Below are positions 1-46,185 of a DNA stretch of 46,185 bases, one piece after another; position 1 is the first letter of the stretch, and the number at the start of each line of letters is the position of its first letter. The stretch is from Cochliopodium minus. Taxonomy: Eukaryota; Discosea; Himatismenida; Cochliopodiidae. The translations under genes were made by a program, and so were the position numbers. Below the pieces are notes generated by a model. It was not told the origin of the DNA, did not search any database, and was given only the letters and a program-made list of their open reading frames with translations. The stretch covers positions 1 to 46,185 of the forward strand of contig JAMYWO010000296.1 in assembly GCA_024220525.1 (NCBI GenBank), given 5' to 3'.

Positions 1-186
1 AGAAAACTGAATAAACTGTTTTTTAAAGATTTTTAAAAGTTGTCTCAATTTTTTAAAGTTGAGAAATTCTTTTACTCCATCAAGGGTATTTATTATCTTC
101 TTCAATGAGAATTTTTAATTCCTTCTTAAGTACAAAATACCAAAAGAATTTATTATTTTTTAATTAATGAAAACAATTATAAATAG
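1..186 (+). repeat. Terminal repeat copy A of the Polinton-like element
   Basis: A copy of 42550-42735, differing at about four substitutions and a few single-base indels. Both copies start at exactly the same base, each at the edge of a contig, as expected if the assembly breaks at an element terminus. Similarity ends around the first codons of the reading frame that starts at 167. Confidence 0.85.
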
Positions 187-526
187 AATGGAAGAGAAAA
201 ATTCAAAATTCATTAATTGCAACTTTGGAATTGCCATTTTAATTGCAGTTTTAATTGCAGTTTTTTTAATGAAAAACAGTTTGAAAGAAAAAAATGAAAT
301 TGATACTTATATTCCACTAATAAAAGAAAAATTCAGGGTTGGAATAAAACCTGAAACACAACAATATGGGAAGATTATTCATCACAAAGAATTAAATATA
401 AAGTTCAAAGATCCTATTCCAGTTGGAATGTATATTATATATGGTCCAAATGGGAGAGGTAAAAGAAATTACTTCAATATTCACCTAAATTTAAGATTCA
501 AAAGGAAAAACCGTGTCAATATTTGA
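167..526 (+). CDS. Element reading frame: membrane anchor plus P-loop-like motif
   Basis: A 119-codon frame starting within the terminal repeat. Residues ~19-38 form one hydrophobic membrane segment (repeats of AILIAVLIAVF type). Near residue 92 there is a Walker A-like GPNGRGK. It overlaps the start of the ATPase-like frame 513-1652 on the same strand. It is treated as part of the fossil element. No function beyond nucleotide binding is proposed. Confidence 0.4.
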   Translation: MKTIINRMEEKNSKFINCNFGIAILIAVLIAVFLMKNSLKEKNEIDTYIPLIKEKFRVGIKPETQQYGKIIHHKELNIKFKDPIPVGMYIIYGPNGRGKRNYFNIHLNLRFKRKNRVNI

Positions 527-1652
527 CACCCTCAAAGAAAGGAAGAATGTGATTGCTTTTGAATTTCGAGATGCACAAGGAAGAATAACAAATATTGATG
601 AATCCTTTCTTGAACAAATGGGTGTTTCAATTGAAGTTTTGGATAAGGATAAAGGTTTTGCTATGCGTTTGTTAAAAAAAACAATAGAAGAAATAAGTAA
701 GGAAAGAGGAGTACAAACAATGAATAGGGTTCCTATCCCAATTGTCCTACTGGAAGATATTCACTGTTATATATTTTCAGACATTTTGCCTGAGAATATC
801 AGATCAATCTTGAACAGATTGATGCAATTAGTATCAAAAAAACAATTGATTGTTATCCTAACAGTGAGTGAATTAAGCAAATTATCCACTTTTAGTCAGT
901 TATCGGGAACCTCAAGATTGGAAGAGTTTTTTTTCCAGAGACATTCTGATGAGGCAGTTCGTGATATGCTCTTGAAATCCGTTTCTTTTCTCAAAAAGCT
1001 TGGTAAAAACAAAGAGATAGTTGTCAATAATATAACAAATATCATTGGGGGTGACATGGTTGAATTAATGAAGGCATTGGATATGTTGGAAAAACTCGTC
1101 AATGAAAATAAAATAAACGATAGAACGAAAGAATCAGATATAGAAAACATTCTTGAAGATTGCTTCACTCCACCATCAATTTTCTCCAAATTGATGGATA
1201 AGGGTGTGGACATTTTGCGTGAAAATAGATCTTTGACTCAAGAAGAAACTATTTCAATCAAGACAGCACTTATGGCGGAATTATTGATGAGAGTTTCTTA
1301 TAACCTTGGAGGAAATCCTTTGAATCTTTCTTACCTCTTTTGGGACAGGATTAATCAAAAGATATTGGGTCCAAAGTTTGCTTCTGAACCAAAGATTAGT
1401 AGTGTCGATTTAAAAGATGTTTTCCCAACTTTAGAAAGAGCAAACTTGTTTTTTCGAATCTCATTTCATGAGCCTATTTACGAACTACATAGAAGACTCC
1501 ATATACTTGATTGGAAGATTTGGACTTCCAAAAAAACAAATCTTAGGAATCTTGAGATTACTCGAATTGCTTTCAAAAAGTCAACAGGACTGGAGTTTCC
1601 AATAAAAGATGTGGTGGATAAAGTTTGTGAGGAAATCAAAAAAAGAGCATAA
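513..1652 (+). CDS. Element ATPase-like protein (P-loop NTPase C-terminal part)
   Basis: A 379-codon frame. Residues ~70-105 hold a hydrophobic strand ending in acidic residues (IPIVLLEDIHCY), like a Walker B strand, followed by a strand LIVILTV that could carry the sensor position. The rest is mostly helical with a C-terminal winged-helix-like region. This layout suits an AAA/STAND-type ATPase, but I cannot name the family. It lies just inside the terminal repeat and ends 75 bases before the last codons of the vault PARP gene, which runs the other way. It could also be a host gene caught next to the repeat. Confidence 0.4.
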   Translation: MSIFDTLKERKNVIAFEFRDAQGRITNIDESFLEQMGVSIEVLDKDKGFAMRLLKKTIEEISKERGVQTMNRVPIPIVLLEDIHCYIFSDILPENIRSILNRLMQLVSKKQLIVILTVSELSKLSTFSQLSGTSRLEEFFFQRHSDEAVRDMLLKSVSFLKKLGKNKEIVVNNITNIIGGDMVELMKALDMLEKLVNENKINDRTKESDIENILEDCFTPPSIFSKLMDKGVDILRENRSLTQEETISIKTALMAELLMRVSYNLGGNPLNLSYLFWDRINQKILGPKFASEPKISSVDLKDVFPTLERANLFFRISFHEPIYELHRRLHILDWKIWTSKKTNLRNLEITRIAFKKSTGLEFPIKDVVDKVCEEIKKRA

Positions 1653-1727
1653 TCAAATACCAAATTTTTAATCCAAAATTAAATTATTTAAGGTATTTTC
1701 TAATAATGATTGTTCTTTGTGTCAAAT

Positions 1728-4700
1728 TTAAATTTTTGGCAGAGTATTGCTATGAAGATAAAGCAATTGCTTTGCATCAGGAATCCACAAATCATCCAAG
1801 TTGAAGAGAAAAGAAAACTGATTGAAATCTTCTTTAATAAGGGAGAGGTAGGAAACGATTTCCTCAATCTTGTTGAACCACTCATTCGAATAATTTCCAA
1901 TTCTCTCGAGAATCATCCAATCATCTTCTGTGTAGTGAGACTGAACCCAACATATAACAAGACTAGTGATGAGTAGTTGTTCAAGAGTTGATTTAAGTTT
2001 TTCATTTTTGTAATTTGGTCTTTTAAAAAATAAAAAGAAAATTTAAAGAGTAACAATTCAAAAAAAAAAATTAATTTTTTTACCCAAATCTGTACTTTAA
2101 AAATTGGATACACTTGAGCTTGGTGATGCCAACTAGGGCCAAAATGTTACTTTCCATTTCCCAAAGCATTCCCTCTAACATTGAGAGAGCAACGATGATA
2201 GGTTTTTCAGAAATCGCTTTTTTATTTCCAGTTACAGGATCTATTTCCACTTCTTCTTCTTTCTCAAAAGAGATAGTACTTTCTTTCACTTTAATCTCTT
2301 TTTGTTCACTTTTTGAATTATGAATATTTTTTAAATTTACTAAAAAAAAGTTTACCTCCTAATCATCGATTTGCTTTTTCGAATGACATTTCTTGATGAA
2401 ATAATTTCATTCAATTCATCAACACTTTTCATCAGGCTGTCCAAATCATCAGATTCAGGAATAGATTTTTCAGCTTTGAGAGAATCTTTCTCTTTATTTA
2501 TTTTTCTGCTTCTGCTGCTATTTTCATTTCTTCTCCCACTTCTTTCACTTAGATTATCCATAACACACAAATCATCTAGATCATCATGCATGATTTGCAT
2601 AGTATTTTTGCTTCTACTTATAACTTGTTCGCTCATTTCGGATATCAACAAATCATCAAGATCATCATGGCGTAATTCTTGTTTCTTTTCTTCTTGTGTT
2701 TGCATTCTCTTATTTTGAAGAGAGAATCTTTTTGGAGAAGAAGGTAGAGGGGAAGCGTTGTTAGAGAGTTTTCTTTGAGGAGATGGAGGGGGTGCTTTGT
2801 TAAAAAGTCCAAATTGTTTAGGAGAAGAGGAAGATGAAAAAGGAATAGAAGAAGATGTGGTTGTAGTTGTTGTTGTGGGACCAAGTGAAAAAGGAACCGA
2901 CGAAGATGTAGTTGTTATTTTGGAATCAAGTGAAAAAGAAGGTATGTAAGGAGACATGGAAGGTGCAATAGAAGACTCAAAAGATGAAGAAGAGTAAACA
3001 GATTCATTTCTTTCAGATGATAACAGAGAATTAGATTTTGGTAAATCAAAAGGCAAAGATTCTCTCACATAAGATTTTGAACTTTTCTTTTTCTTATTTT
3101 TTTTTTTTTTATCTAGCATTTGTTTTTCTTCGCCTTCTTTTAAACATTCTTCATTTTCATACATAGCAAAACTTTCGTCTTCACATTCATCTTGGAGAAA
3201 ATCAAGATCTTTTCTGTGATAAAAAATATTTCTAAATGAAAATTATTTTTTTTATATTTTTTTTTTTTACTTTATTTCTTTTTCCATCTCCATCTCTTTT
3301 TCTTCTATTCTTCTATGAGACATGGTGTCATTCTTGGAGTAAGATGATATTTTCCTTCCCTTTCTTTCTTGTTCCACTTTTCTTCTTTCTTGTTGAAAGG
3401 ATCTTTCTTCCTCCATTTTTCTATTTTCTCTTTCTTCTCTAAAGTGAGAGGATCTTTCCCTTTCCTTTCTTTCTTGTTGAAAGGATCTTTCTTCCTCCAT
3501 TTTTCTTTTTTCTCTTTCTTCTCTAAAGTTTCTTTCTTCTTCTTCGTACTTTTTCTTTTCTTCTTCTTCTCTCTTCATTCTTTCTTCTTTCAAACTGAGT
3601 TTTTTGCTTTTGAATTCCTCTTTGGAGAGTTTTTTGTCTTCTTTCAATTGTTTTTCCTCTTCTTTTCTTCTCAGTCTTTCCTCTTCTTTCTGCTTCTTTT
3701 TTTCTTCTTCCTGTTCTCTTTTTTGTTGGCGTTCTAATTCCTTTTCTTGCCTCTTTCTTTCTTCTTCCTCTCTCTTTTTTCTCCTTTCTTCTTGTCTCTC
3801 CTTTATTAAAAGAAAATAAAAAAAATTAGAATTTCGTAATTAACAAAATATTACTAATTTTTCAAGCAATTTTCTTTTTTTGATCTCCTCTTCTTCTCTT
3901 AATTTATTTTCTATAACTTGTTTCTTTTTTTCAATTTCCTCTTGTTTCTTTCTCTCTTCTTCTTCTTTTTTTCTAGTTTCTTCTTGTTCTAATTCTTTCA
4001 TTTGCTGAACTCTTTCTGTAACCTATTTTCGATAGAAATAATAAAATAAGCAGTTCTTCAAAGAGATTTTTTTTTTACTTTTTTTGTGATTTCTTCAAAC
4101 TGTTCAACAGATTTTTCTAAAAGAGCGTCAACAACAAGATTTTCTTCATTGGACAGTTGATTGTTTTTGGCTATTTCTTCCAACTTTTTTATCTCGGATT
4201 CTGAAATACTTCCTCCAAAGAATTTTCCGAGTTGTTTTAGTTTCCATTTGTTTTTGTAGATCATCAAAGACACAATAATTTCTATATAAAATAAATTAAT
4301 TCAAAAATGATAATTATTAAACAATTATTTTTTTTTAACCAATTCTATCAATTTTTTCAGACATGATTTCTATCAATTGCTCATCGCTGATTATCAATTC
4401 ATCTTTCCAATCCATATAGCTCAAAACATCCACATCCTCGATGTCTATCAAGTCTTTGATAATAGGTACTTTGGCTTGGTCTATCTTTTCATCTTTTTCT
4501 CTTTCCTCGATTGCTAATTAAAAAAAAAGAAAAATTCAACAAAAAATTGAAAAATTTTAGAATTAGGCAATTACCAATGAAAGATGTGTAAGGAGTAACC
4601 AAACAATACTCAATACCCATTTTGATGACTTCTTGTTTAAACTTTTTCTTCTCTACTTGAGCTTCTATTTTGTCCATGTCACTATAAATTGCTTCGTCAT

Positions 4701-7700
4701 TGTCTCTTTCTCTAATCATCGCCTTTGCACACAATCTGTGAATTGTGTTTCCTTAAAATTGAAATAAATAATAAAAAAAAAAAAGTAAGCAAACGAAAAA
4801 AGCAAATAAAAACCTTCTCTGAATTGAAGCTCAGTTGTGCTGACTCCATTTTCCATTTCTTGAGAACCAATTTTAGCTCTAAGAGTAGCACGAGTACAAT
4901 GATCAATAAACCCATAAACAATCTGTCTCTTCCCACTGAATAAAGAAGAGATTTGTTGGGGTGTTTGTTTTATTTCTACTTTTTCATTTTCTATGTGCCA
5001 TTGTATGTCTATATTTGATAGTACTGGTTGTTGTGATTTTTCCAAAAGTTCCTAAGAGGAGGATAAACAATATTTTAATCAATAAAATATCAATTTATTT
5101 TTAAAAAAAAAACAATTTAAAAAAAAAAATATTTAAAAAAAAACAAAATTAAAAAAAAAAATTTTACCTTTACTTTGGTGACTATTTGTGTATCTGAGGA
5201 AGTAACAAATAAATGCATTCCACCACCGATGATGGACATTTTCTTAACCAAGTACCTGAAAATAAATAGATTAAATTGAATTTAAATTGTTTATTCATTA
5301 AACCTGTTGATTGTATTTCCAAAACCCAGTGCAAATAAACGAGTGTGAGAAATGTTTTCTTTGATCAGACGTAAAACATAAGATTCGTTGGTTACTTGAC
5401 CATCACTCAACAAGAAAATGTTTCTCAAATTAGTAGGAATTCCTTTGTTTTCAAATTTCTTGCATTCTCCAAACTGATAAACTGGTTTTAAAGCAGCCCA
5501 TAAATCACTAATCAAAAAAAAAATTTGATTTAAAATGAATGGTATTTTTGAAAATTATTAAAAATTCTTAATTGTACACTGAAATTATTATCATTTATAA
5601 TTCAAATTAAAAAACTTTTTTTTCCCGTCGATTTAAAAGTGTAAAAAAAAGTTACCTTCCACCTAAATTTGCTTTTATTGAGTTTATATGATCCAAAGTT
5701 GATTGGATTTTGTTGTAATCAGAAGAAGGAACAGATTCCTGGAACAACCAATTCAGAGAAGATCCAAACTCTAGGATGTTGAATGTTGAGTTCTCTGGAA
5801 GATTCTGAATGAAATACCTCATAACTTTTTTAATTTCCTTTATAGCATCTCCTTTCATAGAAGCACTTCTGTCTACCAAAAATATGTACTCCCCACCCTC
5901 TTTCTCAAACTGAAAATCTTTTTTAAAGTAAAAAAAAAATTAATTCAAAAAAAAAATTATTTAAAAAATTGGTTTAAAATTTTTACTTGGGCAAAAAGAT
6001 AGCATCCCAGCATAACTTCCTTTCTCGTTTACTTCTATCCACATACGAGGTTCAAATGGTTTTTCGATTTTGATGAGTAATGTGAAATCAGATAGAAATG
6101 GTGAGTTTTGCTCTTTCAACTCCAACACTGCCATTGTCTCTGTTTGCTTTACTCTCACAGGGTGTGAAATTGATTGTATGCGTTCTATCATAAAAAAAAA
6201 GTTATTATTTAAAAATATTTATTGGAAAAAATAAAAATGGCAAACCTATTTTGTAAGGCATCTCTATGGACACTTCGAGCGAAAGACCTGCTTGTTCTTT
6301 TACTTTTACGGTTTCAACTGTTTGTTGGGTATTTACATTTAGTGAGCTTTCTTGACTTGGTGGGTATACGGTTGCTAAATTATTTTTTAAAAAATGTAAA
6401 ATAAAAACGAAAAACAGTGAGTTTAACAAAATAATATCAATTACCAGGCAAAGTCCAAACAATATCCTCACCAGATAAAGGCAATTCTGTGACGTAAGTT
6501 ATTTTGATTAATACTTCTGATGATGCTGGAAGGTTTCCCACTGAGACAGTAAACACATCATGTGCTTCTTCATCTTCGTCCATCAAATATGCTCCATGCC
6601 CTAGAATTTATTAATATTTTTTGAAAAAAAAAAAAGGAGATTTTTTTGCACCAAAAAAAAATACCTTTAGAAATGGCTTCTTTATACTCCTTTCTTGCTT
6701 CTTCTTTTTCTTTCACTTTACCTATGATGTGTTTTCCATTGATAAAAGCTTCAAAGCCACAGACAGCACTCATTTCGTCTAAAGGAAAGACGTACTTGGC
6801 TTCAATGGGTGATTTTGATTCGTTTTTATAATGTTGGAACACTATTATTTCTCCTATCATGTCCAACAGTCTTCCTTTAATGTACACTTGTTTCAAAGGT
6901 ACTGCTCCCCCATCGTTTGATCTTTTTAAAAAAAATAACAATAATTAAATAAGTATAATTAATGAATAAATAATTAAATAAATAATAACTAAATAAATAA
7001 ACAATTAAATAATTAAATAATTAAATAACTTTATAATTAAATAGATCTCATCTTTTATTATTTATTTTTACCTCAAACCACTCTTAATTTTCTTTTTTTC
7101 TTTCTCTTTCTTTTCAGTTTCGTAAAGATCATCAACATAACTCGAATCGTCATCCACGTTGTCATTGAGAGGAATGTTGACAAGGGAAGGGGAAGGATTT
7201 TTTGACTTGAAATCACCTTCCATGGAAAATTCAATGAGGTATTGGATGTATTGTTGATTCTCGTTGTAAATTACATATTCATTTTCTTTAAAATCCGATA
7301 GTTTTCCTTCTTCCCCTTTTACTCCTTGTACTGAATGGTATGTGTGAGGAGGAGCTATATAAAAAAAAAATTAATTTTAAAAGTAATAAAAATAAATTAA
7401 TTTTACATTCTAAATGAGGCATTTGTTTCCAGTACTGCTTAGTATTTCCCAAAGCAACACGACATCCAAACATTAATCTGGTCCCCTTATATCCACTGTT
7501 GGTATAAATTGTACTTGTCAAAGATTCAGGTGCAAAATAAATACCAGCACCCAAGAATCCATAATCTGTTCAACAAAAAATTTTTTGACATTAATCATTC
7601 AAAGTAAAAAGAAAAATAAAATAAACCTGTTCTTTTTACTCCCTTTGAGACAACAGTTTTTGGCATGAGCAAACCTCTACTTAAAATACCAACAATGTTA

Positions 7701-9827
7701 CTTGTTCTGGAACCATGAAATAATAATTTTTGATTGGATATCTCTGAGCTGAACAAATCTCTCTCAGTAGGCCTACAGACTGTAAAAATGTTTTCTATTT
7801 TCACTTTGTTGTCTGAAGAAGAGAGAATTTGTTGAGATATTTCCTTGAATTCCTTCGATTCTTTGGGAAGAAGATCAATTTGGCAACGAAGGGATTTGTA
7901 CTTTACATCTAGTGAAGAAGAATAAAGAGAACCTCCTGTTATCTCACCAACACTCAGGATATCTTTAAGCAATTGAATCAATTCTTGTTGTTGATCGAAA
8001 ATCTCTGTCGAATTGATGATGGGTTTTTGATCTTGAGGAATGCTGGCGTAGTATTCTTTCGATAATTGTTCAAATTTAGAAGAATCTGATTGATTTTCAT
8101 CTTCTTTTAACAATTCTCCTAATTGAAGCAAAACCACTTCTGCCTTTTCTATTTGAGGGAGAGATAAAATACCCAATGGTGTTTGAATGATTCCTTCTGC
8201 GGTAAGTTGACCCTTAACAACTTGATTGAGTCTTGAATTCGCTTCATTGAAAATGTATTCAACAAGAGAGGACACTTGGTAATCCAAATTAGAAGAACTT
8301 GAACTTGTTAAAGAGATTCCTCCTTTTTTAGCTTTTTCAGATCCTATTTTGGAGGAAATTAAAGAAAGTTGAGAAAAACCAGAAAGAAATTTTTGTGAGT
8401 AAAGTTTGGAGTAAAGGATTTCTGCTTCTTCTACAGAATTAACTTCTCTGCAGCTTTTTCCAAAATTTTCGTTTGTTTTGATTGAATCTATTCTCCCTTC
8501 ATGAGTAAAAACACGATATTTGTATCCTTTGATAGGGAGTGATTGTTTCTTTACATCTTGAGGAAAAGAACTTGCTCTGATGACACCAATGTGTAATTCT
8601 ATTCCATAAAAATCACCGCTATTGCTTTGGAGGATATCATTCCTGATTATCTCATAATCATCTTCTGGAAAACCATCCACTTCTTCGTTATTTGGATCGT
8701 ATTGTTTTATTGGTATATTTTCAGGTATCACTGGAGGTATTTCTCTTGGTCTCCTCTTTTCGACTGGATAAAAAAAATTAAATTACAAAAAAATAAAATC
8801 AGTAAAGCAAAAGGAATACAAACTAAAGAGCTAAAGGAAGCGTTCCTCATAATTAATTCAAATAATTCCTCTTCTTTCTTTACATTTTCATCAGAAATAA
8901 GATAATCATTCAACTGCAAAAGATTATTTTCATTGATACAATCTAAAAGAAATAAATTCAAAGAATAAGACAAAGAAATAATAAATTTTAAAGAAATAAT
9001 TTTTACCTTCTATATATTTATATGTGATGATAGGGACTTTGTATTCTTTTGCTTTTTTGATATTATTTGTTTTCTCAATGAAAGTTTCAATGTTCGAAAG
9101 ATAATGGGTTGTCTAAATATAATAATATTATTAATTATTTTATTTATTTTTATTTTTAATTTCAAAATAAATATTATATTGACATACCTTTTTGGTCAAA
9201 ATAAAAGATATACTCCCACCATGATCCTTTATCTGATAAAGAAATTAATAAAAAAAAATTTTTAAATTAAACATTACAAATTTGGATAAATCTCTTTTAT
9301 CATTCACATTGACAAAATTTGAATCGATGAAAAATTTGCAACCAAGAAACAAAGAGTTATTCTTTATTGTATCCTTCTAAATAAACTTATAATTTGAATA
9401 AGCACTGTAATTTTTTATAATTCTTACAGATTCCGAAATTGAATAAAGATTTTTGGTAAAATTCTCAATATGGGAACTGCTCTGATCTATCAAATCGTTT
9501 TTTATGGATTGTATCTTTAGATCCATATCATTTAATAACAAATCATTCTCCAATTCACAAACATTTATCAAATCATTGAGTATATTCTGATTTTGGGTAT
9601 TTCTTTTTGGGGATTAAATATTTAAATGAAGAGAGAATTAAAATATTTTACTTGAAAGAAATTTGGGATAAAGTGTTGAAGGATAAATCTATTTCAGTGT
9701 GCCCTTTTTCCAAATTATCCTCATCATAAGAATCTCCCAATATTTTTTCTTCATTTTCCTCCATTTCCTCAAATATAAACTCATCAATCATTATTTTTTC
9801 TCTAATTTCAAGTTGTGTTTCAAACAT
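1728..9827 (-). CDS. PARP4: Vault poly(ADP-ribose) polymerase (PARP4 type), ~2,165 aa, ~25 exons
   Basis: Domain order matches vault PARP. A BRCT domain (~aa 120-215; LFLGCKFF... YKYIEDCI) is followed by a WGR-like stretch (~285-370), a PARP helical regulatory domain, the ADP-ribosyl-transferase fold, VIT (~780-960), VWA (~1030-1215; MIDAS DRSAS, then LLSDGQ) and a C-terminal region. The catalytic H-Y-E triad is intact: H in LLFHGSR, Y in GAGIYFA, E in NEYVIYN, so polymer synthesis is possible. All exon joins I checked keep frame with GT...AG introns. The last ~70 residues (SLVICWVQSHYTEDDW) resemble the MVP-binding end of PARP4. Between VWA and that end lies a lineage-specific stretch: an ER/K-rich helix (~1480-1710) and a Ser/Thr/Pro-rich part with DDLDDL motifs. 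Human PARP4 has 1,724 residues, so this is longer. The start at 9827 is the first ATG of the frame. Known role: modifies MVP in the cytoplasmic vault particle. Confidence 0.88.
3385..3535 (-). repeat. Tandem repeat (~84 bases, two copies) in the ER/K helix of the vault PARP
   Basis: Two copies of a unit encoding FREEREnRKMEEERSFQQER sit next to each other inside exon ~22 of the vault PARP gene. The unit is a multiple of three and keeps the charged E/R/K register, so the repeat can grow or shrink without breaking the protein. The surrounding ~230 residues alternate Glu with Arg/Lys, as in single alpha-helix (ER/K) segments. Confidence 0.75.
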
Positions 9828-9976
9828 TATAATATGACCAAAAGAAATTGCTATTTTTTTATTGATTATTATTTTTATTCAATTTGATATATTTATTTGA
9901 AGGATAAAAAGATAGCTTTCGTACTTTAATTTGAAATAATCCTAAATTAATAATATGAAATTAATTTATTTGAATC

Positions 9977-11827
9977 TCATTTGAAATGATTAAAGTAATG
10001 ATCGATTTGTTTGATACTAGGAAGTTGAGACAAAACTTTGCCATCACCTATGGCAACAAAAGAAGGGGTCTCAAAGAGCATGTTCTTGGCAGTCTGGATG
10101 ACGCTAGGGATGGTGAGATTATCAATGTGATTGTTAAGCTCTTCAACAGGTAATCTTCTACCAAAAACTTCGACTTGCTTGGCAATGTCTTCACACAAAA
10201 CATTACGGCTTTCAAGATTCATAGAAATGGTGGATTTCAAACTTTTTTTTGCACGTTCAAATTCTTGCCTGTCGATACGAGTAGCAATGGAAGCAAGCTG
10301 TTCGCAAATAATCTGACAAAAATTACCAGCAAAAAGAGGCTCACAAGAACCAGATATTCCAAACAAGGATGTGTCGTTGTATGGAAATAGGAAACTGCTC
10401 AAGTTTTCTACTTCTTGATGTTGATTCAAAACAGTGGAATAGAGTCTGCTGAACATTCCCTTTCCAGGTCCTCCTGCTGAAAAAGATGATCCTCCTCCTA
10501 ATAATGTTCCTAACAAAAATGAACTAACAATCTCACTTGTGTCTCTCAGGGGCGCACATTTCAATCCCTTTTTATTTTTGGGAATTAAAATTTGAATTGA
10601 ATTAATAAATTTTTTATTTATTTTATTTTCTCTTAATAAAATAAGAAAAATTGAAAAAAAGAAATTAATTTACAATAGCTATGTGAGCAAAACCATCAGG
10701 ATTGGAATCCATTTCATGAAAAATTTCCCCTCCACGATAAACAGGACTTACATAGGGGCTTTTTGGAGTAGATGGAAGAAATGAAAATTTTTTTTGAATC
10801 AATTGAGCAAATTCCTCATGTTCCACTCCACATGCAGAAATCACCATATTTTTTGCAACATAATGTTCTTTAATAAAATCATCCAAATCATTTCTTGTTA
10901 AATCCTTAATATTTTGTGTTGAATAAATTCTCCCCATTGCTTTTTTTTGTGAAATAAAATTGTGAATTGAAACATTTGTTAATGAAAATTGATGATCGTT
11001 AAAGGATCAAAATATTATGAGAAAATTATCCAAATCATATTCCATTATTAAAATTTTTTTTTTACCATTATCTTTATATGCCGCAGCATGTAACAATTCT
11101 GGGATTAGAAAATCAGGATTTGATTCCATTTCTTGTAAATTTTCCATAATATTTTGCATTTCAATTTCTATATCTTTATCTTCAAATTTTGCATTTTGGA
11201 TTGTATCTGCAAATAAATCAATAATTTCCTATCATATACAAAGAAGCAAAGATTTTTTAAAATTTTTTTTTTTTTTTCCTTATGATAATTACTGGTGTTT
11301 GAATTCTCAAAAATTCTCCCATGTAGCTAATCATATCTTTGCTTGATGATGTTTGTATTTGAGCTCCCAATAATTCAAATTTTTCCATGATTTGAGAAGA
11401 ATTCATTGAATTGGTTGATTTGAAAGCCATTTTATCCAATAAATGAGAAACCCCTATATTATTTTCTGTTTCATTTCTTGTTCCTGAGAAAACATATATC
11501 CCAAAAGCGGTTGTTTGTTGATATGTTTCCTCTGAAGCAATTTTTAAACCATTATCAAGGGTGGTGACCTAAATAAAATAAAATTTTTACAATTACTGAT
11601 TAATTGTTTATTATTCTAACAATTGTTTTTGGCTTTGGCAATTCTGATGTTGGTTTTGTTTGAGGTATTCCTTTTAGGGATTCTGTTAACGGCCTTTCAA
11701 GATCTTTCAAATCAATTTCTATTTCAACTTGTGTGCTATATTTTAGATTATTGGAGGGTTGTTTATTCAAAAATTTGTATTTTTTGATATCCAAAAATTT
11801 GTTTTGTTTTTTCAAAAGATAATTCAT
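9977..11827 (-). CDS. PMPCA: Mitochondrial processing peptidase, alpha subunit
   Basis: About 505 residues in five exons (introns near 11572-11615, 11230-11290, 10941-11065 and 10566-10671). The N-terminus (MNYLLKKQNKFLDIKKYKF) is basic, without acidic residues until D13, and looks like a targeting presequence. The peptidase M16 fold follows: VTTLDNGLKIASE, then SHLLDKMAFKST, where the zinc-binding HxxEH of the beta subunit is replaced, as is normal for alpha. The glycine-rich loop GGGSSFSAGGPGKGMFSRLY, which binds presequences in MPP alpha, is complete, and the C-terminal domain ends in IDHYFNHFK. Length is normal for the family. MPP removes presequences in the mitochondrial matrix as an alpha/beta dimer. 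The beta subunit is not in this window. The gene lies 150 bases upstream of the vault PARP start, on the same strand. Confidence 0.92.
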
Positions 11828-11994
11828 TTTTTTTTATTTAATTATTATGGAACAACTTGTGAACATGCAAATTTTTTAGACAAGTGAATAAATTGATGAA
11901 AAGAAATATTTAATAAAAAATTTAAAAATAAATTAACTATCAACATAAAAGGTTTTGGATACCTTTCATAACATTAGGTTTATCATACAAAGTT

Positions 11995-14900
11995 TCAATC
12001 ATCAACATCATTTATAAGATCAAGAATGACATTTTTTACAGGTGGATTTGTTTGAGGAAGTTTTGTGATGTTGGCCATCCTTTTGTTTGGAACGAAAACA
12101 GGAACCATTTTATTTACAGGTTTTCTCTTTTTAGTTAAAACAGAGCCTTGACTTTCAATCTTTTGAATAGGTGTTTCAGAAATTATTTCCAAAAAACTTG
12201 GGAATTTGTTTGTATCGTTGAGTTGTTTTCCAATGTTACACGTTGTTTGATTGATCACATTTCCAGGATTTGTTTGAAGGGGAGAATAATTGTTGGGCAC
12301 AAAAGAATTTGGAAACATATTATCGTGAGTGTTTCCTTGATTGATCGATGTACGGTTAAAAGAAGTTGGGAACATAATATTGGGGTTGTTTCTTTGTAAT
12401 TTCGTAGCTTTTATCAGGTTTAAAGTAGGAAAGTTTTGATTTGTGTCTTTTGAATTGTTATTATTGTTATCACCATGATTAGTAAAATCATTGTTATTTT
12501 GATTGTTCGTATTGGTCATGAGATTCGTGTTGTTGTTTTCACCCAAAGACTTTTGTAAGAAATAATTGTTGGAGTAAGGATTATTGGAAGAATTAACTTG
12601 GTGGGGAGGAAAATGTTGATGGTTAGAGTGGGAATTAAGATGATTAGAAAGAGGAAGATGAGAAAGATTAGGGTTAAAGTTGTTATTATTGTTGTTAGTA
12701 TTGTTATTATTATTGTTGGGTAGAGAAGAGGGCATGTGGACAGAAGTAATGGTTAAATCATCTTCTTCTTCGTCCAACTGTGTCAGATCTATCTTGAATT
12801 TTTCTCCTCCTATTTTGAAAGGGCTGGGAGTATAGTTGTGAAAAGGAAAGTTACTAAAATTTCTATTATTATTACTCGAGTATCCATTGAGAAAACCATT
12901 GGGATAGTTAAAATTATTCATGTAATTGTTGTTATTGTTATCATTATTATTGTTACTGTCATTGTTATTTTCATTGTAACTGTTAAGATAAGTATTATAA
13001 GTGTTAACAGGGTTTCCGTTGTACTCACGATAGCATTGTTGAGCAAACTCTTTTTCAGACAAGTGATCACCAATGACCAACTCGTTTCTGTGATGAGAAA
13101 GAACACCTGACTCCCTCAAAAGCGCCTCCAAATTGTGATCGCCTCCCAAAACAGAAAGAGTTTGCATACTAGAGTTTTTATTATCACCCCCACCTTTGTT
13201 AGGATCATTCGAATCAAGAGTGTGTACTTTGAAAGAATGATACATTTCCTCACTTTTCTTTAAAAGCTGATCTGTTATGGTGTCTTCGTTTTCTTTGCTA
13301 TCGTTTTCTGTTTTCAGCAAATTGGCCATACCGAAGATGTCTCCTTCTTGTCCCCTCACCCCTGCCACTCCTTTGAAGTATCTCTTCTCGTGTTTGTTGT
13401 GCAAACTTATATTCGCTATTTGTTGCTTGTACATTTGTCTTTGGTAAATTCTCTCTGCACAAATAAATAAAAATAAAAAAGATATAAAATAATTAATTTA
13501 AAAATTATTTTCCAACAATAAAATAAAAAATTGATATAAATAATAAAAAAAAATAAAAAATAATAAAATATACCTTCGATAGTATTGGCAGAAATGAAGC
13601 GAAAGATCTTGGTGTCTTTCTTTTGTCCAATACGATAAACACGATCCTGAGCTTGGAGATCCCAAGAGACATTCCAGTTGGGATCAAAAACAACAACAAC
13701 AGAAGCAGAAGTCAAATTCAAGCCCAAACCACCCACCTTGGTAGTCATGATGAAAATAAAAGAAGTGGGACTGTTGTTGAAATCATCCACGATGGACATT
13801 CTTTTCTCGTTAGGAACTTTACCATCCAAACGGTGACATTTGTAGTGTAAATCTCTCTCGATGAATCTTTCTAAAATGTCCAACATCCTCACACGATTCG
13901 AAAAAATCAAAACTTTGTGTCCCTCACTTTTCCAGACAGCCAACAGTTTACTTAAAACGTTCATTTTACCAGAGAGTTGGGTGTGATCGTTTTTATTGAA
14001 GCCCTTTTCTATCAGAGCTTTTTGCTCTCCGTAAGCAGAGTTCATGAAGACTTCAAACTTTTTTCTGTTTTCTTCAGAGGTGAGGGAAGGATGGATGAGA
14101 ATGAGATGGTTGGCGAGTTTTTGCAAATTTTGGATGGCAGGTAAAAGCAAATTTTTGACTGAAACACCTTCCACTTCGGAAAAACAACATACACCCTTTC
14201 TTTTTCCGCTCCCACAATCGCAATCTTCTGTGATTTTTCTCAGGTAAGAGTATTCCTCTGAGTGAAGAATCCTGTCGTAAACAATCTTTTGTGTTGGTGC
14301 CAAGGGACAGAAAACAATGATATCTTGTTTGTTGGGAAGGATATCTTTGATGACACTCTTATCTCTTCTCAGGATGATGTTTTCATTGAGAATTTTGGAT
14401 AATTTGGAAGAAGCAACTTTCGCATTGAAAATATCTTGTTTGGATGCATCCATTCTGTGACCTTGTTTAATGGGATGGATATATTTGACTTGCATATCAT
14501 TAGCTGTTCCCAATGATCCAGGTTGGCACCAATTGATCAGAGTATATAATTCAGTCAATTTGTTTTGCATCACGGTCCCAGTCAAGCCATATCTTTTATT
14601 TGTATTCATTGCATTCAAGGCTTTTGATACTTTGCTTTTAGGATCTTTAATTTTATGAACTTCATCACAAACTGCGAGATCCCATTGTACTTTGTGGATC
14701 AAATCTATATCATTTCTAAAGGATTCATAGCTCACCAAAAGAATTTCTGAAAATGATTTCTCCATGTTTTCTATTATTGCATTTTTTGTTTTTCCTTTGT
14801 ATTTTATCACTTTGAAATCTCCCCATTGAATGAATTCTCTTTTCCAATTATCTAGTAAACTTGCGGGTGCTATGATCAATACTTTTAAATTTTTGGGATT

Positions 14901-15422
14901 TGCTTTGGTTGTTTTCTCATCTGATTTCCCCAATACAGCAGATAAAAATGAAATTGTTTGCAAGGTTTTTCCCAATCCCATATCATCGCATAATAAGCCT
15001 CCTTTATCTTGTGAATATAATTTCCATAAAAATTTTACTCCTTCTCTTTGATAATCTCTCATTATCTTATTTATAGATGCTGGTACTTGTACCAATGGAT
15101 CTTTTTGTAAGACAAGTGGCTCATTTGGACCATTATCCTCCAATTCTTTTTGAATTTTCCCCTTTTTTTTCCCTTTACTCTCATCCATCATCATTTTCAA
15201 ACTATTTTTCTTTTTTGGTGTCAAATCCAATTCATTAAGTATTTCTATTTCATCCTCATCCTCATCTTTGTTTTGGGATCCTTTGTTTTGCGATAATTTG
15301 TTTTGGGAATCTTTGTTTTGGGATTCATTGTTTTGGTATTTTTCAGCTTCATTTAATAAATCTTCTATCAAATCATCATCTTCTTTATTATCATCTTCCA
15401 ATAAGTCCAAATAGTCATCCAT
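11995..15422 (-). CDS. ERCC6L2: SNF2 translocase of the ERCC6L2 type, ~1,100 aa
   Basis: Two exons (15422-13574 and 13454-11995); the join gives NTIEERIYQRQMYKQQ in frame. An acidic N-terminus with QNK(D/L/G)SQNK repeats is followed by SNF2 motifs: I GLLCDDMGLGKT, II as DEVH (most relatives have DEAH), III GLTGTVMQNK, then the second lobe with KVLIFSNRVRML, TKVGGLGLNL and QAQDRVYRIGQKK. Two features point to ERCC6L2 rather than CSB/Rad26: the Cys cluster CDCGSGKRKGVCC between the lobes and RYFKGVAGVRGQEGDIFGMA after the helicase. A HEBO-like segment may follow (ESGVLSHHRNELVIGDHLSE). The last ~350 residues are Asn-rich with a short conserved-looking tail. Known role of the family: nuclear DNA-repair factor acting in end joining. 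The gene is divergent from the orphan gene at 15587. Confidence 0.85.
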
Positions 15423-15586
15423 ATTTGTTATAACTCAATTTTTTTTTATTTTCAGATTAAACGGATCAAATAAAAAGATTTTGATCCAGTTTTAGTTCAA
15501 ATGATTCTCAAGGTAGTATCATAAATAAATTTGTATAATCTGTTTTTAGGGTGATAAAAATTAAAAAAAAATTGATAAATAAAATA
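15423..15586. promoter_or_regulatory. Divergent promoter spacer (ERCC6L2-type gene / orphan gene)
   Basis: 164 bases between two start codons facing away from each other. It contains a perfect 8-base inverted repeat, GGATCAAA (15463-15470) and TTTGATCC (15480-15487), with a 9-base A/T loop. The palindrome could bind a dimeric regulator or be a relic of a small repeat. Nothing else stands out. Confidence 0.35.
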
Positions 15587-16203
15587 ATGGAAGAACAGGT
15601 ATCTTTAGAAAAGGATTTCCAAGTGGAAGATAAAGTTGTTGAATTCATGAAAATACAAATAGATACCGAAATCAATAGATTGAAAGAGCTCGGTGGAAAA
15701 TGCATTCCTGTATTTTTATAAAAAATTTTCCACATTATTTATTTAAATAACGCAATTTAATTAATGAAGGTTCCAGTAAGATAGATATCAATTGTGAATA
15801 AATGAATATAATTTAAATATTAGATAAAAAATACATCATTAGTGAAAGATGGAGGGAAAATATGGAATAGAATAGTAAGAATTCAATTTATTTTTTAAAT
15901 CACCAAAATTTTAAACAACATCAGGAAGCAAATACAGGTTTTGATTTTAATAAAGTAAAAGAGATAATGATATCAGATCCTATTGACTGTACATCAAAAG
16001 AGGGATTTAAATATATCAATGTTTTATGTTTCACAACCCAACCAATGCCAATTATTCTTCCTTATGTTTACCCTGATGATCAAGATAACAAGCTGAATTG
16101 TTGGTTATTGATCAATAATAAAGGATCAAGGTCAAAACATGTAGTCAAGACTTTCCAAGAAGTTTCATCAACCTCAACCAGCAATGATAACAATACAAAA
16201 TAA
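15587..16203 (+). CDS. Orphan small protein, ~152 aa, 3-4 exons
   Basis: I do not recognise it. Exon 1 (15587-15709) encodes a charged helix ending GGKCIP. A possible 6-base exon GTTCCA (15770-15775) is followed by exon 15824-15874 (IKNTSLVKDGGKIWNRI) and exon 15925-16203, which ends in VSSTSTSNDNNTK. Skipping the 6-base exon also keeps frame, giving one 114-base intron instead of two of 60 and 48 bases. The middle (DPIDCTSKEGFKYINVLCFT) looks globular, with a Pro-rich strand QPMPIILPYVYPDD; there is no membrane segment or signal peptide. A conserved core with a loose Ser/Asn tail suggests a real gene. It shares a divergent spacer with the ERCC6L2-type gene. Confidence 0.6.
15770..15775 (+). 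other. Candidate 6-base micro-exon (GTTCCA)
   Basis: The six bases are preceded by an intron ending in AAG and followed by GTAAGAT, a strong donor. Including them adds Val-Pro in frame. The alternative is that they are intronic, so this is only a candidate. Confidence 0.35.
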
Positions 16204-16300
16204 ATCATGATTTATTAAATCAATCTCTGAAAAAGAAGAAATTTTTTATTAAAATATAAATTATTTAATCAAATAGGAATTATTTATGAAATAAATTAGT

Positions 16301-18147
16301 TTAGTTGTTGGTGTTGTTTGTAGTTGTGCTGGTTTCAGGTCTCATGGATGGATAAAGAATGACTTCTTTAATGTTGACTTGATCAGTCAACAACATGGTG
16401 AATCTATCAATACCCATACCCCATCCTCCAGTTGGTGGCAAACCATATTCAAGAGAGACACAAAAGCTTTCATCAACAATTTGTGCTTCATCATCACCTT
16501 TCAATTTATCTTTAGCTTGAGAAGAAAATCTTTCTCTTTGAATGTGAGGGTTATTCAATTCAGTGTAGGAATTACAGACTTCTCTTCCAACAACAAACAT
16601 TTCAAATCTTTCGGTGAAACCAGGACGATCTCTGTGATTTTTGGAGAGAGGACTCATGATTTCAGGGTGATTGGTGATAAAGGTTGGATTGACGCATCTG
16701 GGTTCGATGAATTCTCCCACCAATTTGTCCAAAAGACGAGCGGTGGTGAGAGGAGGGGAGCATTCTACACCTTTTTCTTTGCAAATATCTTGAAGGTATT
16801 GGTTGGCTTCTTCAGAAGCGAGATCATAAGGGATTTCAATACCTTCTTCTTTCAAACCTTCCATCATATCAATTTTTTTGAAAGGAGGAGTAAAATCGAT
16901 TTCGATAGGATCTTTATCATACCCATTTACGTGGTATTTAAAGGTGTATCCACCAGTGATGTCTTTAACCAATTTGGAGAAGACATCTTCAGAGACTTTG
17001 ATCAAATCATGGTAATCTGCATACGCCCAATAGAATTCGATGGTGGTGAATTCAGGATTGTGGGTCATGTCGATAGCTTCATTACGGAATTGTTTACCAA
17101 TTTCGTAAACTCTTTCAATTCCTCCAATAATTAACATTTTCAAATAAAGTTCAGGAGCAATTCTCATGTAGAGATCTTGGTTCAAATCATTGTGATGAGT
17201 GATGAATGGTTTTGCAGTGGCACCACCGGGAATCATGTTCATCATGGGTGTTTCTACTTCCAAAAAGCCCAAATTATCAAAATAATCTCTCAAACCTTTG
17301 ATCACTTTAGCACGCACTTCAAAGTTTTTACGAACAGGATTGCAAATGAGATCGAGATATCTTTGTCTGTATCTGATTTCTACATCTTTCAATCCATATT
17401 TTGTATCTGGGAGGACATGGAGGCAAGGAGACAACAATTGAATTTCTGTTGCGGTGATACTCAATTCTCCAGTGTTGGAAGAAGAAGGATTACCAATTAC
17501 TCCAATTATATCTCCTCTTCTCAAAAGGGTATTAATTTTCTCGAATTCTTCTGGATCTTTATAGAGACCGAGATTACAAATTACTTGGAGTTTTGCATCC
17601 TCTGAAATTACATCATAAAACACAAGTTTGTCTCCAAATACGTGTTTACGTTGGATTCTTCCCACAATATTCTCGATTTCTTCAAGTTTTTTTTTTGGTG
17701 TTTCTTTCAAGGATGCATATTTTTGGTTGAATTCTGGGGTTCTCAATGATACATGAAATTTATGGGGATATAATTTTATTCCTTTTTTTTCAAAATAATT
17801 GAGTTGGTTGACTCTACTTTTGTAATATTCCTTTTATTATTATAAATATAAAAAATTAATAAATAAAAAATATTGAATAAATTAAGTGTTTTACATTTGG
17901 ATCAAGTGGATCTTCATCTTGGAATTTTTTCTCTTTTTTTGGTTGGTTCTGGTTTTGTTGTTGTTGAAGCAATTTTTTCTCTTCATTCTCTTTTTTTTTT
18001 TTTTCTTGTTCCTCTTTTTTTTTTCTTCTTTTTTGTTCACTTTGATTATGGAAAAAAAGAAAAGAGTTTCAAAATATTTCTTTTTATAAACAAAAGATTT
18101 ATTTACCTTTTTGATAATACTTCAGGTTGATTATTTTGATCAGACAT
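16301..18147 (-). CDS. KARS1: Lysyl-tRNA synthetase, class II, cytosolic type
   Basis: Three exons; about 580 residues. The N-terminus ([13 protein letters not shown], then [14 protein letters not shown]) is the lysine-rich helix typical of eukaryotic cytosolic LysRS, which helps bind tRNA. The OB-fold anticodon domain spans ~aa 120-230 ([18 protein letters not shown]). Class II motifs follow: motif 1 [10 protein letters not shown], motif 2 [20 protein letters not shown] and motif 3 [12 protein letters not shown]. The protein ends in a short Thr/Asn tail. It charges tRNA-Lys using ATP. One gene often supplies both cytosol and mitochondrion in protists by alternative starts; no clear presequence is visible here. 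Confidence 0.95.
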
Positions 18148-18340
18148 CCTTGATTATTGGAATTAAAAGTACTCTATTAATTTTTTTTATATTTATTTTA
18201 TTTTATTATGAACTATAAAGTGATTTTTTTTTTTAGAGTGAGTATTATGAGAAAATTATAAGAAAAAAAAATTGGATACTCTCAAAAGAATAGTACTTTA
18301 ATTGAAGTCTTGTGACATAGAATAAAAATTTTTTTTTTCA

Positions 18341-19957
18341 TTATTTTGAAATATTTCTCAATTTTTTGCTGAGAATTTCGATTTGATGATGGAATTCTTG
18401 ATATTGTGGTGAAAATCTGATGGGATCATTTGGAAGAATATATCTTTGGGCAACTTTCAATTTTTTGAGATTATGTTTTGCTTTCAATAGCTTTTTCTTT
18501 TTGATGAGGATATCAATTATAATCAAGGAACATTCAGGATGTTGGTGTTCGACATTAAAAAAAGGCAATAAATATTGATAAATCTCTTCATGATGTCCTT
18601 CTTCATTCAAATCCAAAATAAGATGATCGACTATATCAGTGATGGAATCTGGGAATTGTTTTGTCAAAAAATCAATTTTCTCTCCAAATTGGTTTGATTC
18701 AATCAAAGTTTCCATTTGCGAAGTCAATAAATGCAATAGAGGTGAAAAAGAATATGTACCCACACTTTTTTCAACAGACGACCAATCATCATCAAACAAA
18801 CTACAATAATGAGAAGGATAATCAAGAGATGAAGAATCTAAAATTACACTTTTTAAAGAACATTCTCTGCTTTCTTCCATTTTGCCCAAATCTTGATAAT
18901 AAAGAGAAGATAAATGATAAAAAAGAGCTTCTCTTTCCCTTTCAATTTTCTCTTCATCTTCAACTTCTTCCTCTCCTTCCACCTCTTTCAAAGATCTTTG
19001 TTTGTTTTCTAATTCTTGCTCTCTAGTTGTGAAAAGATTTTCTTTTACATTGTCTTTTTCTGTGATTATCAAGTCTTTATTTTTGTTCTTTTCAATTCTT
19101 ATTTCTTTCAATTTTTCTATTTCTTCTTTTATTTCTTCGAGCAATCCATTCATCTCTCCTGATTTTAGAACTTGGTTTGAATCTTCAGAGAGCAACACTT
19201 TTGCATAAAGGATTTTGTGATCAATAGAATCATCCAAATAAAGTAATCTTTTGCAAGCATTTTCCATGTCTTGATTCCTATCTTCCATTATCAACTTTTT
19301 TTCAATCTTTTCCTCTAAGAGAAGAGGATTAAACCATCCATTTTCATATCTTCTTGGCATTTTCTCAAAAACATTCTCCAATGCTGAATATAATTCTCCT
19401 TTTCTCATAGATTCCAGTTCTTCAAGGGTGATTATTCTTATATTATCAAGATCATGATTAAGATAAGCATGTTTTTTTATTTCAATCAATTTTTGGAACA
19501 AATCATTTGATTCTATCTCTTCCAATTTGAATCCTGAAGGTATAAAGTCCTTGGAAAAAAAATTGATTACTTTTTTGGGATAAATGGGAATAGAACTTTC
19601 AGTTTCGCTATATATTTCCCCACTTTCTTTATTTTTGATGATATAGAATGAACTTTGTTTTAAAATGTTTTCATAAAAAGTTTTTGTATTCAATTGCGGA
19701 TTTTGTTGAGATAATTCAATTGAATTCATTATTTCATATTCTTCTTCTCCAACCTCTGGTTCTTCAGAAATTTTTGGCATTTTTTTGTCCTTCATTTCCT
19801 TTATTTTCTTGTCAATATATTTTACTTTCCTTCTTTGTGATGTATAATCGTATTTGATGATTGATGGGAAAAAAATTGAAAATTTAGTGTTGAATCCATT
19901 ATTCTTCAAAGGAAACAGGGAGGATCTTTTCAGAAAAAAGAGATTTTTATTCAACAT
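18341..19957 (-). CDS. Orphan 538-aa protein with a presequence-like N-terminus and helical repeats
   Basis: A single uninterrupted frame, unusual here where most genes are split. The first ~35 residues (MLNKNLFFLKRSSLFPLK) are basic, hydroxylated and non-acidic, as in mitochondrial presequences. A Lys-rich stretch follows, then a long all-helical region. A charged coiled-coil-like part lies at ~aa 270-345 (many E/K/R), and TPR-like helix pairs at ~aa 345-530 (ALFYHLSSLYYQDLGKMEES; LIIIDILIKKKKLLKAKHNL). I do not recognise the family. A mitochondrial TPR-type scaffold or translation factor would fit but is a guess. It shares a 145-base divergent spacer with ARL1. Confidence 0.65.
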   Translation of the reverse strand: MLNKNLFFLKRSSLFPLKNNGFNTKFSIFFPSIIKYDYTSQRRKVKYIDKKIKEMKDKKMPKISEEPEVGEEEYEIMNSIELSQQNPQLNTKTFYENILKQSSFYIIKNKESGEIYSETESSIPIYPKKVINFFSKDFIPSGFKLEEIESNDLFQKLIEIKKHAYLNHDLDNIRIITLEELESMRKGELYSALENVFEKMPRRYENGWFNPLLLEEKIEKKLIMEDRNQDMENACKRLLYLDDSIDHKILYAKVLLSEDSNQVLKSGEMNGLLEEIKEEIEKLKEIRIEKNKNKDLIITEKDNVKENLFTTREQELENKQRSLKEVEGEEEVEDEEKIEREREALFYHLSSLYYQDLGKMEESRECSLKSVILDSSSLDYPSHYCSLFDDDWSSVEKSVGTYSFSPLLHLLTSQMETLIESNQFGEKIDFLTKQFPDSITDIVDHLILDLNEEGHHEEIYQYLLPFFNVEHQHPECSLIIIDILIKKKKLLKAKHNLKKLKVAQRYILPNDPIRFSPQYQEFHHQIEILSKKLRNISK

Positions 19958-20044
19958 TTTTTTTATTTTTTGCCTTTATTTTAATTATTCATTTGATTTG
20001 GAATGATTGAATGAAGCTTAGTTCCAATGAAGCAAATTATGTAA

Positions 20045-20050
20045 CACGTG
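20045..20050. promoter_or_regulatory. CACGTG palindrome in the divergent spacer upstream of ARL1
   Basis: A perfect CACGTG (E-box/G-box class, bound by bHLH or bZIP dimers in many eukaryotes) lies 53 bases before the ARL1 start and 88 bases before the start of the orphan gene on the other strand. It stands out in a spacer that is otherwise nearly all A and T. Function is inferred only. Confidence 0.3.
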
Positions 20051-20102
20051 ATTTTCTAAAATTAAAATAAAAAAAAATTGTTGTTATTCATTTGTGACAA
20101 AC

Positions 20103-21068
20103 ATGGGTATATATTCTGATTTATTTCTATAAAATAATACTTAACTTTCCAAAATAGGTTCATTATTTTCAAAAATTTTTGGTGGTCTCTTTGGTATTGA
20201 CAGATATTATTCCAATTTAAAAATTTTTATAAATTCTTTTAAATCTAGGCAATAAGGTAATAAAGTTCCTTTGGAAATTAAAACTTGAATAACAAATAAT
20301 AGGGTAAAATGAAATAAATAAATCAGTTTATTATTTTCATCAAAATATTCTTTTCAATAAAACAAAGATGTAAGAATTTTGATTCTTGGTTTGGATGGTG
20401 CTGGAAAAACCACAATACTTTATAAATTACAATGTGGGGAAGTTGTGACAACCATACCAAGTATAAAAAAAATCATTGATCACCCCCTTTATAAATTAAT
20501 TTTTAAAAAAAATAGCCATTGGATTTAACGTTGAAACGATCAATTATAAAAACATAACTTTAAATGTTTGGGATCTTGGTGGTCAAACATCTATTAGACC
20601 ATATTGGTGAGATTTAAAAATAATCAATTTATAAAGGGAAATAATAAAAATTAATCATAGGAGATGTTATTACGCAAATACAACTGCAATAATTTATGTT
20701 GTTGATTCTTCTGATACTGTAAACAATTTTTTTTTTATGTCTTTATAAATTTTTCTTTTGGAATTTTTAACTTCTTTTGTCTTTTTCTGAATTACATAAC
20801 TTTTGATAAATAGGAAAGAATTAGTATTGCAAAAGAAGAATTACATTCAATGTTGAATGAGGATGAATTGAAAGATGCGGTTCTTTTGGTTTTTGCAAAT
20901 AAACAAGATTTGCCAGGAGCGATGACTGCAACACAAGTTTCTGAGACTCTCGAACTCCAAAAATTGAAAAATAGACAATGGTCCATATTTAAATCTTCTG
21001 CTATCCAAGGGGATGGTTTGGATAAGGGTTTGGATTGGTTGGTAGAAAGATGCTCAAAAGGAAAATAA
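20103..21068 (+). CDS. ARL1: ARF-like GTPase ARL1, with very small 5' exons
   Basis: Proposed exons: 20103-20106 (ATGG), 20158-20193, 20249-20256 (8 bases), 20303 (1 base), 20368-20460, 20516 onward, and three more. The protein reads [20 protein letters not shown] then [12 protein letters not shown], the same length as animal ARL1 up to the P-loop. Gly2 allows N-myristoylation. G motifs: G1 GLDGAGKTT, switch I TTIPTIGFN, G3 WDLGGQ, G4 ANKQD, G5 SSA. The [14 protein letters not shown] segment is ARL1-like. An alternative join (donor at 20265, acceptor at 20375) avoids the 1-base exon and gives GNKVIKILILG, but uses a weak donor and loses the conserved Arg before ILILG. ARL1 acts at the trans-Golgi to recruit GRIP golgins; SYS1, an upstream partner in yeast, is also in this window (40232). 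Confidence 0.9.
20303..20303 (+). other. Candidate 1-base micro-exon (G) in ARL1
   Basis: The context is ...AATAATAG|G|GTAAAATG. Flanking introns of 46 and 64 bases have GTAATA and GTAAAA donors and end in TAG and AAG. Together with the 8-base exon GCAATAAG (20249-20256), this single G makes the codons for Gly-Asn-Lys-Asp-Val-Arg that join exon 2 to the P-loop exon in frame. Omitting it shifts the frame. Confidence 0.5.
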
Positions 21069-21511
21069 GCTAATTTTTGAAATTTAATTGTAGCTTCAAT
21101 TTCTTTGATTAAATTTATTAAAATGTTTATTTAATTAATTCCATATATAATCAAATTTGAAAAAGCCAACAAGGATCCAATCATTTTTGCCAACTCTTGT
21201 ATTCCCTCATGCTTTCATTCAATATGATGTAAGATTACTATAAATAATGTGACAAAAAATTAATACAAAATTTGAATCTTTCAAAGCTTGTTTATTAAAA
21301 AAAATCTTCATTTGAAGTTGATTAAAGAAAATGAAAAGTTTCATTCCTAAATAAATTAATTTTTGCAATCAAAACCCTATAAAACAAAAAGAAATAAGTT
21401 AATAGTACAATTAAATAGAATTCCAAACCTATCTTGTGCAAAAAGTTCTTCCTTTAAAGTATTAAGTTTAGAATGATATAAAAAATATAATTTTTATTAT
21501 TTATTCGTAAA
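21069..21511. other. Intergenic stretch between convergent genes
   Basis: 443 bases between the ends of ARL1 and the tectonin-PI3K gene, which converge. A/T-rich with several poly-A/T runs that may serve as 3'-end signals for both genes. I see no reading frame, RNA gene or repeat in it. Confidence 0.6.
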
Positions 21512-22939
21512 TTACCATTTTTTTGACCAATTTGTTGGTCCTTCCTCTATCATTTTTTTGACCTCTTCACATGCTTTTTCTTCACTTAACCCTTCGAAAA
21601 AAGCAAGTTCTTGCAAATAAGTGACAGGATTGATTTCAGGAGAAGAGTTGGAGAATAAATTTTTTGCAATTTCCATGATCATTTCTTGATGTCTCCACAA
21701 TATTCTGTATGCAATTAAACAGTTCGTAACGAAAGATTCCCAAATATTAGCTTCTATGAAACTATTCTTCATTTTTTCAGAGATGGCAAACAAATTAGGG
21801 GGATCTATCTTTGGTGAGAGTCCAAATACTATTTTTTTTTTTAAATAAATTAATGTAAAATAGAAAAAAAAAGTAAAAAAAAGAGATTGTATGGTATACC
21901 GTATCCAAAGTCAATGTGAAAAAAGATTCTGTTTTTTTTAGTAATCAACATGTTGTCTTTATGTCTGTCTCTTACACCACAAATAAAACCAGCAATGTAA
22001 CCACCAACAGCAGAAGGGAGGGTGTATTGTTCATTGACATCTTTCCATTCTTGTCCAACCAAAGATTCACTTTCATCAATGATTTCCAAGTAACCAATTC
22101 CATTCATATAAGTGGAAACAGGAACGATGGAATAAGTTTGAGCAAAAGGAAGAGCACAAGAAAAAAGGTGCATGTTTTTTTTCCAAATAGAATTGAAAAG
22201 AATGAAAAGTTTTTCAATGAAAAGATCTTGAGTTGTGTTGTCTCCTATTTTTAAAATGATCATTTTTTTCATTTTTGTGTGAGAATTGGAAAGCGAGATG
22301 AGTTTTGGTTTGGTTTTAGAGTCAAACACTTTTAAAACTTCTGCATGATTCATTTCTAAATCTGGGAAATTGGGATGAACAAAAGTAGATTGGTAGACAC
22401 CCTCTATTTTGTGAAGTTCGTTTAAAGTGAATTGATAAGAAGAATCTAGTTGATAGAAAGAATTGGGAAACATTGTTGTTAGTGCACTTTTCTGGTAGGC
22501 AGCCAAGAAATAATTAATTTTTTTATTTTTTTTGGCCAACTCGTAAAAGAAATGAACGATGCTGTGATATTTTTGAAGATTGGTTTGAATTTCAGTGATG
22601 ATGAGAGGAAATAGTTGGATGATGGAAGAAAGAGAAAATTTGTTTAAATGTCTCATTTGTAAATTGTGATCAGAAATGATAGATGCCAATTCAAACACTT
22701 GATTGTAATCTTCATTAGACACTAAATATTCTATCACTTCTAATCTCACTTTTTTATGAGATTGTACATAGTCCAGTGCACTCTTTCCTTTATTGTCTTT
22801 TAAACTTGCATCTGCTTTACTTTCTATCAACATTTGAATCATTTTCAAATCTACTTCATAGTCGCATCCCATTTCATGTAAGCATGTTTTTCCTTCTTCA
22901 TCTCTTATATTACTATCCACTCCATGCTCGATAAACATC

Positions 22940-22970
<31 letters not shown>

Positions 22971-25900
22971 CAAAAATAAAAATAAAAAAAAAGAAATATC
23001 AACAATAATAAAAAAGTGAATGAAGTAAATATTTAAATTTATAATTATTATAATTATAATTAATAAAAAATGAAAGAAAGAAATTTAATAAATCGTAAAT
23101 AGATGTAAAAATTCTCAAACAAATAGAATTAAAATAATTAAAAATAAAACAAAACAAAAAAAAAAGTAAGCAATTAAAATAATTAAAAAAAGATGAGGAA
23201 AAGAAGCAAAGTATAATGAAGAAAGAATAAAAAAGAGAAACCTGAAGGAGAGGGAAAGAAAGTTTTTTATTAGAAATGGCATGGTGAAGGGGAGTTTGAA
23301 GAAGAGAGTTGAGATTATTGGGAGAAGAACCATTGAGAAGAGACAATTTGATGCTTTCTAAATCCCCTTCCATCACCAAGGTGTGTAATGATTTTCGTGT
23401 ATTTTCTTTTCCTTCCCCTGACAATGAAAACCCTGTAGAATGATGAAGTGAAAAAAAATTACTATTATGCAATGACCCACTCTTTCTCCCTTTACTATTA
23501 TTGTTGTATCCCCCGTTACTATCATTACTTCCATTACTTCCATTACTTCCATTAGTATCATGATGTAGTTCATTGTTAGAGTGACTGTGGGAAGGATGAT
23601 GATGGGGGAGGTAGGAATTGCTATTACGAAGATGACTATTAGAATTGTAGAGGAAAATTTTTCCATCATTGGAAATTCCACAAAAGAAAGTATGAGAAAG
23701 GGAAGAGAGGAAACGAAGTGAATAAGGATTTTCTTGTTCGACGAAAGCAAGAAAAGAAGAATCCCATTTGTATATCACATTTTTCTCTGTCATTCCGTAT
23801 AATGAAGAATCTTCTTTTCCACTTGTTATTTGAATGAAACTGGGTGCCATTATCATTCTCCACCCTTCTCCCTCTCCTTCTCTCTTTCTCCTTTTTTCTC
23901 CTTTCCCACTTTCACTTCCTTCCACTCCTTCTTCTTCCTTATATGTTGGTAATTCTTCTTCCTCTTCTTCTTTATTGTCTTCATTATTTTTATTATCTTT
24001 ATTATCCTCTTTATTTTTATTGTCTTCATTATTGTCTTTATTATTTTTATTATCTTTATTATCTTTATTATTTTTATTATCTTTATTATCTTTGTTATCT
24101 TTGTTATCTTTGTTATTTTCATTTCCTTTATTATCTTTATTCATAGTGGAAAGGAGAGAAGAGAGTTGTTTATAACTTTGTAGATCATAGTTGTCATCAC
24201 GTTCAAAGAGATTACCTTTGTAATCCAAACAATAAACTTTTCCACTTCTCGTCACTTCTATTTCCACCATGTTTCCTCCTTTTTCTTTCCATTTCCATTC
24301 TAGTTTACTATCAGAAGTAGAAGAAGAAGTAGAAGAAGTAGAAGGAGAGGAGGAAGAAGAAAGAGAGGGGACAAAATCAAAAACAACACCTTGTTTAGAA
24401 ATGGCCCATATTTTCTCTTTCCCTTTTTCTCCTCCTATACTCATTCTTTTCATCTCTTTTCCTATTTCTTCCCATTCCCTTCCTTCTTCTTTTTTCATAA
24501 TCTTTCCTTCTTTCTTTTTTTTTTTAATTTGGAATAAAAATTAAATTATTAGAAAAGTAGTAAGATTAAAAAGAAAAACAATATTTTAAATTTTTTTGCA
24601 CTTTACTAATAAAAGTTTAAAAGGTTTTTTTTTAAAAAAAAAATACAGTGATGACACAAAAGAAAGAAAGTGAAGAAGCAATGTGTTTGACGTTATGTTT
24701 GAAACTGATTTCTCTCCATAGTTTGGTATCAGCATCATAAGAGAAGAGAGATTCTTTTTTAGAAATACCATACACTCTATTCTTTCTTGAAACAGATATT
24801 TGAGAAATGTTGAATGGAGATTGTGTTATGTCTTTGTATCCTGCTACCAAGGATGCATCATTTAACACATATACTCTCCCTTCTTGACAGATCCCTGATA
24901 AATAGACATCTCTTGCAGATATAAATATTATTTTGAATGGGTTGTGAATTTCTGAAAAAAAAAGAATTCAAATGAATATTTTAATAAATTTTTTTGGGAT
25001 CAATTTTATATCCCAACATAAGATACTATATAATTGATCAATGAGATCAAAATAATCACATTGTCATTTGTATATGTTGATTATTATTGATCCAATTAAC
25101 AATCATTTTTACTAACAAATTTTCATTTTGAATCTTTCATATAACAGAAATTTACCTTCCCATTTTTCACCATTCCATTTATAAAGTGAATCATATTCAT
25201 TAATTCCCCAAATATATGTCTTACTTGCAACAGAGATTTGTTTGAATTTACCTCTATTTATGTTTTGATTGATTTGTATTCAAAGAATAAATGGTTCAAT
25301 TTTAATAAAAATTCATAATTTTTTTTTTTTACCCTGGTATTGGTTTCCATTGATTCAATTCGAAGCTGTAAATATTATAATCCTCCTTAATTCCCCAAAC
25401 AGTCCCATCTTTTCCAACAGAAATATCAATAAAATTTTCTCCAAGTTTCTCCCATGCATAATCAATCTTTGAGAATACCTCATTATTACTATTCAAACAC
25501 CAAGATCTATTTCCGCTCGAAAAATGAGATACTTTCTTTTTGCAATCAAACCAACCCTTATTATCCCAAATATGTAAAGAATCATTTGGCATAATTCCAT
25601 ATGTTCCTGATGATCCACAACTAATCTAAAAAGAGATTATATTCATTGAAAATTTTTTTGAGAGAATTTAATCTGCGCCATATAATTTGGATCAATTTTT
25701 ATATCTCAACAAAAGATACTATATAATTGATCAATGAGATCCTAATAATCATATTATCATTTGTATATGTTGATTAATATTGATCCATTAACAATCATTT
25801 TTACTAACAAATTTTCATTCCTGAATTCAAAAAATAAAAATATTTTTAAAACCTTTTTTAGTTTTTCGGGTATTAATTTCCAATTCTCTCCATTCCAGAG

Positions 25901-26099
25901 AAACACTGTTTGTTGTTCATTTATTCCCCATATTTCATTTTCATTCATCATTGAGATCTGGATTTAACATTATCAAAAAAATAAGTAAAACTTTAAAATC
26001 ATTTTGAAATACGTATTTCAATCCATTTGATGGAATCTCCCTCCAAGGAGATTGGATAAATTGATTATCGCGTTTGCTTGTGAGAATAGGGCTTTGCAT
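21512..26099 (-). CDS. Tectonin-repeat / ankyrin / PI3-kinase fusion protein, ~1,170 aa
   Basis: Eight exons, all joins in frame with GT...AG introns. The N-terminal ~620 residues hold twelve tectonin-type repeats (W...I...ISVG..G.VWGI....Y.W.), for example KQISVASKTYIWGINEYD and FIDISVGKDGTVWGIKED, enough for two six-bladed propellers. A Lys-Asp-Asn tract interrupts the tenth repeat. Ankyrin repeats follow (~aa 665-800; SSPNNLNSLLQTPLHHAIS; DSNIRDEEGKTCLHEMG). The kinase domain spans ~aa 900-1168: KIGDNTTQD (usually GDDLRQD), catalytic loop GVRDRHKDNMLI and FHIDFGYG, ending in EEKACEEVKK like class I/III PI3-kinases. Catalytic D, H, N and DFG residues are present. Tectonin propellers bind microbial surfaces or act in autophagy (TECPR1/2). 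A role tying particle recognition to phosphoinositide production is my inference. I know of no described protein with this order of domains. Confidence 0.82.
22939..23252 (-). repeat. Long A/T intron of the tectonin-PI3K gene with a (TAA)n run
   Basis: This ~314-base intron, the longest in the gene, contains a TAA/TTA trinucleotide run at its acceptor end (about 22942-22969) and mixed A/T repeats. The exon junction LLQ|MFIEHG joins two halves of the ankyrin region in frame. Nothing else is seen in it. Confidence 0.7.
23955..24135 (-). repeat. Asn-Lys-Asp coding repeat inside a tectonin repeat
   Basis: Imperfect nine-base repeats encode runs of NKD/NNKD followed by a Glu run (EEEEEE). They form a flexible loop within the tenth tectonin repeat, a position where propeller proteins tolerate insertions. 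Confidence 0.8.
24997..25127. repeat. Intronic 131-base dispersed repeat, copy A
   Basis: About 90% identical to 25689-25819 and the same length. The first 97 bases are bounded by GGATCAAT and its complement ATTGATCC, like a miniature inverted-repeat element; a further ~34 bases (ACAATCATTTTTACTAACAA) are also shared. It lies in an intron of ~200 bases, while most other introns of the gene are 55-140. Confidence 0.8.
25689..25819. repeat. Intronic 131-base dispersed repeat, copy B
   Basis: Second copy of the repeat at 24997-25127, in the ~224-base intron between the first and second tectonin exon groups of the same gene. The flanking intron sequence outside the 131 bases does not match copy A, and I see no clear target-site duplication. 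Confidence 0.8.
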
Positions 26100-26183
26100 T
26101 CCAATTTTTTTTTTTTATTCTGTGATAAAATTATATCAAAAAAACACTATTTCAAATTCTTTATTTTTTGAAAAAAAAGTATA

Positions 26184-29100
26184 TCAAAAAGATTGTGTGC
26201 TCATTATGTTGAAAGGAAGTAGAACTTGCTCTGCAAAAGTTTCCCAAGCAATAGAGCTTTTTTTGATAGCTTCAAGAGCATCATCTGGTAAAAAAACTCT
26301 AAAAGAAAGGGAATCTGTGATTTTGTTTGCTACTTTTAGGAGATGTTCCATATAACCTGCTGAAGGTAATGGGTAGATTAGATTGTTTGCTTCTTCTGTT
26401 GCCTCTTTTTTGTAATATTTTTGAAAAGATTCAATTATTTTCTCGTGAAGTTTATATTCTACAAAAAGAAAAGTCAAAACTTTGTTGAATGGATGATCTT
26501 CAGCATTTTTGTTGATTAAAACTTTTGATGGAATAAAAAATTTAAAAAAAAAAGGAAACAATTTTTTAAAGTACCCAACAAAAGTCTTTGGACTTCGTTA
26601 TGAATCATGTTGTTCCAAATGAGTTTGAAAAAAAGATCTAGACAAAGTTTGAAAGGATTAAAAGAAGGAGAAAAGATAGAAGAAATGATAGGAGCTGACT
26701 CGGATTGAAGAAGGGTGCAAATAAATTGAAGGAAACGAAAAGATTTGTTGTCTATTTTGTCATTTTTGAGAGAAGAGAGTAAAACATTATAAATTTTCTC
26801 CACAAAAGAAGGAAGAGAGAAAGAAGAGATAATGAAAGGATGAGGTGTTTGAACTCTTACTTCTCCATACATTGCTTCTTCCTCACTTGGTTTTAGTTTT
26901 AAGAAATACACTTCAAACAATTCTATGAACAAATTGTATTCTTCTCCAAACATACTTCCCATCAAAAATTCTACATTACTTTCTCCTATCAACTCTATAA
27001 ATTTGTTTGGTAGCACTCTCTTGTTCTCCAATAAATGAATCAACTAGAATTAAATTGAGAAATAAATAAAATTAAATTTGAGAAATAAATGCAATAAATA
27101 AATATGTAATGTAATTAAATGAAGAAACAAAGAAATTAATAAAAGGGGTTACAAAATTAGCCAAAATATTAACACTACTGAAATTATTATTTTCTAAAAA
27201 GTATTTAAGCTGAGAAAGAGCTTGGGTGATGGTTTCAGGGCATAAGTTTAGGAAATCAGGATCTTGGTTGACTATTTCAGTAATCAAAGAAGCGATGGGA
27301 GCATTGGACATCAATTTGATGAGATTGGTGATGATGTGTGAATTTGGCTTTTTCATTTCTACCAAAAAATCATAATACTTGCAACTCACTATTGCTGACA
27401 ATATTTGCTTGTAATAATGTAATATTGCTTTGTCCATTTCTTTTTCATTGGAACATATTTTTGAGAAAAAGATCAAATAATAAAATAAATGAAAAAAGAT
27501 CAAATAATAAAATGTAAAAAATAAAAATAAAAAATTGTAAAAATTTAAAAGTAAATAAAATATAGATAAGAGTAAATGAGAAGCTAAAAAGAAAGTAAAT
27601 GAAAAAGAAATTAAAAAGATATCTTTTTAAAAAGATAAAGAAAAAAAGGGGAGACCATCAGCGATGATAGGATCTTTTTTGAGATAGGAAAAAATGTACA
27701 AGACAAGACCTCTATCGTTGACAATGGTATCAAGAATGTCATCAAACTCTTTATTACAAATGATTTCGGAGACATAGTCTTTAACGAGAAGAAGACTGTT
27801 TTGTTCAGAACCTTCTTTTTTGGGAGAAGTGTAGACTATTTCTTCTTTTGAAAAAATGTAAAATAACATTTTTTTCACAAGTAAAGGATCTGTCACATAA
27901 TTGTACAGTTCTTCATTATCATAGTTTGATAGGGCTGTTTTCAAACTTTCTTTTGGTACACTGTTTATTATTTCCAATAATTTTGCATTTTTGAAATTAT
28001 TGGAATACACTGATATATTTGCTGGTGGTTCTTGTACTAAAAAAAAAACACAAATTATTGGTTAATTTTTGGATATAATTTAAAAAAAATTTAATCTCTT
28101 TAAAAGAAAATTGGAATAAATAAATAAAAATATTTAATAAAATAAATAAAATATATAATAAATAAACAAAAATATAATAAATAAATATAAATATATAATA
28201 AATAAAAATAAAAATGGGAATAATAAATAAATATAAATAAAAATGGGAATAATAAGAGTAATTGAAATAAAAAAACAAAAGGAATGAATGAAAAAACCTT
28301 CTTGTTCAAAAAGCATTTTTGTTTGAACGATGACATGTTGTTTTAAAGTGGCATTGAGATGTTTTTCGGAATCAGTACGCAAAAGGAGGGCAGGTTTTTT
28401 AAGAGGAGGATTAGAGAGAAGAGAAGGAGTAGGTTGAGTATTAATGTTTTGAATCAATTGTTCTTTTTTCATGTATTGTCTTTTACTTTTCATTATTCTG
28501 TTTAAATTTTGAACTTCTTCTCCTTTCAACAAATTTCCTGTTGTTGTTGCATTCATGGTATCTCCGCATTGTTGACATACTTTCGCGTTCATTACATTTA
28601 AAAATTGACATTTTTTACATTTTTTTTTGACAACTTTTTTTTTTATGATTTTTTTGACGAGTTTTGGGGATGTCCCATTTTCTCCATTACTATCACTCCC
28701 GTTCTCTGTTGTCCCTGTATTGTTCACATGAAGAGGAGGGGAGGATAGAGAAGGTGGATTGTTAACTGTCTTTGTGTTGTTACTAATAGTATTTTTGTTG
28801 TTAATATTGGTGTTAATATTGTTGTTATTGGTGTTAATATTGTTATTGTTGTTGTTAATATTATTGTTAATATTGCTGTTATTGTTGGAAGTGGGAGTAG
28901 GAGTGGAAGAAGTTGTTGTTGTTGTAGAAGAAGAGGTTTTAGTAGAAGATTTGGGAGGGGAAAGAACAAGAGTTTCGGGAACTCTTTGGGAAGAAGGAGA
29001 ATTGGTAAGGGAAGAAGAGTTGTTATTGGGATTGGTATTGGAAGTAATAGTGTTGTTATTACTTCTTACTATTTTTTCTATTTTTTTGATGCTTGAAGGA

Positions 29101-30339
29101 GAGGAGATAGAAGGACGATCACCATTAGAAGAGTTTTCTTTTTTCACTTCTTCACGCAAAGAAAGAGGGGAATCAGAAGAGTTTCTTTCAAGTAAAACAC
29201 GAGTGGGTCTCAAAGTTCCAGGTCTTACACTAGGGGCGAGAGAAACAGTACTTTTGTTTTCTTCTTTTTCTCCATTGCTTGTGGAAGAAGAAGGTGCGGT
29301 TTTATTGGTGTTCTTGGAGGGTCTTATTGTACCTGGTCTTTTCACTGTTTTTGTTTCTTCTTCTTTCTTTATGCTTTCTCTCCTCTGTGCAAAAGAAGAA
29401 GTTTCTTTTTTTGGAGGATTATTAATGTTAGTTATTTCCAAAGTATTTGTTGGATTGGGGGTAATATTAGATGTATCTGATGTATTATCATTATTTGTAT
29501 TTGTCATCTCTTTTGAAAAGGGAATTTCTTCCCTTTTTGATTCAATTATGTTTACACTACCAATGTTCTTTGAATGTTCTTTGGATGGGGTTGTTGAATT
29601 TACACTTTTCAATTGTTTTCTTGCATTTTGCAAAAAACTGGGTTTATCATCGTTTTGTTTTTGTATTCCATCACTGACTCTAATAGATTTTTGATTATTC
29701 TCATTAATTTGTTTTGCTTTTTCGAACCAATGGGGAATAAGATCATTTGGAATCAATGATTTTTCCTTGGGGCTGGGTCTTGAAGAATCTCTTCTCAAAA
29801 CGGGTCTTTCTTTCTTTTCAATTGTCTTTGGTTCTTCGATTTTTGTTACAGTCTTTTCTACTGATTTGTTTTCTTCTTCAATTTGATCATCTGAATCCAA
29901 ATTTTCGCTATCTCTATCTTCATCTTCATTGATCTCTCCAGGTATTTTATCAGAGATCTTCTTCTTTTTGGATCCCATTTTTTTGATTCTTATATTTATA
30001 ATATATGGAAAATATAAACAAAATTCAAATTTAATAAATATAGGTTTACCTTTTAGATGATATTTTCTTCTTGTTTGGATTTTTTTCTTTAATCTTTTTT
30101 GAATTCTCATCACCATCACTATTGACATCATTTTCTTCTGATATTTCTTCTTCACCATTCTCCTTTTTATGATCTTCTTCATTGGAATTGTTATTGTCAT
30201 TATCCGTTCTTTTTTTCAATACCTTTTTTTTGACCAATTTTTTAACCAATTTTTTCTTTAATGGTTTTGGTCTTTTTGTTGGCATTGAGGGACTTTCTTC
30301 CTCTATTTCATTAATATTATTCATTTGTGGTTCTTGCAT
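26184..30339 (-). CDS. PPP6R: SAPS-domain protein (PP6 phosphatase regulatory subunit) with a long zinc-finger N-terminus
   Basis: Six exons, ~1,150 residues, all joins in frame. The first ~650 residues are disordered: Lys-rich repeats (KKKLVKKLVKKK), then Ser/Thr/Asn/Pro-rich sequence with RPGT-type motifs. Near 28556-28625 lies a C-x2-C-x10-C-x2-C finger (CKKCQFLNVMNAKVCQQCGD) of RanBP2/ribbon type. The C-terminal ~490 residues form the SAPS helical repeat: AILHYYKQILSAIVSCKYYD, later LIHLLENK, and the diagnostic end NNLIYPLPSAGYMEHLLKVA, followed by an AWETFAEQVL close. SAPS proteins bind Sit4/PP6-type phosphatases and set their targets in cell-cycle and stress control. Fungal and animal family members begin near the SAPS domain, so the long finger-bearing N-terminus is unusual. 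The gene is divergent from the ZFAND1 gene, 188 bases away. Confidence 0.82.
28039..28296 (-). repeat. Long T-rich intron in the SAPS gene
   Basis: A ~258-base intron made of TTTATTATATTTATTT-like repeats, splitting the codon for EQE|VQEPPANI. Hydrophobic Phe/Tyr/Ile frames in it are by-products of the repeat. Confidence 0.7.
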
Positions 30340-30527
30340 ACGAGATTATAAATTTATATTATATAAATAATATTCAGAATTTTTTTTTTTATTTTAATGC
30401 TGCACAAAACAATATTAATACTCTCCATTCACATTGGATAGATTGTCAAAAGTATAAATGAATTCGAATTCAAATATGAAAATAAATTAAAAAAAAAAAA
30501 TAAATTGATAAAAGGTTTCTTCAAATT
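30340..30527. promoter_or_regulatory. Divergent spacer, SAPS gene / ZFAND1 gene
   Basis: 188 bases between opposed start codons. Mostly A/T; the only mixed-base segment is around 30400-30450 (GCTGCACAAAAC, CTCTCCATTCACATTGG), the likeliest place for shared promoter elements. No known site is recognised. Confidence 0.3.
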
Positions 30528-31615
30528 ATGGAATTTGATCATATTGGAAATACATGCAAAATATGCGATTTGAAAGATTTCTTGCCATTCAAGTGTGAAT
30601 CATGTCTAGATAATTTTTGCCTTGATCATAGAAGTTATGAGAAACATAAATGTAAAGGATATCTTTCAAAAGAGGTTAACATCCCGACTTTTTTGAAAAT
30701 ATATAATTCTTTTTTTAATTATATGAAGAAATCAGCTAATTTTTGTCCTTTGTGTAATCAATATATTTCTATCAAAGAAGGAGAAGATATAAATGTTATT
30801 GTTGATAGGCATATCACCGCTGGGTATTATTTTATTTTAAATATTAAAATAATAAATAAATTTTAATGAATTTATCATTTTAATTTATTTCAAATTTTTA
30901 GATGCCCTCAACAAACAAAAACAAACAACAAATGTCAAATTAGGGGATGTACAGAAGTATCGAATTTATCATTTGAATGTGATAAATGCAGAAAAACATT
31001 TTGTGTACAACATAGATTGGAAATGAACCACAAATGTTCTTCAACCAATAAAAATACAACTAGTGACAACAATAACAACAATGGTAATGCGTTGATGAAA
31101 CAAATAGAAATGATAAGAAATAAGTTTAAAAGTAAAGGAGATCCTAACAAAATTAGACAAATCAATTTGATGAAAATGAAAATGAAAGCGGAGGGAAACG
31201 AAAATCTTTCTGTTGAAAAAAGATTTTATTTGGAAGGTTTTTCTTTTATTTTTTTTCTTTTTATTTTTTTTGAAAAAAGTTATTTCCCTTTTAAAATAGT
31301 AATCTTTCCTTTGGATCTCAACAAGCCTAGTAAATACTTTTTTTTTAACAAAGGTAAATTAAATTCCACAACGAATTCTTTAAATTTTCATTTTTTTTTA
31401 AATATTTTTTTTTGAAAATTAAAGAATCTACAATCGGAAAAATACTTGATGAAATAACCTCTAAAGCAAGAATTAAAAATAACAATAACCAAATAAACGC
31501 TCCTACATTATATTTAATTGATATCACTAGTGGGGACTCTCTCTCTTTCAGTCAAAAACTTTTCGAACTTGAAAATATAAAAAGTGGAGATCCAATCCTT
31601 CTTGAATATAAATAA
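30528..31615 (+). CDS. ZFAND1: AN1-type zinc finger protein, ZFAND1/Cuz1 orthologue
   Basis: Four exons. Two AN1 fingers: the first CKICDLKDFLPFKCESC... FCLDHRSYEKHKC, the second CQIRGCTEVSNLSFECDKC... FCVQHRLEMNHKC. A helical linker (IRQINLMKMKMKAEGNENLS) and a ubiquitin-like C-terminal domain follow (VIFPLDLNKPSKYFFF; STIGKILDEIT; LYLIDITSGDSLSFSQKLFE; DPILLEYK). This order and the LMKMKM...G...L...ER(F/I)Y link match ZFAND1. Known role: brings p97/Cdc48 and proteasomes to arsenite-induced stress granules. Start at 30528 is the first ATG before the first finger. An unusual 9-residue-plus inter-finger segment (NFCPLCNQYISIKEGE) adds two more Cys. Confidence 0.88.
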
Positions 31616-31700
31616 ATTCTCTTTCTTTAAAAAAAAAATATTAAAATCATTAATTTTGAGTTTAAATAAAATTTTATCAAATTTAATTTTTGAAAGAGAT

Positions 31701-33211
31701 TCAGTTTATAGAAGAAAATCTTATGCTTCGATCATCAAAACAAGCAACAATTTTGTCTATTTGGGGATTATAATCAAAACAAGAAACAGAAAGAGGACTG
31801 CTGAGAATGTCTCTTACTTCGTACTTTTCTTTTTCAAATTCCCACAAGGATAGCTTTCCTTCTTCAGAACTGCTTATTATCTTATCAAACCAACTTTGAA
31901 TCTGCCATATACTCCCACTGTTATTTTCATCTCTAAAGTTAGTGCAGATTGGGCTATTATCGTTTCTTCTTTCCCACATTGATATTGTTCCTAATTGTCC
32001 ACAATTATTTAAAATAAATTGAAGATAAAATGAAAAGTAAAAAAAAAAAATACCCAAAGAGGAAGAAGTAACAATCAAATCTTTTTCAGAATGGTTTGTA
32101 ACTTGTGTGAGAATTTCAGAATTAGACCCTCTAAAGTTGGAAAAAGAAAAAGAAGACTTTTCTATGATTTTGCAAACATTTTTTTGTCTAATGTCAAAAA
32201 AATTCATGCATCCAGAATTGTTTACTGAAACAAATTCATTCTCTGAAATAAACGAAACATCATTTATGCTTATTGATTTTTCTGAACTTTTTTTGTGCTC
32301 ATCTTTAATTAGAAAAATTGACAAATTAAAAAAAATGATAAAAAAAATAAAAAAAGATTTTTTTACATAAGATAGAGAAATTAGAGTTGTTGAGTTGCAT
32401 GTAAAAAATTTTCCCATCATCAGTAGAAAGGAGGAAATAAAAAAAGTCTTTATTAGAATTAAAAAAGTCATCACAAGTAACCATTGAGGTAATAGAAAGA
32501 GGGGATTTGATATTTTCATCAATGGATAAATTTATCCCCATTTTCTTTTCGATGATTAATTTGATTTCTGCTTTTTTGTTTCCTTTTGTATTTTGCAAAT
32601 TAGAAATGAGAAAGAGAAAGAGAGATCCACTATCTGTTGAAGCCAATAATTTTAATGAATCAACTTGATTTCTATTAAAGGTAATGTTGAGAGAAGAACT
32701 ATTATTTTCAATAAATAAAAGGTGATTTATTTTTTCTTTATTAGGAAGCTTATAGGAGGATAATAATCTTGGATTTTCAACAGAACTCTTATCATTTGTA
32801 TTTTTTGATAAGAATTTCCAAATTTGCAGATAATTCTCATAATCTTCATTTGTGCTCAAAGCATAAATTCCTCCTTCTCCATTTTTGCTCATTTCTTTAC
32901 TCCAACATACTGTTAAATTAAAATATTTGAGAAATTAAATGGATATCTGATTGATAATAAAGACTATTACTTGAATTTATTGATAATGATGAAAAAACAA
33001 TGGTGGGATTCTCAATAAATGTGTTATTTGAAGTATGGAATGAATTATTTTTGGATGGTGTGGTAAAAGAATCAATAAGAATTTTTTCTTGTGTGATTCC
33101 ACTCAATCTTTGGGGAGTATAATCATTTTCTTCCATATCTGAATCATCATTCTTAAAAGAATCTTCAATAACATCATAATCATCAATCTCATATAGATTC
33201 TTTTTTATCAT
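31701..33211 (-). CDS. NUP43: Nup43-like WD40 protein
   Basis: Four exons, ~440 residues; joins keep frame. An acidic N-terminal extension (~80 residues, EIDDYDVIEDSFKNDDSDME) is followed by WD40-like blades: GGIYALSTNEDYENYLQIWK, then SINDVSFISENEFVSVNNSG ending in FFDIRQK, LGTISMWERR, KIISSSEEGKLSLWEFEK, and a last blade CFDYNPQIDKIVACFDDRSI. Blade spacing, the FDIRQ and the closing short strand resemble Nup43, a member of the Nup107-160 Y complex of the nuclear pore that also works at kinetochores. Similarity is weak outside the blades, so another WD40 family is possible. The gene is divergent from the XMAP215 gene. Confidence 0.55.
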
Positions 33212-33336
33212 TTTATCCTCAAACCTTTTTTTTTTAATTTTCTTGTTAATTCATTGAATATTATAAAAGCAAGAATGAATATTTAACCCTTAAAGTGAGA
33301 CTTTTGATTAAAAAATCCAGTTTTAAAAGCTATTTC

Positions 33337-33350
33337 TTTTGGCGGCAAAA
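33337..33350. promoter_or_regulatory. E2F-like site in the Nup43-like / XMAP215 divergent spacer
   Basis: TTTTGGCGGCAAAA is a near-palindrome close to the E2F/DP consensus TTTSSCGC. It lies about 80 bases before the XMAP215 start and 126 bases before the Nup43-like start, in a spacer otherwise almost free of G and C. E2F control of mitotic genes is known in animals, plants and dictyostelids. The binding protein here is inferred. Confidence 0.45.
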
Positions 33351-33429
33351 AATTATAAAATTTTTATATTTAAAAAACAGTTTAATTTTTTGTTGTAAAA
33401 AATAAAAAAAAGAGAGATTTTAATAAATA

Positions 33430-36400
33430 TGTCTCAAAATGAAGAAGAAGAGAATTTTGATAATATACCATTGAATAAAAGAATAACTAGTACAAAATGG
33501 AAAGCTAGAGTGAATGCTTATGAAGAAATTAAAAAATTATTTGATACCTCAGATTTGGAAAGCTCTGTTTTTGATGAATGGGGTAATAATGCAAAGATTT
33601 ACATTCTTTATACTTAATAATTAAACCATTTAGCAAACTCTCTAAAGGGAATGGCTGATGATAAATTGGCACCAGCACAAGAAAAGGGACTGGAAACATT
33701 GGTATCTTTTTTGAAAGGATGTTCAATAAAGCAAAGCTCAAAGTAAAGAAAAAAAATAATTTTGTAAAATAATTTTTATTTATATATTGAAATATAAAAG
33801 AGTTGCAAGCACAATATGCCCAATATTGGTAGAAAAAGGATTCAAAGGAAGGGCAGGAATAAAGAAATCATCAGTTGAAGCGATTGAATTGTTTTTAGAA
33901 TTAGAAAATACAGAGGCGGTGATCGATTCTTTGGTGAAAGGATCAGTAAGCAAAACACCAAAAGTTAATGAAGTATGTTTAGAAGTGATGGCATCAATAA
34001 TAGATCAATTTGGGGTCAAAGATATCCCAATAAAACCAATTCTCAAAGAATTATGCAATTATTTCAATAACAGTGATGGCAAAGTGAGAGAACAAGCAAC
34101 AGAATTGGCTGTTCAACTATATAGATGGTTGGGAAATGCAGTAAAATCACAATTAGAAACAAATTTGAGAGAAGCACAAGTTAAAGACCTCAATCAAAAA
34201 TTTGAAAAAGCAGAAAAAGCAAAGGCGAAAAGATACTTGAGATCCAAACAACCCAAAGTGGAACAAGTCACAAAAAATCAAAACACAGAGGAGGAAGGAG
34301 AAGGAGAGACAAATGTGGTGATAGAAGAAGAAACAATAGATCCTTATTCAATCATGGAACCTGTAGAAATTCTCAGCAAAATCCCTTCTGATTTTCAAAC
34401 CCTTATCAAATCCAAGAAATGGACAGAAAGAAAACAAGCAATTGATTCTCTCATCACTCTTGCTTCCGTTCCCAAAATTCAAAATGGAGATTACAAAGAA
34501 GTAGTGAAAGCTTTAAATCTTGTCATTTCCAAAGATGTCAATCTTCAATGTGCTGCTTCAGCATGTAAAGCAATACAATTGTTGGTAGAAGGTATTCGTG
34601 GGGAATTTCAACAACATGCAAAAACAGTGATAGAAGGAATGATTTCCAAATTCAAAGAAAAAAAACCTCTCATCTTGGAACCTGTTCATGCTTCTTTGGA
34701 TGGTATCATCAAGTATTGCCTTCCTTTGACAGAAGCTTTTGAGTTTATCAATCCATCTTTGCAAAACAAAATGCCTCAAGTGAGAAAAGAGACTTGTGAT
34801 TTTCTTTTGAGATCTCTCACCTATATTTCTATCGATGATCTCACCAAAAGCCTTAAAACTCTCTCTAATCATGCCATCCAATTGTTGAATGATAGTGATC
34901 CTTCTGTGAGAGATGTGGCTGCTTCTATTTTGGGTTCTCTCGTGAACATTTTTGGAGAAAGAAAGATGTCTCCTATTTTGGGTCAACTAGACAAAATAAA
35001 AGCAAAAAAAGTAGAAGAATCTACTCCAAAAGAACCAATCAGAAAAAACATTCCTCAGCCTAAACAAGAGCCTCCCAAAACTACTCGTTCTGTTCCTTCT
35101 AAACCAGAGCCTCCTAAATCTGAACCCAAAAAATCTGAACCCAAACAGGAACCCAAACAGGAACCTCCCAAAAAACCAGAACCCAAACAAGAACCTCCTA
35201 AACAAGAGACTAAAAAGCCTGAACCCAAAAAATCTTCTTCTTCCCTTTCTGATCCTAAAAAACCTGAACCCAAAAAACCTTTTACTACTTCCCTCTCTAA
35301 CAATAATAATAGTAACAATAGTCACTCTTCCAGTTCTACTTCTTCTTCTAACCAAGAAACACCTAAAAAAGAAAAAGATTATGGATTTTCCAACATAGAA
35401 GACATGGATATTCACGTAGAAGAAAATGTGGAGAGTAGTAAGCCAGAAGAATTTATATTTGTTGAAAACAACGAAAAGGGAAACAGAGCAAAAAAACATC
35501 AAACCTCTTTTGAATGGTCTTTTCAAAAAAAGTACAATGAGTTGGGAAAGTATTTTGTTTCTGAAGCACAAAAACTTGTTCTTGAACCTCTTTATAGTCT
35601 CATGATAAGTCCCAATGATATCAAAAAACACCAAAAAGCTGTTGAAATCATAGATGTTGCTTTAAAAGACTTGACTACTCATAAATTAAAAGTATTAGTA
35701 GACAACATGGATCTTCTTCTTAAATGGTTCACTCTTCGTTTTTATGATACCAACATCAATATTTTAACTCAAGCCCTCAAAACCATCCAAACCCTCTTTT
35801 CTATCTTGGTTGAAAAGGATCAGGTATTTTCATTTTTTTATTATTGTATTGAAATTTATAAATAACAAATGGACATGTCCAAATTTACAACTTTATTAGC
35901 GGATATTAATTTATAACTAACAAAATTCAAACTGTTGTAAAATTTTGAACATCTCGAAATAACAAAAAAAAAATAAAAAAAAAAAAAAATTAATAAATAA
36001 GAAATAATAATATTAAATTGATTTTAAAGATAATTTGTTTCTTTTAAAATAATTATAGAGATTAGATGAATATGATGCAAGAATATTTTTGCCATTTGTG
36101 ATAGGAAAGGGAATAGGGATATTGAATGACATAACAACAGAAAAATTAAAGCAAATAACATTGCAATTGTGTCAACTTTATCCAGCTTCTAAAATAGTGA
36201 TGTACCTTGTTCAGTATGGAATAAAGCCTACCACTTTGAATGTGAAAACAAAAACGAATTGTTTAGATTTGATTGGAATGATAATCAATTCTCAAGGTAT
36301 TCATAGTATTGTTCAACCTTCTAAACTTTTGGCTCTTTTCTACACTTTTACAAAAGATAAGAATCCTCAACTCAAAAAACAAGTATGTACCCTTATTTCC

Positions 36401-38074
36401 ATTTTTTATCATTGTCTTGGTGATTCAGAGTTTTGGAAATCTGTTCCTCTCCCTCAAAAGAAAGAATATGAAGAAATCATTAAAAAAAACCCTCCTCCTT
36501 CTCTCTCTTCCACCACTAACACTACCACTACTACTCCTTCTCCCAACATCCATTCTCACTCTTCCTCTCTCTCTAGTACCTCTTCGAACATCAACTCTCC
36601 TTCCGGCATTCCTCTTCCCAACTCTCCCTCTCATTCCCTTTCTCTCCCTTCTCTTTCCAACCCTCAAAGTAATACCAACCTCAACAACAACACCAATGGG
36701 GGAATGTTTACACAAGAAAACAAATCACTTCATCCAACCTTGATGAAATGGTTGGAAGAAATGAAAACAGAAGATCCAACAAAAATAATAGAACAATCAA
36801 AACTCATTTTCATAAATCTAACAGAAAACAACAATGCGGTTATATTTGAAGGGGCAGTAAATGAATTGTTGTCCGTACTAACCACCCACTACTACAAATT
36901 ATTTAAAAAAGAGAATAGGTTTTACATTTTCAATTCCATTATCGGTTCTAATGAAACTGCTATAGCGAATAACATATATGTAAGACTCTGTAAATATCTC
37001 ATCAACACCATTCTTCAGATCATTCTCAATTCTTCTCTTGCCAGATCTATCACTAAATTTAACATTGAACTTTTAATCTCCAACACTCTTTCTCAACTTG
37101 TTGACAAAAACATTTATTCTTTAAAACAAGAAGGTGCTTCTATTTTAAAAGCTTTAAATGTGTTGATGTTTCGCATTTTAGAAAATTGTGACACTACTCT
37201 CACTTTGGGTGTTTTGTTGCAACTCCTTAGTCAATACAACTCTTCTTACGAAGAAAGTAAAAATGAAAATGATTACAAGTTGATTGATCTCACCATGAAA
37301 TGTATCCTCAAAATAACCAAGTCTCTTTCTCGTTCAAAAGAGTTGGATGACAAATTGGATTGGTCCATTGTTTTAAAAGATATTCACTTGTTTCTCTCTC
37401 GTTACAGTGATATGTATACTCCCACCTCTTATCCAACAACCAACATGCCTCTTCAAGCAGTGAAAACCTTGTTGAATGAGTTGGTGATCATAAAAGGTTC
37501 TTCCATTCTTTCTTTTCTTTCTCTTGTTCCTCTTCTTACTCCTTCTTCTCTTTCTGATGAGCCTTCCCAACCTCTCATTCGTTCTTACATTCATTTAATG
37601 TTACAATCTAAAGTTAAAGTTGAAAATTTATCCAACCTCTCCCTTCCCCCTCATCAATCCCTCCCTCATCAAAACTCCCTTTCCTCCAATCCTCTTACCA
37701 ACAATACTTTTGGAGACAACAACAACAATAACAATCTCCCACAATCTTTATCATCCAATGCCTCTTCTCCTTTTCAATTAGATCCTTCTCTTTTATCCTC
37801 CTCTTCTAAATCTCTTCATCAAAACATTGAAATTCTTAGATCAAAGTTATCCATCTTAAGATCTTCTACCCTTGAAAATGAAAAAGGAGGAAAAATTCCC
37901 CTCCTCACCACCCCTTCTGAACAAAAAATAAATGAGGAAAAGAAAATTGAAATAAACAAAGAAAACAAACCAAATACCAGCATTCAGCCACCCACCCAAC
38001 CCTCTCAAATCCCAAACTTGAATCTTCTTAAAGATCGTCTCTCCAAAATAAAAATGAGTGTAAATGATAAATAA
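33430..38074 (+). CDS. CKAP5: XMAP215/CKAP5-family microtubule polymerase with TOG1, TOG2 and TOG5
   Basis: Four exons (33430-33582, 33634-33742, 33801-35831 region ending at the donor GTATTTTC, and 36059-38074), ~1,430 residues. TOG1: KWKARVNAYEEIKKLF... LYRWLGNAVKSQLE. TOG2: SDFQTLIKSKKWTERKQAID... DPSVRDVAASILGSLVNIFG. A linker of PKQEPPK/PEPKK repeats follows, then a TOG5-like array (NMDLLLKWFTLRFYDTN... CQLYPASKIVMYL) and a Ser/Pro/Asn-rich segment. The C-terminal helical domain starts at LHPTLMKWLEEM, and the protein ends KDRLSKIKMSVNDK. In animals and plants TOG3 and TOG4 lie between TOG2 and TOG5; here the low-complexity linker takes their place. The family adds tubulin to plus ends at spindles and centrosomes. 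Confidence 0.9.
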
Positions 38075-38187
38075 AGATTTATTTTATTTTATGCTTTTGT
38101 TTAATATTTTCTATATCTTTTTTAAATGATTCCTTTTTTAAATGAATTCACAAAAAAATAAAAAAAAATTGAATAAAATAGAATATA

Positions 38188-40111
38188 ATGGCTGAGAAAT
38201 TTGCAGGTGTAAATATGAAGGATTTAAAAAAGAAGATTATAAATGGAAAAGCAAAAGATGTTGCTAAATATCTACTTTCTCTTGATCCAAAACTTGCTGA
38301 AGAAGTCCATTCTCATTTGATCAAATTTTTTGAGAATAAATTTTTTTCTTCATTCAAGCCTCATATCAATTCAGAATCTGATACTGAAACTAAAACTCAC
38401 TCTCAAAATTCCCATAAGAATATAGAAAATGAAAAAATTGAAAAACAAAAAAGACCAATAATAAGATCAGAGGAATCAAATGCATCAGTGAATATATTGA
38501 ACAATAAATATGTAAATTTATTTTTATCATAAAAATAAATTTATTTCACCTTTAAATATAGCAATTTGGAGATCTTCTTGGAAAAGGAGCATTTGCAAAA
38601 GTTTTTAGAGCATTAAATTTAGAAAATGGAGAAACAGTGGCAATAAAAGAAATAAACAAAACAACTATTTCGAAAACAGAATTACCTAAATTACTCGTAA
38701 ATTTTCTTTCTTTGTTTCTCCCATTTTTTGTTATAATCTTTTGAAGAATGAAGGAGATCTCTTGAAAAATATGGCTCATAAAAATATTGTCAAATTTTAT
38801 GAAACAATAGAAACCAAAAAGTATCTTTATTTTGTTATCGAATATATCGAAGGAGGATCACTTTACAAATTATTGAAAAGATTTGGGGGTATTTATTTTA
38901 TTCAATTTTATTATTTAAATTATTTAAATTTAATTATTTTTAATTTTTTTTAATTTTTATAGTTTTCCCAGAACCATTGGTTGCAGTTTACGTGAACCAA
39001 TCATTGAGCGGGTTGGCATATATACATGAAAGAGATATTTTGCACAGAGATATTAAAGGTGCCAATTTGTTAGTTACTAAATCTGGAGAAATAAAAATTG
39101 CAGATTTTGGGGTTTTTTTCATTTTTAGAATATTTTTGATAACTAAATTCTTCATTTATTTTTCTTGTTACTCCATTTATCTTTAAGAATATTCATTTTT
39201 TTTTTTTGTCATTCCAATACTTTTCTTATTATCATTATCATTACTTATATCTTTTTTAAAACTGTTATTATTTATAGTCTTGTACGTCAACCACAATGGA
39301 AAGGAATTTAACAGTAATTGGGACACCTTTTTGGAGTAAAAATTTTTTAAAAAATTATATTACAGTACTTAAATTAATCCGATTTCTTTGGAAAAGTGGC
39401 TCCTGAAATAATTGAGATTTCGTAAAAATAAAATTTTAAAAAAAATTCAATTCAAAAAATTAAAAAAAAAAAAATAATCAAAAAAAAAGAGGTAAACAAT
39501 TTTAAAATAAATACCATTCCTTTTTTTTATATGTTTGTTATACTAAAGGATCTGGGACAGCTGCGGATGTGTGGTCTCTTGGATGCACTATTATTGAACT
39601 TTTAACTGGATCACCTCCATATTTCACATTGGGTACTATGCAGGCATTGTTCAACATGGTTAATTTATTTTTCTTTTTTTTTATTTCTTTTCTAAATATT
39701 ACATTTTAATTTAAAACCAAGGTGAATGATCCTCATCCCCCCCTTCCAAAAAATATTTCCAAAGAGTTAGAAAGTTTTTTGTTGGCATGTTTTGTTAAAG
39801 ATTTCAAAAAGAGGCCAACAGCAAGCCAACTCTTGACACATCCTTGGATCGTTCAACACACGAGCGAAAAACAAAACATAAATGAAATCTCTTTTGAAAA
39901 TGCAAAGAAAACAGTGAGACAGCACAACGACAGAAACAAACCTAAAATACCCGATTTCAATCAACAATCCAAAACTCCCTCCACCTCCTCAACTACAAAA
40001 ACTTCCTCTGAAACCTTTTCTCTCAAATTAAAAAAGAAACAATCTCTTGAATTACAAGTTCAAGATTTAAAGAACGAGTTGATGAAACTCGAGGAAGAAT
40101 TAAATAAATAA
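38188..40111 (+). CDS. Cdc7/MAP3K-epsilon-like protein kinase, ~445 aa, nine exons
   Basis: A ~105-residue helical and Ser/Lys-rich N-terminus precedes the kinase domain: [19 protein letters not shown] (Lys), [18 protein letters not shown] then [38 protein letters not shown]. Catalytic residues are all present. The insert KRFG(V)[14 protein letters not shown] and the activation loop match plant MAP3K-epsilon and fungal Cdc7/SepH, kinases of the septation network. Joining exon 39397-39421 to exon 39549 in frame requires a 2-base exon (39490-39491) that also restores the family's IE-SG motif. The C-terminus is a short coiled coil ([19 protein letters not shown]). The family is usually over 1,000 residues with ARM repeats, which are absent here. 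Dictyostelid SepA is a likely relative. Confidence 0.85.
39490..39491 (+). other. 2-base micro-exon (AG) in the Cdc7-like kinase
   Basis: Context ...AAAAAAAAG|AG|GTAAACAA, between introns 39422-39489 (68 bases, donor GTAAAA) and 39492-39548 (57 bases, acceptor ATACTAAAG). Exon 39397-39421 ends in phase 2 (ATT TC) and exon 39549 begins GA TCT GGG. Only the added AG keeps frame, giving Ile-Ser-Gly-Ser-Gly-Thr, and it reproduces the conserved Ser-Gly of MAP3K-epsilon kinases. I found no other GT...AG pair that keeps the frame. Confidence 0.7.
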
Positions 40112-40231
40112 AGTACTTTTTTGGAAAATGCTTCATTTAATAGGACGTGTAGTTTAATTAATTTCAAAAGAATGATTAATTCACAAAAAAAAAAAAAAAA
40201 ATTGGATTAGTGAAAATTCATAATCAAGAAA

Positions 40232-40756
40232 ATGTGGTTTGAGAATAAATTTAATCCACTCAAAATACTCTTCCAAATCATCACCCTACAAATCTTCTAT
40301 TATTTATTTTTGATAATATCATTATTGTTTGTTGATTACTGTTTTGGGGGGAATAATGACAAAATAAACAAGTTGTTTGATCAAATATTCTCTTATAAAA
40401 ATCAAAATATCTCTTCTGTTTATGGAGTATGCACGATATTATCTTACATACTTTGTTCTCTTTTCATGTAAACTTTCCTCCAATCTAACTTTAAATTTAA
40501 TTACTTTTTTTTAATAAGCTCAATTTGTTGCATTTATATTGTTGAAAGAGCGAAATTATGCTTAGATTTTACTTGCACAATGTATTCAATTCATATCATT
40601 GCAATGACCTTGATAAAAGAGCTTCCCAAATCATTCTTTTGGTGGATATTTAATATAATAAATTTAACTATAATGACCATAATTGCTGAATTTCTATGCC
40701 AGAGGAGAGAATTAAGAGAAATCCCATTATCCAATCCAAATATGATCGATATATAA
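40232..40756 (+). CDS. SYS1: SYS1 Golgi membrane protein
   Basis: Two exons; the join across an AT|C codon gives SLF-I-SICCIYIVERAKLCL in frame; ~155 residues. It has four hydrophobic segments. Family marks: FNPLKILFQIITLQIFYYLF (most members have DP...ILSQI...Q..YY), LFVDYCFG, RAKLCLDFTCTMYSIH, FFWWIFN and the ending AEFLCQRRELREIPL. Length is normal. SYS1 sits in the Golgi membrane and, in yeast and animals, recruits ARFRP1/Arl3, which in turn loads ARL1. ARL1 is also in the window, 19 kb away. Confidence 0.88.
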
Positions 40757-40823
40757 CTACTTTTTATTTATTTATTCAATAAAGATGTAAAATAAAAAAA
40801 AATTGATTTTTGATAACTGAAAA

Positions 40824-42412
40824 ATGCAACTATATAATCCAAAAAAAAATGATTTAGACATAGAAGAAGATGAACCTTTATTAAGAAAAAAGATAAAACA
40901 AAATAATGGAACGGTTTTGGGAAGCTTCTTTAATTTTACAAATACAATACGTAAGATAATTTTGTTTTTCTCATTTTTGAATTTAATATTAAAATTAAAT
41001 AAAGTTGGTGCAGGGATTTTGGCTATTGGTAAAATTAATTTGAATTTATTTCATTTTTATTCTTATCAGATCATATCTGATGTATATATTGCAGCCTTTG
41101 CAATTAAGAATTGTGGTTTGATTGGAGGGATTTTTTTTATTATAATGTATGGTTTGATTGCAGGATATACTGCTCAGTTGTTGGTTATATGCAGGCTCCC
41201 TCCTATCAGCGCAGGAAGAACCTATGATGAATTAAGTGCAAAAGTATTTGGAAATAGAATTGGTACAACTCTTTTAAAAGAAGTTTCTTATTTCTTAATA
41301 AAATTTCAATAAAATTTCAATTAATTATATTTTTATTTTTTAATTTTAATTGAAATTTTCTTTTAATTTTCCAAGGACCCTTTATATCAAGATTATGTAT
41401 CATTCTGAGATTTGAGGGTGCACTAATAGGTATAATTAAATAATTTATTCTTCAAATTTAATATTAATCTTTTCCGCAAAAAGCTTATATCGTTATAATC
41501 AAGGATTATCTCTCTCCTTTTGTGGTTAAAATATTAAACATTGATGACCAGTATTCATTTTTTTTTTCTTTTTTTTTTATCAAATATATATATATATATA
41601 TTTTTTTTCAGATGATAAATTTTTTTTTATATTAATAAAAAGGTTAATAGTATTCATTTTTTCAGCATTGGTCATATACCCACTTCTTAATTTGGCAAAC
41701 ATCTCCAATCTAAAACATACTTCTTCTTTCGCCATTTATTTCATTCTTTTTGGCATGATTGTTGTCATAGTTAAATGCTTGATGTGTATATTATTTTTTA
41801 TTTATTTTTAAATAATTTTTAAATAATTTTTTTTCTATTGAAATTAAAGTGCTGAGACACACATTTGATTTATTTGAAATAAGTTATTTTTCAATGAATT
41901 ATTCAACAGTAGCATCGCTTCCAATAATATCATTTGCATACACATTTCATCCAAATGTAAACATCATATTTGATGGTTTAGAAAATCCTACAAAAAAAAA
42001 CATAGTCCTTTCTTATTGGAGTAGTATCTTTTTTTGTTGTTTTCTTTATTTATTTGTTGGTATTTGTGGCTATCTCACTTTTCTTAGTACCACTGGTGAC
42101 AACATTCTATTGGGTCTTTTCTTTTTCACTCACCAATTTTCTTTATTACTTACTTATTTCTTTTATATTCATTACTTACTTACTTCTTTTATATTTATTA
42201 CTTACTTATTTCTTTTATATTTATTACTTACTTACTTCTTTTATATTTATTACTTACTTACTTCTTTTATTTTTATTACTTATTTTACACGCTTATTTTA
42301 TTTATGATTTTTATTTTTATAAAGAATTTATTCTTCAACTTTTTTTAGAGTTTAAAAACGACATTTTAATGTCAGTGGTAAAAATAACATATGCCATTGC
42401 TTTAAGTTTTAG
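40824..42412 (+). CDS. Amino-acid transporter (AAAP/SLC38-AVT family), 3' end cut by the contig edge
   Basis: Seven or more exons, partial. The cytosolic N-terminus carries EEDEPLL, an acidic dileucine signal of the kind that sends proteins to lysosomes or vacuoles. The first membrane helix holds VGAGILAIAFAIKNCG (most relatives have a Pro after the Leu). Later parts: GYTAQLLVICRLPP, TYDELSAKVFGNRI joined to GPFISRL, then FEGALIAYIVIIKDYLSPF, LVIYPLLNLANISNLKHTSS, a NYSTVASLPIISFAYTFH segment, and VVGICGYLTF-like helices. The last visible exon ends ITYAIALSFR at 42412 with a good donor (GTATGTT); at least two membrane helices are missing beyond the gap. All introns keep frame when donors at 41265 (ATTG|GTACAA) and acceptor after 41636 (AAAAAG|GTTAAT) are used. 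Confidence 0.78.
42145..42290 (+). repeat. 26-base minisatellite in an intron of the transporter
   Basis: About five units of CTTACTTACTTCTTTTATAT plus TTATTA fill most of the intron between the exons ending DNILL and starting EFKNDILM. Units differ by one or two bases. Tyr/Leu/Phe-rich frames through it are artefacts of the repeat. Confidence 0.85.
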
Positions 42413-42549
42413 GTATGTTAAATATAAAAAAAGTTAAATTAAAGTTTAAAAAAATTAAATATAAATATAAATATAAATATAAATTAAATATAAATTAAAT
42501 ATAATTATAAATATAAATTAAATATAATTATAAATATAAATATAATTAN
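42413..42549. other. Low-complexity A/T tract and assembly gap
   Basis: After the transporter donor the sequence decays into AAATATAAATATAAATT-type repeats and ends with a single N at 42549. The tract is where the first contig stops. The next base opens the terminal repeat of another element, so order and orientation across the N are not supported by the sequence. Confidence 0.85.
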
Positions 42550-42735
42550 AGAAAACTGAATAAACTGTTTTTTAAAGATTTTTAAAAGTTGTCTCAATTT
42601 TTTAAAGTTGAGAAATTCTTTTACTCTGTCAAGGGTATTTATTATCTTCTTCAATTAGAATTTTTAATTTCTTCTTAAGTACAAATACAAAAGAATTTAT
42701 TATTTTTAATTAATGAAAACAATTATAAATAAATA
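42550..42735 (+). repeat. Terminal repeat copy B of the Polinton-like element
   Basis: Matches 1-186 at about 96%. The match stops sharply after the shared ATGAAAACAATTATAAAT start region, beyond which the two elements differ completely, so they are different members or differently rearranged copies. Confidence 0.85.
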
Positions 42736-44487
42736 TAAAAAAATCATACTTTCTTGAATATGAAACAAGTTTCAAAGAAGATTATAGAAAACTTTGCAAA
42801 TATAGAAATAATATTAAAGATGAAATGATCAATCATTTGTTCACTATCATCTGCCAAACCAAAGATACAATACCTTCAAAAGAAATGGAAGTGATTGAGC
42901 CATCTTGCCCAAAAATAATTTCACAAATACAAATAAATAATAATCATAGTCCTTGGTTTCCTTCTGAGAATAGTGTTGACATTAACTGATATAATCACCT
43001 TTATCGATCATGATCAAGATAAAAGAAGATCTTTTCAAATTTTTGCAAATGAAGGTTTGGAAAAAGAATTCAGGTTCCTGGCAGTCTCAGAAAAATTTCT
43101 CAGAAAAAGAGCTGATATGAAGATGGGAGAAATCATAGATTTTCTAACATTTTGCCAATACACAAAGAATATAGATTCTGAAATTAGCTGAAGAGAAAAA
43201 ATTGTTGTTCATAAAGAGGACTCTATCAAAAAGAACAAATTGATTGGTAATTCAAAGGATCAAAGAAAACTTTCAATACTGAACAAGAAATAATGGAGAT
43301 CAAAAGAATATTGGAACTTCAAAATGAATCAGCAACAAAAATGCCAACAACAACATCAATCTTTTGGCTTTTCAAATTAACTGTAACAATATAATTGATC
43401 CAATTATTTTGCGCATATTAAATTCTTACAAAAAATTTTCAATGGACTTTCTGGAACTTCTGGCATTGTTTGTATTAGTAAAAAATAGGATGAAAAATAT
43501 TTATTAAAGGAAAAGAAAGAATGGTGTATTGTCATTTATAAATGAATAGAACTAAGACCTTAATAAAACAAACTTTAATTAATGACTTTTTTACAATAAA
43601 GTGGGAAAAACTTTAAAATTTTTTTATATAGTATATATAAATAAAAAAATGGAACCAGTTAGATTGTATTTAGAAGTTAAATTCAATTTGTAAATCCACA
43701 TTATAGACCTGGTAAAGATCATGAAAGAGAATACTTTTGGAGATTAGGTAATAATAGAAGTTAGAAGAGAAGAACCTATAAATATAGATGATTTTGTCGA
43801 GAATTAGTGAAAGGAGACAAAATGTTAATGAAAATCCAGACAATTTTGACTCAACATTAAGGGTACATGGAAAAGGAGGAACAGAGAAAAAACCATCCGT
43901 ACCATTACAAGATAAAATGTTGAATTACATGAATTGTATCTATGACATTAACAAAATTGATATGTTGGGGGATTTTTCAAAGATGATGGAAGAGATTGAC
44001 AGAGTTGTTAATGAATCTGAACAACTTAAAAAAGAAAACAATGATTTGATTCCTACTGCAAAGGAAAAACAGAATATCAAATTTGTAGAGTTGAAGAAAA
44101 GGAAAAAAATCATCATTGAGCAAATGGAAAAGATAAAGAAGAATCTTGGGAAGCCAATCAGTTTTGAGGATGCAAATTCTGTCTACAAAAAGGAGTACTT
44201 TTGTGATATTAGGTATTTTAAACATAATTGGGACAAGAGAAGACAAGAAGACAGAAAGACTCAATTAACTGTTCCTGAAATTTTGATTCAATTTCAAAAA
44301 GTTGGATGGGAAGGAACAGTTGAAGAATTTTTTGATGATAAAAACCAACTGACTTTACTTTGGACATTGTAAAGAAGTGGCATCATTGTTTTGGGAAAAA
44401 ATACCAAATTTCTCTTCATATTTTTGATCCTCTTTATCAACGTATCTATTACTCTTCTGCTCATGATAAAATTACAGAAAAGGTGAA

Positions 44488-45189
44488 ATGGGAGGTATTG
44501 TATCTTATGATATCAAACATTCTTATCCTTCTGCTATCCAAACCAACAAACATGAGTATATGGTCTTTGGTATTCAAAATACTTTCGTTAATTACAATCC
44601 AGATCCCAAAATATCAAGAAATAAAGATGGATTTCTCAAGAATGCTTTCTATCTTATGGATTCTTTTACCATTGAACGTTATGGAATCTATGTTGAGAAA
44701 GAGATTATGACTGCCAATCTTGTTCAACATCTTCTTGACAAGAAATTCATCACCGAAGATAAAATCAAAGCTGTAATGTACCCAGATGATTTTATACCTT
44801 ACCAAAAAACAAATGGAAAGGGTGATTTGAATAGGATTGTTGATTTGATTTATGGAATGTTTCCAAATGAAGATAGAGAGAAATCAGAGGATTTTTTTGT
44901 TAGAAAGCAACTTCTCAATTCTTGGATTGGTAATTTTGGAAAGAAATATGATTCAAAAGATAAAGGATGTATTACCAACAATCTCAACTACATTTTCTAT
45001 CTTAATGATGAATTCAACAAGAAAAAAGTTGAAAACAAATTGCAGAAAACAAATTTTGATTGGGTGGACATTAATGGCAACTTTTTTGTTAGACTTGGGG
45101 AAAAAACAAGGATTGAAGAAGACCATTCTCCCATAAATACTCAAATCCTAGGAAATGTGAAGAAAAGAAAACTTTCTTATCATGCTTGA
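44488..45189 (+). pseudogene. DNA polymerase B fragment of the element
   Basis: A 233-codon fragment. YDIKHSYPSAI near residue 7 fits polymerase B motif A (DxxSLYPS), and KQLLNSWIGNFGKK near residue 145 fits motif B (KxxxNSxYGxxG). The ~135 residues between them leave room for the TPR insertions of protein-primed polymerases. Motif C is not in this fragment. It is treated as a fossil part of the element. Confidence 0.55.
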
Positions 45190-46185
45190 TCTTGTTTGGA
45201 AGGAAGGGAAATCAAAACTTATCTTACAACACTGAAACTGTTTTTGTTTTGGATGGAAACAAGCTAACTGATGGGAAAGATATTGTCAAAGAAGAAATTA
45301 AAATGTTGAAAAACAAGTAATCATTGTTGATGGAAAAGAAAAATATCTCCTCCATTAATCCCAAAAAATCCAGTTCCAATTGTGAGGTGAAAACAGAAAC
45401 CTACAGAATTTATTGAACAAAACAAAGTTGGCAAGTTTCTCCCAGATACCAAAAAAGAAAAGATTAACCAAAAACCCAATTTCATACGAAAAAAGATTGA
45501 CTTGAAGAAAAACAAAGAGAAAAATTTTGTTGAGAAAATCACAAAACAGAAAACCAATACAATCCTCAATCTGGAAATGGGTTTTCAAATTAGAAATGAA
45601 GAGGTGTCTTCCATTAGATATAACAAACCAATCAAGAGAGAGGGATGCTTTTGAATCTGACTACAACATTCCAGAGTTTGTTGAGCTACCTGATGTTACA
45701 TTTGATGGGTTACCTGAACCAAAGATTTTATTTAACAAAATAGAAATTGATGATGGGTTGAGAACTTGCAAAACTTCTGAATTCATCTTTCTTCTGTACT
45801 GGATCTGGAGGTTCAAAAAGTCAACACTGTTAAAGTCTTTTCATGATGAACAATTTGGATTCAGTACAGATGATATTTGGTTCTTTCTCCAACAAACAAA
45901 GCAGCCAATCTTTTGAAAGACAAATGTAAGCATGTTTACACCTTTGCAAAAATTCTTTGGTATGAAGGATGTTGGCGACATTGATGAGAGGAACGATGAA
46001 GGATGAAAAGTTTGTTCAAAAAAATCTTGGTATTATTGATGATGAATACAAGATGATTGTCCAAGTTAATGAATTCTCAATGGTATCTGAATATTATTTC
46101 AAAAGTTGTTGAAAGAGGTTCAAAGAAGGAAAGATAAAGGGAACAAACTTATTGTCCAAATCTATGGAGACAAAAACCAATGTGA

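What the first reader, a model, noticed from the sequence alone, without database searches (positions are those of the whole stretch)
21512..26099. Tectonin-ankyrin-PI3-kinase fusion: a possible recognition-to-lipid-signal protein
Twelve tectonin repeats (two six-blade propellers), ankyrin repeats and a PI3-kinase catalytic domain with intact catalytic residues lie in one gene. Frame is kept at every intron, including the two that bridge the domain borders. Tectonin propellers bind bacterial surfaces (tectonins, tachylectin-1) or work in autophagosome maturation (TECPR1/2), while PI3-kinases mark phagosomes and autophagosomes. One protein doing both would skip the usual receptor-adaptor chain. 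The nucleotide-binding loop (GDNTTQD for GDDLRQD) is atypical, so substrate class is open. I know of no described protein with this order.
Basis: partly seen in the sequence, partly recalled or inferred. Interest (0 to 1): 0.85.

Follow-up and report, generated by a model that had tools for sequence, protein, structure and literature searches.

The report
Tectonin–ankyrin–lipid kinase fusion protein
A protist gene joins a tectonin "recognition" module, ankyrin repeats and a lipid-kinase domain most like the membrane-marking enzyme Vps34 in one protein, so that the part that finds a target may also label the membrane there; the architecture looks real, but what it recognises is unknown.

Summary
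One minus-strand gene (26099-21512, 8 exons, 1171 aa) encodes tectonin repeats (Pfam 8.7e-43), ankyrin repeats (1.9e-13) and a PI3/PI4-kinase domain (1.4e-15). Exon 6 carries tectonin and ankyrin sequence in one frame, exon 7 ankyrin and kinase, and the exon 6/7 splice rebuilds an ankyrin repeat of its neighbour's length (35 aa). Two genes are very unlikely. Twelve blades can be placed by hand: four seeded a profile, three more are supported by it, five rest on register. Two six-bladed propellers were not shown.

Among solved structures the kinase is closest to Vps34 (class III). It keeps the ATP lysine, DRH..N, DFG and, at K1073, the counterpart of K771 in Vps34's substrate-binding activation loop. 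No C2 or helical domain was found, so it is not a Vps34 orthologue. Best reading: a PI3P-making enzyme steered by its own tectonin/ankyrin half. Bacterial recognition is weak: the Asn+Tyr pair of tectonin 2 (6 of 6 blades) survives in 1 of 12. Four literature searches aimed at this architecture listed no such protein, but their listings were capped and no eukaryotic proteome could be searched.

The parts
25853..26099 (-). Exons 1-2 (26099-26013, 25957-25853): start codon, tectonin blade 1 and first part of blade 2; aa 1-64
25156..25625 (-). Exons 3-4 (25625-25333, 25253-25156): rest of blade 2, blades 3-5, start of blade 6; aa 65-194
24647..24951 (-). Exon 5: rest of blade 6, blade 7 and most of blade 8; ends at aa 296
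23242..24513 (-). Exon 6, one open frame: end of blade 8, blades 9-12 with a long Asn/Asp/Lys-rich insert, Asn/Gly/Ser-rich linker, ankyrin repeat 1 and first part of repeat 2; aa 297-720
22939..23241 (-). Intron 6 (303 nt, 12.9% GC); its removal rebuilds a 35-aa ankyrin repeat
21900..22938 (-). Exon 7, one open frame: rest of ankyrin repeat 2, later repeats, helical-looking linker, kinase N-lobe and C-lobe through the DFG motif; aa 721-1066
21512..21828 (-). Exon 8: rest of the activation loop (VFGLSPK...) and end of the kinase C-lobe, stop
21369..21451 (-). Candidate alternative 3' end (not shown): donor after 21516, acceptor before 21451, adding KNFLHKIG, and after a second intron (21428-21377) a terminal F and stop; would give a PI3K-like C-terminal helix motif
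   Evidence: short tail alone found no PI3K

Best explanation
A single cytosolic protein in which an N-terminal tectonin module and ankyrin repeats carry a class III-like phosphatidylinositol 3-kinase domain. Shown: one gene model with this domain order, conserved catalytic residues, closest similarity to Vps34 among solved structures, no detectable C2 or helical domain. Inferred: the propeller/ankyrin half binds a ligand or partner on an endolysosomal or phagosomal membrane and holds the kinase there, doing the job that Vps15/Beclin-type subunits do for Vps34; the kinase then makes PI3P locally, which recruits FYVE/PX-type proteins. Whether the ligand is a host membrane component, an exposed luminal glycan or a bacterial surface is open; I favour a host endolysosomal membrane or partner.
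For: Architecture. Class: whole kinase region, best PDB chain is yeast Vps34 (67.7 bits, 1e-17), then human Vps34 (about 56), fly (52.5), p110beta (50.6), p110gamma (about 43), mTOR (about 42); C-lobe alone, Vps34 59-51 bits against p110beta 42; 32% identity to the aligned yeast Vps34 segment. Activation loop DFGYVFGLSPKIDPP against DFGYILGRDPKPLPP, with K1073 at the place of human K771 (the mapping uses D761 and K771 as numbered in PMC6358306). [quoted passage not shown] a fused targeting module would make sense. [quoted passage not shown] No signal-peptide-like or transmembrane stretch.
Against: The N-lobe is weakly matched (Pfam 0.0048 on a fragment), with GDNTTQD where Vps34 has GDDLRQD, and the catalytic loop reads GVRDRH instead of GVGDRH. 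The simplest gene model ends before most of the C-terminal helix that PMC6358306 calls essential for VPS34 activity. No relative was found in 3 viral-contig scans, 1 genome-contig scan and 1 phage search, so conservation of the architecture is untested. In TECPR1 the damage sensor is the dysferlin domain, not the propeller. No ligand evidence and no expression evidence.
Confidence: 0.45

Rival explanations
1. Pseudokinase or scaffold: the PI3K fold is kept for binding but no longer phosphorylates lipid.
For: GDNTTQD for GDDLRQD, GVRDRH for GVGDRH, weak N-lobe match, C-terminal helix mostly absent in the simplest model.
Against: The ATP lysine, DRH..N, DFG and the activation-loop lysine are all kept; drift would be expected to hit these.
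Confidence: 0.2
2. Kinase of another class: a PI 4-kinase or a PIKK-like protein kinase rather than a PI 3-kinase.
For: A basic residue before DRH (GVRDRH) recalls PI4K-beta QVKDRH; mTOR scores about 42 bits.
Against: No PI4K among the 60 chain sequences shown of 147 at E<=1 (the other 87 were not seen) or among the 16 at E<=1e-9 for the C-lobe, where Vps34 leads p110beta by about 9-17 bits; loop matches Vps34 without gaps.
Confidence: 0.13
3. Direct bacterial receptor: the propellers bind bacterial glycans on bacteria free in the cytosol or in broken vacuoles, and the kinase marks them for autophagy.
For: The only two solved relatives of the propeller at E<=0.1 are the glycan-binding tectonin 2 (2.6e-23) and fish-egg lectin (9.3e-8); tectonin 2 recognises O-methylated glycans (PMC6359319, passages).
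Against: Asn216/Tyr222-type contacts: 6 of 6 tectonin 2 blades, 1 of 12 here; protein looks cytosolic.
Confidence: 0.12
4. Two genes, or an assembly or splicing artefact, joined on paper.
For: Intron 6 is the longest (303 nt), has an unusual AATAAAAAAG end, and exon 7 begins with ATG.
Against: Exon 6 alone holds tectonin and ankyrin, exon 7 alone holds ankyrin and kinase; of 25 GT..AG combinations 6 stay open in frame and only 2 give a near-canonical repeat (31 and 35 aa), 35 being the length of the next repeat; the only N of the window is at 42549, far away.
Confidence: 0.04

Closest known systems
Vps34 / PIK3C3 (class III PI 3-kinase)
   Same: Best-scoring solved relatives of the kinase; same activation-loop pattern including the lysine at K771; DRH..N and DFG.
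   Different: No C2 or helical domain found; carries tectonin and ankyrin repeats; altered GDDLRQD loop; C-terminal helix shortened in the simplest model.
TECPR1 (tectonin beta-propeller repeat protein)
   Same: Tectonin repeats in an intracellular protein linked to PI3P and phagosome/lysosome membranes (PMC4748040, PMC10481663, passages).
   Different: TECPR1 has dysferlin and PH domains; neither was among the Pfam families found here. That it has no kinase domain is recalled.
Tectonin 2 of Laccaria bicolor (5fsb)
   Same: Same repeat; six-bladed propeller in the solved lectin (PMC6359319, passages).
   Different: A stand-alone lectin of 227 residues in the PDB chain; its Asn+Tyr sugar contacts are mostly lost here.
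[quoted passage not shown] its ankyrin repeats are recalled and come from no call.
   Different: Bacterial injected effector; no tectonin part that I know of (recalled). Sequence not fetched or compared.
[quoted passage not shown]
   Same: Precedent for a receptor fused to a phosphoinositide kinase, with a role in phagocytosis according to the title cited in PMC3823935 (passages).
   Different: GPCR and PIP-kinase type, not tectonin and PI3K type.

Membership tests
Tectonin-domain proteins (PF19193) | Profile match above Pfam's gathering score | tested here: met
   146.7 bits against cut-off 30
Tectonin-domain proteins (PF19193) | Closed six-bladed propeller(s) | tested here: inconclusive
   7 of 12 blades supported by profile including 4 seeds, rest by register; no structure model of this part was made
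Ankyrin-repeat proteins | Tandem ankyrin repeats above cut-off | tested here: met
   Ank_2 51.2 bits against 27.3
PI3/PI4-kinase catalytic superfamily (PF00454) | Profile match and catalytic K, DRH..N, DFG | tested here: met
   58.3 bits against 27.1; residues
Class III PI 3-kinase (Vps34 orthologue) | Kinase domain closest to class III | tested here: met
   only PDB sequences compared, no tree
Class III PI 3-kinase (Vps34 orthologue) | N-terminal C2 and helical domains | tested here: not met
   Neither domain in the Pfam scan of the whole protein at E<=1 or of six fragments at E<=10
Class III PI 3-kinase (Vps34 orthologue) | C-terminal helix needed for activity | tested here: inconclusive
   Short in the simplest model; candidate extra exon
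Class III PI 3-kinase (Vps34 orthologue) | Makes PI3P; works with Vps15 | not testable with these tools
   Needs biochemistry
TECPR1 orthologue | Dysferlin and PH domains | tested here: not met
   Not among the 9 Pfam families found at E<=1

The most novel reading that the evidence does not exclude
A one-polypeptide recognition-to-lipid-signal sensor: tectonin propellers detect an exposed glycan or lipid on damaged or bacterium-bearing vacuoles and the attached class III-like kinase writes PI3P on that membrane itself, without Vps15/Beclin. If the ankyrin-plus-class-III layout is common in amoebae, it could also be the kind of host gene from which a bacterial class III-like kinase effector was drawn.
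Probability: 0.15. Interest if true: 0.8.

Novelty: new variant of a known kind. Interest (0 to 1): 0.5.

Why it matters
Vps34 depends on partner subunits to find and act on membranes (PMC6358306 abstract and passages, PMC8624279 passages). A natural protein that joins a Vps34-like catalytic domain to its own recognition module would be a minimal, testable case of targeting and PI3P writing in one chain, and a candidate tool for placing PI3P on chosen membranes.

Tried and rejected
Two-gene reading: rejected. Relatives: viral contigs with the kinase alignment, exon 7 and exon 3 (106, 31 and 2 pattern matches, 0 confirmed), genome contigs with exon 3 only (17 pattern matches, 0 confirmed), phages with exon 7 (none). 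These collections are viral, prokaryotic and phage, so the misses say little about protists. No genome is held for the window. Structure of exon 7 from a single sequence: mean pLDDT 39.2, not used for a fold search. tRNA and Rfam scans: 0 hits each, so no help with the organism, which stays unidentified. C-terminal extension: the two p110beta chains rise from 42.2 to 43.8 and from 42.1 to 43.3 bits, Vps34 chains change by at most about 0.2; 1 of 13 possible tails carries the motif, the pattern being my own after the p110 end; the 40-aa tail alone finds no PI3K among 10 hits. Kept as a candidate only. Blade positions were placed by hand; the shuffle control covers the profile hits only. Only one sugar site of tectonin 2 is described in the passages read; that the same Asn and Tyr serve in all six blades is my inference, its Ser200 and Trp3 were not scored.
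Full report
What is there. On the minus strand, 26099-21512, eight exons with GT..AG introns join in frame to a 1171-residue protein. An in-frame stop precedes the ATG. Exon GC is 30-39%, intron GC 13-20%. Codon use of the part before and the part after residue 720 correlates at 0.84; the gene against two neighbouring ORFs gives 0.76 and 0.81, and these two against each other 0.80. The neighbourhood is eukaryotic: Arf family, a class II tRNA synthetase, SNF2, PARP and XMAP215-type domains, and a weak, sub-threshold SAPS match in the next ORF upstream (0.0027). The organism could not be identified.

Domains. Pfam finds Tectonin (8.7e-43), Ank_2 (1.9e-13) and PI3_PI4_kinase (1.4e-15) among 9 families at E<=1; the other six are four further ankyrin models and two below their cut-offs. 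Fragment scans show tectonin sequence in each of three successive pieces of the N-terminal half, the last (aa 364-595) at 29.7 bits, just under the cut-off of 30. Twelve blades can be laid out by hand. A profile from blades 1, 2, 4 and 5 supports blades 7, 9 and 11 (0 of 1000 shuffles reach 5.5 bits); blades 6 and 10 are in the range of chance, 12 is below zero, 3 and 8 are not found. In 11 of 12 hand-placed blades the two core motifs are 8 residues apart. In a six-frame scan with the same profile the best hit outside the gene scores 0.2 bits, and an opposite-strand hit inside it 0.9.

One gene. Exon 6 alone contains tectonin blades 9-12 and ankyrin repeat 1, exon 7 alone ankyrin repeats and the kinase up to DFG. 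The exon 6/7 junction lies at residue 720/721 inside ankyrin repeat 2, and the Pfam single-repeat model matches across it (702-733). Of 25 GT..AG combinations between the two motif anchors, 6 stay in frame without a stop, and two give repeats of 31 and 35 residues; with the 35-residue choice, repeats 2 (703-737) and 3 (738-772) are equally long. The other junctions fall inside blades or, for exon 7/8, inside the activation loop.

Kinase class. Against all PDB chains the kinase region matches yeast Vps34 best (67.7 bits), then human Vps34 (about 56), fly (52.5), p110beta (50.6), p110gamma (about 43) and mTOR (about 42); 147 chain sequences pass E<=1, of which 60 were shown and none of these is a PI4K. 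The C-lobe alone gives 16 sequences at E<=1e-9: 14 class III and 2 p110beta. The activation loop aligns with Vps34 without gaps, and the lysine ten residues after the DFG aspartate (K1073) matches human K771, which lies in the activation loop that binds PI and whose acetylation lowers substrate affinity (PMC6358306, passages). Class III substrate use (PI to PI3P) is thus the best guess. Against it stand GDNTTQD, GVRDRH and the weak N-lobe. No C2 or helical domain was found, so this is not a Vps34 orthologue.

The 3' end. The simplest model stops soon after the last aligned helix. A donor after 21516 and an acceptor before 21451 would add KNFLHKIG and, after a second intron, end with F. The added tail resembles the end of class I PI3Ks (p110-alpha end as) in one of 13 possible tails and adds 1.2-1.6 bits for p110beta but nothing for Vps34; the tail alone finds no PI3K. 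It is a lead only.

Recognition. The only solved propellers matched at E<=0.1 are tectonin 2 (2.6e-23) and fish-egg lectin (9.3e-8). In one tectonin 2 site the sugar is held by Ser200, Asn216 and Tyr222, with Trp3 and Tyr222 stacking (PMC6359319, passages). The Asn+Tyr pair is present in 6 of 6 tectonin 2 blades and in 1 of 12 here. So a tectonin 2-type methyl-sugar lectin is unlikely. In TECPR1 it is the dysferlin domain, not the propeller, that brings the protein to damaged lysosomes, through sphingomyelin, while deleting the propeller repeats disturbs resting lysosomal localisation (PMC10481663, passages). I therefore favour a host endolysosomal membrane or partner as the target, with bacterial surfaces as a rival.

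Mechanism. VPS34 works within larger assemblies (PMC6358306, abstract in the listing); the isolated subunit lacks the membrane arm and was inactive on vesicles with 10% PS, though high PS could activate it (PMC8624279, passages). In the present protein the tectonin/ankyrin half could be that arm. Shown: the joined architecture and conserved catalytic residues. Inferred: recruitment, PI3P production, location.

Novelty. Ten full-text searches were made. Those aimed at the architecture (11, 12, 37, 58) listed 20 of 61, 20 of 2,395, 15 of 65 and 15 of 120 papers; no listed title or abstract start describes such a protein. I read listings, and passages of seven papers, not whole texts. In the ciliate phosphoinositide kinome paper 'tectonin' does not occur and 'ankyrin' occurs only with PH-domain kinases (PMC3823935, passages). 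No eukaryotic proteome was searchable, so absence elsewhere is not shown. Odd domain fusions are common in protists (general knowledge), which tempers the surprise.

Noticed in passing
25626-25852 and 24952-25155: Introns 2 and 4 of the gene share a 135-nt segment at 92.6% identity; within it GGATCAAT..ATTGATCC look like inverted ends of a small element (by eye). A 54-nt piece of intron 2's flank recurs at 43393-43444 (87%).
   Followed up: partly
26012 and 25852: Introns 1 and 2 both interrupt their blades in phase 0 directly before the 'IS' of the tectonin motif (aa 29/30 and 64/65), as if blade and intron had been duplicated together.
   Followed up: no
1-136 and 42550-42685: A 136-nt stretch at the window start recurs at 97% right after the window's only N (42549), which suggests a repeat element at a contig join.
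   Followed up: partly
43788-45913: Several unassigned, apparently frame-broken ORFs; one has a DIKHSYPSA motif that recalls family B DNA polymerases (recalled), but Pfam gave nothing significant for the four ORFs scanned. Possibly a decayed mobile element.
   Followed up: no
23960-24150: A nine-base-period repeat coding for an Asn/Asp/Lys-rich insert between blades 10 and 11.
   Followed up: no
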